From Amphibalanus amphitrite (Eukaryota; Arthropoda; Thecostraca; Balanomorpha; Balanidae): a DNA stretch of 64,000 nt. Under the pieces are notes generated by a model. It was not told where the DNA came from. It saw nothing but the letters and a program-made list of their open reading frames with translations, and did no database searches. Of this stretch, positions 1-64,000 are shown piece after piece. Numbering within the stretch: the first letter of the stretch is position 1; each line of letters opens with the position of its first letter. The stretch is from NCBI RefSeq assembly GCF_019059575.1, contig NW_024881612.1:744001-808000 (forward strand). Reading direction: 5' to 3'. The translations under genes were made by a program, and so were the position numbers.

Positions 1-1000
1 TGTCAGGCCTGAGAGGGCCATTTCAGGCCCTAGAGGACCTAGTTGAGGCCTGAGAGGGCCCATTTCAGGTCTGAGAGGGCTAATGTCAGGCCTGAGAGGG
101 CCCATTTCAGGCCCTAGAGACCTATTTGAGGCCTGAGAGGGTCTACTTCAGGCCTGAGAAGGGCCCATTTCAGGTCTGAGAGGGCCCAGTTCAGGCCTGA
201 GAAGACATCCCAGGAGTGAAAGGATCATCCTATGTGTGGGAGGGTCCGTACTCCGTGCCTGGCCTGGATCTGAGAGGGCCTACCCCAATCCTGATTGAGC
301 CGATATCATGTTTGATATAGGTCAACTCACCACATGTATATTGATGGCCCAGTTCATGTCTAATGGGCTCATCTCAAGACTCAGAGATTTTATGCTTCAG
401 GAAGCCTACTCCAAGCGTGAGGGGGCCCATAGAGGTTTTTGAGGCTCATGGAGGTCAGAAGCGGCGGAACACCTTCAATTAGGGGGGGGGGGCACTGCCG
501 TTTTTTGGTCCCATTCTTTCCAAACAACGCCCATAGGGCTAATGTTAAAATGTCAAAATCAAAGGGGGGCACGGTGCCCCGGTGCCCTCCCCGTTCCGCC
601 GCCTATGATGGAGGTCCCGCAGTACGATATGTCAGCCTCTGAGAAAGCCATGCAGGGCCCTGCCAAGCCGACATCTGAAAATCTTCTCAGGCCTGTGCCT
701 GCCTAACCGCCCGGCCCCATCCCGACGTCTAGGGGTTTGACGCCTAGGTATTTATCGGGACCCCACACAGGTCCATGATGGCTCCAAACTGACACCTGAG
801 GCTCCTGCACCGGCTTTTGAGGAGCCCACCGACATCTGATAGCCACCACGCAGGCCTCAAAAGACCATGTCGATTGTCGATATCTAAACCCCGAAGGCTT
901 GGGAGGCCTGTGGTCTATGCAGATTCTTGAGGGCTTTACGTTGGCTTGTAAATATCCCAAACTGGCTCTAGCCTAGCTCGACCGCGCCCCGCAGAGCAGG
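1..1000. repeat. Degenerate minisatellite (GGCCTGAGAGGGCCC-like units)
   Basis: The first ~215 bases are clear tandem units built on GGCCTGAGAGGGCCCATTTC, about 20-30 bp each. They decay into looser GAGGCC/GGGCCC-rich repeats up to about 1000. A related array (GGCCCTCAGAGGCC units) flanks the TTAA element inside the composite element at 35735-38752. The array is therefore probably the interior of a similar transposon whose right end may be the hAT-like terminus near 3427. I see no gene here; short reading frames in it are repeat translations. Confidence 0.7.
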
Positions 1001-1004
1001 GCCC

Positions 1005-3130
1005 CAGGCTTTCGACTTTTACGCCCCTGAGGGGTGTTTGAATATTCCCTTCTAACCTGACTCCAGGGTCACGTAGCGACAAGTGCGGCGATAGGCGGCT
1101 TTGTAAAGAGTGTGGAAAATAATGGAGAAATTACTTCAGTCATATTGCAGTTCAGACCAAAGCACACGTCATCATGTTCATCGAAGGAAAAGTTTCGCCT
1201 ATTTCGACACTCGAGGACATAAAAGCTATAGCGCGCTGAAAGTGGGTTCGATAGCTCTCTAACTCGTGCAATCAGCCATGGGGGGGGGGGGCGTATCGGC
1301 CAAACCCGATCATAATTTAAGACGGCTAGAAAGACGAGAAAAGCAACGGATAGCTATAAGATGCTTCAGAATCGTAGAGGTCATTTTTCGATTAGGTCAT
1401 CGCTGAGGTAATTGAAGATGAAATTATGATAAAATTATGATAAACACAAAGACAATATTACCACGAAAAAATCTTGTTTTTATATTTTTCACAAATAACC
1501 GTATAACTCGTGAACCAAAGAGCTAGAGCTTTGCGGAACAACTCATTCGATAGGCCTTTCAAAACGCTTTCGCTTTTAAGATTTGACCTCAATGCCTCAT
1601 GTCAATGGTTTGGCAACAGAGCAGAGGGTAAAACCGGCAAAACCATCTAAATAGTCGCATTTTACCAAAACACTTTTGCTAAGAATTTTTGCAAGGACTT
1701 TGGTGAGCAAAAACTATGAGACATTTACTTTGTCATCATTCTCTTGTTAACCCGCGCCCTGCTGGGGGGGGGTGTGTTTGAACACCCCCCCTTGTGGTTT
1801 TTCGCGAATATCTCAAAAACGGCGGCGCGGAGCGCCGCCGTTTTTGGTACACCTTATCATACATCAATTCTACACATGTTATGAAAATTTCAGACCAAGG
1901 TCATTCAAGGTCAGGTCACAAGGTCACTTAAAGTGACCTCACCTCATAAAAACTTTCAATGTCTATCATAGCTACACCGAGTGACCGATCGCTTTGAAAT
2001 TTTCAGCGATTGCTAAGAGCAATAGCATGTACGAAATGTATATCTCAGAATTTTGATATCGATGACCTAAGGTCAGGTCAATTTTGCGACCTCCCCATTA
2101 TAAGTCAATGGGAGAAAATTGAAATGCGCCTCTTTTGGATGAAAGACATTATAAACACTCCCAAACACCGAATTACAAGTGGTTTAGACACACTGAACTT
2201 GAAAATGGTGTCCGTGACCCTTGTTTATGCCCTGAGGTCATCTTAGGTCACGAATGGTATCTAACAGTTTTTCGCAAATAACTTTTGATAGAGGCATGCT
2301 AGAGCGATGAAAACGCCTTAGATGTGTTCAGCTCGACGATACGGATCGACTGATATGCAACATGACCCTTTCCGGTCAGGTCATGACCTTGACCTGAGGT
2401 CAAATTTTCAACTTGACCTTTCAAGGTCAAGTTATAGTTCATTCGATGCGTCTTGACGAGAGGAAAACGATGCCGGTAAAAGTAAGCTCGTACAAGGCTT
2501 GGGTCAAAAGTTATTGCAGAAAAACTGTTTTCGAAAAATCGGCTATTTTTGCAGTTTTTGCCCCCTGCAGGCAAAACCGTTGACGTTAGGTCAAATCTGA
2601 GAGAATTACTCAGAAAGGGCGTTAATAGGGCTATCGAATGCGCTTTTCCGCGGCGCTGTAGCTCTATTGGTTCCCGAGTTATGCGTTGGCTTCTTGGAAA
2701 TTTTCGACATTCGACATGGAAATCGGCGAAATTTTGCCTTCAATGACCTCTGGTGACCTGACCTTTGACCTGACCAAAAAATTGACCGAAGTGATTTCGT
2801 CATTATTTTTGACGCTCTTTCGAACGCCGCCTTCCGCGTATCGCTACGTGGCCCAGGAGCCGAGTTACAAGGGGGGGTGTTCAAACACCCCCACCCCCAG
2901 CAGGGCGTGGAAATCCAGGACCCCCAGCAGGGCGCGGGTTAATATGCATCGAATGAGCTACCTATAATTTCACATAAAAAGTTCAACTTCAAAATGTGAC
3001 CGCAGATCAAGGTCATGCGGCTCATGCCCTTACTTGAGAAGTTCATGATGGTCATCGACCGATCCGTATGGATGATTAACACCTTCAAGACAATGTCATA
3101 ACTCTACCTGTCATAACTGATGTTGAGCTT
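1005..3130. repeat. Old diverged copy of the AGGTCA-rich TTAA family, split by a younger copy
   Basis: The stretches 1005-1746 and 2943-3130 resemble, with heavy divergence, the interior of the element at 10043-11219. For example 'ccagggtcacgtagcgac' near 1068 matches 'cctgggccacgtagcgat' near 10120, and the GTTTTGCC-type segment near 1610-1650 matches one near 10400. A younger family member (1751-2938) sits inside it. The outer limits are approximate. Confidence 0.5.
1751..2938. mobile_element. Non-autonomous TTAA-flanked element (piggyBac-like), copy 1
   Basis: A 1.19-kb unit flanked on both sides by TTAA (1747-1750 and 2939-2942). Its inverted termini start CCCGCGCCCTGCTGGGG and end with the complement. 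A TTAA target and a CCC-starting terminus are hallmarks of the piggyBac superfamily. It has no transposase frame. The interior has many AGGTCA/TGACCT motifs, a G-run/C-run hairpin near each end, and a core around 2036-2112 shared with the five other copies in the window. Confidence 0.75.
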
Positions 3131-3299
3131 TTTTAAAAGCCTTTTGACCTAGCCCGACCCTTTGAGTGGCCGCTGGCCATCAATTGCACGCTGCCCATCA
3201 GATATGGGCAGAATGGTCGTGTTTCTGTAAATATGCTGTTGTTTTTTATGTACCTCTTGAGATCAAGAGATATTTGTCCTTTTCCCCGATTTGGCTGGT

Positions 3300-3427
3300 A
3301 ATGATGACAATGATCTGACCTTTCGTTGTTGGTAAGGGGCCCCATTTGGTTGAGGGGGCCCACTTTGCTGGGGGGCCCATCGCGAACGTCTCTCACCCCC
3401 GTCGCCAGAGTTCTGGCTGCGCCACTG
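3300..3427. mobile_element. Right terminus of a hAT-like element
   Basis: The sequence ends ..GTTCTGGCTGCGCCACTG at 3427. Read inward this is CAGTGGCGCAGCCAGAAC, a typical hAT-type terminus related to the CAGTGGCGGATCC ends elsewhere in this window. No matching left end lies in 1-3300, so the element probably begins left of the window and may contain the minisatellite and TTAA elements before it. Confidence 0.4.
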
Positions 3428-3650
3428 GTCAGTACCTATGTAAACTGACGTCAGTGAAGTCACCTATAGCGCGGCACTGCTGCGTCTCACATGCACCGTG
3501 AGCCTTACAAAAATCGATATCTCACCAAACGACGCGACGCGGCTCGGTGCCACAAGTGTTCCTCACAGACAAAAATCGATATGTGCCTACAGTAGGATGA
3601 GGCTCCCACCGGTAGCACAAAATACACATCCCACCACAATGCTGACTTAC

Positions 3651-3783
3651 CGCAGACACTCGATTTTGGAGAGCTTCTTGCCGGGTGGTTTACAGTAGGG
3701 TATTCTCTCGCGCAGCGCCTCGAACGCCTTGTTCATATCCCGCATACGTGTCCGCTCGCGGTCACAGGCGGTCTTTTTGTAGT
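3651..3783 (-). CDS. sage-like bHLH transcription factor, exon 2 (basic region, helix 1, loop)
   Basis: This 133-nt exon has a TTTCAG acceptor (intron side 3784-3789) and a GTAAGT donor (3650-3645). It reads in phase from exon 1 and encodes residues ~259-302: a basic region [12 protein letters not shown], helix 1 [11 protein letters not shown], a loop with [12 protein letters not shown], and the start of helix 2. The signature [12 protein letters not shown] with KPxGKKxSKIE is, from memory, that of arthropod Sage (salivary gland bHLH). Mesp-type factors are the nearest alternative. The rest of helix 2 must lie on a further exon; none is visible in 1-3640, which is transposon DNA, so the gene continues left of the window. 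As a class II bHLH it should bind E-boxes as a heterodimer with Daughterless/E-proteins in the nucleus. Confidence 0.8.
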
Positions 3784-4575
3784 CTGAAACGTCACCGATC
3801 GTCATCAGGGAGCGCTGGGCTGGCTCGTGCCGGGGTAGGTCACGCTGGGATGGGTCGCGCCGGGTCGTGGCGGGGCGAAACGCTATCACCTCATGAGACG
3901 GTCGATCGCGATCGCGACCGATTGCGGCCCCGCGCGGGAACTGATGGCGAGAGGGCCCGGCCGGCCGGCGCACAGCCGCATGTGAAACACATGTTTCTGT
4001 CACAGATGGTGGAACGAGCTGTCGGTGGCGGCTGGCGGCTGTGGGCCGGCCGGTAGGGGACACTCGGCCGACAAGGTGTGGTCCGTGACCTGACCCAGGG
4101 GACCGCTCCTGACACCACACGACGGCAGGCGGTGAATGAGGTGCGCTGCTCCACCGCGATACGTGATACTGGGCTGACTACGAAAACACTCGGGATAACA
4201 CTTTGTAGGACTATGCTACTGAAGGACAGAATGAAAAGCACATCGGCAGTGAAGAGTTGATTATTGAATATGCATTCTTTCAATTACAAGCATACAGTGA
4301 ACGTAATGCAAAATTGCAAACCAATGGACGTCTTTAAGTAGGAAGCTCACGAGTCATGCACAGCTGCAGGGGGTGGGTGGTGACAGCTGGTATGGTGTGT
4401 CACAACTAGTACAGCTGATGACGTACAACGCGACACAGAAATGGCATGCTTCTGACGTAAACTGTGAAGGCTATCGTGCAAGAAGTGATAGCTGTTAGTG
4501 AACACGCGGGCCGGCGCGGTGCGCGGCGCGGCGGTGGCAGCGGCGCTGCCGGCGTCATGGTCCCACCTGACTCAC

Positions 4576-5350
4576 TCATCGAGCTGCCCCGCCAGCCTCT
4601 GTTCTTGGAGGGCTTGGCGCCGGCGCCGGGCGGCGGCTCGGTGTGGGGCGTGGAGCGCCGGGTGCGGGGCGCCGGCGGCTGGGCCGCGCCGCCCGGCGTC
4701 ACCGCCAAACTCTGCGCGCCGCCGGCCACCGGGTAGCCGGCCAGGCCGGGCGGCGTCTCCATGTAGCCCAGCGGGCCGGGGGGAGGGTAGCCGCCGTACT
4801 GCTCTGCACACGGGCCGTACTGCGCCGGGTAGCCGGACCCCAGCGGGCCGTAGAAGGCCGCCGCGTCGGCCGGGTGCTCGTAGGCCCGCGTCGAGTCCAG
4901 ATCCGTGTAACTAGGCTCGTCGTAAACTGCGGGGTAGTAGGCCGGCATATTGTGCTCCCGCAGCATCTGCTCCTCCGGCGGAAACTCGGGCTGCACACCC
5001 AGAGGACCTCCGGACTCCGGAGCGGTGCTGGGCGCCGGAGTCGGGGCGCAGATCTCGGCCGTCTCCTCTTTGACCGGACAGTGGCTGGAGGGCTCGGTCG
5101 GGTCAGGTGACGGGCCGGGGGAGGTAGGCGAGGAAGTCAACTCTCCGCTGTCTGGCTCGGCGGCCGGCTCTGCGTCGTCCAGGTGTGGCGAGCTGCGGTG
5201 GCCAGGGGTGGGGTCCAGGCCAGTCGGCCACACCGACTCGCCCCCCGGCTGGCAGGCTGCCGGTGGTGTCGGCGCCGACGGCACGGTGGCCGCGGGCGAC
5301 TCCGACGACGTCATCTGGGGCAGCGTCAGGGGCAGCGTCAGAGCGGACAT
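4576..5350 (-). CDS. sage-like bHLH transcription factor, exon 1 (N-terminal region)
   Basis: The frame opens at ATG 5350, the first ATG after an in-frame TGA, and runs 258 codons to a GTGAGT donor (4575-4570). Splicing to 3783 restores the frame exactly (phase 1). The protein is low-complexity: Ser/Pro/Thr/Glu-rich to about residue 130, then Tyr/Pro/Gly-rich (motifs such as YGGYPPPGPLGYMETPPG), then a basic linker KPSKNRGWRG just before the bHLH. Such regions are usual for activation domains; no domain is recognised in it. Codons are strongly GC-rich at third positions, which also creates long spurious frames on the opposite strand. A hAT MITE starts 41 bp upstream of the ATG, so the promoter or 5' UTR must lie within or beyond it, or a short leader is used. 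Confidence 0.75.
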
Positions 5351-5391
5351 CAGGCGCGTGATGTAGCGTCAGGTCGAACATCAACATCAAG

Positions 5392-6025
5392 CAGTGGCGG
5401 ATCCAGGATTTCGTCGAGGGGTGCATACGGAATTGTGGTGCCCCCTGGCATTTGGCGCCCCCTAAAAAAATCCACGGATTTCGGCCACTTACTTTTCGGG
5501 ATGGTGCCCCCTCAGACCCGGGGAGAGTGTTCCTTCAGACATCGGATTTCGGAATGGTGCCCCTGGAAACTTGGAATGGTGCCCCCGGAGACCTCGGAAT
5601 GGTGCCCTCGGAGACAGACTTCGGGATGGTGCCTCCGGAGACTTCGGGATGGTGCCCCCTCTGCCCTCAGACCTCGGGATGGTGCCCCGGACCCCCGAGA
5701 TGGTGCCCCCTCCGACCTTGGGATGGTGCCCACGGAGAACTCGGGATAGTGCCCCCGGAGAACTCGAGATGGTGCCCCGCGGAACTTGGGATGGAAATAG
5801 CCCCACCCGAGGCGAGGGACACAAATGGGCCTCCGGGAGACCCCGAAAACGGTACACTATTCCGATAGACCTTCTGGATGGTGCCCCCTTAGGAGACCTC
5901 TGGGTTGAAGATCGCGTCGGTGACCTCCGTGATGAATTAAAAATTAAAACTTCCGTAATGGTGCCCCCCGTGAGGCTCAAGGGGGGGGACATGGCCCCAT
6001 GCCCCCCCCCCCTGATCCGCCACTG
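5392..6025. mobile_element. hAT-type MITE with internal GGGATGGTGCCCC minisatellite
   Basis: Termini are CAGTGGCGGATCCAGG at the left and the inverted, slightly decayed end at the right. A perfect 8-bp duplication ACATCAAG flanks it (5384-5391 and 6026-6033), as in the hAT superfamily. The interior (about 5430-5960) is an imperfect tandem array of ~22-24 bp units around CTCGGGATGGTGCCCCCGGA. It codes for no transposase. The element lies just upstream of the bHLH start codon. Confidence 0.85.
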
Positions 6026-6293
6026 ACATCAAGTGGCGTAGTGTAACGACAAAGCGAACATGCCAGCTAACGCGCTGTAACGGAGCGAATGCCGAGGGGC
6101 ACAGTGTAACGATAGGTCAGATTTAGGAGGCCATATAACGGACATCAATGTTCTTACAATGGGCATCAATGTTTTCTGCCACGGACGGTGCATCAAAATG
6201 AATGGAATCTGGTGAAAAGTGTCGACTAAATGTCGACTACTATTTTTTTAGGATAACTTTCACGTTCATTGTTTGTGATAAGCTCATAAATGC

Positions 6294-6647
6294 CAGTGGC
6301 GGATCCAGGGGGGGGCTGCGGGGGCTGGCAGCCCCCACCCAAGGAAAACTGGCGCCACTGCGCCGAAGGCGCAGTGGCGCCAATTTTCAATTCGCAACTC
6401 ATCGGAGTGCCGCATACTAGGACTAGGGTGCAAAAATCAGTCGAATAACGTCGTTTCAGTACGCTCCGCACCGATATTTCCAATCGTGTGGTGTCACTGT
6501 ACATACTGATCCTGGGCGCCTCTTGTCAGGGCCACTGGGCGCCAATATTTCAGCGCCAATACGATGCGACTATGGCGCCCATCCGGGGCGTGGCGCCCAA
6601 TAATGACCTGCAGCCCCTCCCCAGTGAAAATCCTGGATCCGCCACTG
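6294..6647. mobile_element. hAT-type MITE
   Basis: A 354-bp element with CAGTGGCGGATCCAGG termini and a perfect 8-bp target duplication ATAAATGC (6286-6293 and 6648-6655). Inside is a short hairpin, TTGGCGCCACTGCGCC/GGCGCAGTGGCGCCAA, near 6340-6385. It is non-coding. Confidence 0.85.
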
Positions 6648-8539
6648 ATAAATGCATCACTTGCTGCTACGAAACGTGTAACTGCATGTAGATGTGGAGC
6701 ATCATTTGCAATCTTAGACCCATTGCAAATGAACGAATAGCTGAGGCCGTTTGCAAACGGCCTGACCACCCACGCTGTTTGGAAAAGGACTGGGCTCCCA
6801 AAAAGCCCGCCACATAGATAGCGTAAGGAAGGGAAGGGATGAAAGGTTTGGTAAGCACTAGACTTTCAGCGTATGAGCGCAATACGCACGAGAGCGTAAG
6901 CGGTAAGAGCTATCCTATAAAATTTCATAAACACGACTTATCTGCATGCTACCTAATGGCCGTTTTCACGACGGAACTTTCGCAGAGGAACTTATTTGAT
7001 ACCTAAAAAGTACCTACCCTTAGAGGCCTTAACATCCCTCAAACTGAAATATTTTATGTTCAAAATAATTTTAGAAGTTTAAATCCGGGCATTTTTTGCC
7101 CTCAAATCACTTATTTATTTACAAACACAGCAATTTTTGGTTCTAGTAGCCCACCTTTCGACTATGAGGTATTAAATCAGCGTGGCAACTTGCTCCCTCT
7201 TTGCTCCCTCGGGTATCTAATTCCGGAATTCTTAAAAACAAGGAAAGTATATATCGAGTTCTCTTTTATACCTATTCAGTTATGTTTTAATGGTGATTAA
7301 AATATGACAATTTTTTTAATTACATTTCATATAAGAAAACACGCAAAACAATGAAACAAAAATAACTACGGCAGATAATTACCTTCAGGTATCTAATTCC
7401 GACCAATCAGAACCTCAGTAAGATATGACGTCATACAAGAATGGTGGTGAAGGCCGTTTGCAGTCCCGGCCGGTAGGTCACGTGACCGCCGGGCGCCTCG
7501 GGTCACGCGGCGGTCGGGAGTCGGACGCGGGGCGTGGTCGCGGGCGGACGCGCGGGGCATCATGCTTTGCTTTGCTTGCTTTGTCAACTTCATATAACTT
7601 ACTATCGCATTCGTGTGAAAGCCAAACACTGCTCAGTGCCTTTAGAAATTGAGTTTTGGAAAGCTCAAGTCCCTATAGCTCCTCAGGTCGGCAACAGTCG
7701 AAGCCTCATCTGAACCCATGTGAAAAAAAACGAGGGTAAGGAACCTTGTGCTGCTTTTTCTTTTACCGTCATAATTATCTCAAACCATCACAATTTTGAG
7801 TTGCCACATTGTCTGCTTCACTACATTCGTGTAGAACTTGGGTGAAGGCTGGTGGCTCAAAGAAAGGTGAAGATATTTCTTTAAGTGCCTAATCCGTGAA
7901 ATTGAAATATCCCGGCTTTACAAATCTGCACTTTTCATTTTCTCCACGATACATTTTTCAAAATTGTTTAAATTTTATCTACATTTGTTAAAATCGGGGC
8001 TTTGGTTTTGTGTAAACTAGATCATAAAGTTTACTATAGTTTTGTGTAACCTGATGGCTGAAGAAAATAGTAATTTTGCTAAAATGATGTGCGGAAATTT
8101 GTTGCTTTCCAAATCAAATTACTCATACCTATATTTCATTCAAAATTAGGAGGCATTATTAGGTACTGTTTTTTCTTGTAACATGAACTGAGTTTGGGTA
8201 CGGTGCTCCGGAAACGTTGTGGAACTTTAAGCTAGCTAGAGCAGTTTCCATAAAAATTGTTTAGATAGTTGACATGGCTTGTTGACAACTCTTTTGCTGT
8301 TTCTAAAAAAGTGAAAAAATATTTTCCTGCATTAAGCACACAAGGCATGTTATTCTCATAAGCTAAATTCACACACACACACATAAGAATGTGTGTGTGT
8401 GTTTTTTTAAGCTGTTTTTTTAAGCTTTTAAGCTGTAACTTCAGTTACTTCACTTTAGAACATATTGCCCAGAATGCGTCACTGATCATGAGCTGGTATA
8501 TCATATCATATGTAGCAAATACATAAATGAGAATAGTGT

Positions 8540-9600
8540 GTCATGAATTTTTGTGCATGCTTCTGGATCATCTGTAATTACATCAAAGGCTCGGCTCAAG
8601 AGTGTCCTGCCGACCAGCTTATGCCCAACCCTTTCTGTCCGCAGAACGTCGCCTGCGACTCCCGCACGCCGTTTGCCCCGGCCGTCCGTACTGGTCTTCG
8701 CGCTGCGAGCCGCGCTGGAGTTCGCGGCGGCGTCGTGGAGCTCCCATCGGGACGGCGTGTGATGCCCGCGTCGAGCTTATAAGCCGTGAGCTTCGATTGG
8801 CGGCTCACGCGGTCACCAGCTGTATGTACAGCCTCGGCCCCGACGACCCCGCTAATGGCCGAGACCGGCATACCCCCGGCATGGGTCCGCTGTCCGGCGC
8901 AGCGCTGGCCGCCCGCATGCTATGCTACTTTTGGCTGTATCGCTGCCCAGCGGGAGCGCGCTCCACGCTGCGGAAGAGGTACACGTTGCGACCCGACTGA
9001 GGAGTGAGGACTGCAACCGGATGGTGACACGTCGGCCTCTGCGCCCTGGCCGGGGCAGGCGTGACCGACGTCACAGTTGAGGAACGCCCAAACAAGACCA
9101 GCCCACCGTCGGAGCAGCATGGAAATATCATGTTCTGCCTGGACGTCGGACCCGGCGGCCGCAGTGCACCTGCACACGTGCGGAGAGGGGCGCTGGAGGC
9201 TACTCTGGAGCTTCTGCCATTCCGCGGCGCGACTGCTGGCAAAACGGCGGCGATTGAGGCGGTTGGGAACAGCTGCAGCAATGGTGATGGCGGTGATGGC
9301 GACATGGCGGTTTGGGACTTCATCTCAGCGCGGCCGTCGCCCAGGCGCCGCTGCGCCCGGCTGCTCAGCCACCTACCGGATGGCGGGGTGGCCCTTACGG
9401 CCCTCACGCCCGTTCGGTCTGCGGCCACGTTGTGGGGTGGCGGTCGCGGGGTTAGCGGCGTTGGACTTCGTCCTTTATCCAGACTGCACCGTACCATCTG
9501 AACGGATGGATCTGCCAAGAAAGATGACTTCCAAGGCGGCTATGAGGCGATCACAAAGCTTCACCAAGAGCTTCTCCTTCATGGGGCCGGCCGGCCGTTA
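8540..9600. other. GC-rich cargo block of the 5.7-kb element, coding status unclear
   Basis: This stretch is markedly GC-richer than the element around it. It has frames of 130-200 codons in several phases on both strands (for example plus 9061-9501 and minus 8925-9518), so frame length alone cannot pick a real one. I recognise no domain. The second copy (63280-64000) is nearly identical apart from point changes and a short deletion opposite about 9000-9007. The segment GGAGGCTACTCTGGAGCTTCT near 9195 recurs with one change near 13545 outside the element. Confidence 0.4.
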
Positions 9601-9881
9601 AGTCGCAACACCGGCTGCCGAGTGCCAACAGCTGCGTGCGCTGGCGCCGACGCGTTGTGGGCCGCGCTGCTGACGCCCAAGCTGCGATATCAACCATCTA
9701 TGAATAAGTGGCAGCGGTGGCGGCTTGTCAGTTGTTAACGTGCCTTAACAGACGTTGCGAATAGCCCGCGTTAGAATCGCATGGTTGGGAACACAACGCA
9801 AGTAAAAATGGGCTTCCTTGACGAACCTACTTTTTAAGCATTGTAGCCTTTGTAATTTTGGATGTTTTGCTGTAGATATTA

Positions 9882-11506
9882 CATAGGTGTAGCAACGTAT
9901 CTCTTTGGTGAAGGATACCTTTCACCAAAGTTTCAGATTGGTGAAGGATCCTTCACCAATCTTAGACAATGCAAGGGAGGGTCTTCACCTACCTATGCTT
10001 AGAACTACGGATTCGACGGTTGATCAAATGTCTGTTTTTTAACCCGCGCCCGGCTGGGGGTCCTGGATTTCCACGCCCTGCGGGGGGGGGTGTTTGAACA
10101 CCCCCCCTTCTAACTCGGCTCCTGGGCCACGTAGCGATACGCAGAAGGCGGCGTTCGAAAGAGCGCCAAAAATAATGACGAAACCACTTCGGTCACTTTT
10201 CTGGTCAGGTCAAAGGTCAGGTCACCAGAGGTCATTGAAGGCAAAATTTCGCCGATTTCCAGGTCGAATGTCGACAATTTCCAAGAAGCCAACGCATAGC
10301 TCGGGAACCAATAGAGCTACAGCGCCACGGAAAAGCACATTCGATAGCCCTATTAACGCCCTTTCTGAGTAATTCTCTCAGATTTGACCTAACGTCAACG
10401 GTTTTGCCTGCAGGGGGCAAAAAGTGCAAAAATAGCCGATTTTTTCGGAAACAGTTTTTCTGCAATAACTTTTGACTCAAGCCTTGTACGAGCTTACTTT
10501 TACCGGCATCGAGTTCCTCTCGTCAAGACGCATCGAATGAACTATAACTTGACCTTGAAAGGTCAACTTGAAAATTTGACCTCAGGTCAAGGTCATGACC
10601 TGACCGGACATTGTCATATTGCATATTAGTGGATCTGTATCGTCGAGCTGAACATATATAAGGCGTTTTCATCGCTCTAGCATGCCTCTTTCAAAAGTTA
10701 GTCGCAAAAAACTGTTAGATACCATTCGTGACCTGAGATGACCTTAGGGGCATAAACAGGGGTCACGGGTGCCGTTTTCATGTTCAGTGTGTCAAAGTTA
10801 CTTGTAATTTAGTGTTTGAGAGTGTTTAAAATGACTTTCGTCCGAAAAAGACGGTTTTGAATTTTCTCCAATTGACTTATAATACCTAGAGAGGTCGCAA
10901 AATTGACCCGACCTAAGGTCACCGATATGAAAATTCCGAATTTTGTACATACTGTTGCACTTATCAATTGCTGAAAGCTTCAAAGCGATCCGTCACTTGG
11001 TGTAGCTATGGCATACATTGAAACATTTTATGATGTGTTTATGAGGTGAGGTCACTTGTAGCGACCTGGTGACCTGACCTTGAAGGACCCTGGTCTGAAA
11101 TTCTCACAAAATGCATAAAATTGATAGATGATATGGTGCCGCCGTTTGTCAGATATCCGCGAAAAACCGCAGGGGGGGTGTTCAAAAACCTCCCCCCCCC
11201 CCTCCCAGCACGGCGCGGGTTAACACACTTTGACCATTTGCCCCAGTAGTCAAAATTCCTTAGCCGAGGTCCTGATTTACATCTTGCTGTCATGGCAAGA
11301 TGCACAATTCAGTTTTAGGCAGGCATTGAAAATTTGACGTTAATGGGATGATAAGGGCGTAAGATATCTGCGAAAAACAAGGGGTTGGCGAAATTCCCCC
11401 CCCCCCCCCCGCTTGCACTGTGCGTGTTGGTTGGCACGGTCCTGTCCCTTTTCATAAGGTTCAGGTGGCATCCTTCACCAATATTTTTGGCGCTCCTACA
11501 CCCATG
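9882..11506. mobile_element. hAT-like element nested in copy A of the 5.7-kb element
   Basis: The insertion is bounded by a perfect 8-bp duplication AGATATTA (9874-9881 and 11507-11514). The empty site with one AGATATTA survives in the inverted copy near 62668. The termini are imperfect inverted repeats: CATAGGTGTAGCAACG at the left against CATGGGTGTAGGAGCG (complement) at the right. Internal short inverted repeats TTGGTGAAGGATCC occur near both arms. The element itself was later hit by a TTAA element (10043-11219). Confidence 0.8.
10043..11219. mobile_element. Non-autonomous TTAA-flanked element, copy 2
   Basis: A 1.18-kb element flanked by TTAA (10039-10042, 11220-11223) with CCCGCGCC..GGCGCGGG ends. 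It is the inverted relative of the element at 1751-2938. It is rich in AGGTCA/TGACCT motifs (for example near 10205, 10555-10605, 10910 and 11045-11090). No transposase frame is present. Confidence 0.75.
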
Positions 11507-11619
11507 AGATATTATTTTCCACATATATACTATATAGGCACTCACGTGCTTTAAATCGCGCAATGCAATTGAACCATGGTAAAGACAATGATAAATGAAC
11601 TGAGAGCTGACATGCCCCA

Positions 11620-11671
11620 TGCTTTGTGTGTGTATGTGTGTGTGTGTGTGTGTGTTTTTTTTTTTTTTTTG
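11620..11671. repeat. (TG)n microsatellite followed by poly-T
   Basis: A TG repeat is followed by a run of about 20 T. The second copy of the host element has the shorter counterpart near 62523-62556. A smaller (CA)n/(TG)n hairpin occurs near 8370-8402. Confidence 0.8.
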
Positions 11672-12694
11672 GCGAGTCGATAAAAGTGGTTTTGGACACT
11701 GGATGAGTTTTTAGGGGTGTGGTGAGGGGGGATGTAATTCCACAGACCTTCTGTCAGATTCACTAATGCAGTAGGTCTGTGCGGTGTTTAGTTATCGGAG
11801 CATTCTTTGAAAGTCGTGAATAGGGCCACCGAGTACCTAAAGTCGTGATATTCCCCCACAAAAACTTATTTTAAATAACTGGGGATAGGTAGGTACATGA
11901 GCAGAGTAAATGCTATTACGAACGCCTATCACAATGCTGAGCGAATAGGAAAATCCATAGATGGAGAATTGTGCCGCGTTACGGGTGCTCGGGCGCAGCC
12001 AATCCACCGTTACCCCAGCGGTGACCTTGACCCGCATCGTCTGTCTCGGCTCCAAAGCCAAACCGGCGTGGAATTGGGAGCGTTCGAGCACTCATGGTCC
12101 AGCGCAATTCTCCACCTAAATCCATTCCTGATACACATTTGCTTGCTCATAGTCATGTAACCCCGGTAAATTCACCCAACTTTCATATTGGTCGCTCCAT
12201 AGACAGATGGCCACAGAGATCAACTTAAAAGGCCATTGTTGCATTCATTTAGTGGAGATCATTAAAGAGCCGTGACAGGCCACAAGTCGCGTGACATCAT
12301 ACGTGTAACGACCAATGACGTCGGCCTGCAAAACCCAATGGAAGCGGCTAGCAGCGTGCAATAAAACAGGGTGCTGCTTTCTAAATGTCTGTCGTGCGCC
12401 ATAAATGAATATATTCTTTGTAGCCTGGCAACTCAGTATCTTTTTTTAACTATTGTACTAGTATTTAGTAATTTCATAATTTTATAATTGTGCTTACGCT
12501 TTATGTTGATATTAGTGATAAATCCTTAGATAAAGTAAATCGATGTGATATTTAATAGAAAAATAGCAAACTAACGCACCATTCATTCGAAAGCTGGGGA
12601 ACCTACTAAAAAGAACTACTAAAATTCCTGAGGAACCAAAGGATCAAATGGGGATTAAATAGATGCCTGCTATTCCGTCGTGAAAACGGCCAAT

Positions 12695-14800
12695 GAGGAC
12701 TTTTTTACTCATTCCGGCGCAAACAACATTTACAACGAGAAACAAGGATTATCGGTTCGAAGTCGAAGGCTTGCTTGAATCTTCAAGAAAAATGCAAAAA
12801 AAAAACTAAGATGAGCAATATGTTTCAGTTGAAGCTGGGACATGCAATATCATTGTTCTAGCTACATGAGCTTCTAGTTAGTTATCATTTTATCAAATGT
12901 ACTTTATATCCACACGGCAGACACGAAATATTTTTCGATTTTAAATTGCGTATGTCTGTTCCCAGCGTCGCACTGCAAGTGGTCTGTCGCAGCGCACGTC
13001 CGTGTGAAGATGAAGGGTAGGTATCACCACCACCTGAATACCACAGACAGCTCATCGCCTGGTGAGCTGTCTGAACACAGCTGGGCTGGCTGCGGTACCC
13101 AGTACCGTGCAGTACGGCCCAGTACCGGGCCCGCTGGCGTTCACAGCTGCCGGCTCACCGGCTGTGTCCAGCAGCCCCGGCGGCCATGTGTGAGATGACA
13201 CGTCGCACGCCCTGCCCCACACAACTGTGCCCGTGTGCGAACACTTGCTGGGCCTCACACTTGCAGCGCGACGCGTCTGGGGCGACCCTGCTGGGTCGGT
13301 GCAGACGCGTGTAGGGACGGGCTGCGATCGTGTCCTCTCCGGGAGTCGGGACAGTACCTGGAAAGGTCCTCGGAGAGTGGAGCTGGGTCGGCGCCGACCA
13401 CCACTCTGGAGAACGGGAGCCACAGATGCAGCCGGCCGACTGTCCGTGCCGGCTGGGAGGGCCGAGCCGGCGGCACCGTCCCCGCTGCCCCCTCCCCCTC
13501 TCTCCCTTCCTCCGTTCCTCCCCTCAGCATCGGGAGCGACGGAGGCCACTCTGGAGCTTCTTTTAGCCGATGGCGGTAAGATATTTTCGAGTCGGCGAAA
13601 CATACCGCCGGTTGTCTGCTTTGAAGACAATCATGGTTATGAGAGATTAAATAGTATAGATATTGAACTCTTCAGCACTTGAACATGTGATTTGAGCGCT
13701 AATATAAGTTGCCGCCAACTGCTGGCGACGAGCGGCGCTACAGGTGACGGGGCGTGGCCTATCTCACCTGGCCCGTCACGCCTCCGCCGCTGCCGCCGCC
13801 GCCGACCGACCCCGAGCTGAGCCCGCGTTCAATGGCGGACGCCGAGAGGGATAGCTTTTGGGGAGTGCAACGTTCGTTTCACACACCTTGTTTAAAGTAG
13901 ATGCTATATGGTGCATACGCATGATATCACTCTCGACTTTTACTTCTCGCAGAGAGACGGATCATGATGCGTCGCTTTTGTGTTGTTCAGCTGCGTAATA
14001 CGAAGCCCCCCCCCCCACATTTTCAGCTTCTCTTGCCAGAAAAACGGATTGCTCTCGTTCGATTGACACTTCGGCTGGGTGCTGTGCGACATCAGTCACT
14101 AAACCCTTGAAGAAATATGAATAAAATAATAAATGAGCACGAAATGAGCATTAACAGCTAAAATGACCGTGGTGCAGGTGCACTGAAAGTCACAATAGGT
14201 ATATGGATAGCTAAACACAAAATATTGGTAGGGAACTTGGGTGCCCACCTCGATGAAAAATAGCACCACCCTAAACATGCACTAGAGCCATCACAAAATC
14301 AGACGCCGATTTCTACCCCATTTACACCCATGCCCATTGCCGATTTCTAGCCCATAATTATGATGTATTTTGTCGTTTTACACATAGTAGCATAGCGTTT
14401 ATGAAGCAATTTTCAAGGAAAAATGTGCTCACAAGCCATGCCTCGAATGCCCTTTCCTGTACGTTGCTGTGCAATTTAAAGCAAACTTATTTCAAAAGGC
14501 TGTCAAATTATCTTTCTGTGCAAAAAGGGGAAAAAACGATGGCTGTCAATCTTTGAATATCTGAAATATCACCAAACCTTATTGAGTCCGTCAGTGCTAG
14601 CCCATCTTATGCCATTGCCATAGAGACTGTTGCTCTGGTGCGCTAGCGAAATCCAAATGAATCGATTATTTGCTGTATATCGCACAATGCAAATGCAATT
14701 ACCATGAAGACTTTATCATTATCAAATAGCATTGCCGCAAACTGAAAACAGAGTGCTGAAACGCAGCTATCGGCGACGTTTGGTGCCTTTTTGACGCCTT
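12695..14800. other. Intergenic, no gene recognised
   Basis: A GC-rich patch at 13000-13840 has overlapping frames on both strands but no recognisable domain. It includes a GGCGGTAAGA donor-like site at about 13572. The remainder to 14800 is AT-rich without any feature I can name. Confidence 0.4.
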
Positions 14801-14801
14801 A

Positions 14802-14990
14802 ACCCACGAGCCACGCACTGGCGGGGGGGGGGGGGGGGCATAAAGTTACCCCGCTCTACGTTTTGTGGAATATATCCGAAACCTGATGAGCCACGATCCT
14901 AAAAATTGACATATTTTCAAATGAATACCTATGTAGGCAATGTTTGAGGAAAGTCTGGTGGTTGTAGCACTTAGATAACGTCACCGTAAC
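14802..14990. mobile_element. Possible solo left end of a TTAA-family element
   Basis: TTAACCCACGAGCCACGCAC followed by TGGCGGGGG and a long G-run resembles the TTAACCC plus G-run left ends of the other family members. The following ATATATCCGAAACCTGATGAGC parallels their interior. No matching right end was found, so it is probably truncated. Confidence 0.35.
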
Positions 14991-15061
14991 ATTATAAAGT
15001 AGTTGTCGTTTGCCGATATGGAGCGTCTCTGATGTCGTTCAGTATGAAACCCAACTGTTAA

Positions 15062-15823
15062 AGGCGGCCGCACACTGGGCCATTCGGCGGGCGAGATTCC
15101 GCAAAAGCGGAATGTCGCGGGCGACATTCCTACAGCGGCTTTCCGCTTGTTTTCAGCAGTTTACAGGACCATTCGGCGGTGCGATTTTCTACTTAGTATT
15201 TTCAGGAACTTTATGTGAAACATTTTTATGATAAATATAAACGAATGCAAACTAAATACATTTAAGCAAATACAATATTTGCTTATTTAATGCGATTATG
15301 CTATATTTCTGTACAATAAACTTTTGAATATCTATTCATTTGACATAATTTCTGGAGGAAGTTGCAAAAAAATAAAGCTCGTGATTAATGTAAACAACCG
15401 TGTTTGTCGACAAATGCAAGAAACCTAAAGACAATTGTGGAGAGGCACATAGTAACCCATTATTGGAATAACCAATGAAGTGTATAAAAACCATTTAATA
15501 TGGGGAAAGAAGTGCCGCTACGATTTTTTATCAAGTGAAGTCTATTTCTCGGCTGCTCCATCAATAGTTGGTGAGTTTCAAGTTCCACAATTTCGGGTGT
15601 CCGCGGCGTCGCCGCGGAAAAAGCTGAACCGGTCCAGCTTTTTCCGCAACTCCGCGGCTGTTCGCGCGCATGCGCACTCTACCCGCGGACAGCTAGCTGG
15701 CAGCGGTCGGCTGATAATTTTGTCGTTTCGGCAGCTGATTCGGCGTCCACGAAAGCGTAATGTCGCCACGGAATTGCGTTTTTGCGGAATGTCGCCCGCC
15801 GAATGGCCTAGTGTGCGGCCGCC
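15062..15823. mobile_element. TTAA-type MITE with long inverted repeats
   Basis: TTAA occurs on both flanks (15058-15061 and 15824-15827). The ends are inverted repeats of about 45 bp (GGCGGCCGCACACTGGGCCA and its complement, continuing through ATTCGGCGGGCGA). The left end appears one base longer than the right. No transposase is encoded, and reading frames inside are inverted-repeat artefacts. Confidence 0.75.
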
Positions 15824-16029
15824 TTAAATGAACTAAACAGCACCTGCTGTCATGCTGACACATCTAAGTACACTTCCAACTAATTCCTGACCAATGATCG
15901 GCCCTTTATATTCGGTCCCATGTGTCAGATATACCGTGAGGAAACTAGGAGTCGCTTTTTTTAATATGGAATTATTGTACTGGGACATTATAAGTATTTA
16001 GGAACCAATTCTTCGACACCAGTAATGCA

Positions 16030-16850
16030 TATATTGATTCGGTAGCTTTCGGAAGCTTCTGTTCCCTTCGTCAGCCGTGCTTTAAAATGCACTAGAATAC
16101 AAGACAATACGTCTCAAACGTCTCAAACACCTACCAAAAAAACATCACCTCGAGGAAAAGCTGTAGCCGTACGCCTAAAGCACAGATGCACAAAATAATC
16201 AAACGAATACACCATAAATGAGCGTGAGCACACATTACATGAATGAAACTATACTAATACTTATAATACTTGAAAAATACCTAACGCTGACTTCTCTTTC
16301 TTTTTGACCAACATTCCATAACATATATTAATGAACTAAGACGTAATCGTCCATAACATTCGTGCCAAACGTTCGACAGTCATCGTAAGTTCGTGATCGT
16401 AACAACCGAGATCGAGACAATTAATCGAAGGTAGTCGTAAGTTCGTAATCGTTTTACAATCGCAGACGCACAAGCTCGCATATTCGCTCGAATAATCACA
16501 TACAACCGCCGTACATATTTTTCAACACTCCTAAACTAAGTGTGCCTATAATAGCTCACTCAGACCCACTGGAATTTGCCCTATACACGCAGTGCCCTGT
16601 TCATATCCGGCACCTCCCACCCGGGTAAGATATTGATGCTGTTCTGTCTGTCTACCCTGGAAATATAAAACCCCTCCTTCACCTTTCGTTTACCCCAGTT
16701 CGTCTCATAGTCCAAAATTTTAACTTCATCCCACATGATAGAGTGCCCTGTTTCTAATACATGCCTCGATATCCCTGAATGGTCTCGGTTCCCGTTTGCT
16801 ATAGCTCGCTTGTGTTCTGACTCCCTGTAACATGTATTAGAAACAGGGCA
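16030..16850 (-). mobile_element. Penelope-like element 3' fragment (GIY-YIG domain and 3' tail)
   Basis: The minus strand from about 16850 to the stop at 16581-16583 encodes about 85 residues with the C-terminal pattern of Penelope-like endonucleases: EHKRAIANGNRDHSGISRH, then ETGHSIMWDEVKILDYE, then a basic stretch KRKVKEGFYI, and finally a Gly-Trp-Glu before the stop. No methionine starts it, so it is a 5'-truncated copy. Further downstream, near 16070, the strand reads CTGACGAAGGGAACAGAAGC, a motif seen after such domains. The reverse transcriptase part is missing. An inverted duplication lies at its broken 5' edge. Confidence 0.7.
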
Positions 16851-17193
16851 CTTATAACACTATGATCTAATTCTGAAAATAAGCTGAGCCAGTACCTAAG
16901 GGAGATAATTTACAATAGCGCTAGCGTTGGCGCAATAACTTTTGGCGTTGGTTTTCTCCAGCTGTGTTTTGATCGATGGACATCAGACAACACGGTAGCC
17001 CGGCCCTTCGCCCTCCGCCCTGTGCTGCTTTACAGTTGGCATTCCTGTTTGCTGGCTTATGGAGTTGTCTTTTGTCCCACCACCGCCCTGAGACCCCTGC
17101 AGGGTCCGCCGCGTGACAGACGATGTGCTGCTTTTCAGCGAGGTTCTACCGTGCCTCTTCCCCTCCAAATAAAGACATAAAATTTCCATTACT

Positions 17194-17199
17194 TTTATT
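17194..17199 (-). terminator. Candidate polyadenylation signal AATAAA for the WAP gene
   Basis: The minus strand reads AATAAA about 310 nt downstream of the WAP gene stop codon. It is the first such hexamer I noticed. Assignment rests only on position and strand. Confidence 0.35.
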
Positions 17200-17506
17200 C
17201 AGCAGAAAATATCGAAATACTCCAAGCAGTGCCTTGATCGATTAATTTCATAACACGCTTTTTAGTGATTTTTTAGTGATTCATAATGTCAAAACTTAAA
17301 TGTTCATAATTAGACTTGTCATCGTTCTGTGTCAAATCCTCACTGACTATCAGGCAGGACTAAGGGTGGGTCGACATGGGGTCAAGAGGTCGAGCTGGGA
17401 TTACTGGTCAACATATTATTATATGTCGTTTGACATCACAGATCAATGTCGTTCTGGGCGCAACCTGTGGTCGGATTCAGGAGCGTTCATACTTAGACCC
17501 TGCCGC

Positions 17507-18015
17507 TCACCATTTGAGGCACTTAAGCACTCCCTTAACCAGGCCGCACCCGCGGCATCCCTTAGGGCAGTGGGGACGCTGTGGACGCGGTCGGACAACC
17601 GGTCTAAGGCACCTAGGCACTCGGGTGCAGCCGAGTTTGCCGCAGACGCGGCGAAGACGACACACCTCGCCCCGACGGCAGCGGGGACGGCACCTCAGCT
17701 GCGGAGAGCGACGCTGACGGCGAGGGCGGCCGCTGGAGTTACGACGACGACGGTTACCGCTGGAGTTACGACGGCGGCGACGGTTGCCGCTAGTGTTACG
17801 ACGGCGGCGACTGGGGCCGCTGGAGCTGCGACGACGGCGACGGGTGTCCGGACGCGGACGGGGCCGGGGTCTGATGGACGTCGGGGACCAGCAGCGGCGC
17901 AGACAGCCAAGCTGGCAGCAGCTGGCTCCGTTCCTGCAGTCCAAGTTGCGCCGGCAGAGGCTTTTGACACTAGCTGGCTGGCAACTTTTGGTCAGCGGGC
18001 ATCGAGGCCGCGACA
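17507..18015 (-). CDS. Secreted arginine-rich WAP (crustin-like) protein, exon 2
   Basis: The exon starts after CCCTTTCCGTTTCAG, joins exon 1 in phase 1, and runs to TGA (17509-17507), completing a 190-residue precursor. Residues 27-63 hold eight cysteines in WAP (four-disulfide core) spacing: CP, C33, C42, then LDC48, CC54-55, C59, C63. Residues 70-127 are an extreme Arg/Ser/Asn region with four units of RRRR(R)N(S/T)SG type, several forming N-glycosylation sequons. Residues 130-157 add six cysteines (130, 134, 140, 146, 151, 157) and 171-187 four more, unlike any domain I can name. Crustins usually carry the WAP domain at the C-terminus, whereas here it is N-terminal with a cationic tail. 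An antimicrobial or protease-inhibitor role is inferred. AAATG|GTGAGC at the stop could also act as a donor, so further exons are not excluded. Confidence 0.75.
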
Positions 18016-18354
18016 CTGAAACGGAAAGGGTGATTTCAAGTCACCAGCATAGTATTAAAAGGTAGACATGTCTAAAAGTATGTATCCAATGGAAAAAAGT
18101 ACCCGGGAGATAACAGTTCGGGGCCTAATAATAATACTAATAATAAGTATTAGGCATCGCTCTGAGACTCATGTTGCGAAGTTGCCGCACGTGAGAATAA
18201 ATTACCGCATTCCTATACAATTTTTTGGACTTTTATTTAATTCAGAACTGTACCTGGAGTTCGTCAAATCAGTCAGCCTCTGTCAGTTTTACCGATGCGT
18301 TCTACGCACTTCCAAAAAGGAACTGTGATCTCTAATAGGGTCTCCAGTACGTAC

Positions 18355-18418
18355 CAAAGGTGGCCCCTGCCAGGGCCACCAGCGCGGCAAGCAGCGTCAG
18401 AGCCGCCAGCGGCCTCAT
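18355..18418 (-). CDS. Secreted arginine-rich WAP protein, exon 1 (signal peptide)
   Basis: ATG at 18418 opens MRPLAALTLLAALVALAGAT, a textbook signal peptide (Arg at position 2, long Leu/Ala core, small residues before cleavage around residues 18-20). A GTACGT donor follows at 18354-18349. The exon ends in phase 1 and joins exon 2 across a 339-nt intron to give a short mature N-terminus just before the WAP domain. Signal exon plus WAP exon is an arrangement common in crustacean crustin genes. A TATA box lies about 50 bp upstream of the ATG. Confidence 0.75.
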
Positions 18419-18462
18419 GTTGGCGGAGCTGAGAGCGGCTGTGACCGACAGCGGGCGCGGCC

Positions 18463-18473
18463 GGGTTATATCC
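18463..18473 (-). promoter_or_regulatory. TATA box of the WAP gene
   Basis: The minus strand reads GGGATATAACC here, about 50 nt upstream of the start codon. With a usual 25-30 nt spacing this gives a 5' UTR of roughly 20-25 nt. Context and spacing make it a plausible core promoter. Confidence 0.55.
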
Positions 18474-18488
18474 CGGGCTCAGACCGAC

Positions 18489-18560
18489 CTGTCAGCTGTC
18501 ACAGGTCAGCCGTCACGGGTCAGCCGTCACAGGTCAGCTGATACACGTCACCGCCCCACC
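18489..18560. repeat. Short tandem repeats upstream of the WAP gene TATA box
   Basis: About four to five imperfect 14-bp units of the type GTCACAGGTCAGCC lie in tandem directly upstream of the TATA box. Each carries GTCA/TGAC motifs, the half-site type recognised by bZIP factors or nuclear receptors. Their position suggests a promoter-proximal regulatory array, but no factor can be named. Confidence 0.5.
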
Positions 18561-18599
18561 TCAGCTGTTAGATCTAAGGTCAGCTGACAAACAGTAGGT

Positions 18600-19700
18600 A
18601 GGCCGAATTTCCTCGTCAATCAGAAATGTTTCTTGGACGGCTGGTAAACAGCACGGTTAAGACGTTTGACCTGTCAATCATCATAAGTGAGCAGAGCGGA
18701 GTAAGGTGTGTTAGCCAGAGCAGGGAATATTGTACCTACGAGTACCTATGATATCTTTGACCATTCAGTGCAAAAAAAAAAAAAATATGTCGCTTCTTTA
18801 CTGATATTCTCTTCTTATTGGGTCAATGGTTAGAGTGTGAATTTGATTTGAAGTAACATTGCCGAAGGTAGCTTTTTGTGAATTGCTATTAAAATTGACC
18901 CTCTTGGACGCAGCTCTAATAAGTTTAGCTGTTGGAAAATAATGAAAAATACCTAACCACTAGGTATAATAAATCAAGTTGAATCTTCTTCTCAATCAAG
19001 TCAATCAAGTCTTCTCACTCAGTCTGATTGACTCATGAAAGTCATACCCAACTCTTTCTGTTCCACTGGCCTCTATCACTCCTGCCGTCCCCTTTCAGGC
19101 CTACCCTACCGACCATCCCTCAGTCTCACAGGTCATCCCTCGGTCCAGTTGTCCCTGCCGGCCCTCCCCGCCTTACCGTCCGCTGCCCCCGGTCCTCCCT
19201 TTATCGCACCGTCCACCGCTGCCCCCGGCGCTGCATCGCCGTCACCTGTCTGAATCTCTCCCCATCTGCCGGGAACAATCAGGCGCCAATTTATCCATTA
19301 TTATTGTGGTGTGCCGTTTTATTTGCCGGCCTCATTTGAAATAGATGTCCGGCGATAGGGCGAGAGTCCGAGAGGCAGTGGGGCGGAAAACTGGTCACTT
19401 ACCGGCGGCCGACGCACCTGCCCCCCCCCCCCTCCCCCCGCGGCCCAGCGGCGCAGCTGTACCGGCACGTGGCAGACGTGGCGCCCCGCGTCGGGCGCGC
19501 CGTCAGCGGCACGTGCCGCGACACAGAAGTATGTAGATTAGGCGGCACCCGCCCGCAATGACGGCGGCTAATCTGTTGTCCCTTCATATAGCTTAGGGAG
19601 CGTGTTTGATGCCGCTGACCGTCATGTCATGGATTAATATGGCACCCATGATTGATGTGACAACAATTCTGGACTTCGGAAATACCAGCATGTCCTTCAA
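18600..19700. other. Intergenic, no gene recognised
   Basis: Mixed sequence with a C-rich stretch near 19060-19260 and a C-run near 19420. Short frames show no recognisable domain. Confidence 0.4.
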
Positions 19701-19714
19701 ACGAATATGAGGCA

Positions 19715-19881
19715 CAGTGGCGGATCCAGGGGGGGGGGGGGCAAAATGGGCATTTGCCCCCCCCCCCCCAAACGGCATGATTTTAACATTACGCCTATGG
19801 ACGATGCATGGAAAGAATCGATAAATTTCTATGGTTTGCCCCCCCCCCCCTCCCCAAAACTCTGAGCTGGATCCGCCTCTG
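19715..19881. mobile_element. Short hAT MITE with G-run/C-run hairpin
   Basis: A 167-bp element, CAGTGGCGGATCCAGG to TGGATCCGCCTCTG, with a perfect 8-bp duplication ATGAGGCA (19707-19714, 19882-19889). Long G and C runs inside can pair. It is almost identical to the copy at 20438. Confidence 0.85.
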
Positions 19882-20042
19882 ATGAGGCATTCAACATACA
19901 GCGTGGAACACTTGCTCTTCTCCTTTCTCCTGCATTATTGACTTGATTTTTAATTGTTACGGGAAATTGAATTATATCGTCTTCCATAGTCGACAAACGA
20001 ATAGCAATGCTCGTATCTACGCATACCCAATTGGCTAAAACT

Positions 20043-20193
20043 ATCCCCGCGTTCGATGTCTCTCGGACGATGAAGATTCTACGCCGTCCGGCCAATCACG
20101 TTCCATAACCGCAGCCGAGCCCCCTCTGGCCTTGAGCGGGATCGGCCGAACGACGTAGAATCTTCGTCGTCCGAGAGACATCGATCGCGGGAT
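20043..20193. repeat. Inverted repeat (hairpin) of ~50-bp arms
   Basis: The left arm, containing GATGTCTCTCGGACGATGAA, and the right arm, its near-perfect complement, are separated by about 60 bp. The arms extend outward through CCCGCG/CGCGGG and AACTAT/ATAGTT. It could be a foldback MITE, but no target duplication was resolved. Confidence 0.6.
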
Positions 20194-20437
20194 ATAGTTC
20201 ACTTTCTTTTATTCATATTCTTACATAGTAAGCAATTCACTGCCATTCAGAGTCGGTTGTTAAATTTATCTCAGATCGCAAAGTGCATGCATGGTCCCAA
20301 TACAAGCAAATGCATCCCAGCGGTCCATAGAACAATACTTACCTATTTTAGAGAGCGTAAGACAAACGTGAAGCCAGTCTTCCATAAAATACCGGATCTA
20401 GTGCAAGACAACAAACATATTTTTCAAATACTACATG

Positions 20438-20605
20438 CAGTGGCGGATCCAGGGGGGGGGGGGGCAAAATGGGCATTTGCCCCCCCCCCCCAACGGCATA
20501 ATTTTAACATTACGCCTATGGACATGGACGAGGCATGGAAAGAATCGATAAATTCTTATGGTTTGCCCCCCCCCCAAAAAAAAATATGAGCTGGATCCGC
20601 CTCTG
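20438..20605. mobile_element. Short hAT MITE with G-run/C-run hairpin
   Basis: A 168-bp element with the same termini and interior as the one at 19715-19881, and a perfect 8-bp duplication ACTACATG (20430-20437, 20606-20613). The close similarity of the two copies points to recent activity. Confidence 0.85.
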
Positions 20606-20613
20606 ACTACATG

Positions 20614-22245
20614 AGTAGCAACTCTAAGATCGTAGAGCTGGCTCACTGGCTTACAAACGTTGTCAGTGTCTGTGTGACGTCGGTGGCTCGTCTTCTATTT
20701 ATTAGTGGGTGAGGTAAGGCGCCTCGCTCAGTGGGGGCCGTATGTAATAAAGGAGCGCCGGCGCCAGGTGGCCATGGTGCGTGCTGGAGAAACAGGGGAG
20801 GACAGGAGAGCGGGGAGAGGTTCGACCGGTGGATGGGGCTCTCCGACAGCAGTAAATACAGGGTTGAAGTTCGAAAATGAGACAGGTGTGGGGGCTAGTC
20901 GGGCAGCGTACTATTTATTTGTGCGGTTGATGTGTTATGTTTGAACGGGTCGGAAGTTTCTTTATGTCTTGTCATCGTTTTGAATGGACTATTATTGCCG
21001 TCATTTCAAGCGCTAATAAAGTTTTATATGCAGAAAGTTTTGATGTGCTTCGTTAATCTTAAAAGTCACGTATAAACGTCACCTGGAAGTTGGGTTTAGT
21101 TACCGATCAACAAGGCTTGAAGTGTTGCGCCGCCTGCCTTCTCTGTCAGTACGGTCAGTAGCTCTAGCTAAAGCTGCCTCTTTTCCGTTGGGAGCCTAGA
21201 GGGCGGCGATCTTTCCGTATAAAATTGTCTAAATATGAAGAAATACACACGCTGGGAGACGTGCAATGGGATGGGCACAAAACCCGGATATTTGGTTTCG
21301 ATTGATGGCCGCTGGATTTAGCAACGTAATGTTTGTGTGTCCTGTCTTTTTTATGATAGGTACGCCTACCTATGCGTTACACAGTTCATTACTGCCTGTA
21401 TATCGGTTCTTGACCTGAATAAACAAGAATTCCAGAGGTCAGGTATTTATAAACAAAAAATAGCGGTGTGGTTTCCTTTCGTGTCTGTTGTCATCGCTCA
21501 TTGTCAATATTAACTGCTATCACTGTCCTTTGTATTATAAATACCGAGGCATGGCTACACATCAAAGTACAACACAATATAAAAATGTATAAAAGTCATC
21601 CAAAACCTTGCAGGTAGCGAACTACGTCGCACACTATACTAAGCAATACATTCTTATTTAGAGAAGACACTGAAATCCAAAAAGAAACGCACCTTCAATG
21701 TGTACTTACAATCACAGATCGTCAAAAACGGTAAAACTACCTCTGCGTTGAACGAGCAGGACGAATTCATATGGCACCGTTTATGCTCCTAGTCGATAGT
21801 GCCAGTCAAGCATCCTCGCGAATTATCACCTGCCACTTATATTACAAGTAATCTATACCCAGTAGTTCCGAAAGAAGTCACCAGGGTAAACTGGTCCTGC
21901 AACTTGCCTGTGCTACAACACACCAGAGTAGTTTCGCTTTAACTCATCAGCACCCAGCCCAATCCGAAGCAAGGCACGCAACATGAAATTCAAAGTCCTC
22001 CATATAAATGGCACATTGATATGATTTTCAACAATCAGCCAACGTCTTTCTAAGGCACCTCAATTTAACACTGGCACTTGTGACGTAATACAAGCTCAGT
22101 CGCCACCACAATTGGTCCCATTTCGTACGTATCGTACGCGCACCCAGCGTATATCGGATGAAAGCACAGACTACGATAAAGTACGTATGCGCGCACCTGT
22201 GGACCTCAGCCCACCTGTGAAAACGTCCGGTGTCGGCTCCGACAT
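20614..22245. other. Intergenic 3' of trh, no gene recognised
   Basis: No coding region or transposon end was recognised. This would hold the trh 3' UTR or further C-terminal exons if 22246 is not the real stop. Confidence 0.35.
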
Positions 22246-22845
22246 CTAAGGCACGAACCAGAACGACCGAATCGCCTCTAGCGGTGGCCGCTCAGCTGAA
22301 TGTGAGCTGTGGAGCCCGTGGAGCACGTCCCCAAAGGCCGGTCCCAGCCTCGGCAGGGACCTGCCGAACGGTTGACCGTATGGTGACGGCTCCTGACTCG
22401 GCGGGGAGCGATCCGGCCCCGGGTCCAGAGGAGACCTGTGACCCGAGCCGCGCGGACCCAGTCCGGACCCCGGGTCCAGCGGGGACCCACAGACCGGCGG
22501 CGGCTCCTGAGGGGACACGGAGGCAGGTGGTGTGAAGCCGGCTGGACCGGGCAGCGCCGCGCCCTCGGCCCCGGCTGGTGGCGGCAGCTCAGTCTGAGTG
22601 CCGGACCTAATGACGGAGCGGCGGGCGGCGCCGGCCGGCGGGCCGTGCCACTGCTCCGGACGACAGTCGGTGGAGGGACCGCTCTCCTGCCGCCGCCGCC
22701 GTCGCCAATCGACGCAGCAGGTGGCGCCCGGCGCACAGCCGCCGCCTGGCGACGAGGCGACGGAGCTGTAGTGGCGCTTCTGACCGCGTGGCGACTCTGG
22801 GGGCTCGTGGTGCTCCGCTTGGCTTGTATCGCATGTCAGAACCAT
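22246..22845 (-). CDS. trh: trachealess, candidate terminal exon
   Basis: The acceptor TCTCCTTTCCACAG precedes 22845 and the frame continues in phase 0 from the preceding exon, then stays open for 199 codons to a stop at 22246. It encodes PPESPRGQKRHYSSVASSPG followed by a Pro/Gly/Ser/Arg-rich tail. It lacks a recognised domain, which fits the low-complexity transactivation region of Trh/NPAS proteins. An internal donor with more exons downstream is possible, because Drosophila Trh has a longer C-terminus. The antisense frame at 22438-22905 is a GC-rich shadow. Confidence 0.5.
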   Translation of the reverse strand: MVLTCDTSQAEHHEPPESPRGQKRHYSSVASSPGGGCAPGATCCVDWRRRRRQESGPSTDCRPEQWHGPPAGAARRSVIRSGTQTELPPPAGAEGAALPGPAGFTPPASVSPQEPPPVCGSPLDPGSGLGPRGSGHRSPLDPGPDRSPPSQEPSPYGQPFGRSLPRLGPAFGDVLHGLHSSHSAERPPLEAIRSFWFVP

Positions 22846-23090
22846 CTGTGGAAAGGAGACCAAGAGGTCATATTGACGTCTAAACACCATTCAGAGAAGT
22901 GGTGAGTCCAGCAATAGCCTACCAGACGCTGCAAATACACGTACTTTTGCTCGACTTTCATCGAAAGATATCAGATGTCTTCGGTGTCCCTACGCCAGAC
23001 ATAAATTAGGAATGAAGAAACTTCAGATAAAATCGAAATACAATCCAAAAAGGACGGCCCTAGCCTCCAGTGAGCAGACGAGCGACAAAC

Positions 23091-23230
23091 CTCCATCTCC
23101 CGTTTGACGGCGGTGTGGGGATACCCGAGGGCACATCTGCCCTCGTCTTCAGCATCGGCCAGTCCCTTCCCTCTGTGGCCACGGTTAATGCCACCTCCAT
23201 CGGCGAGCAATGTCTCCCCTGCACTCTCCG
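23091..23230 (-). CDS. trh: trachealess, candidate C-terminal exon
   Basis: The acceptor TGTGTTTCAG and the incoming phase select the frame starting ESAGETLLADGGG and ending KREME. The donor would be GAG|GTTTGT, a weak site, but it gives the right phase for the next exon. If it is not used, the frame reads on to a stop near 22971, a possible alternative end. The sequence is poorly conserved by eye, so this exon is less certain than those encoding the PAS domains. Confidence 0.45.
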
Positions 23231-23448
23231 CTGAAACACAGACACATCTGAGACGTTGGAACAACACTGACGCATACGTTATAATTTGCCTACTGAGTAA
23301 ACACAAAAATGTAAGACGAAACAGCGTGAATAACGGCGACAGGAACTAAATGTGGCCAGGGCAAATTCAAATTTTTTAATCAAATGGTCAAAAAATCGGT
23401 GCATCCGCTATTTCACTATCCATGTAAAAAGGAGTGAAGTTGCCTTAC

Positions 23449-23567
23449 CGGTGTCATGCCGCCAGTTCTCGGGGAGGCTCTGCTCGCTGGGGTCGCTGTC
23501 GGTCTTCAGGTCCAGGTGGTTTCCGAGGAGGGAGCTCTCCATGACGGTACCGGCGTGCTCCGGGTGC
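23449..23567 (-). CDS. trh: trachealess, exon after PAS-B
   Basis: Bounded by TTGTCCAG and GTAAGG. Phases match on both sides (in 2, out 1). It encodes HPEHAGTVMESSLLGNHLDL followed by an acidic stretch ending ENWRHDT, at the position where Drosophila Trh continues beyond PAS-B. It begins the region after the PAS-associated C-terminal segment. Confidence 0.8.
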
Positions 23568-23912
23568 CTGGACAATAATAAATGGGGGGTTAGAGCTAGG
23601 GTCACAGAGGAGTCAGGTGACGACTGAGGATGGAGTGGTGGAACAGAGGCTTACGGAAAACAGTGGGTTGGAGGAACTGAGGATAAGAGTAACAGGTGGT
23701 TAAGGGAGAGGCAAGAGGAACAGGTCACGAAAACAGAGATATCGGAGAGATGACGGTTAGGGGAGCAGATGGTTATTTTGGACAAATAAGTGCACTTTTT
23801 GATCGAGTAGCTTACTGCAAATACTGTATGCTCACGCGGGAAGCATGTCACTGCGAACGAAACACGCACCATATCATATCATGACACATATCCGCCTGCG
23901 GTGTTTACTCAC

Positions 23913-24060
23913 GAGAGGACGTGGTTGACGCAGATCACGCTGGGGGGCTGATCGGCGCGGCCATGGCCGACCACAGTGGCGCAGGTGTGGAGCCACGTGT
24001 AGCCGCCGGTGGGACTCAGTAGCCGGTAGTAGCCGGTCAGTACTTGACCTTTGGTGAGCA
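23913..24060 (-). CDS. trh: trachealess, PAS-B (PAC) exon
   Basis: The exon encodes LTKGQVLTGYYRLLSPTGGY then TWLHTCATVV and VICVNHVLS, the C-terminal half of PAS-B. The KGQVLTGYYRL and TWLxTCATVV strings are near-identical to Drosophila Trh as I recall it. It ends at GTGAGT. In- and out-phases agree with its neighbours. Confidence 0.92.
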
Positions 24061-24386
24061 CTGCCAACATACAGACATAGACATAGACATATAGGCATAC
24101 CGACACACATACACACAGCCAGTCAACACTTTCCCTTTGTTTTGGTCAGCACTGCACAGCCGCACACTCAGTGGGTGGCCAGTATGTTTATGGGAACAAT
24201 CGCGTACATTGGCCTGAAAGCACGTTGTTCAATTAGCATGCACTTTCCCCTATATTCAGCCAGTGGTCCTTGCAAACCCACTAGCTGTAAGATAAACAAA
24301 AATATATACATACAATAACCCTTTCTCGAGTATCCCTCTAGGTATTACGTTCAGTAGTCTCGTAACTGGAATATTATGTTACTCAC

Positions 24387-24493
24387 GGTCTTGGTGTGCC
24401 TGTCTCAGCTGGGCGACGTCTGCTCCATGGCACAGCGAGTACAGACTCCGTCCCACTAGACTCTCCGAGGTAAAGTCCACGCACGGAGGCACC
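24387..24493 (-). CDS. trh: trachealess, PAS-B N-terminal exon
   Basis: It encodes VPPCVDFTSESLVGRSLYSL followed by CHGADVAQLRQAHQD. SLVxxSLYSLCH is characteristic of Trh/NPAS1/3 PAS-B. Splice sites are GATTTACAG and GTGAGT, with consistent phases on both sides. Confidence 0.92.
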
Positions 24494-24679
24494 CTGTAAA
24501 TCACACGCAAACGAAGGGTTTCAAAAGCCAAGGTCAAAAGGCGATTTAATTTCAATCTTTTGCTCCAATTGTTCTCCTTTTTGATAAAATAGTTTCTCGG
24601 CAAGAGCAAAGTAGGCCTTGTAACCTGACGTTTGACCTGGGTTCGTGACCTGACCTCTGACCTGAACTCGCGGACTGAC

Positions 24680-24873
24680 CTGGGCTCGCAGTGGACGATC
24701 CGCAGGTCGAATGTGAGCCGTGTGACGAACGAGTGGCCGTCCAGCCGCAGCTCGTGGACACCGGGCGGCGGCAGCGCCACGGCCAGGCCCACCAGGCCCA
24801 GTAGCCGGGTGGTGCTGCCGACTGAATCTGCAGGGTCGACGGCCGGCCGCAGGCGGCACTGCAGCTGCATTGC
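24680..24873 (-). CDS. trh: trachealess, PAS-A end to PAS-B start
   Basis: It begins AMQLQCRLRP after a GCCCCGCAG acceptor. It continues with GLVGLAVALPPPGVHELRL and FVTRLTFDLRIVHCEP, matching the Trh block LGMVALAIALPPPSVHEIRL..FDLRVAHCEPR. The donor is GTCAGT in phase 2. This block links the two PAS repeats used for dimerisation with Tango/ARNT. Confidence 0.93.
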
Positions 24874-25189
24874 CTGCGGGGCGGCAGGGCAACAGGTCAG
24901 TCGGCAGGTCAACCAGCCTGGTGGCGGATCGGCGGGTCGACAGGACGAATGGCTACGGTAGGTCGGCACCCAAACCGACAGGTCAGGAAAGGGTCATGGG
25001 GATTTCAGTCATCGTATCATTATTACGATGAAACAGATCCCGCATACATCACTGAAATTGAATGACAGTGAGAACCCTACAGATCAAAGTTTCACAGCCT
25101 CCACTCTCCCAAAACTGCTTTTAAAATATAAAAGCGCATTTCACACAGCGGCTCGTCTGAAGCGTCGTGTTATGAACGATGTGACTAAC

Positions 25190-25311
25190 CCTGTAGCCGG
25201 GCGTTTTGAAGTGGCAGCCCCGTTTGGTCAGTGTGGACTTCAGCCGGACACAGAGGGCTCGCTCCAGACCTTCGTATCCTCCAGTTGTCTCCGCTGTCAT
25301 GGCTCCGTTCA
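25190..25311 (-). CDS. trh: trachealess, PAS-A C-terminal exon
   Basis: It encodes GGYEGLERALCVRLKSTLTK followed by RGCHFKTPGYR. The STLTKRGCHFK motif is diagnostic of the Trh/NPAS subgroup within bHLH-PAS proteins and separates it from Sim. The acceptor is TTTCCAG and the donor GTTAGT. Confidence 0.93.
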
Positions 25312-25544
25312 CTGGAAACAGAGAGAGCCGGTAGTTTCGATGCTAAGGCAGTGACCACCAGTCAGTTGCTTCCAGGCGATCACATATCTCTGAAAAAATG
25401 ACTTGGGGTTGCCACCCCAGTGAGGTTCATATCAAAACTGCCTGCCTTACTCTCGTGGTCCTGCGTTTCTGTTGCGATTTCAGTCCTCACTTTCGACGAC
25501 TTGGGGCTGTGTCTCTCCAGCGATAGTCCTCTCTCCCTACTCAC

Positions 25545-25698
25545 CATCCGGGTTATGCGTGCCCACCGGTCCGGCGTTCTGCTCGCCGGGCGAGGCCAGG
25601 GGCCGGCCGTGACTGAGCGCCAGGCCGGCCAGCTCGGCGAACTCGCCGTGGTCCTCCGCGTGCAGGTAGTCGAAGATGCTGCTGCCGCACATCTCCAC
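25545..25698 (-). CDS. trh: trachealess, PAS-A central exon
   Basis: It encodes VEMCGSSIFDYLHAEDHGEF then AELAGLALS, followed by a variable insert ending THNPD. GSSIFDYxHxxDHxE is the PAS-A core of Trh. Drosophila has a Gly/Ser-rich expansion at the same place; here the loop is much shorter. The donor is GTGAGT in phase 1. Confidence 0.93.
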
Positions 25699-26633
25699 CT
25701 GGGGCGGGTGGGTGCGGAGACTGTCAGCGAGCGGCGGAGAAGTCAGCGGCCTTGCGGCCCTAAGGCTGAGCTGTGCTCTGACTTCCGGCTTAAGAGTATG
25801 CCTGGGTTTTATGAAGCACCAGCCCATGCAATCTTGTCGCTATTTAATTGACATTTCAGCTTTCTAGTAACTCTTTGAGGAAGGAGCAGTTACGCCTTCT
25901 TCATTTACTAAAGAAATGCTTACACAACTCTCACAACCAGTTTTGAGCCTGAGCAAAGTGAGCAGCTCCTCTGGCTGGGAGCTGCTCACAAGGTGTGGTC
26001 CTGGCGGGGAGCGGCGACAGATCAGCCGAGCGGCCATCACCTACATCAGCATCCCCCGGCTTAAACACAGACCGCGCATATCATTACGGTCCGGGAACCG
26101 CTGGGGAGATGCAGACTCTACTGGACAGAGGACGCCAGCCTAGCAGTTCCCGCAAGCTGTACGGCGTGTCTTTACTCAGGTATACCGTGCGGCGTATGCT
26201 TTGTGCAACATGTCAGTCAATGCCACCTTGACAATGCTCGATGTCATGTTTATGATATCACATTGATGTATTCCCGACAATTCCCATGACGAAGCGGTAC
26301 CATGCCGCTAAAGGGAATGTGGTAGGCAGAGCCCAGTTGCCAGAAGCAGCCCGTCATCACGGAACGTCTTAATCAATCGATGTTTTTCATATTCATACCA
26401 TAAAAAAGTTTAGTTCACCCCTCCCCGGTATGCCTTAGTGCAACCGGGATGCAAAATTCAAAAAAAAAGTTTAGTTCACAGTTTGAATGGTTCATAGTCA
26501 TTGCTTCCCCAGCCACGAAGCCAGGGATAGCGTCAGTCCGTAGCCGAGAGGTAGTCAAAACCAGCGCGCAAGAACGTTGACCTAAGAGAAGCTCCGTGAC
26601 CTGACATTGAGAAGCCCAAGTAAACAAACTGAC

Positions 26634-26723
26634 CTGTGAAAGCCCAAGGTATATGGACACCGTTTCCGAAACGTACAGAAATCTTCCATCCGGTCCAAGT
26701 GAAAATGCAAAGCCGTCCAAACT
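26634..26723 (-). CDS. trh: trachealess, PAS-A N-terminal exon
   Basis: A 90-nt exon between GTGTTTCAG and GTCAGT, in phase 0 at both ends. It encodes [20 protein letters not shown] followed by [10 protein letters not shown], nearly identical to the Drosophila Trh PAS-A start. Confidence 0.93.
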
Positions 26724-27402
26724 CTGAAACACAAGAACAACACAAACATCTCGTTAGACATGGGTAAATGAACTTAATACATCATGTGACAAAGTTTGAA
26801 GTGTAGGGAATAGATCAGGCTTTGATTTGAGCATCACAATATTGACGTCATTAAGTAATTAGTGAACATAATTAAAATTCAAAAAATAAATTCTGAATTT
26901 CTGAAAAATGGGTACCCTTCGATTTTGCTGATTTTTTCATATTTTATTCTCCCATACATTAGCTACATCACATAAAAAAATCAGAATGGGCCGACGTCTA
27001 CGTGACTGTCTTTTGGACTTCGTAATGTCTGGCACTCGCGCGTTTCGTTTTAACAACGAAGGAGAGGCGCTACCCGGAGATGGTTCTTTCTATCTTAATC
27101 AAACCAAAGCAAACCTGACCTGACCTGACCTGACCTAATCTAACACGCATAAATATGTATAGCCCTCACGGCAGTTGCCGGCTGGTCAAATGCTACTTAG
27201 ATACGAACTCTAGCCCTCACGAGTCACGATAGTTGCCGGCCGGCCAGATGCTACTTAAAAAACGAATGCGTGTTAAGTGCTGCAACCAATAAACTTTCTT
27301 CAAATATAGCCTAGGTATTTATTTGAAGCTATACCAAGCAATAAGCTCATATCTTATGAGATTTCGGAAATATCACACGAAAACGTGAAGGGGGAAACTT
27401 AA

Positions 27403-28448
27403 AGGTAGTGTGCCACCTTTGAATGATTTCCCATTTTATTTTTCCTAGGATACGAAGCTCCTGTTTTTACCTAATATCGCAAAAAAAATCAAAAATGTGC
27501 CTAAAATAGTGCTTTTTTCGCCTAAAAGTTTATCGGTTTTTCGATATGTATAACAACTGTAGTGGGCTGACCTGCAAACAGGCGTCGGCAACAATCACGA
27601 ATGCGGCGCACATGTGACAATAAGCAAAGGTCATTATAGAGTTACGACGTACGGGAATGAGTTATCAGCTGTCTAATCGTAGACAACACAATGTCGAATT
27701 TAAATTCTAAGCCTGTATTGGTATTGTTTCTTTAATTTGGCTGTCGAACATTAATTTATGGTTGGAAATATTATTTTATGTAAAATAATTGATATGAAAC
27801 AGCCGTCTCTAAAGTTATGACCCCATCTCACCACATGAAAGTGGCAGAAATGACAATGATCAGCTGACACATTTTTCTTGGCCGAAGTCAGAGCGCGCGG
27901 CCCGACGCACCACCACCGCGCCCAAAGCCAGGGCCCCGGTAACGTGAGGTAGCCGAGTCGGGGCAGCATGCGCTGACCCAAGCCGGGGCCGCGGCTTTGG
28001 GCGCGGTCTACCGCATCCCCGCGGACAGCCCCGGGCTATCACATGACACCGGGAGGACGCGCGGCCCCGGCTTGGGTCAGCGCACGCTGCCCCGACTCGG
28101 CTACCTCACGTTACCGGGGCCCTGGCTTTGGGCGCGGTCTACCGCACCACCTAACAGGCGTGTTCGAAACCGCAGGAGATGATGATGAACGGGTTTATCG
28201 AAACTTGATTGGATGAGCCTATCGGTAATAGCGATTTCAGTGTGTGCATTTATTGTTCATAGTGGTGTGAAATGTGGTTGGGGTACGACCGACAACCCGT
28301 CGGGGCGAATTTCGCACTGGGGTACTCAAAATTTGAAGAATTTAAGACGTTTCCATGAATTTTGAAGGTATGGATAAGTTCTAAAAATCCGGTTCTCCTT
28401 ATCTGGGCCATTAACTCCATACGGTCCAGGAAAGCTGGCACACTACCT
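27403..28448. mobile_element. TTAA-type MITE in a trh intron
   Basis: The element has inverted ends AGGTAGTGTGCCA and TGGCACACTACCT, with TTAA on both sides (27399-27402, 28449-28452). At its centre (about 27910-28145) is a GC-rich inverted repeat with arms around 70 bp (AACGTGAGGTAGCCGAGTCG and its complement). No transposase is encoded. It lies between the trh exons at 26634-26723 and 28866-28945. Confidence 0.75.
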
Positions 28449-28865
28449 TTAAGGTATATCCCAGCGGCTCGTCGGTTAATGTCAGCTGCTAGAGACAATT
28501 TTTTAATTGTATCCTTTCAGCCGTTCCCACATCATGGCATGAAGAGCTCCTCTGGATCTCCTCATGTCGCACGTGGCAACTGGCACGTGCCGTAATAGGC
28601 ACTCGTTGGTTTTATCAATATCACGATACAGGGCAGGGGGATGCTTACAAATACTTACAATACTTGACCCTTACAAAGGAGACTGCTCAATGTTCATCAA
28701 ACAGGCCTTGTGTCGATACAGGTCGATCAAAGCCATTACGGCGACTGGATGTGTCGTAAAGTTCAATTTTCCAGCCTCCAGGTTATATTAGGACCAGCAC
28801 TGATTTCGGCGGACCCTAATGTCTATGTGATATGTGTACCCGCGTGGTGCCCATAGGACACCTAC

Positions 28866-28945
28866 CTGCAGTATGTGCGTCCCCTGGTGGTGGTCATAGG
28901 CGTCCGCTATTGACGTCGGGACGCCACGAAGACGAATGTGGGGAC
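28866..28945 (-). CDS. trh: trachealess, linker exon between bHLH and PAS-A
   Basis: It encodes PHIRLRGVPTSIADAYDHHQ then GTHILQ, preceding SLDGF in the next exon. HQGTHILQSLDGF is a Trh signature. The acceptor is CTCTGCAG and the donor GTAGGT. It joins the bHLH exon in phase 1. Confidence 0.9.
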
Positions 28946-29174
28946 CTGCAGAGGATAAAAGTCAGTTGCCGATGTTGAGACCGAAACACAAGCGGTATGT
29001 AAATGAAAAGGTTGGGGTGATATGGCCCAACAGCGCAGGTAAAACACGAGTTCACAAGTTTCAATCGGCTACGGCTGGGCCTTTTGCAGCCACACGAGCA
29101 TGGCATTGTTTCGAGGAAATCCTCAGTGAACATAAATGTCACCCTCGGGCCTCACTGATTAATCAATGGTATAT

Positions 29175-29990
29175 CACTGATCTCAGCCCCCGAACTGGCC
29201 CCCTATCAGCCTCGCCCGGACTGACCTCTCGGCTTCTCCCGCCGGACTGACCCCTAACGACCCCACCCGGACTGACCCCTCACCCTCAGCTCCACTGCCG
29301 GACTGGCCCCTTACCGACCCCACCTGGACTCACCCGGACTTAGCTCCCCCTGCCGGACTGAGCCCCTAACGACCCGACCCGGACCGACCCCTCACCCTCA
29401 GATCCCCCTGCCGGACTGACCCCTTAAAGGGACTATCCCACCTTCTAAAATGTTGTTAAAACCAGTTAAATTGTGCCCGACTTTATAGATTGGATGACCA
29501 GGAACACGGTTCTGGCATTTATTTTTCATTAAACATCTTAGGCTTCCCATATTCCAAACACAAACTTTCAAATATGTGACGTCACAGCCCAAAATTACCT
29601 CCTTCCCCAGGCCACATTACTGTCATAAAGCTGATTCTTTTTACTCTGTTGGCACCACAACAAAGTTCAGACCAAGTTTTAAGCGATTTTTCAACGAACA
29701 AACCCATTTAAATCAGAATGACTAAACGAGGTGACGTCACACTAACGGTCGCTCCATGTTGAAGATAGGGCCTTGTACAAGGCCCATTTTCAAATGAAGG
29801 GAACGAATTTCTTCAACACCAAGAGGCCGCGGGGGTTGCAACCTAGATAGATAGTGGTTTCTGAACCTCGCCGCAAACTTGGCTATCTCAGCTCAAACCC
29901 CATGTTAAAGGTGGGATAGTCCCTTTAACGACCCGACCCGGACTGACCCCTTATCAGCCTCACGGCCGGACTGAAGCCTCAGCTGTTACT
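29175..29990. repeat. CCGGACTGACCCC minisatellite in a trh intron, interrupted by a MITE
   Basis: Tandem units of about 20-45 bp around CCGGACTGACCCCTAACGAC run at 29210-29423 and resume after the MITE at 29929-29980, ending next to the donor of the bHLH exon. The break at TTAA is exact. Confidence 0.7.
29428..29924. mobile_element. TTAA-type MITE inside the trh intron minisatellite
   Basis: A 497-bp element with 17-bp perfect inverted ends AGGGACTATCCCACCTT and TTAA on both sides (29424-29427, 29925-29928). It is non-coding. Confidence 0.85.
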
Positions 29991-29993
29991 GAC

Positions 29994-30229
29994 CTCTCTG
30001 CAGGGCGTCGTGCGCCGGCGGGCCGTGCCAGGGCGGGTCGCCGCGCCGACTGAACTCCCCGATCTTCAGACAGCTGAGCGTCAGGCGCACGATGGAGGCC
30101 TTGTCCAGCTGCGAGGTGATGGCTGTCGGCAGCGGCAGCAGGCGCGCCAGCTCGTAGAACTCGTGATTCTCTTTGCCGCGCCGAGACCGGGCCGCGTCGC
30201 GTGACTTCTCCTTCCGCGTGTCCCTCGGT
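29994..30229 (-). CDS. trh: trachealess (trh), bHLH exon of a bHLH-PAS transcription factor
   Basis: This is the first recognised exon of trh, read right to left from 30229 to about 22246. The acceptor is CTACCATCAG and the donor GTCAGT. It encodes [40 protein letters not shown] and [11 protein letters not shown], then GDPPW: a complete bHLH whose basic region and [16 protein letters not shown] helix are those of Trh/NPAS1/NPAS3. Together the eleven exons give about 660 residues with bHLH, PAS-A and PAS-B in order. All ten joins preserve frame. Trh acts in the nucleus as a heterodimer with Tango/ARNT on CNS-midline-type elements and specifies tracheal and salivary-duct fates in Drosophila; crustacean roles are less clear. 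The exon enters in phase 2, so at least one upstream exon with the start codon exists. I could not find it. Confidence 0.95.
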
Positions 30230-31700
30230 CTGATGGTAGAATAGGGCGCGTCAAATCACAAATGACACATATGGTATTCCTACACTCTGGATTGTAGCAC
30301 AGTGTGCATATTACAAATACACCTATCTAAGAATTGATAAAATACCGAAATAAGTATTCGTAGCAGGCCCGACCAACGCATCCATGCACTTCGCACTTCG
30401 CAGATCATGGTCAAACCGTTTGGTGCACACTCGGCTCAGGGCCTAGTCAGCAGATATTCTCGGCGTATACAGACGCCATACATGTCTGCATGCACCCAAT
30501 CATCTTGCACAATGAATTTGCATTATTCATGCACACCGTTAGTGACGGCGCAATCTCGTGCGAGCCTCCGCCACTTCCGGGCGCGGCGCTGCTCGCGGTG
30601 GGAGACACCGGCGCGGCGGTGACATGGTTCCTCAGAAACGCGGCCACACGACGACCCAGCGTACGACAATCGCCGGGTCAAGCACAGCCGGAGGCGCAAA
30701 CAGCTGTCCATAATCAGCTGATGGCGGCAATCAGCTGTCTACAATCCGCTCAGCGCAGTTGAACGGGATGTCGCTTTTGCACGGGACGGCGGCCTCGCTG
30801 GCACAGCAGACATCGGAAGATGATTCCGTGGGAGACAAGGAGCATAATATGCAGAAACAAGCTTGTTAAAGGCCAGGTACTTTAGCTAGTTAGTTAAATG
30901 GGACATTAGGGCGCGCGAACTGCAATGGTCATTTTGCGCTCATGGTGCTGCAAGTACCTAACTACCTTCCTGGTGTCGTACACAATACATAAGCACAATG
31001 TTATGCACTTTGTTATGATAAAGAAGGGAATCTGAAATTTGGGGCTTAAATGACACCTAGGGTTTGATTATTTGAGCAAATAATTCTGTCCTTATATCAA
31101 CAAATATGCAAATGATGCATCCATTGTTCAGGATCGTAAAACAAACGAAAATACGTCATCGCTTATCTCAACTTAGTACCTATTAGGCATATCAGCATAG
31201 TTAAGTACCTTAACTATGCTGATCTACCATTTGATCCATCCACTGAGGAAAAAGCATGACGCTTGGGCCATATCAAACTCATTCTATAGGGTCCACATGG
31301 GTCTTGTTTCGACGTTCACGTATAGAGTCACGTTCAGAGCTAATGTAGGTGTGGGGAGGGGGGAAGGGGTGGCAACTGGCAGCACCAAACTGAATTCCGC
31401 TGAGCTAGCCTGTGTTTAGGTTTTCAGCAGCATAGGACCAAGGTAACACCAACCACTCTGGAGAGCCTGCTTAAGTACGCATATGTACGTATAGTCATGA
31501 TGCGACTTTGACTAAATCTAACCACTCGAGGCCTGTTGGCGTTACAGAAGTAAGTTTTGGGTAAGTTCTAAGTAGTAAGTACAGTCGGTCTTAAAAATAC
31601 CGCGCAACAATGCGGTGCCTATCCATCAAGCCTGACCGAGGAAGGGCCTGCTATTCACCGAACCAATTGACCTGGGACGAGGATGTCAATTGCATCGGTG
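30230..31700. other. trh upstream or first-intron region, no gene recognised
   Basis: No exon was recognised. A small perfect hairpin (ATCAGCATAGTTAAGTAC and its complement) lies at 31190-31223. The N-terminal trh exon should be here or further right. Confidence 0.35.
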
Positions 31701-31711
31701 ACTCAACTTAA

Positions 31712-32700
31712 CCCTATTCCTGGCGGGGGGCCTCAGGAGCCCCCCCCCCCTGAGGTTTTTTGGTTATTTCTCCCAAACGCGTTGAGCTAGGAAGCTCAAA
31801 TTTTCTGACTTTTCCTAAAAGGCTTCTACGCAACATGTCTGAAAATTTTGAGTTGATCTGACCTCAGGTCAGGTCACCAGAGGCGGTTTGGTGACCCTAC
31901 CTCAGAAAAGTTTGCAATCACGCCAGAGCTAGAGTTTTTGACCGATCAATTTCTTCTCTTCAGGCTTTAGTTAGGGTACCAGTATGTGCAATTTGTTTAT
32001 CTCGGAATTTTGATATCGGTGACCTAAGGTCAGGTCAGTTTCGCGACCTCCCCATTATAAGTCAATGGGGGAAAAATCAACTCCCTGTTTTTACCACCAA
32101 AACGGGTCGGAATGGCCCCATATACCATACATGACTTCATATACGATCAACCTTCACTACCTTGAGGTCTGTTTTGCTGTTGGGCAGCTGTGAGGTCATG
32201 TGACGTCATCAAAGGTCACCAAAGGTTCTTGGCCAATAACTCCGTACAGGAACATAATACAGACGCGTGGATGGTCTCATTGTGTTCAGCTCGTCAAGAC
32301 GCATCGAATGATATACATGATGACCTCGAGGTCACGTGACCTGAGGTCAACCTTTGACCTTGACCTTTCGAGGTCAACATATATATCATTCGATGCGGAT
32401 TGACGAGAGGATCACGATGATGCCCTTAGTTTGTTCCTATCTTGACTAATTCGAAAGCTATTCGAGAAAAACTCTCTCCATGTCTAGCGCCGCCATTTTG
32501 ACTTTTTCGACTCCTGTGACGTCATCTTTGACCTGACCTGAAAATGACCTTAGTAAAAATTGTATATCTTGACCGTGCGTATCCGATGCCGTTTACCGTT
32601 TGTCGCTGCGATGTGTAATTTTTGAGATCTGAAGGGGGGGCCGAATCGGCCCCCCCCCCCCGCCAGTTTCTTGTCCCGGCGGAGCCCGCCAGGAATAGGG
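31712..32700. mobile_element. TTAA-flanked element, copy 3 (left arm of palindrome)
   Basis: A 989-bp element between TTAA sites (31708-31711, 32701-32704) with CCCTATTCCTGGCGGG ends. The interior has clustered AGGTCA/TGACCT motifs (31860-31900, 32020-32050, 32320-32375). It is an inverted near-duplicate of 32796-33779. Confidence 0.85.
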
Positions 32701-32795
32701 TTAAGCAGTCCTTCCACGGTCGGGCTTGATGGATCCCCCACACTGTTGTCTGTTACGCGGTACTTTAAAGACTGACTATGAAAACGGAGTCTTAA

Positions 32796-33779
32796 CCCTA
32801 TTCCTGGCGGGCTCCGCCGGGACAAGAAACTGGCGGGGGGGGGGGCCGATTCGGCCCCCCCTGAGATCTCGAGAACGAAGCAAGATAGCGACAAGCGGTA
32901 AACGGCATCGGATACGCATGGACAAGGTCTACAATTTTTACTAAGGTCATTTTCAGGTCAGGTCAAAGATGACGTCACAGGGGTCGAAAAAGTCAAAATG
33001 GCGGCGCTAGATATGGAGAGAGTTTTTCTCGAATAACTTTCGAATTAGTCAAGATAGGAACAAACTAAGGGCATCATCGTGATCCTCTCGTCAATCCGCA
33101 TCGAATGATATATATGTTGACCTCGAAAGGTCAAGGTCAAAGGTTGACCTCAGGTCACGTGACCTCGAGGTCATCATGTATATCATTCGATGCGTCTTGA
33201 CGAGCTGAACACAATGAGACCATCCACGCGTCTGTATCTTGTTCCTGTACGGAGTTATTGGCCAAAAACCTTTGGTGACCTTTGATGACGTCACATGACC
33301 TCACGGCTGCCCTACAGCAAAACAGACCTCAAGGTAGTGAAGGTTGATCGTATATGAAGTCATGTATGGTATATGGGGCCATTCCGACCCGTTTTAGTGG
33401 TAAAAACAGGGAGTTGATTTTTCCCCCATTGACTTATAATGGGGAGGTCGCGAAATTGACCTGACCTTAGGTCACCGATATCAAAATTCCGAGATATACA
33501 AATTGCACATACTGGTACCCTAACTAAAGCCTGAAGAGAAGAAATTGATCGGTCAAAAACTCTAGCTCTGGCGTGATTGCAAACTTTTCTGAGGTAGGGT
33601 CACCAAACCGCCTCTGGTGACCTGACCTGAGGTCAGATCAACTCAAAATTTTCAGACATGTTGCGTAGAAGCCTTATAGGAAAATTCAGAAAATTTGAGC
33701 TTCCTAGCTCAACGCGTTTGGGAGAAATAACCAAAAAACCTCAGGGGGGCTCCTGAGGCCCCCCCCGCCAGGAATAGGG
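32796..33779. mobile_element. TTAA-flanked element, copy 4 (right arm of palindrome)
   Basis: A 984-bp element with TTAA at 32792-32795 and 33780-33783, in the opposite orientation to copy 3 and nearly identical to it. About 90 bp of unrelated spacer separates the two. It is non-coding. Confidence 0.85.
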
Positions 33780-33839
33780 TTAAGATTTTTTTTTCAAAAT
33801 CTTGAGATGTCCCTAATGAAGCAACTTCTTTCTTAATTG

Positions 33840-34850
33840 ACTTCAATTTTTTCGCCAGTCTTTAAGTTTCTCAGTGCTTGTGCGAGGATCATATTAAAGC
33901 ATTTTGACACAGCTTTTACACAGCCGCTCTGTCCAGGCAGAAACCGCTGCAACATCTGTAAGAGTGGTTTCGAAGGACAGTGTACTGTAAAGAATGTTGT
34001 GTACTCGTTACAATGCAAGGCATGTATGGAAAATGGTGACATGACGGAGTATGTGGGGGAAACCAAGAGACCCATACGGTTGAGGTTCAATGAGCATTAC
34101 CGGGATATCGCCAACAGAAAAGAGGACACGCCTATGGGTGACCACTTTACAGAGTGCCATCCTGGCATTGGCCTCACTCCATCCCCCATCGAGGCTAGAA
34201 TTCTGTATAGGGCCAAAGATCACCCAGATCGAAAGATTGCGGAGTCGATCTTTATCAGGAATCGAAAGCCTGTCCTCAATTCGAACGTGACCTCATGGCC
34301 GATCATGTGATGAGCCACATTTGTGACACTCATGAAGATATATATAATGAATATGTATGCGCGTACTCATGAGCTAATATGTGTTTGTGTGTGTGTTTTT
34401 GTTCGCATTGTGATTTTGTGATGTTTCACCATGGGGTGTGACATGAATGTTAAAAGAATATTAGCGTTGGCTATTTGACCTTAGGCTATCGTGATATTGA
34501 TATCAGTAGAGATAGGCAGGTTGATTGCGAATGTTTTTTTTTTTAATAAGCTTTTAACAATGCATGTAAGCAATAGCCTCAAATTATTGGTCGAGGTATT
34601 ATAAAGTGATATATTTTTGTTGGTTGGATGTGTAACACTTTATTTAATTTTTAGGTCAAACATGGTGTTAGATCTTGAAAACGGTTGAACCTGATTGTAC
34701 TATTTGCTCGAGAATTTGCGCGCAAAAATATTTGGCGGGAAATATTTTGCAATGAGTTATGCAGTCAAAGATTGGATTTTTATCGTGACATTTTTAGCTT
34801 TGTATTCTGATGAAGAGCTGTGCTCGAAATTATTAATAAACAAGTGTTTT
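33840..34850 (+). mobile_element. Penelope-like element fragment, plus strand
   Basis: The 3' part of a Penelope-like retroelement. A GIY-YIG endonuclease frame ends at 34310, followed by an AT-rich tail with CTGATGAAGAGCTGTGCTCG at about 34808 and AATAAA at about 34838, comparable to the CTGACGAAGG motif of the fragment at 16 kb. TTTCGCCAGTCTT with downstream similarity occurs at both 33849 and 34909, a possible remnant of the direct (pseudo-LTR) repeats of this class. The reverse transcriptase is absent. Confidence 0.6.
33900..34310 (+). pseudogene. GIY-YIG endonuclease domain of a Penelope-like element (truncated)
   Basis: About 135 residues. First a Cys pair CNICKSGFEGQC, then the GIY-YIG-type core VVYSLQCKAC..EYVGET, the conserved R and H in RPIRLRFNEHYRD, a TPMGDHFTECH segment, the catalytic-type Glu in IAESIFI, and the final PVLNSN. 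A Cys-rich knuckle ahead of a GIY-YIG domain is the C-terminal layout of Penelope-like proteins. The long open frame begins at a non-ATG position after stops, so this is a 5'-truncated copy, not an independent gene. The domain itself carries no stop codon, which suggests a fairly recent insertion. Confidence 0.75.
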
Positions 34851-36219
34851 GATCTAACTTTTTCAAACTACGAGGGTAAGGTCATTAATCATTAATCAAA
34901 ATGCTTTCGCCAGTCTTATTTGTTTCTTGAGCACTTGTGACGTTCCTCAATGAAGAGATCATTAGGTACATACTTTATAACATTGAAGCAAAATTACTGC
35001 AACAAAAATCAGTGCACTGAAAGTGGAGGCCAAATCAACTAGCAAGTGTTCATACCACTGCCTCAATAAATCAGAAATGATCACGAAGATCTAAGCTGAG
35101 ACCATTACTCTCTACTCAATAAGCCAGAGTCAATAGACAATTAATAATGGCCAGTATGCTGGCTGACACATAAGTAAATCATTTTAGCGCCCAGTCTTTC
35201 CTCTAGTGTTGCACATGAGGCGATTTGTAGATTTAAGGATCGAGATAAAAACAGCTATAGTTTCAGTTAAAAGCACTTCCTTTCGCTGCTCTCTTCCACA
35301 AAAGAAGTAATCGTTTGCATAGTCTATCTCCCGATTTTATTTATTGGAGCCATTAGGCAGTGAATTGATTGTACTGTATTGTATTGTATTGGCAGTACAC
35401 GTTTTCCACTTGCTCGTATGATGTGGTGATTGCCCAGCAATACAACTCCAGCGTGGCAATCTCTTAAACCAACAATATTTTTTAGGATGCGAATTCATGA
35501 CACTGACATTAAATTGATAACATTAAATCAGCAGCGGTGTGAGAGGTGTGCGTCCGATGCAAGAAGGTGATCAACTGAAACGCAGTATTTAAATTGAGTA
35601 ACGAGTTACTCAGAGAAGAAGACTGTTATGTTGTCGGCCACACAATTACCGTCGTTCTCATTATTTGTTCGTTGGAGCTTTATTGGGCGTGCCGACAGCT
35701 ATACCTACATAAGACCATGTTCCTTGCAGCCATGCATAGGCGTAGGAACGTTTTCGAAAGTGGGGGGGCCAGGGTCCCAGAGGTCCAAAACCTAACCTAC
35801 CCCCAAAGTCCGATTTCTCCTCGGATTTCGGCCACTTTGTTTTCGCAAACATGCTCAGAGGTTTAAAAAAAATCGAGACAAAAAAAAGAAAAAAATTGGT
35901 TGAAATTTCAGGGAGTCTCCCGTCCATAAACTCAAACTGATGGACGCGTTCCCCTGTCCTCCGCAGCCGTTGGCACCCATGCAAATTCCAGAGGCATCCA
36001 GCAACTTTTTCATTACGAGCAAGCGTGAAACGTGCAAAGCGAGTCTTTTCAATATACCTATAAAAATCAGCATGAACGGCCCAGCTAGGCTCAGCCAGGC
36101 CTATAACGTTTTTAAGAGGTTTTATATCAGCGACCACTGCAACTGGGCTGATTGACTATCACTTATCAGAGGCCGGTGTGGGACTTTTAGACGGTCTGGG
36201 CCTTCAGAGGCCAGTTTAA

Positions 36220-37604
36220 CCCTCCACGGCCCGGTCCTATAGGTTTTCTACATACGCGCTGGCCGAGGGGGCGGGGGGCGGGTACGACCCCCTCGCCGTT
36301 TCGCCCCAGGTGGAGCTAGCGCGTCGCGGTAAAACGAGCGTGTGCGCCGTTACGAGACGCAGAGATCGATACCCGATTTTATGGTCCTAGGTCAACCGGT
36401 GACCTCTGACACCGTTCCGTGCTTCTATCCTCAGGATACTGAAATCCTTCTCCTCCACACCGCAACCCCCTCCGGGCTGGACAGGCAACTTTATCTCATG
36501 CGGGCTGCTCCCTTGGAGCGGCACCGCTGCTCCCGAGGGAGCGCACCCTGTAGCCGGGTGCAGTGAGTGCCTTGGGGCTGGGTGGCCTGTCCTCTGGACG
36601 GGCTCAGCCCCGGCGACTCACTAGGGTGCCTGCCCAGACCAATGTCTCCCCCTATATCCTATCATCCTTCCGGCTCTGAAATGGTCTCATTGGACCGAAA
36701 GGGCCTAACCCAACAAAACAAACAAAAACCGGTGACCTCTGAGGTCAGGTCAAGTGCCTCAAGGCACGGTTCCGTTTTTGGTGAATAACTTCGCAAAAAA
36801 TGGCCGCAGAGCCGCAATTTTGCCAGCATCGTGTTCGCCTCTCTCAGGCGCGTCGAATGATATACTTTTTGTTTGGGTGAGGTAAACTTAGGGTGTTGAC
36901 CTCGGGTCACGGTCAGGTCGGCGTCCCCAGGTCACGAAATTGGTCGAAGGAGGTCATGTCGCATATCATTCGATTCGGCAGGTCTTCTTGAGTCCATAGG
37001 TGGCTTTCCCGACTCGCTAGCTCAATTTGATCGGTACCTAGTTATTGACGAAAAACTAATAAGACCCTTATAGCTTCATAAATGACGTCGCGCAAGGTCA
37101 ACATTGCAAAAGTGACGCATCGAACCTTGCAAGGAGTGCATGAAATCACGATTCGGTGTGCTTGAGATAGTTGGAGATCGATCGTTCCCGGCGCCAGGAA
37201 AAGTTTTCAGTTTATCCCCATTGACTTATACCTAATGGTGAGGTCACGAAAATGACCTGACCTCATATGAACTTTAGGAAAAATCCGAGATATAGTTACA
37301 TTATACAAGTTGAGAGACTCCTATTGGATACTAGGTCCTCCAAGGTTCATTTCCCTGTGAAATCTCCTCTGGCAGTGAGGGCGTTGCGAAGTTGCGACAT
37401 CTGAAGACCGTGCAGAGGTTCACTTATGGACCACATGGGTCAGTGACCTGATCTGACCCGAAAATGCGGTTGGTGTCAAAAGATCCCGTTTGATTCAAAG
37501 GTCAGGTATGCCGAGCTTCAGCTCTCTATCGCCGGCGTGTTCGGAGCTATCGCGAAAAAAACTATGGAGGGGCGGCACCCGCCCCCCCCCCCGGCCGGCG
37601 AGGG
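36220..37604. mobile_element. TTAA-flanked element, copy 5, carrying a SINE
   Basis: Flanked by TTAA (36216-36219, 37605-37608) with CCCTC..GAGGG ends. It is an inverted relative of the copy at 44328-45358 and is lengthened by an inserted SINE-like unit. Removing the element restores a continuous minisatellite (..AGAGGCCAGT|TTAA|GGCCCTCAGAG..). Confidence 0.75.
36410..36726 (+). mobile_element. SINE-like retroposon with 16-bp target duplication
   Basis: A 317-bp insertion absent from the related element at 45 kb. It is flanked by AACCGGTGACCTCTGA on both sides (36394-36409, 36727-36742) and ends in an A-rich tail (CAACAAAACAAACAAAA). These are features of LINE-mobilised SINEs. The head is GC-rich (CTCCCTTGGAGCGGCACCGC) and no clear tRNA promoter boxes were identified. 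Confidence 0.65.
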
Positions 37605-37609
37605 TTAAG

Positions 37610-38240
37610 GCCCTCAGAGACCAGTACAGGGCCTGCAAAGGGCAAGATGAGACCTTAAGATGCCGACTTGGGCCATCAGAGGCTAATGTGGGTCCTTACA
37701 GGTCAGCATGGGCCCTTAGAGGTCAGTGTGGGGCCCTAAAAGACCGGCATGGGCCAGCGTTGGACCCCTAGGCCAAGGTGGACCCTCAGAGGCCGATGCG
37801 GACCCTTAGAGGCCGGCATCGGGTCTTCAGAATTCAGTGCGGGACCCTCAAAGGCACCTAAAGGCTAGTCTTGGGACCCCAGAGACAGAAATGAGGCCAC
37901 CAGAGGCCGGTGTGAGGCCCTCAGACGCCGGCTGGGCCCTTGAGGCCGGCTTAGGGGCCCTCAAATGAGGTCAACGTGGGTTCTCAGCGGTCAATGTGGG
38001 CGCTTGACCGCCACTGAAGGGCCCTCCGAGATCAGTGTAGGACCCTCAAAGACTGGTTTGGGAGCTGTTAATAGCTAGCGTGGGATTCTCGAGCCTCTTG
38101 ACAATCGAATAAGGGCCAGAGCCCCATACGCCCATGGGGGCCCATTGGTTGTTTGGGGGGGCCAAATGATATGATGGCCCCCTGATTAGCCTTTGGAGGG
38201 GGAAGGGCATGGCCCTGATCCCCCTCTGCGACCGCCACTG
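37610..38240. repeat. GGCCCTCAGAGGCC-type degenerate minisatellite
   Basis: Loose tandem units of 20-30 bp with GGGxCCTxAGAGGxC. They are akin to the array at 1-1000. A hAT-like right end (..GCGACCGCCACTG) closes the stretch near 38239. Confidence 0.6.
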
Positions 38241-38759
38241 CACTGAAAGAGGAAGGGGGAGGGGCAGAAACAGACATTGCTGGCCCCCAGCCTGTTTGAA
38301 CCGAGGCTGAGGCACGGTCACCCTGGCCCCCAGCTAGTACGCCTTTGACGAACTATGCCGACCCCAAGCAGATAAGGTCAAGCGTTGGTCGTTTGTATAC
38401 GCATTCTCCTGCACCGTGCTAGTATTGTCTTAGTATTGCCTATACCTTTTTAGTGCTCGCTGTCCCGCGCCTCGTATTCAACAAAATGCTGTCACCAGGA
38501 CTCACAGTCTTGTCTCTGATATGGTTTCCTTCATTGAGTGAAGGAAATTGCGGTCAATAACGCTGTAGAAACAAAAAGGAATCCTCATTAAAGGGCAAGC
38601 TGAATAGTTGTCAAGTTACCGGGTGGTAGGTTAGGTACAGACAGACACTTAAGTCAGCAAAAAGTGGGGGGGCCAGTTAACATTGCTGGCCCCCCCACCT
38701 CCGAAAGTGGGGGGCCATGGCCCCCCCGGCCCCCCCTGTTCCTACGCCTATGCAGCCAT

Positions 38760-41700
38760 GTCATCGTTCTCAAATCTGCGCGTGACTGATGCATACCAAT
38801 CAAATCAAACACAAGTCATATATGATTAGGTAAAACCAAGCCTTTATAATTCAGCACCATGCTATCAAACATTTCATGGACATAATAATTACCACTTGCG
38901 AGTACTTGCATTAGAAAATCTTACAATACTGGCATAACATAAATCCACCCATCCCTCAAAGCTGAAGTTACCAATAATTTGCCATCCAATCTACCAGATG
39001 CCATAAATCCTTTCCAATTATTTACTCAAAGAAATGATTGAGAGTGGTCCATTGTGGACCGATGAAGGCTCTGCGAAAGCCGCATCAGCGGTGTGTGCCG
39101 ACTGGGCACCGATGTCCGGCCAGCGCCCCCGGCGCGCACTCATTACTCAACGTGGCATGAATCAAAACTGGCGGCGAATTAAGTGCGCCATCGATCACGG
39201 CGCAGCAGCGGCGCTGACGAATGTGGCGCGAAATAATGGCGCGACCGGCCGCCGGTGTGCTGCGGAGGACGGTCCCGACAGACTGCACAACACACAACGA
39301 CTGTAGTGACGGGAAGGGACATGTGTGCAACAGTTGATCCACTAGGCACACCTAAGAGATAAAAGCATGTAATGACTGAACTCAAACAATAAAATAGCAG
39401 GTCTCAAGCATAGTCTGAGAGGACCTTGAGCTAGAGGAAACCTTCTATAGCTATAGTTGAACACCATTCAGCACAAAATTCGTCATTGTGTCCGAACATG
39501 ACAATTTTTACACGAAATGCAAATTATTTTCGTTTGCTTATATGATATACATTATCATTCATAAAACATCAGATTGCATACTCTGCACTGGTTCGATAGC
39601 CACTCAGTGCCTGAGCGGTGCGCGTTTACCATGTGTTAAATACAGTGCCATTTGTAGCGCCAGTGCCCGAGCTCGTAGATCACGTGCATTTAATACCGTC
39701 ATGAGTCAAAATCGGCCGGTAATGGCCGATTATCTCGGTCATCTACAGCGCTGCAGTCGTTCGATATCGATTATAACTCACAACTGCCATCACGCTATCA
39801 CCCGGTGGGGTCGGGTTACCAGTTCGCCGAGCCCGGTACAGTCCAGCCGGCCGGCCGGCGGGGTCCGGTACAGTCCAGCCGGCCGGCCGCTGGGGTCCGG
39901 TGGAGTCCAGCCGGGGGTCCGGTGGAGTGCGGTGGGGTCCGGTAGAGGAAGGTGGGGTTCGATGGGACCGGTGAGGTCCCGATAGCAGTACGTTGGGATC
40001 CGGTCAGCAGTTACTTTTGTGCAGTTTTTGTCATGTTATATATGAAAGAATCACGGGGTGACGGGAGCCTCCTATACCGAGCGCCGGAGTGACTCGAACC
40101 GGGCTCTCGTCACAGACAGGGAGATGTTCTAATCAACTACGAGACGGACATAATATATTGCGTTATTTGCCAAGTCTTTGATGCGAGAGCTGTTGTTTTT
40201 GCGACATGTAGGTGTCGTTCTTTCATTTTTGCTGTCTAGAAAGCGAAGTACCTATTTTATATGGACATAAATGTTGACATAACCATTTATGAAAAGCAAA
40301 CACGGGTCAATTGCTTGAGTGCGGCCATCTCTCAGCCATGCCATGTCCTGCAATTTGCTCCATCGGTGCCGAAACGACCGCGGACATGCTTTAAATTGCC
40401 TATGCGTTAGCGCCCGGCTGCAACCCCCTCATTAGCGCTAAGAGATGTCGGACCCACTGGCGTTGACGAAACCGTTACAGCGGTGAACAGCGAGCACCGG
40501 CCGATCAGAGCCGATATATGTTACGCCCGAGAGCGACAGACAGTCGACCGGCCCAAAGGAAACGACTTCAGCAGACCGGTGCTGCATGAGTTACTCTTCA
40601 GATCGGTGTTAGATACGCCCGATATTAATGATGATTTGACGCAAGATATATCTAATGTGACTGCCGTCTATCTCATTAGGCGAAATTACTGCCTTCTTCA
40701 AGCAATATTCCAGACGAAATAAAACACTTCGGCACCCTCCCCCGACAGGCGCCAGTGATTGCTTTCAGATCGTAATTTGCAATTAGAGACGCAATCTTGA
40801 CCTGAATCGAAGGTAACATATAAGCGCTACACACACGCATTACTCTAAAGCACCTTTTAATACATGACCTGTCAAACTCACTATGCGGCATCTGAATCAT
40901 AAATGGACGCACTGCTTTGTTCATTTCACCACCTACATACATGCAACGATTAGTGCGTGATATTTGCGAGTTCGCCAGAATGAAACTTGAAAAAGAAAAG
41001 GATCAGCGCTACGACTAGACGATGTGCTTTTCAATCGATCCTTGGACAATAAGCTTATCGCACAATCATTTGTATCCGACATGTATATGTCTACGCCGAT
41101 GCCTAGCCCCGAATGCTGTTGAGTTTCGATGTGAGAACACTGATCTATGAGAGAAAGAGCATGACTTGGTTTGGCGTAGGGAGCATCTGAACATTTTGTT
41201 TGAAACATAATTTTCACAAAAAGCTTTGCATGATTATTACTAAAACCTTAAAAAGTAAGAAGCAACCATGAATGTGTCGTTTATTAATGTTGTTACCCGT
41301 AGTGTTGTTTCAATGCAATGTTATTTTATTCCATATAAGTAAGCGACCCTTAATCTTGTACGAGATCTTCACAGCTGGTGTCCATTTTTGTGTGCTGGGA
41401 TTTCACTGTTCGGTGGCCGGGCTGTGGAAGGGTCCGCCGTTTTTACACCGCCGTTGAGTAGCTGGAGCGTTTTTACGGCGAACCTAAGCCGCGCGATCCA
41501 GCGCTGTCGCTCCGTCGTCAGTAGCGCTGGGCGGCGCGGGGTCGGAGGCAATTCGTAACGCCCGTCTAGTGCGTACGGGGATCACCAGAAGAGAATACAG
41601 GTCAACAGGGGATGTACAGGAGCCGGGGGCCAACAGAAGACGTAAAGGAGTCGAGGGTCAACGGAAGGCGTTAAGAACCGCGGACTATACAGGAGTTCAT

Positions 41701-44320
41701 GAGAAGTGCTTCATTTCTGTACATAAGCGACCACGCCGGTACTGGCCGAGGTCCTCTTTTGGTCGGCAATGCAGTCTCCACCCGGGCGCGGCACGCGGCG
41801 CCTACAATGCTGGAGACGTCAGCGCGGCACATAAAGGCACCACCAGTGCCAGAAGCTGCGGTGGGGCAGTGGCAGCCACCAACTCCGGCGGTAAAGTTCC
41901 ATGGAATGTAACCAACTGCCGTGTGGCCTAATAAGGCAGCTCCTTTAGAAGCAGTGCTGGGGATTTCTGACATCAATTCATTGTCTACATTTTTATAGCC
42001 TTACGAAGACCTTAAACCAAGCAGAAGTGATGGCAAGGTTAATTAGAAAGGTAAGATATTGCGTTTTTCACACGTTCGTACTCGGCGACACGTAGATGTT
42101 GCCAGTTACTCACGCCCATGAACTACAGCAGTGTCGGGGTTAAATCAGACGAATGGACCTGTGGACTGGGTCGGCACGGGCTGCCAGGCATCCCATGGAG
42201 CGTTCCCAGCGAACCGGCGGGGCATTTCACCATGGCCACCGGCTGAGCGGTTTGATCTGATTTGATCTGGGCTGTGCGCTACGTGCTTGGATCCTCTTGG
42301 ACCACTAACAACCGTGAAGTTTTCTTAAAACAGATAATGTTATTAGCATGTCATGTGTTGCAGTGAAAAAAAAAACTTTGGTAATGGTCTCCCGTGATCG
42401 TTACCACTGAACAGCGAATATGAAAATTAATTACGAGTCACGCGGCTGATACGCTACCTTGCCAAAGCCTTTTCCTTCATTTAAAACGACGATTCGGTAC
42501 AGGGTTATGTTAGTAGGCTCGGCTGGGCGGGTCTGAGGGGAGGGGAGCGATTCTAACCGACAGCCGGCGCACCGCGAGAGAGCCGGCAGACGCTCACCAG
42601 CCGATTCATCGCACCATTGCGCACCAGAAAGTAGAGGGCGGAGCTCTAACAGAGTGCTTATGCCCGCCATAAATAACCGATACTTCAATCTGGAGCCATT
42701 GAGTCGAAGACAGCCGATCGGCACCGCCATAAACACCGCTCCCCAGCTGAGCAGTTGACTCAATCATTCCAATGAGCCAACTAATTGGTGCTCCCCCGCG
42801 ATTTATCGGCCAACAGCCGTCCGATCATCCACAGACATATATTCTAATCCAGTTTGGCTGCCTCCTAAATTGTCGGCCGCCTGAGGATCGCTGCCCATCA
42901 GAGAGTGGGGGCCACTCATCATCACTAACTAGATGGCCGCCGTTCGTCCTATTTTCGGTGCACATTGCACACATATAATGGGATTTCCAGCAATTAGCGG
43001 GTGCCAGGACGGCGCCGGTCACCTCTGGGCTCAGTGGAGGCAGCTGGAGCGGGCCGCGGCCGATCCTATCGTTCTTGACTGACGGGCGCCGCTGACCTGC
43101 CAGAGCGGCGCGCGCGAGCGACTACCGTTCTCCGGTACACTCGGCTCCTATTACCGAACGTGACCGGCCAACGCCGATATGGTAATGCGATGGTCCCGAT
43201 AATGGATGGGAGGGGCGCCGAGTAGCGCTAACTGGCACTTTAAGAAAACATCACACCAATACGGCGTCAAATTACGACAAACAGCTGTCGAACACAGACC
43301 AATCCGGACTCATAATTATATAACATATATTCAATATTTATGGTCTATTCAACTGAGCCATACCTATGCCATCATATGGCAGCAGTTGTATTCATTACAA
43401 AACCAAATTCTGCTTCTTTAATGATGTTTTACATTCCACTTCTTTTCTTCAAATCAACATCTTGTTTCTTGCGCTTATCTTTATTACAATAAACTGGCTG
43501 GTATGTAAAGAAACAAGCCATGGAAAATGTGATAATTCGGCTATGTTTAGAACATTTTGATAGTCCTGCAAGTTCGGCCACTGGTCCCTTGTTCTTGATC
43601 GACAGCCCCCGGTAACTGCAGTCATCCCCACTGCGCAGTCTCGGAGCAGTGTCAGTGGTGGCGCCTCGTGAAACCGCTGTGTCGGGGCGGACGGGATCGG
43701 TGCCAGTGCCCGGTGAGATTTGGACGATCCTGGATACTCGCCAGTCGCCAGTTTCGACCGAAAACCGTGCATAACACCATATCCCTGCGGCGTGCCCTTA
43801 ATCATACCGCGCCTGTCGACTCGTGAACCGCTAGAAAGAATCCCGGCAATGGTCACCCGCCAGGCAAGGCTCAAATTGGGCCAATTATCGCATATGAGGG
43901 AGAAGCCTGCCTCATATTTACACTCATGAGATGAGTGGTTAATTTATTCAATACATGACCACCCATCAGGATCGGGCGTCTTCTGCAAGCCAGCGGCTAA
44001 TTCACCCCGGAGCAATGCGCTGGTAATACTAGGTTGTTAGACTTTCCTTCGTCGATCTCACGCATAGCGTAGCCCCTGGCCACTGTGAAGTCCCTAGAGA
44101 AGCGGCGACTCCAGCGTTCCATGATTCTGCGTGAGCTGCGTGTGTGGAAACTGCAGAACACCGCGGAGGAACATTACGCTCATGGAGCGGCCAAATGTAA
44201 TGCACGCCGTCGTAAATTAGGCCAGGAACGTGTGTTATGCGGCCTGTGGTAATGGAAATTAGGAGTTATAAACCGAGATAGCCTCACACCATGCGGTGCC
44301 CATGATCGTCGGCTCGTTTG
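38760..44320. other. Transposon-poor region upstream of trh, no gene recognised
   Basis: No coding exon was recognised on either strand. Apart from a short G/C-rich tandem array at about 39830-39985 the sequence is unique. Several AT-rich stretches with homeodomain-like TAATTA cores and palindromic motifs suggest regulatory DNA, but nothing definite can be assigned. Confidence 0.35.
39835..39985. repeat. Tandem GTCCGGTACAGTCCAGCCGG repeats
   Basis: Two near-perfect ~38-bp units are followed by shorter derived GGGGTCCGGTGGAGT units. The frame read through them is an artefact. Confidence 0.7.
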
Positions 44321-44327
44321 CCTTTAA

Positions 44328-45358
44328 CCCTCGCCGGCCGAGGGGGGGGGGCGGGTGCCGCCCCCCCATAGGGTTTTTTTGAGATAGCTCCGAACACGCT
44401 GGCGATAGAGAGCTGAAACTTGGCATACCTGACCTTTGATCCAAGCCGCATCTTTTGACACCAACCGCATTTTTGGGTCAGGTCAGGTCACTGACCTATG
44501 ACGTCATAAGTGAACCTCTGCACGGTCTTCAGATGTCGCAACTTCGCAACGCCCTCACTGCCAGAGGAGATGTCACAGGGAAATGAAACTTGCAGGATCT
44601 AGTATCCATTATGAGTCTCACAACTTGTATATCTCGGATTTTTCCTAAAGGTCATATGAGGTCAGGTCATTTTCGTGACCTCACCATTATAAGTTAATGG
44701 GGAAAAATTCAAACTGCTATTCTGGCGCCGGGAACGATCTCCAACTATCTCAAGCACACAGAATCGTGATTTGATGCACTCCTCGCAAGGTTAGATGCGT
44801 CACTTTTGCAATGTTGACCTTGCGTGACGTCATTTATGACGTCATCAAGGTCATATTAGTTTTTCGTCAATAACTCTTGATCAAATTGAGCTAGCGAGTC
44901 GAGAAGGCCACCAATGGACTCAGGAAGACCTGCCGAATCGAATGATATGCGACATGACCCCTTTCGACCAACTTCGTGACCTGGGGGTGCTGACCTGACC
45001 TTGACCTGAGGTCAACACCCCAAGTTGACCTGACCCGGACAAAAAGTATATCATTCGACGCGCCTGAGCGAGGTGAACACGATGCTGCCAAAATCGCGGC
45101 TCTGCGGCCGTTTTTTGCGAAGTTATTCACCAAAAACTGAACCGTACCCTGGGGCACTTGACCTGACCTCAGAGGTCACCGGTTGACCTAGGATCTTAAA
45201 ATCGGGTACCAATCTCTGCGTCTCGTAACGGCGCACACGCTCGTTTTTTCCGCGACGCGCTAGCTCCACCAGGGGCGAAACGGCGAGGGGGGGGGGTCGT
45301 ACCCGCCCCCCCCCCCTCGGCCGGCGCGTATGTAGAAAACCAATAGGTCCGGCGAGGG
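44328..45358. mobile_element. TTAA-flanked element, copy 6
   Basis: TTAA at 44324-44327 and 45359-45362, CCCTCGCC..GGCGAGGG ends, 1031 bp. Close relative, in inverted orientation, of 36220-37604. AGGTCA/TGACCT clusters lie at 44475-44490, 44645-44670 and 44980-45030. It is the only recognised transposon between 39 and 57 kb. Confidence 0.8.
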
Positions 45359-45362
45359 TTAA

Positions 45363-48300
45363 ACAGCCTGTTGGCGGCGTGGTTTTACGACGCACTGCCG
45401 GCCGTGCACCGGGACCGGGCTGGGCCACAGACCCAAACATGGAGAGCACGTGGACGGGTTGGTGCTGCAGGAGAAACCGCACTTCTAGGCTTGTAGGGAC
45501 TTTTCTCCCTTGGTAATTACCCCTCCCCCAAATAACTATCCCTACGCTGCTGAATTAACTATCCAAAGCTAAAAATAACAATATTTTATTGAGATCAGTT
45601 TTACAAGCTTCCCAGTCGTCTCGTAATGTGCATTTACATCTAATGCTTCTGATTGTAGCAATTCGTTTTCCGTGTCTTCTACCCGTGCCCAATTATCAGA
45701 TGATGTCCCACATTTTGTTTCAATGTGTCGTAAGTACGTATCTGGAATGTTGTACGGGACCATTTTTCAGTCATGCATACCCCGAGTTACCGAGTGGTTA
45801 CGGAGCCCATAGATATTTGAGCCGTGAGCGGTGCCTCAGTTACATCGCACCTAACGACAGACGCCATGATGAACGGATGCCATTCCACCGCCATAATGGC
45901 ATCGCGATCAGCCTCTAATGAGAACAATAACTCTGGCTGATGTGTTTGTTATGTTAATGAATTTGCCGACACTTCTGGTGTTAATTACCGAGTGTGAAGC
46001 GCTATCCGCCCGGTCGGCCGGTCAGCCGCCGCGGTCCGCTCCGGTTCTACACAAACGGTCTCTCTTGGGGACTCCTCGTACTCCCCTCAGGACCCTGCAT
46101 TGTCCAAGGGAAGCTGGCGTGAGGAGGCACGACAAATTCGGCAGACAGGTCGCCAAAACAAACCATGACTTCAACTAGGTCACTCTAATACAAACTAATG
46201 AGTGCTGTCATCACCGGGGCCATATTTTTAATTAATATTTTCGGGTGATTTATTATGGCATGTGTTCAACCATGGGACTGATTATAAATGCAAACAAGAA
46301 TGAAAGGATATGTTTAACATGGATGAAGATGAAATATCGACTTGATGTTCTAAGCATAGTGTCCAACTAGGGTTACCCGCGTGCTCCGCAACGCGAAGAA
46401 GGGTTATTTGTGACCCGTGGGTATTGGGTTGGTCTGTGTCGATTTGGTTGGTATCCATTTCGTTCGATTGCTTTTTGACGGCAAAACATTTTGTAGTGAA
46501 ACAAAAAAGATACATCGCATCGAGGTGCCCGTGTCGTATTATCATGCGTTCTACTTTAGAATGATTCGAAAACTGGCGTGAAGTCTTTTGAGGGCCATCG
46601 ATGAATTTCGCTAAAAATGACAATGTAATGGTTTGGAACATTTACATTTTTAAGGATACTGTTGCTAATCATGCAAAAATGAAGAGTGAATATTGGACAG
46701 AATTGAATGCTCTATCCAATGGTACCATATTCAATTGCCAAAGGTATCAGGTTATGCAGCAAACCCCGTGTGATTAATAAAGTGGCACAAAATTGACAAA
46801 CACCATTTTCTCCTGTGATTTGCACCACCTTGATTTGGATCAATCAGCTTTTCACAATTTTTATATGAGAGGCCGTACCTTTCTCTTGCAAATAGGCGTT
46901 GATTCAACTCGCTCCATTTAATGTTCACCTAAAAATAAAATTAATTCCAAAATCCCTCAAAAAACGCAATTTTTCAAATAAAAGTGCCCTCTCCGGTGCA
47001 CGTGGCGCGTGCTATCCTCTGCATTGCACACCATTCAATAGCCCGTTCAATTCTGTACACGATGCTGTTTTCCCCGTGCCGGTCGGACCCCTGGTCACCA
47101 AGATATTGCACAGGAACTGGACCCGTGTCGGTCAAAATTAGCCGTTTTCGCCCGATTTCGCACGCCGATTTATACATGTAAAGTCTATGACGCAAATTTG
47201 CACTTTTTGTGCACGCGCCACGCGCTCCCTATCGACCCGATCGAGCCCAGACCCCTCAAAGGCACGTCGCGCATCCTTGATCTATAAGTTGTGCAAATTT
47301 CACCGGGCTAGGTGCAACGGTCTGGCCTGTAGTCCACGCAAAGCAGCACCAAGTCGGGACCTCGGTAACGGACAGACGCACCCTCCTCAAATAGTAATAT
47401 AGATGTTTTGATTTCATAAGCTGCCAATCGCCATTCCCCTGCCGTCGGGTTCAGAGAGAACTTCGATTAGCTCTTATCTGGCTCGATGCACAGGAGCAGG
47501 TAGATGTAAGAAACCATCGTGCTTGATTCACAACCAGTCACTTGGAAAACACAACTGTAAAACGTGCAACAATAGGACGATCCTGGCATGATCAGAGCAT
47601 CGATTAAGAAATGCCTCGGATGGAGTCTTAATTATTGCAGGAGTGGCGCTATGAAAGTAGACAAGTAAAAAAGCAAGCATCAGGCAAATCGGTTGTTTGT
47701 TGTGGCCTAGAGTAATGAAAGAGTCGGCCAAGTCTAAATAAAACTAATAAGCAGATGCCTCCATAAAGCCCACAGCTCAAGACTCGAGTTGGAACACTGC
47801 GACGGACAGGCGCCTCTCGATGATCTCCGTCAGGGGAGTCCCGCTAGCATCAGTACAAACGGTCTCCCGAGCCGTGACTGACAATGCTCCCCAGGATTCT
47901 ATATTGGCTCCAAAGGCGTCACCGAGCCCTACCCACCCCACCACGGCGCACAGGACACGCTTTTGCAGCGCGCGGACACCGGAGTCGGCGGCGCCACGTC
48001 ACCGATCATTGCAGTCGGCCAGTCATCGGCTGCTGCATATTCATGGTGCCGTGCGCGGCGGTTGATAAATGCCGTGACCTGTGACCGGACGGAGGGGAGG
48101 GGAGGGGAGGGGAGCGGCCGGACCGCCTGTGCCGCTCACACCCGGCCGTCACGAGCGGCCGGCGGCTGCGGCTGCTGGCGGGACACGCAGCGGGAGCTGA
48201 CGGGAGGGGGGGGGGCTAGCGCACAGTAGGAGCCGCCGGGGACTGACGCACCACGCTGCAATCGGAACTAGCGCGGTGAAATTGCTCACCAAACGACAAA

Positions 48301-51300
48301 ATAAAGTCCTTTCTGTCGCCTCTAACAATGTCATTTCCGAACAGGGGCTAATGGTGTCGCAAATTAGAGCAGTAAATAATTTGAAGTGTTACATTTAGAA
48401 AGTGTCATTTAAAGCATGCATGTGCATCACACATGCTAGTTTTACATGGCAAGCTTGAAGATATCTATGGTTTGTGATATTTCTACCGTGTCAATTATAC
48501 AAAGTTTCGAATCATTATTCAATGCAAGTTTCATTTCAAAAGTGTTCTCTTTCAGTTGTGTATTTTGCAAAATAAAAAGTGTTGGCCTTGCCAAGTGTGG
48601 CATACTCGTATGTATATTGACGGTGGCTACGAAAAAAAATTGCAAATCCTGGGACAAAGCAGATATGCTCATCATAGCTGACGCATCTGCTTCCGCCTGT
48701 GATCTTCTTGGCGAAACTCTATTTCCAATGAATACATACCACCCAGGGCACTAAAGATACCACCGAAACATGATACCAGAACAGCCATTCAGCGATGGTA
48801 TCCGCTCCCATCGGACAGAACCACTCGGATTGATGCATCGCAGCGGTCTCATCGGGCGTGGACCGTATTTGCTCTATCGTTTCGTTCATTAAACCAGAGG
48901 CGTTGGCAAAAACTCTCTGCTGCTGCGCCACCTGCTCGGTAGTCTCTGGGCCGAGACCAGACGAGCTGCTCTGGTATTGTTGTCCGGTGTTCGCTGTTTT
49001 TACCGACGCCCTCCGACAGAGATAAAAACCGCTGTCGGTCCGCCGGGGTAACACGAGGAGACCGGGAGTGGGTAGCGGCGGGACCGTCTGGTCTGGTGTG
49101 GTCTGGTCTGGTCGCTGGTCCTTTGTCGCGGTCACGGATCATGACCGTAATCACGGCACAGGACCTTGCTGACTTGTTCACAGGACCACCAATGGTTCTG
49201 ACCGGACAGGAATAAATCTGGACATACCTATTCATACCTGACTTGAGCTGACCAGACAAGACCAGACCAGAAAAGACCTAATCTGGCTAGACCAAACCAG
49301 ACCAGACCAAATCACGCCTAACCACACCCCACCAGACCAGACCGTTCCCAGCCGCCGCGTTGCACTGTTTCAAATCCTGCTTCCCGCTGTCGATAATACC
49401 CCGCTGTGAAACTCATTGTAACTGCCCGAGACAGTGGGGTGTTAATTACAGACGTGGGTGTGCCCAGCTAGTGTAATGAGGCCCACTCCGTACGGCGACT
49501 GTGTTTGTAGTGCCCGGTTTCTAATGGTGTGTCCGGAACTTCCAATCAATGGCCATTTGTAGCAGATCCAAGTAAAAAGTGCCGCGATTAAACTACTTTC
49601 CATGGACGTAATACACAGCTTCAGAAAACAAATAATTGGGCAAACAAATAATCAGGCAAGCATGCTTCGCCCGAAAATAAGCATTCCAAATGTTGTAAAA
49701 TGACCAATGCCAATTTAGTTACATCTCAAGCGTCGGCTTTTGCATGCATGACCTTAGTATTTCAGGCAATGCTGCAAAAACGTGTACGTGCATGCAATAA
49801 ACAATTTTAATTACCAACTCTTCATCCCTGTGAGTCTTAATGAACTTAAGTGAATCCAACGCAAGCACATCATCTTCTAACTAAGTGGACCTGTCACTTT
49901 TGTCAGCCTGGAGCGTTTGCTTTAGTTCAGCTACAAGTGGTCTTGCATGCTATTTGGACATGAGTTCCACATCTCATTCTGCAGCCACCACGCAGCTACT
50001 TCTAAATCAGTGACCCGCTGAATAAGCCATAATTGGTGGACGGATGCATTCCGCGCGGGGCCGGCGGCTGAGCTCTCTCCCCCTCCCCTCCCTCGGCTGT
50101 GTGTTCGCCGCTGAGTCACGGTCTACCACCGGGGTGGCCGCTGCAGCCCGCTACACCCGAGCGGCCACCGCCGCCGGGCGCTCACGGCTCACACGGCCCG
50201 TGGTGACACCGGGCGCTCCTAAAGCACTCCGACAGACCGGCCAATGGGCACCGTGCGTGAGCAGCAGGCCACCAATCAGCGGCGGCGTCAGCTGACAGCG
50301 ATCAGACGCGCTGTCCGGCCGCTACCGACGAGCTATGGTATGGCTCTCCCGTGACGGCGGAGTGGTATGGCTCTCCTGTGAGGGTCAGCTGCAGTGGGGT
50401 GGGACTGGAGAGCAGCCTACTCCGCGGACCCTCCGACCCGGGCCCCGGCCTGCAGAGGTCATGGGTCACCAGTCTGGATGGCTATCGGCCGTCTGTCCGC
50501 CGCGGACTGACAGACTGACGGACAGTCAACTGACTCTGACGGTCACTCAGACCAGGCGACAGCACTCGTCCATCTCGGCTCTCCTGACCAGCCGGCATCT
50601 AGATAGGGCGCGAGAGGTGGCTATCTTGCAGCGTTAGCCCTCGACAGCCCTCTGCACGGCCTCGACGGCCGTTCCAGGTCAAAGTTGAAAAGCTCGGGTA
50701 GACTAACCGCTCCCCGCTGGCCTGAATTAGTGTGTAGTGTACCGAGATCGTTCCATACACGAAGATGCGAACGGATAGCATATGCATATATGGCAGTTGA
50801 ATTTAGCCAGCTCAGATCCAAACTGCTGACTGCTCCCGGTTCCCATGGTTCTAGTAGCACACAGTGCATGCACAGTACACAATGCATGGCAAGAGGCGAC
50901 ATTTGTTGAATCGCCGTCGTCGCTCCGTGCCATACTCCCCCACGGACTCTGATGCACGATTCCGATAGGGTCGACCAGGCCGGCTGACGGATGTTCCCAG
51001 TCGTGCCGCTAACGTGCCGACCCGGTCCTCTGCCGTCCCCGCAGCCTCTCGATGGCTCACAGCGCGCCCCAAGCCGAGAGGCGCCCTCCTCCGTGCACAC
51101 TGCACAGTCTCCCGGAGCACACTGCACAGTCTCCCGAGAGGCGCCCTCTCCCTCGCACACTGCACAGTCTCCCGAGAGGTGCCCTCCCCCGTGCACACTG
51201 CACAGTGCGCAGTCTCCCGGAGTCTCAGCAGTGTGTCTAAGAGCTATGCTACGCCCCCGTGGACTGTGTATCTACGAGATGCACCCGCGTTCCTCAGTGT

Positions 51301-54300
51301 GAGGTGCAATGTGAGTCGGCAGGTCGGCTGCACGGCATGGAGGAGAACGATTTGACTATCCTGATGATGGAAACGACGGAACGGAGGATTTGATCATGTG
51401 GAAAAGGCACGATGTCTATCAGACTTATTCATGCTCAATTTTTCATTAAATCGGTTTATAGTCGAATAAGTCTTTGAGGTATGCATTGCATTTACATACG
51501 CATAAGCCAAAGAGTACTTATGCTTTGTGATGTAGGTACGTGCGTATGGCCTTGCGCATTTTCCAAGCATAAAATGTGAAGTGCAGAATAGTTAACGTTC
51601 GTATCATATAGATTACGATTAAAGGACGACAGATTCCTAAATTGAAAGCTAGGACGGCATGGACGTCGGACATTCCGCAATATTTTTGTCTGCCATCCAG
51701 CTGCTGCAGGTCTATGACAAATCGATTTAATGCATCAGATATCTGTCTTCAGTGAGGACAGCCTTAGAAAGTCATCATTACTTCAGCTTACTGCCATTGT
51801 CTAAATTATCTATCGCAGCTACCTACTGCATAAACATGGCTAATCCAATGGCAATGTGTGAAATGACTCAGCATCGGCCATTACGACACTTTATAAACTT
51901 GGTCGTTAATTGGTATTACTCTTTAATCACTAGGACAAATTGAGTTGCTCTAATTCTGATGGCCTGTTTTAAAGTGATGATCCACACTGATATGACGTCC
52001 TAACTGATGAATAGCCGCTACCGTGTCCTGTAACACTACTGATCCCACTCCTGGAGAATTGGGCGGGGTCGGCGGGGGTGATATAGGCCGGGGGTCGAGG
52101 GCAAGGGAGAGACAAAAGAGATAAGAGGAGACTGATCGGGAAGACAGAGGTCAGGAGACCGACCAAGGCCAACGCTGACCCACTGACTGGGGATCGCCTC
52201 TGGCAGACAGGATGACTGTGCACTTGCAGCAGAAACACGGTTATGCTACGGACACAGAGCTTCCAACCACCAGAGACGCCATGAGGTTGACCACATACAC
52301 TGCCATGGAGCCGATTGCATGGACTGCCGTAGAGCCCGGCCGCAGAGACTGACATGGGCCCACCAAGGAGACTGACTGGGGACCACCACTTGGACTGAGA
52401 TGGTGACCGACTAGGCTACACCACAGAACCGATCAGCCGAACATTTTGCAAGCCGCCAGCCTTGCAAGAGTGACTGTTTTGTTACTTGAGAAGTGAGAGC
52501 CGTGAAGTCTATTTCGTATCATACCACATACAGCGTGATATTTTTTTATACAAACAGGATTGTGAGCAAATAAGGTCCCCCTGTCACGGAGCTGCCTTTA
52601 TCCATGGACCGCCTGCCGTGATTCACACTATTTTCTCGGTATCTCGGACTGTCAGGGCCGACTGAGCGGCGGGGCCATTTCCGATGGACCGGAGTGGTCA
52701 GCGGTCGGTTATCAGACGGATCGGACTGGCGGGGGCCGCCGGACCATCAGTTCTCGTGTCTCGCCACGCCCCGCGGCGCAGCCAGGTGTGTCCGACAGCC
52801 GACAAGGACGGTCGACGGCGGCACCGGGAGCGTCAGGGGATGGGGCGGGAGACGGGCGGACGCCGTCGCCCAATGCAGACTGACCGAGCCGTGCCAGGAA
52901 CTCTGTCCAATCTCGGACAGCGTCCATGACACTAGGGTCCTTCTGCCAAACGTCCAGACCACAGCATGACCGTGATAGGGCAACCTACTCGATACACATT
53001 CCGTCCGGTATAATGGCCAGGGCTGTTTGCACGATTCATCTGGTTCACTAGGTATCTATTTCCGCTGTAAGTTGATTCGGTAACAATGTGGTGAGCCGCA
53101 ATGTTAAAGTTTTCTGACCCTGGAAACACAGTGCACATAAAAGTGCGAATTTTACACGTATGTCCCCCAACAGCACAGGTGAAGTCTTCATCATCCTTCC
53201 CTCTCAAACCATACCAGCCCCGCTCCCCCGTTGAGTGCTGTGGTGATAACGCGTGATCTGGGGTGTCGTCCGATGTCACTAACCCCACGTGTGAGGTGAT
53301 GAGGGCGGCGTGCCGTCCGTTACACACCCCGGGTGTGAGCTGTCGCCCGGCGGGACTCCTGTATCGGCCTCATCAGCGGCTGTAAGGGGCAGTCGATTGG
53401 CGCCGCAGATACCGAGCCGGCGCGGCGCCCCGCCGGCCGGCCGACGGACTGTTTCCACACCCACCGGCCGCCGCTCAGCGGGACGGGACCGCTGGGGGCA
53501 CGGACCACTGGATATGGACCAAAGACCACGGACCACAGACTACGGATGGACATGGACCACGAACTGATCGGGACATGTACGACAGACCACAGACTACGGA
53601 ACGGGACGCGAACCACACACCTGTCCTACGAATCCTCAGCAGACAATTTACGATTTACCCCCGACTTTTGATGGATATGTGTTCGTTGTTCAGTGTGCTA
53701 CATATCTTCGTCAGTGGTCGTAAATTTGGACACTCGAGTTTCGTGAAAACACTCACACTTCGGCCCAACAAGCCTACACAAAGGCAGATAAAGCTCCAAC
53801 GCGCTGAAATATATTGAGCTGTAACCTGCCTATGAGATCAGATGTGAGACATCATGACCTCCCAAATGGTGTTTTTATTTTCAATTTAGTGCCGGCAGCG
53901 GTGAGTTACTAAGGGCGTGTTGGACAAACTCGACAGGAGGTATACGGGGTGGGAGGTGGCCACTGCCACTGCCGCGAGGGCGCGGCTCCACTCGTGAACG
54001 GACCACTGCTAAACCGAGTCTCACGTGCCCTGGAGAACATGCCGCTCTGGCCCGGGTAGTAGATGCACGCTATAATTTTTGGGAGCGTTAACTACTGATA
54101 TAAAGTCGGTCAGTATCGTATAATTTCGTATTACAATGTGGGTGAAACACTCCCTGATTGTCAAGAGCACTGAGCAGCGAATTTGAATTATGTATATGAA
54201 TTATTACAGGTCGATTACGTAGGTATACTCGTATGTATCGTTTCAATAAACCCTTGAATGACAACTTGGGAATATTTCCGAGATAACGTCATTGAGCTAG

Positions 54301-57300
54301 TTTTATTTTAAAGTAACTAACTTACAGTCTTAAATTACAATGTGTTGATGTCCAGGGACGCACTTATGCCTTTATGCCTTCAGAGTAACGGCCGATTGAT
54401 GGTTGTCTACAAGTGGGCTGGTATTAGTGGCCAACTTTACAGTAATGGCGTATCGATGGCTGGGCGAGATGGCCGTAACAGCACGCTGGTCAGAGATGAC
54501 GAGCACTCGCAACATGACGGTGTAGAAAAGAACAGCAGAGACAAAACCATTACTGCACAGTGCACAGCTGAGCGGGTGGCGCCGCGAGACGAGGACGACT
54601 GGCTCTTACGTGTCCCGGTTGACCCGACCTCAGAACCCATGGGTCACAGGCGACCGAAGTATGGTACCCAGACTCATCCGACTGAACTAGGGTCTCCAGG
54701 TCACAGCAGATCGAATTGCAGTCCTCAGATCCCACGGAATGGTCAGACCTCCCGCCAGAGCTGCAGGCCTAAAGCCACGGCGCTGGATAGTGCAGTAAGA
54801 CAGCCGGTGCCCGCAGGGCCACTGTCCGGACCGCTGCCATCCGGACCTCCCGCGAGAGCCGCGCGATGACTGCGCGCTTCCAAACGACATGTCCCCGGCG
54901 GTGCCCACACTGCACCAAGACAGAGGGCGGAGCAGCGGGACCGCGCACGGCCGTACGCCGGGTGCGGCGCCCCCGCCCGCTGCCGGCCGGCGCCGGCGCA
55001 CACCGGCCGGGGCGGCACGGTTTTCTCCCGCGGCCAGCACACAGCTTCAACACCTCCGGTGGAATGTTATACTCGACATTAGCCTACGTGTAAAGACATG
55101 GGGCGGTGCCAGTGGGTTGTACAGTGCCGTGCGCACGGCTCGTAAATAACGGCTAGTTACCGACTGCCAATGCCCACAAATCGTGCAATTACCATCGGGT
55201 GCGGCTGGCTGGGGAGAAGCGTTTCGCCAGTCGCTAACCAGGGTGAGCGAGCACCATGTTGACTAGGATGAGATCCACACGGACCTGGGCAATCGCAACA
55301 CCGACCTGTGTGAAAGTCAGTAGTAACACGGACCGGAGTAAGCGCCATAATGACAAAATCGCCGGACACACTTATCGTGGTCAGCGCCATTCTGATGCTG
55401 GGGTGAGCACTACGTCGACCGGGGTGACACCCGAATTTAGACCGACGCGTCCCGATCATCGGATGGTGATGTTTGAGCTTGTCATATCAAAGAGAAACAT
55501 CGAACCGACTATCCAGCGCACAGGCAAAGCGCGCTCAGTCTTCGCAGTCGCCTGTGCATCCCTGCTCTACGCCGCGCCCAGTCACTTAGCCTCGTATATG
55601 CATCCCGTCCTGCAGCAGCCCGCGGTCCCCGCCACTCCACCGACTGACTGTGCGGATATACCGTGTGACGTGTCGGCTGCACCCCCGGTCGTCCGTCGCA
55701 ATCCCAAGCATTATTACACGGTGGGCTGCAGCGTCTGTCCCCGCCGCGGCCCCCCAAAGGACGGGGTACACCAGGGGACGGTGCTGTCTGCTGTGCCGGT
55801 GAGAGGTGCGATCCGCGAGCACTGGTTAATGCCAAATGTCGGGCTTGGGTGGTCCCTTCTAGACAGACTGTCATATTATTATGCATGCCATTAACGTGAC
55901 GTAGTGCCGATATCCGTTTTCGTTTTATCTATCCGTGCCATGTTTGTTTATCAAACACCAAGCCAGCAAAGGCTAGGATGGTTCATCTGTCTATCCATGA
56001 TTGTCCTCGAGGGTGAATTTGGGGTTACTGATGGGCTTGATGGGTTTATCGTTATTATTCCAAGCAAAGGCCACTTTTAGGTACATGCTTTTAGCATTGC
56101 TTTATTGGGCATACGTCTGAACAGGATACATCGTCAGGCTTCCAAAATACCCGGGATGGGTAATGTTATAGAGATGTCAATCAGATACCAACTTTTGGAA
56201 TACCGATACCAAACTGATACCAACTTAGCATTTGATACTTCAGTCCTAATGTTTTTGGTATTTTCTTGGTATTCTGAATCTTCACTAATGTATAAGAGGC
56301 TGTGAATTTAGTGAAAAGTTGGTATTCTCCTCATATTCCCAAATTCGTTCGGTTTGGGTATTTTCCCATGGCTTTGGCTGGTATTTGGTTTGGTATCGGT
56401 GTTTCGATTTTCTGTAACTGACACCACTAGAAGCTTTCCAGAACTCAGCATGTCACCCCAGCAGAGTTCCAAACTGACACGTGAGATTGTGACTTTCACG
56501 CCCGGAGCGATCCCATTTGGTGGTTGATTGACTTCTCTGAGTGTTCTCATTCGGTGAGCTAATGACCACCGGACCCCCGGAGCTGGTGTCAGTCAGCGCT
56601 CAGCGGTAAGCGGTCAGCGGTCAGCGGTCGGTGGTCAGCGGTCAGCGATCAGTTAGTCACTACATGGCTCACCGTCTCCGACTCGGGGCAGACTCGCAGC
56701 AAGCGTTGATCGAAGGTGCTGAGTAGTGTGTGCGCCGTATATCGGCGAATGGTCGGGGACAAGTGTAGTGTTGACGCCGGCTGAGGCAGCGGCTGATTAA
56801 TCGATGCCTAATCTTTAGAATAGGCGCGCAACTACGGGATCTTAGGGAAGGTTTCCGCAAAGTTTGACAGAACAGTGCTGTAAATTGTATACTGGCAATG
56901 ACGTACTAATGTCAAACTGAAAACGGTTGACCGTTCGCCGTGCTCGTGATAAGTAGTACCGCCACTTCATTTCGCATGAAGAAAATAATGTTGTAATCTG
57001 TCCAAGATATAATGCATGCAGCATCGACACAGCATCTCTAATGTTCGATTTATTGAGCAATAGACGCTTCTGACAGCTTGATATATTTCAGTGTGTAAAC
57101 AGCCCCACAATTTCAGCCTCCAAGACATCGCGTAATAGAACGGTAGATGCTATACCATAATTGATTTTGAAGCACATGTGATGCATTCGTTATTGCTTCA
57201 GTCCCGACATACCTGCTTAGAAGCAAATGCATATCGCAGGTGATCGCATTATTGGTTCTCGAATCAGGTTGGGCTCCATTCACGTCATCACCTCAATAAA

Positions 57301-57480
57301 ACGATCAATATCGCGGTGGGGCCCGCCATTGGCAGACATACCAATAGTTATCTACGGTTAAAAATGGGCACTTCACCGTGAATAGAGGAACTGCGCGGAA
57401 CATGTGACCAAAGGCGCCGCATTCAATGTCCAGCCGCGCTACCACCACTCATGAGCCAACGACCATTGAGTAGCCGAGCT
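45363..57480. other. Gene-poor, transposon-poor region between trh and the receptor gene
   Basis: No exon was recognised with confidence. Simple repeats include GGGGA units (48090-48115), GGTCTGGT/ACCAGACC units (49085-49345), a ~45-bp tandem array at 51060-51215 and GGTCAGC units at 56595-56660. Long frames at 54342-54869 and 55256-55894 have no recognisable domain and overlap open frames on the other strand, so they are not called. Confidence 0.35.
51060..51215. repeat. Tandem CACACTGCACAGTCTCCCGA repeats
   Basis: Three to four imperfect units of about 45 bp with the shared core GCACACTGCACAGTCTCCCG. Both strands stay open through it because the unit length is nearly a multiple of three. 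Confidence 0.75.
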
Positions 57481-57483
57481 CGG

Positions 57484-57490
57484 TATAAAT
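57484..57490 (+). promoter_or_regulatory. Candidate TATA box upstream of the gustatory receptor gene
   Basis: TATAAAT lies about 305 bp upstream of the start codon. This would give a 5' UTR near 275 nt unless a leader intron is present. The evidence is position only. Confidence 0.25.
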
Positions 57491-57794
57491 CGCCATTTGA
57501 ACGGGGTATTACGGTTATTGGTGCGGGCTGGGGCCAGGCTGGAGCCCAGCAACTGCATATGCTAATGCCACTGCATTACACCGCGCAGTGAAGGACTCGG
57601 TGAAGCAGGGAGCACAGTGGGATAGGCTCCATGGTAATACAAGCGGCGCGATAACGCTGACGTCAGTCAGAGTGCTGATATCGGTGATAGTTGTGCCACC
57701 CGTTGAAGTTAGGCCACTCAGCGCACTCAAGGAGCTGTCTCCGAGTGCGTAAAACCGTCTAGTCCGTCGACCGCCGCTACCGAACCTCCCTGTC

Positions 57795-59159
57795 ATGTCT
57801 CACGCGCGGTTGCTGCGGCGCGCTGTGCTCGTGGTCTCTCTGCTGACGCTGACCGGGCTGCACGTGCAGCAGGAGCGGCCGGCGGCCGGCTGGCGCGTCG
57901 CCCGACTGCTGCCGCTCACCATGTGCCTGATCTCGGCGGTCGCCAACACGATCAACACGGTGAGTGTGGCCGACTCGGCGCCGGCGGTCCTCTACAGCCT
58001 GACCATGGGTCTGTTCACGTACCACACTCTCCTGCTGCTGGTTCACCTACTGCGCCGGCGGCGGCACCTACACGACCTGCTGCGCCGCGCCGCCGCCCTC
58101 GAGGAGGCCACGGCCGCGCAGAGCCGCCCCGGCGACCACACCGCCCTCCGACTGCAGACCGTGACCGCCTGCGGCCTCCTCATCGGCGCCAGCACCCTGG
58201 GAACCGCCAGCTTCCTCAGCCAGGAGAGCCTGTCTCACCCCAAGTACCCGATCCCTGTGGCGGTGCCGCCCGCGCTGCAGGCACCGCCCGGCTACTGGGT
58301 CATCACCGTGCTGCAGGTGCTGCTGACTGTGGCACTGGCCGGCACCACGCTCGTCTTCGAGTTGTTGTTTGCTGGCCTGGCGGATGCGGTGGCGCTGTTC
58401 CAAACGCGTCTGGAGAGGTACTGCCAGGAGCATATCGGTCGGCGGAGTGAGGCGCTGGATGACATCAAGGGAAATGTCAGTGAAAGACAGCCGCCGGATC
58501 ATCGCCAGGTCGGCGACGCGGAGAAGGGATGGCTCTCCAGTAACACGGGCAGCGTTGGTCCACTCTCTAAGGCAGGTCTGTGGATTATGGACGAGCTGCG
58601 ACCCCGTGTCCGGCCGGTCACATCTCCGAGCCCCATCTGGGAGCCGCCGCTGGGGGGTCCGGAGTGGTCCCCGGAGCTCGAGCGTCACCTGAGTCACCTG
58701 AGGAGCACGCACCTGTCTGTGAGCCGACTGGCCGCGGACGCGGCCGCATTCTGCTCGCTGCCGGCGCTGAGCCTGTACACCTGCGTCACCACCAACATCC
58801 TGCTGCACAGCTACATCAGCGTCAACCTGTTCGGCAGCGACGCCCAGTTCGCGGGGCGCGCCAACACGCTGCCGCTGGGCTCCGTGTCGGCCACGCTGCG
58901 CCTGCTGGCGGCCAGCTGCGCCGGCAGCCGGCTGCTGAGCAGCGGTCAGCAGCTGCACCAGACTCTGACCGAGGCCAGCTGGCCGGACCAGACGCCCCAG
59001 ACCGGCCGCCTCGCGCTGCACCTCCTGCTCGAGCGGACCCGACGGCCGCCCGCCTTCGACGTCTGGGGACTCTTCGTCGTGGAGAAGAGGAATATACTCT
59101 CCCTGCTCAGTTTCGTGTTGACGTACTTCGTTATTATGATGCAGATGAACGTGGGCTGA
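57795..59159 (+). CDS. Gustatory receptor family (7tm_7) chemoreceptor, intronless
   Basis: An uninterrupted frame of 454 residues with strong GC third-position bias. Hydrophobic segments lie near residues 8-24, 37-55, 62-86, 121-142, 166-194, 313-345, 361-385 and 431-449, compatible with the seven-transmembrane arthropod Gr fold (intracellular N-terminus) with a long loop at about 200-310. The C-terminus has FDVWGLFVVEKRNILSLLSF followed by TYFVIMMQ, the hallmark TYhhhhhQ motif at the end of TM7 in insect and crustacean Gr/Or proteins. The length fits the family (about 350-450). Such receptors are ligand-gated cation channels for tastants; the ligand cannot be read from sequence. Many Gr genes have introns near the 3' end, whereas here none is needed. 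The start is the first ATG of the frame and directly precedes the first hydrophobic segment. Identification rests on the C-terminal motif and topology, so confidence is high for the family and nil for the subfamily. Confidence 0.82.
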   Translation: MSHARLLRRAVLVVSLLTLTGLHVQQERPAAGWRVARLLPLTMCLISAVANTINTVSVADSAPAVLYSLTMGLFTYHTLLLLVHLLRRRRHLHDLLRRAAALEEATAAQSRPGDHTALRLQTVTACGLLIGASTLGTASFLSQESLSHPKYPIPVAVPPALQAPPGYWVITVLQVLLTVALAGTTLVFELLFAGLADAVALFQTRLERYCQEHIGRRSEALDDIKGNVSERQPPDHRQVGDAEKGWLSSNTGSVGPLSKAGLWIMDELRPRVRPVTSPSPIWEPPLGGPEWSPELERHLSHLRSTHLSVSRLAADAAAFCSLPALSLYTCVTTNILLHSYISVNLFGSDAQFAGRANTLPLGSVSATLRLLAASCAGSRLLSSGQQLHQTLTEASWPDQTPQTGRLALHLLLERTRRPPAFDVWGLFVVEKRNILSLLSFVLTYFVIMMQMNVG

Positions 59160-59803
59160 TGTTTGGTTATGGGACGGTGAGGACAAAGTATTCTGTGCAC
59201 CTCGCTGGTCTGATATAGGAGTGGTTGGACCGACTGGAAGACAAGTGTATAGTCAATTATACAATGCGAGCTTCTACCAGTTAGCTACCTTGCTGCGCGC
59301 ATACATGTACAGTCCACAGCAGAAGTAATGTGGGGTTTCAGTCATGGGTATGTTCTGCTTCTGAAGCTTAGGAAAGATTAGCCAGACTACAATGAAACTT
59401 TGAATGTAGCTTATATGTATCGTCACCCTTGCAGCTGCAACTTTAGCTATTGACATCTTCTTTTCGATCACTCCGCATTAAACAATCGCCAGTCAAAGCC
59501 AACCGTTGATATTGGTAAAACCCTATATTACTTTAGCGGTGGGCTGTACCTTCGGAGTATGATACATGAAAGTAAAAAACAACTAGGCTAACCGAAGGCT
59601 TGTGCTCAATAGCTAAAGCACATTTAGTTAGCATTGTGCTTTCCTATTGAAAAACAAACCCAAGCTGTCAGACAATCTGCTTAAGCTGTTATCTTTGCTA
59701 CTTGCACGCCCTTTAGCCACACACACACATACCTACCTAACTTGATGCACTATCAGAAATGTGATAAATATAATTTCGATGTGAATAATGCATCGACTAA
59801 CTA

Positions 59804-59809
59804 AATAAA
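59804..59809 (+). terminator. Possible polyadenylation signal for the receptor gene
   Basis: AATAAA lies 645 nt beyond the stop codon. A variant ATTAAA at 59477-59482 is nearer. Neither can be preferred from sequence alone. Confidence 0.25.
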
Positions 59810-59969
59810 AGGCAAAAATGCAAGTGTGCTACAAAAGCTGTGCTGAACTAAGAACAATGAACATTAAGCAGAACGTGATGCACCGCAGCCGCTTCAGCTT
59901 TATATTCCGCGGCTATCGCAGCTAGTCTGTGCCGTAGTCTTAGCATGGCCCGTGTGCGTGCACGTCTGA

Positions 59970-60345
59970 CCCCGTATGAGGCCCAGTGTCTGGAGTGGAC
60001 CCGTGTGAGGCCTGCTGTCTGAACCTGTGTGAGGCTCGGTGTATGACCCCGAGTGAGGCCCGGTGTCTAACATGCGTGTGAGGCCCGGTGTCTGTCCACG
60101 TGTGAGGCCCGCTGACCACTTCCCGAGGGAACGTCGCCGGAGAGCTGACGAACACCAGCGACGCACCATATTCTCCCGATTTGAGGCCGATAGGCGCCGG
60201 CCGGGCCATCGCCTGACGACCGACCGGACAGAGGTGGGCCGGACAGGTCAGTCAGACAGGTAGGCCGGACAGGACAGTCAGACAGGTGGGCTGGACAGGT
60301 CAGCCGGTCGGCCGCGCCACCCAGACATGGGGCGAGGCGGATGTA
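59970..60345. repeat. Two adjacent short tandem arrays
   Basis: About five units of GTGTGAGGCCCGGTGTCTG (59995-60115) are followed, after a GC-rich gap, by GGCCGGACAGGTCAGTCAGA units (60235-60310). Open frames on the minus strand here are repeat translations. Confidence 0.7.
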
Positions 60346-61507
60346 AGTCAAAGATCAACCTGAGCAGCATCGTCAGACTCAGAAACACCAAATTCATTTA
60401 CAGCAAAAATCAGGAAATTCGGTTCAGAAGCCGTGGAAACTTCAGCATCCACACATCCATAGCCGATTCAGCACTCAACGTTGCGCGGTTGTAAAAAAAA
60501 ACAATAATTACACTCCAAAATAGCACACAGTCCACATTGGCGTGATTCAGGATTCTTCTTAGCTTTGGTCTAGTCACGGTATAAAAAATCTAGTTGTATC
60601 CAAATACGAAAGCAAAGAGGAGTAAATATTAGGCATTCAGTATTCACCTTGTCCAGTCCCAACGCTCTTTTGCCCAAGTCCGACATGGTTATGTCATCGG
60701 ACAGACGTCGAGCAAAGACGCATGGGTCCCTCCTTGGATATGTGCACTATGAAGTTTAATAACATACAGACCGGAATCTCCTCGACCATTTGCAGAGACT
60801 TTGATGCCCAATTTCGTAGGAGCTTTCGTACACTTCGAGGAAAGGATAAGTTGACTATTCCTTTGACTGCGCAATAGGTCTCAAACAAACCATTACTGTC
60901 ACGTTCTCGCGCTTACAAGCAGATATTGAACTTTTGGACTGAAAGCATGACCATAAGATGCATATGGGTATGCTCAGCGCCAACAAGAATCTTCTATAGA
61001 TTTGAAAAGTCAAACACCCGTATGCATCCGGATATTGGTTACGTGTCTGGTATGAGTACAAGGAAAATGCGGGACGAGCAGTGCAGACTCAGCCGCTGCT
61101 GGGAGTGTCCATGAGTGCTTTGTTGCCTACTGGTCGCATCAGAAAATTAGCATCGGGCAGCCATACATCAACCATTCTATTGTGGAACCAAACGAGTCAA
61201 TTACTTATAGCTAAAGCTGTTAATGTCGAAGCGATGTAGGCACTATTGCTTTCATAAATTGTTTGAATGTCCAGTCTGATGAATGGCTCTTCCGTGACAC
61301 ATGCAAACATGAAGCATTGTTTTGACTTTCAAATTAGAGTTTTGATGCAGTTGATATAATCGAAGTTTGTTGTACGGGAGAGCTTGCTTGACCTGGAGAA
61401 ACAAGAAACTCGTATGGCTGGCTACATTTGTGTCGGTCCAAGTTCGGTATTCAGACAATTCAAAGCGGACTATCAGAAACTTTGTCAGTCATTACGATGC
61501 TTTGCAG

Positions 61508-64000
61508 TGGCCGTTTTCACGACGGAATAGCAGGCATCTATTTAATCCCCATTTAATCCTTTAGTTCCTCAGGAATTTTAGTAGTTCTTTTTAGTAGGTT
61601 CCCCAGCTTTCGAATGAATGGTGCGTTAGTTTGCTATTTTTCTATTAAATATCACATCGATTTACTTTATCTAAGGATTATCACTAATATCAACATAAAG
61701 CGTAAGCACAATTATAAAATTATGAAATTATTAAATACTAGTACAATAGTTAAAAAAAGATACTGAGTTGCCAGGCTGCAAAGAATATATTCATTTATGG
61801 CGCACGACAGACATTTAGAAAGCAGCGCCCTGTTTTATTGCACGCTGCTAGCCGCTTCCATTGGGTTTTGCAGGCCGACGTCATTGGTCGTTACACGTAT
61901 GATGTCACGCGACTTGTGGCCTGTCACGGCTCTTTAATGATCTCCACTAAATGAATGCAACAATGGCCTTTTAAGTTGATCTCTGTGGCCATCTGTCTAT
62001 GGAGCGACCAATATGAAAGTTGGGTGAATTTACCGGGGTTACATGACTAGGAGCAAGCAAATGTGTATCAGGAATGGATTTAGGTGGAGAATTGCGCTGG
62101 ACCATGAGTGCTCGAGCGCTCCCAATTCCACGCCGGTTTGGCTTTGGAGCCGAGACAGACGATGCGGGTCAAGGTCACCGCTGGGGTAACGGTGGATTGG
62201 CTGCGCCCGAGCACCCGTAACGCGGCACAATTCTCGATCTATGGATTTTCCTATTCGCTCAGCATTGTGATAGGCGTTCGTAATAGCATTTACTCTGCTC
62301 ATGTACCTATCCCCGGTTATTTAAAAGAAGTTTTTGTGGGGGAATATCACGGCTTTAGGTACTCGGTGGCCCTATTCACGACTTTCAAAGAATGCTCCGA
62401 TAACTAAACACCGCACAGACCTACTGCATTAGTGAATCTGACAGAAGGTCTGTGGAATTACATCCCCCTCACCACACCCCTAAAAACTCATCCAGTGTCC
62501 AAAACCACTTTTATCGACTCGCAAAAAAAACACGCACACACACATACACACACAAAGCATGGGGCATGTCAGCTCTCAGTTCATTTATCATTGTCTTTAC
62601 CATGGTTCAATTGCATTGCGCGATTTAAAGCACGTGAGTGCCTATATAGTATATATGTAGAAAATAATATCTACAGCAAAACATCCAAAATTACAAAGGC
62701 TACAATGCTTAAAAAGTAGGTTCATCAAGGAATCCCATTTTTACTTGCGTTGTGTTCCCAACCATGCGATTCCAACGCGGGCTATTCGCAACGTCTGTTA
62801 AGGCACGTTAACAACTGACAAGCCGCCACCGCTGCCACTTATTCATAGATGGTTGATATCACAGCTTGGGCGTCAGCAGCGCGGCCCACAACGCGTCGGC
62901 GCCAGCGCACGCAGCTGTTGGCACTCGGCAGCCGGTGTTGCGACTTAACGGCCGGCCGGCCCCATGAAGGAGAAGCTCTTGGTGAAGCTTTGTGATCGCC
63001 TCATAGCCGCCTTGGATGTCATCTTTCTTGGCAGATCCATCCGTTCAGATGGTACGGTGCAGTCTGGATAAAGGACGAAGTCCAACGCCGCTAACCCCGC
63101 GACCGCCACCCCACAACGTGGCCGCAGACCGAACGGGCGTGAGGGCCGTAAGGGCCACCCCGCCATCCGGTAGGTGGCTGAGCATCCGGGCGCAGCGGCG
63201 CCTGGGCGGCGGCCGCGCTGAGATGAAGTCCCAAACCGCCATGTCGCCATCACCGCCATCACCATTGCTGCAGCTGTTCCCAACCGCCTCAATCGCCGCC
63301 GTTTTGCCAGCAGTCGCGCCGCGGAATGGCAGAAGCTCCAGAGTAGCCTCCAGCGCCCCTCTCCGCACGTGTGCAGGTGCACTGCGGCCGCCGGGTCCGA
63401 CGTCCAGGCAGAACATGATATTTCCATGCTGCTCCGACGGTGGGCTGGTCTTGTTTGGGCGTTCCTCCACTGTGACGTCGGTCACGCCTGCCCCGGCCAG
63501 GGCGCAGAGGCCGACGTGTCACCATCCGGTTGCAGTCCTCAGTCGGGTCGCAGCGTGTACCTCTTCCGCAGCGTGGAGCGCGCTCCCGCTGGGCAGCGAT
63601 ACAGCCAAAAGTAGCATAGCATGCGGGCGGCCAGCGCTGCGCCGGACAGCGGACCCATGCCGGGGGTATGCCGGTCTCGGCCATTAGCGGGGTCGTCGGG
63701 GCCGAGGCTGTACATACAGCTGGTGACCGCGTGAGCCGCCAATCGAAGCTCACGGCTTATAAGCTCGACGCGGGCATCACACGCCGTCCCGATGGGATCT
63801 CCACGACGCCGCCGCGAACTCCAGCGCGGCTCGCAGCGCGAAGACCAGTACGGACGGCCGGGGCAAACGGCGTGCGGGAGTCGCAGGCGACGTTCTGCGG
63901 ACAGAAAGGGTTGGGCATAAGCTGGTCGGCAGGACACTCTTGAGCCGAGCCTTTGATGTAATTACAGATGATCCAGAAGCATGCACAAAAATTCATGACA
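61508..64000. mobile_element. 5.7-kb terminal-inverted-repeat element, copy B (inverted, cut by window edge)
   Basis: It begins with TGGCCGTTTTCACGACGGAA and reads as the reverse complement of 12692 back to about 8540, almost base for base. It skips exactly the nested insertion 9882-11506 and one AGATATTA. The other end should lie about 1.6 kb past the window. Differences from copy A include a shorter CA/T microsatellite (62523-62556), scattered substitutions and a short deletion. Confidence 0.85.

Follow-up and report, generated by a model that had tools for sequence, protein, structure and literature searches.

The 64,000-nucleotide stretch of Amphibalanus amphitrite DNA analysed here (the window; G000:C115:744001-808000 in the searched assembly of 807.55 Mb and 2644 contigs) carries on its minus strand a gene of two exons that, on spliced translation of the window letters, join in frame to encode a precursor of 190 amino acids (Table 1). 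The signal-peptide exon and the phase-matched second exon described in an earlier note on this DNA were verified with respect to their coordinates, the intron and its phase. The first base of the TATAA lies 28 nt 5' of the A in an initiator-like TCAC (18444-18441) and, read by eye, the TATA-like element, the initiator-like site and the AATAAA are positioned as a short gene would require. A tRNA scan and an Rfam scan (gathering threshold) of the window yielded no match.

Table 1. Coordinates of the gene, of its parts and of the other features of the window
Feature	Position	Strand	Basis or remark
TATA-like element (TATAA)	18466..18470	-	spotted by eye, letters verified
Exon 1: ATG and signal peptide, 21 codons, MRPLAALTLLAALVALAGATF, plus one base	18355..18418	-	
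Intron, phase 1, GTACGT...TTTCAG (GT-AG)	18016..18354	-	letters verified
Exon 2: mature protein and TGA stop	17507..18015	-	
WAP-type eight-cysteine core, precursor residues 27-63	17891..18001	-	cysteine pattern
Pro/Arg linker and R4-5-N-[ST]-S-G repeats, residues 67-127	17699..17881	-	
Tail cluster 1, six Cys, residues 130-157	17609..17692	-	
Tail cluster 2, four Cys, residues 171-187	17519..17569	-	
Polyadenylation signal AATAAA	17194..17199	-	by eye, letters verified; kept in second copy
468-aa open frame, 7tm chemosensory receptors; insect-type gustatory/odorant-receptor-like gene in a barnacle genome	57753..59159	+	PF08395 E 6e-12, PF02949 E 3e-7
bHLH domain exon	3647..4177	-	PF00010, E 1.4e-12
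320-aa open frame near the bHLH exon	4406..5368	-	no Pfam match
Weak PAS_11, perhaps from a bHLH-PAS gene exon	24379..24993	-	23.6 bits, cut-off 25
Weak GIY-YIG, possibly a retroelement endonuclease	33837..34310	+	17.6 bits, cut-off 22.6
Near-identical long open frames, a dispersed inverted duplicate ~54 kb apart	8578..9601 and 62945..63961	opposite	

Second copy and conservation of the gene

A search of the assembly with the precursor at E <= 0.001 returned two places, the window gene itself and C1430:104167-104685, which is 93% identical and has no internal stop. This second copy encodes 188 amino acids with 18 cysteines and four N-glycosylation sequons, and its start codon, splice sites and reading frame are preserved. 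The earlier note had allowed that the frame might prove to be broken in a close relative; in the second copy of the same assembly, where we examined it, the frame is intact. The 9.9 kb around the second copy (L003) align inverted to window positions 22,381-12,689 in blocks of 82-93% identity with gaps between them, the copies being largely collinear; the last 270 bases correspond to positions 6,958-6,678 instead, and a small number of short repeat matches break the order. Because many WAP matches in this genome have an equal-scoring twin on a second contig (as in the pairs C118/C604, C50/C1849 and C191/C265), the second copy is explained most simply, and probably correctly, as the other haplotype, with a segmental duplication as the less likely alternative. 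In another barnacle, Balanus improvisus, very high between-allele diversity is reported in the available part of PMC8270832.

The substitutions per compared site between the window and the second copy, which are two copies only with few changes between them, amount to 114/927 in the upstream DNA (19500-18500), 1/54 from TATA to ATG (18472-18419), 1/64 in exon 1, 44/316 in the intron, where the splice sites are kept, 1/131 in the WAP part of exon 2 (18015-17885), 15/174 with 6 additional gap columns in the arginine-rich part (17884-17705), 5/198 in the tail (17704-17507), 16/299 in the 3'UTR and 35/340 further downstream. The exons outside the arginine-rich part (7/393) are thereby distinguished from the intron with a Fisher p of 2e-10 and from the 3'UTR with p = 0.017. 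Five of the seven changes within residues 1-66 and 128-190 fall on third codon positions, with one each on first and second positions, and five of the seven are synonymous (dS 0.050, dN 0.007; synonymous versus non-synonymous sites, p = 0.017). For residues 67-127, where the alignment is uncertain and to which the Ser-to-Pro replacement at residue 68 is assigned, dS is 0.181 and dN 0.110. Since the second copy is intact and the exons differ far less than the intron, the two-exon gene is, as judged by this comparison, real, conserved and coding, and not a chance frame.

Domains of the predicted precursor

The precursor (21,781 Da) contains 50 Arg, 7 Lys and 3 acidic residues, with a predicted charge of about +53 at pH 7, and a direct count bears out the 18 cysteines of the earlier note: eight in WAP order, followed by ten in two clusters of 6 + 4. 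By rule of thumb (not SignalP) its N-terminus offers a hydrophobic core as well as A-x-A sites, and the -3/-1 rule puts the A-x-A cleavage options after residue 17 or 19, instead of after residue 21 as had been proposed. The putatively secreted product of the earlier note retains its signal-peptide-like start. A search of PDB sequences with the precursor gave a single match (E 5.2), Arg-rich and unrelated; two AlphaFold models built without an alignment were of poor quality, with a mean pLDDT of 48.7 and of 67.3, and the latter, when used in fold searches, retrieved no WAP structure.

The eight cysteines of the core follow the WAP order C-C-C-x5-C-x5-CC-x3-C-x3-C. The loose WAP cysteine pattern has one match across the six frames of the window, which is this core, and arises in 31 of 200,000 shuffles of the segment. 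With the Pfam WAP model (PF00095) the precursor scores 14.7 bits and the segment alone 19.7 bits (E 0.0011), both below the curated cut-off of 20.8 bits, and the gene is absent among the matches listed in a genome-wide PF00095 search (206 candidates, 150 scored). The N-terminal WAP domain of the earlier note therefore stands in its canonical order of eight cysteines, while its Pfam score falls just under the cut-off. We also used a profile of 22 WAP sequences caught by a cysteine pattern in the loci retrieved from the genome, from which the gene itself was excluded and cysteine-repeat frames (VCCV, ACCV) were dropped, and which includes some near-identical twins and covers part of the WAP set of the genome. 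On this profile the segment scores 18.3 bits, a value reached by 0 of 1000 full shuffles and by 20 of 1000 shuffles with the cysteines fixed (15 of 1000 Cys-fixed shuffles are as high when bias correction is omitted). Against the assembly at E <= 10 the segment has nine other matches of 34-44% identity, eight of them overlapping PF00095 matches; the best has 41% identity and E 0.042. We call the core a divergent WAP domain, mainly on account of its cysteine order.

The DNA of the arginine array is a 30-bp tandem repeat. Each copy of the gene has four repeat units, which differ between the copies in composition and order, with a net difference of two residues, in frame. Of the sequon-bearing R4-5-N-[ST]-S-G repeats described earlier, the repeats and three sequons (n=3: 95, 105, 114) are found in the window copy, and one of its four units is devoid of Asn. 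The units differ by copy and the flanks only at 1/131 and 5/198 sites, so the array changes in frame between two domains that are nearly fixed. A codon pattern for the units (CGN x4, AAY, WSN, WSN, GGN, that is RRRRN[ST]SG-like codons with the AGR arginine codons left out) has ten matches in the assembly: three here, four in the twin and three single ones elsewhere, one of which codes Cys at the second Ser position or similar, so that not all of them are true units; the reversed control of the pattern gave four matches. As the other matches are single, a clustered array occurs, at the level of this AGR-free pattern, only at the gene and its twin. Among the top-ranked matches in open-access full text we found no WAP protein in which the domain is followed by an array of arginine repeats, and within the open-access literature searched the array between WAP and tail is the part for which no precedent was found.

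Pfam assigned no family to the tail, and the search of the assembly with it at E <= 10 gave seven matches, of which the five beyond the gene and its twin have E >= 1.47, with no clear other copy. Several loci of the genome show, behind their WAP domains, six cysteines arranged in a way similar to residues 130-157. In the triple-WAP proteins of contigs C905 and C118/C604 (L011-L014), a cluster C-x(2,3)-C-x2-G-x2-C-x5-C...P-x-C that follows the WAP domains resembles residues 130-157, although these proteins, unlike our gene, have three WAP domains and no arginine array. The full six-cysteine module pattern, which was written after seeing the target, arises in 3 of 200,000 shuffles of the tail, and the cysteine spacing alone in 175. 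On a profile of eight module sequences, however, the bias-corrected score of the tail is reached by 493 of 1000 full and 627 of 1000 Cys-fixed shuffles, and the score without bias correction by 64 and 169 of 1000, respectively. Because the profile does not separate the tail from its shuffles, homology between the two is not established, and the likeness does no more than suggest a tail copied from the triple-WAP module. A degenerate second WAP domain at residues 130-157, devoid of C1 and C6, was also considered and rejected: it scores -0.1 bits on the 22-WAP profile, which 318 of 1000 full and 300 of 1000 Cys-fixed shuffles match, and without bias correction 7.9 bits, with 125 and 102 of 1000 as high.

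Possible functions of the protein

That the gene encodes a crustin-like, polycationic secreted defence protein is the most likely of the readings, and one that we hold at an even balance of belief and doubt. The disulfide-rich WAP core would provide a stable scaffold, and the arginine repeats together with the basic tail would attach to negatively charged microbial surfaces (LPS, teichoic acid, membrane) or to other polyanions. Such binding would concentrate the protein at its target, where it may act in a permeabilising or agglutinating manner, as reported for crustins with a post-WAP tail. Expression, secretion, antimicrobial action and the role of the repeats are all what we infer from the sequence. 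For the defence reading speak the predicted charge and two precedents: PpCrus-SWD1, with its N-terminal WAP and ten-cysteine tail, and the post-WAP region of Crus2 are reported to act on bacteria (PMC11678330, PMC9223358). Against it speak the sub-cut-off Pfam score of the WAP domain, the absence of the gene from the genome WAP listing and the poor models. The nucleic-acid role that had also been considered receives no support from PpCrus-SWD1, since that protein is reported, in the available part of PMC11678330, not to bind plasmid DNA.

A rather unlikely alternative is that the product is a proprotein, in which the R4-5 runs would serve as furin-type sites (R-x-[KR]-R) and cleavage would release a WAP peptide and a C-terminal Cys-rich peptide, the repeats being expendable linkers. 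There are ten such sites in the window copy and nine in the second copy, of which eight and seven, respectively, start before residue 125, and the greater variation of the arginine-rich part compared with its flanks would also be in line with expendable linkers. The furin pattern, however, fits almost any arginine-rich stretch, and the sequons within the repeats could shield the sites.

We consider it unlikely that the gene encodes an adhesive, cuticle or shell-matrix protein, which would bind mineral, oxide or acidic polymers and use the WAP domain as a scaffold or for local protease control. The available parts of the sources describe WAP proteins in barnacle adhesive, four in A. amphitrite and nine in P. 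pollicipes (PMC8371367), list AAwap-1 and AAwap-2 in cement (PMC5099703) and report a five-WAP-domain protein in the shell of A. amphitrite (PMC4519255). AAwap-2, at 22,181 Da (available part of PMC5099703), is near in mass to our precursor, but the two were compared by mass alone and nearness in mass is weak evidence. The best match given there for AAwap-2, moreover, a shrimp single-WAP protein at 4E-15, looks too strong for the divergent WAP domain found here.

The protein is very improbable as a canonical WAP serine-protease inhibitor of the SLPI/elafin type. It has the cysteine order of WAP domains, and phmmer gave weak antileukoproteinase matches (E 1.2 and 1.5), which ranked below two unrelated Nab2 proteins (E 0.27 and 0.35), but the second cysteine of the WAP domain is followed by Gln-Pro. 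By elafin placement we take this Pro to be at the expected P1' position, where it should hinder canonical inhibition.

That the locus is not a gene but a chance open frame across a GC-rich minisatellite can hardly be right. The 30-bp repeat would agree with it, and so would an open antisense frame of 239 aa, which in the second copy runs across exon 2 for 191 aa without a stop. But conservation tracks the exons, and five of the seven changes outside the arginine-rich part fall on minus-strand third positions. The second copy also preserves the core promoter, the splice sites and the polyadenylation signal. Of the two strands, the minus strand is thus favoured over the antisense frame, by the bias towards third positions as well as by the evidence from signal, splicing and promoter.

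Beyond the defence reading, we offer the more doubtful speculation that a crustin-like protein gained a variable, sequon-bearing arginine array of near protamine-like density within the secretory pathway, and became either an adjustable binder of polyanions, be it on microbial surfaces, in extracellular DNA or on mineral, or a proprotein that dismantles itself. The variable array between near-invariant disulfide domains may serve as a natural test of charge density versus WAP core in crustin-like target binding.

Comparison with crustins and other WAP proteins

The WAP set of this genome is large, with at least 150 matches when twin contigs are counted apart. On the contig pairs C263/C756, C50/C1849 and C191/C265 the WAP matches are numerous and clustered, which points to a large expansion of WAP genes. 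Large open frames at L011-L014 and L040 (C905, C118, C604) carry three WAP domains and other cysteine modules, and C905 has two inverted triple-WAP copies ~16 kb apart. The AaCrus1 peptide, known from A. amphitrite by mass spectrometry (available part of PMC8877177), matches the assembly at E 3e-6, and 20 of its 32 residues (GETHATSVQNSTGDGQQTNR) are exact in L074 and L075, with the match on C1656 lying less than 2 kb from crustin-type WAP exons, as would be expected of DNA from A. amphitrite or a close relative. The AaCrus1-like sequences of these loci, on C1656 and C968, show two matches per contig in opposite orientation.

Crustin types I-VII are described with a C-terminal WAP domain in the available part of PMC11678330. 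Our gene shares with crustins the signal peptide (by rule of thumb), the cationic character and the crustacean origin, but its WAP domain occupies residues 27-63 of 190 and is thus not C-terminal. Type III crustins, like our gene, combine a single WAP domain with a Pro/Arg-rich region (available parts of PMC9223358 and PMC9305162), although the scheme in PMC11678330, as far as it was available, places their WAP domain C-terminally and the variable region N-terminally, without a ten-cysteine tail. In type Ib crustins a long bacteria-binding region follows the WAP domain, in a position like that of the post-WAP part of our gene, and in Crus2 of Rimicaris it binds bacteria and improves killing; these crustins differ in having the type I N-terminal cysteines ahead of the WAP domain and a disordered post-WAP region that is neither Cys-rich nor arginine-repeat in the available part of the source (PMC9223358). 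The available parts of PMC12195476, PMC9435603 and PMC7177777 contain nothing decisive for the gene.

PpCrus-SWD1 of Pollicipes pollicipes (XP_037090548.1; 138 aa, pI 8.10) consists, according to the available part of PMC11678330, of a signal peptide, an N-terminal WAP domain (Cys 33-73) and a ten-cysteine C-terminal segment. It is reported there to bind LPS, LTA and PGN, to damage membranes, to inhibit bacteria, and to inhibit alkaline but not neutral protease activity. Searched with one printed peptide from its tail, the genome shows two unconvincing matches, one at E 0.261 that contains two stops and one at E 5.82, neither of them our gene. As candidates for its ortholog in this genome, L042, whose inspected frames are unlike the module, and L041, where no frame passed the filter, were rejected. 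The signal peptide, the eight-cysteine N-terminal WAP domain, the ten-cysteine tail and the barnacle origin are shared by PpCrus-SWD1 and our gene. The WAP cysteine spacings differ, however (x10 and x7 versus x5 and x8), as do the reported positions of the tail cysteines, and, unlike in our gene, no arginine repeat is described in the available part of the source. In the light of PpCrus-SWD1 and of the post-WAP region of type Ib crustins (available parts of PMC11678330 and PMC9223358), the earlier view that this order of domains is without precedent has to be given up. The same holds for the notion that known crustins all end in the WAP domain, for proteins of both kinds are called crustins as well, and our gene and PpCrus-SWD1 present two differently built barnacle cases against that rule.
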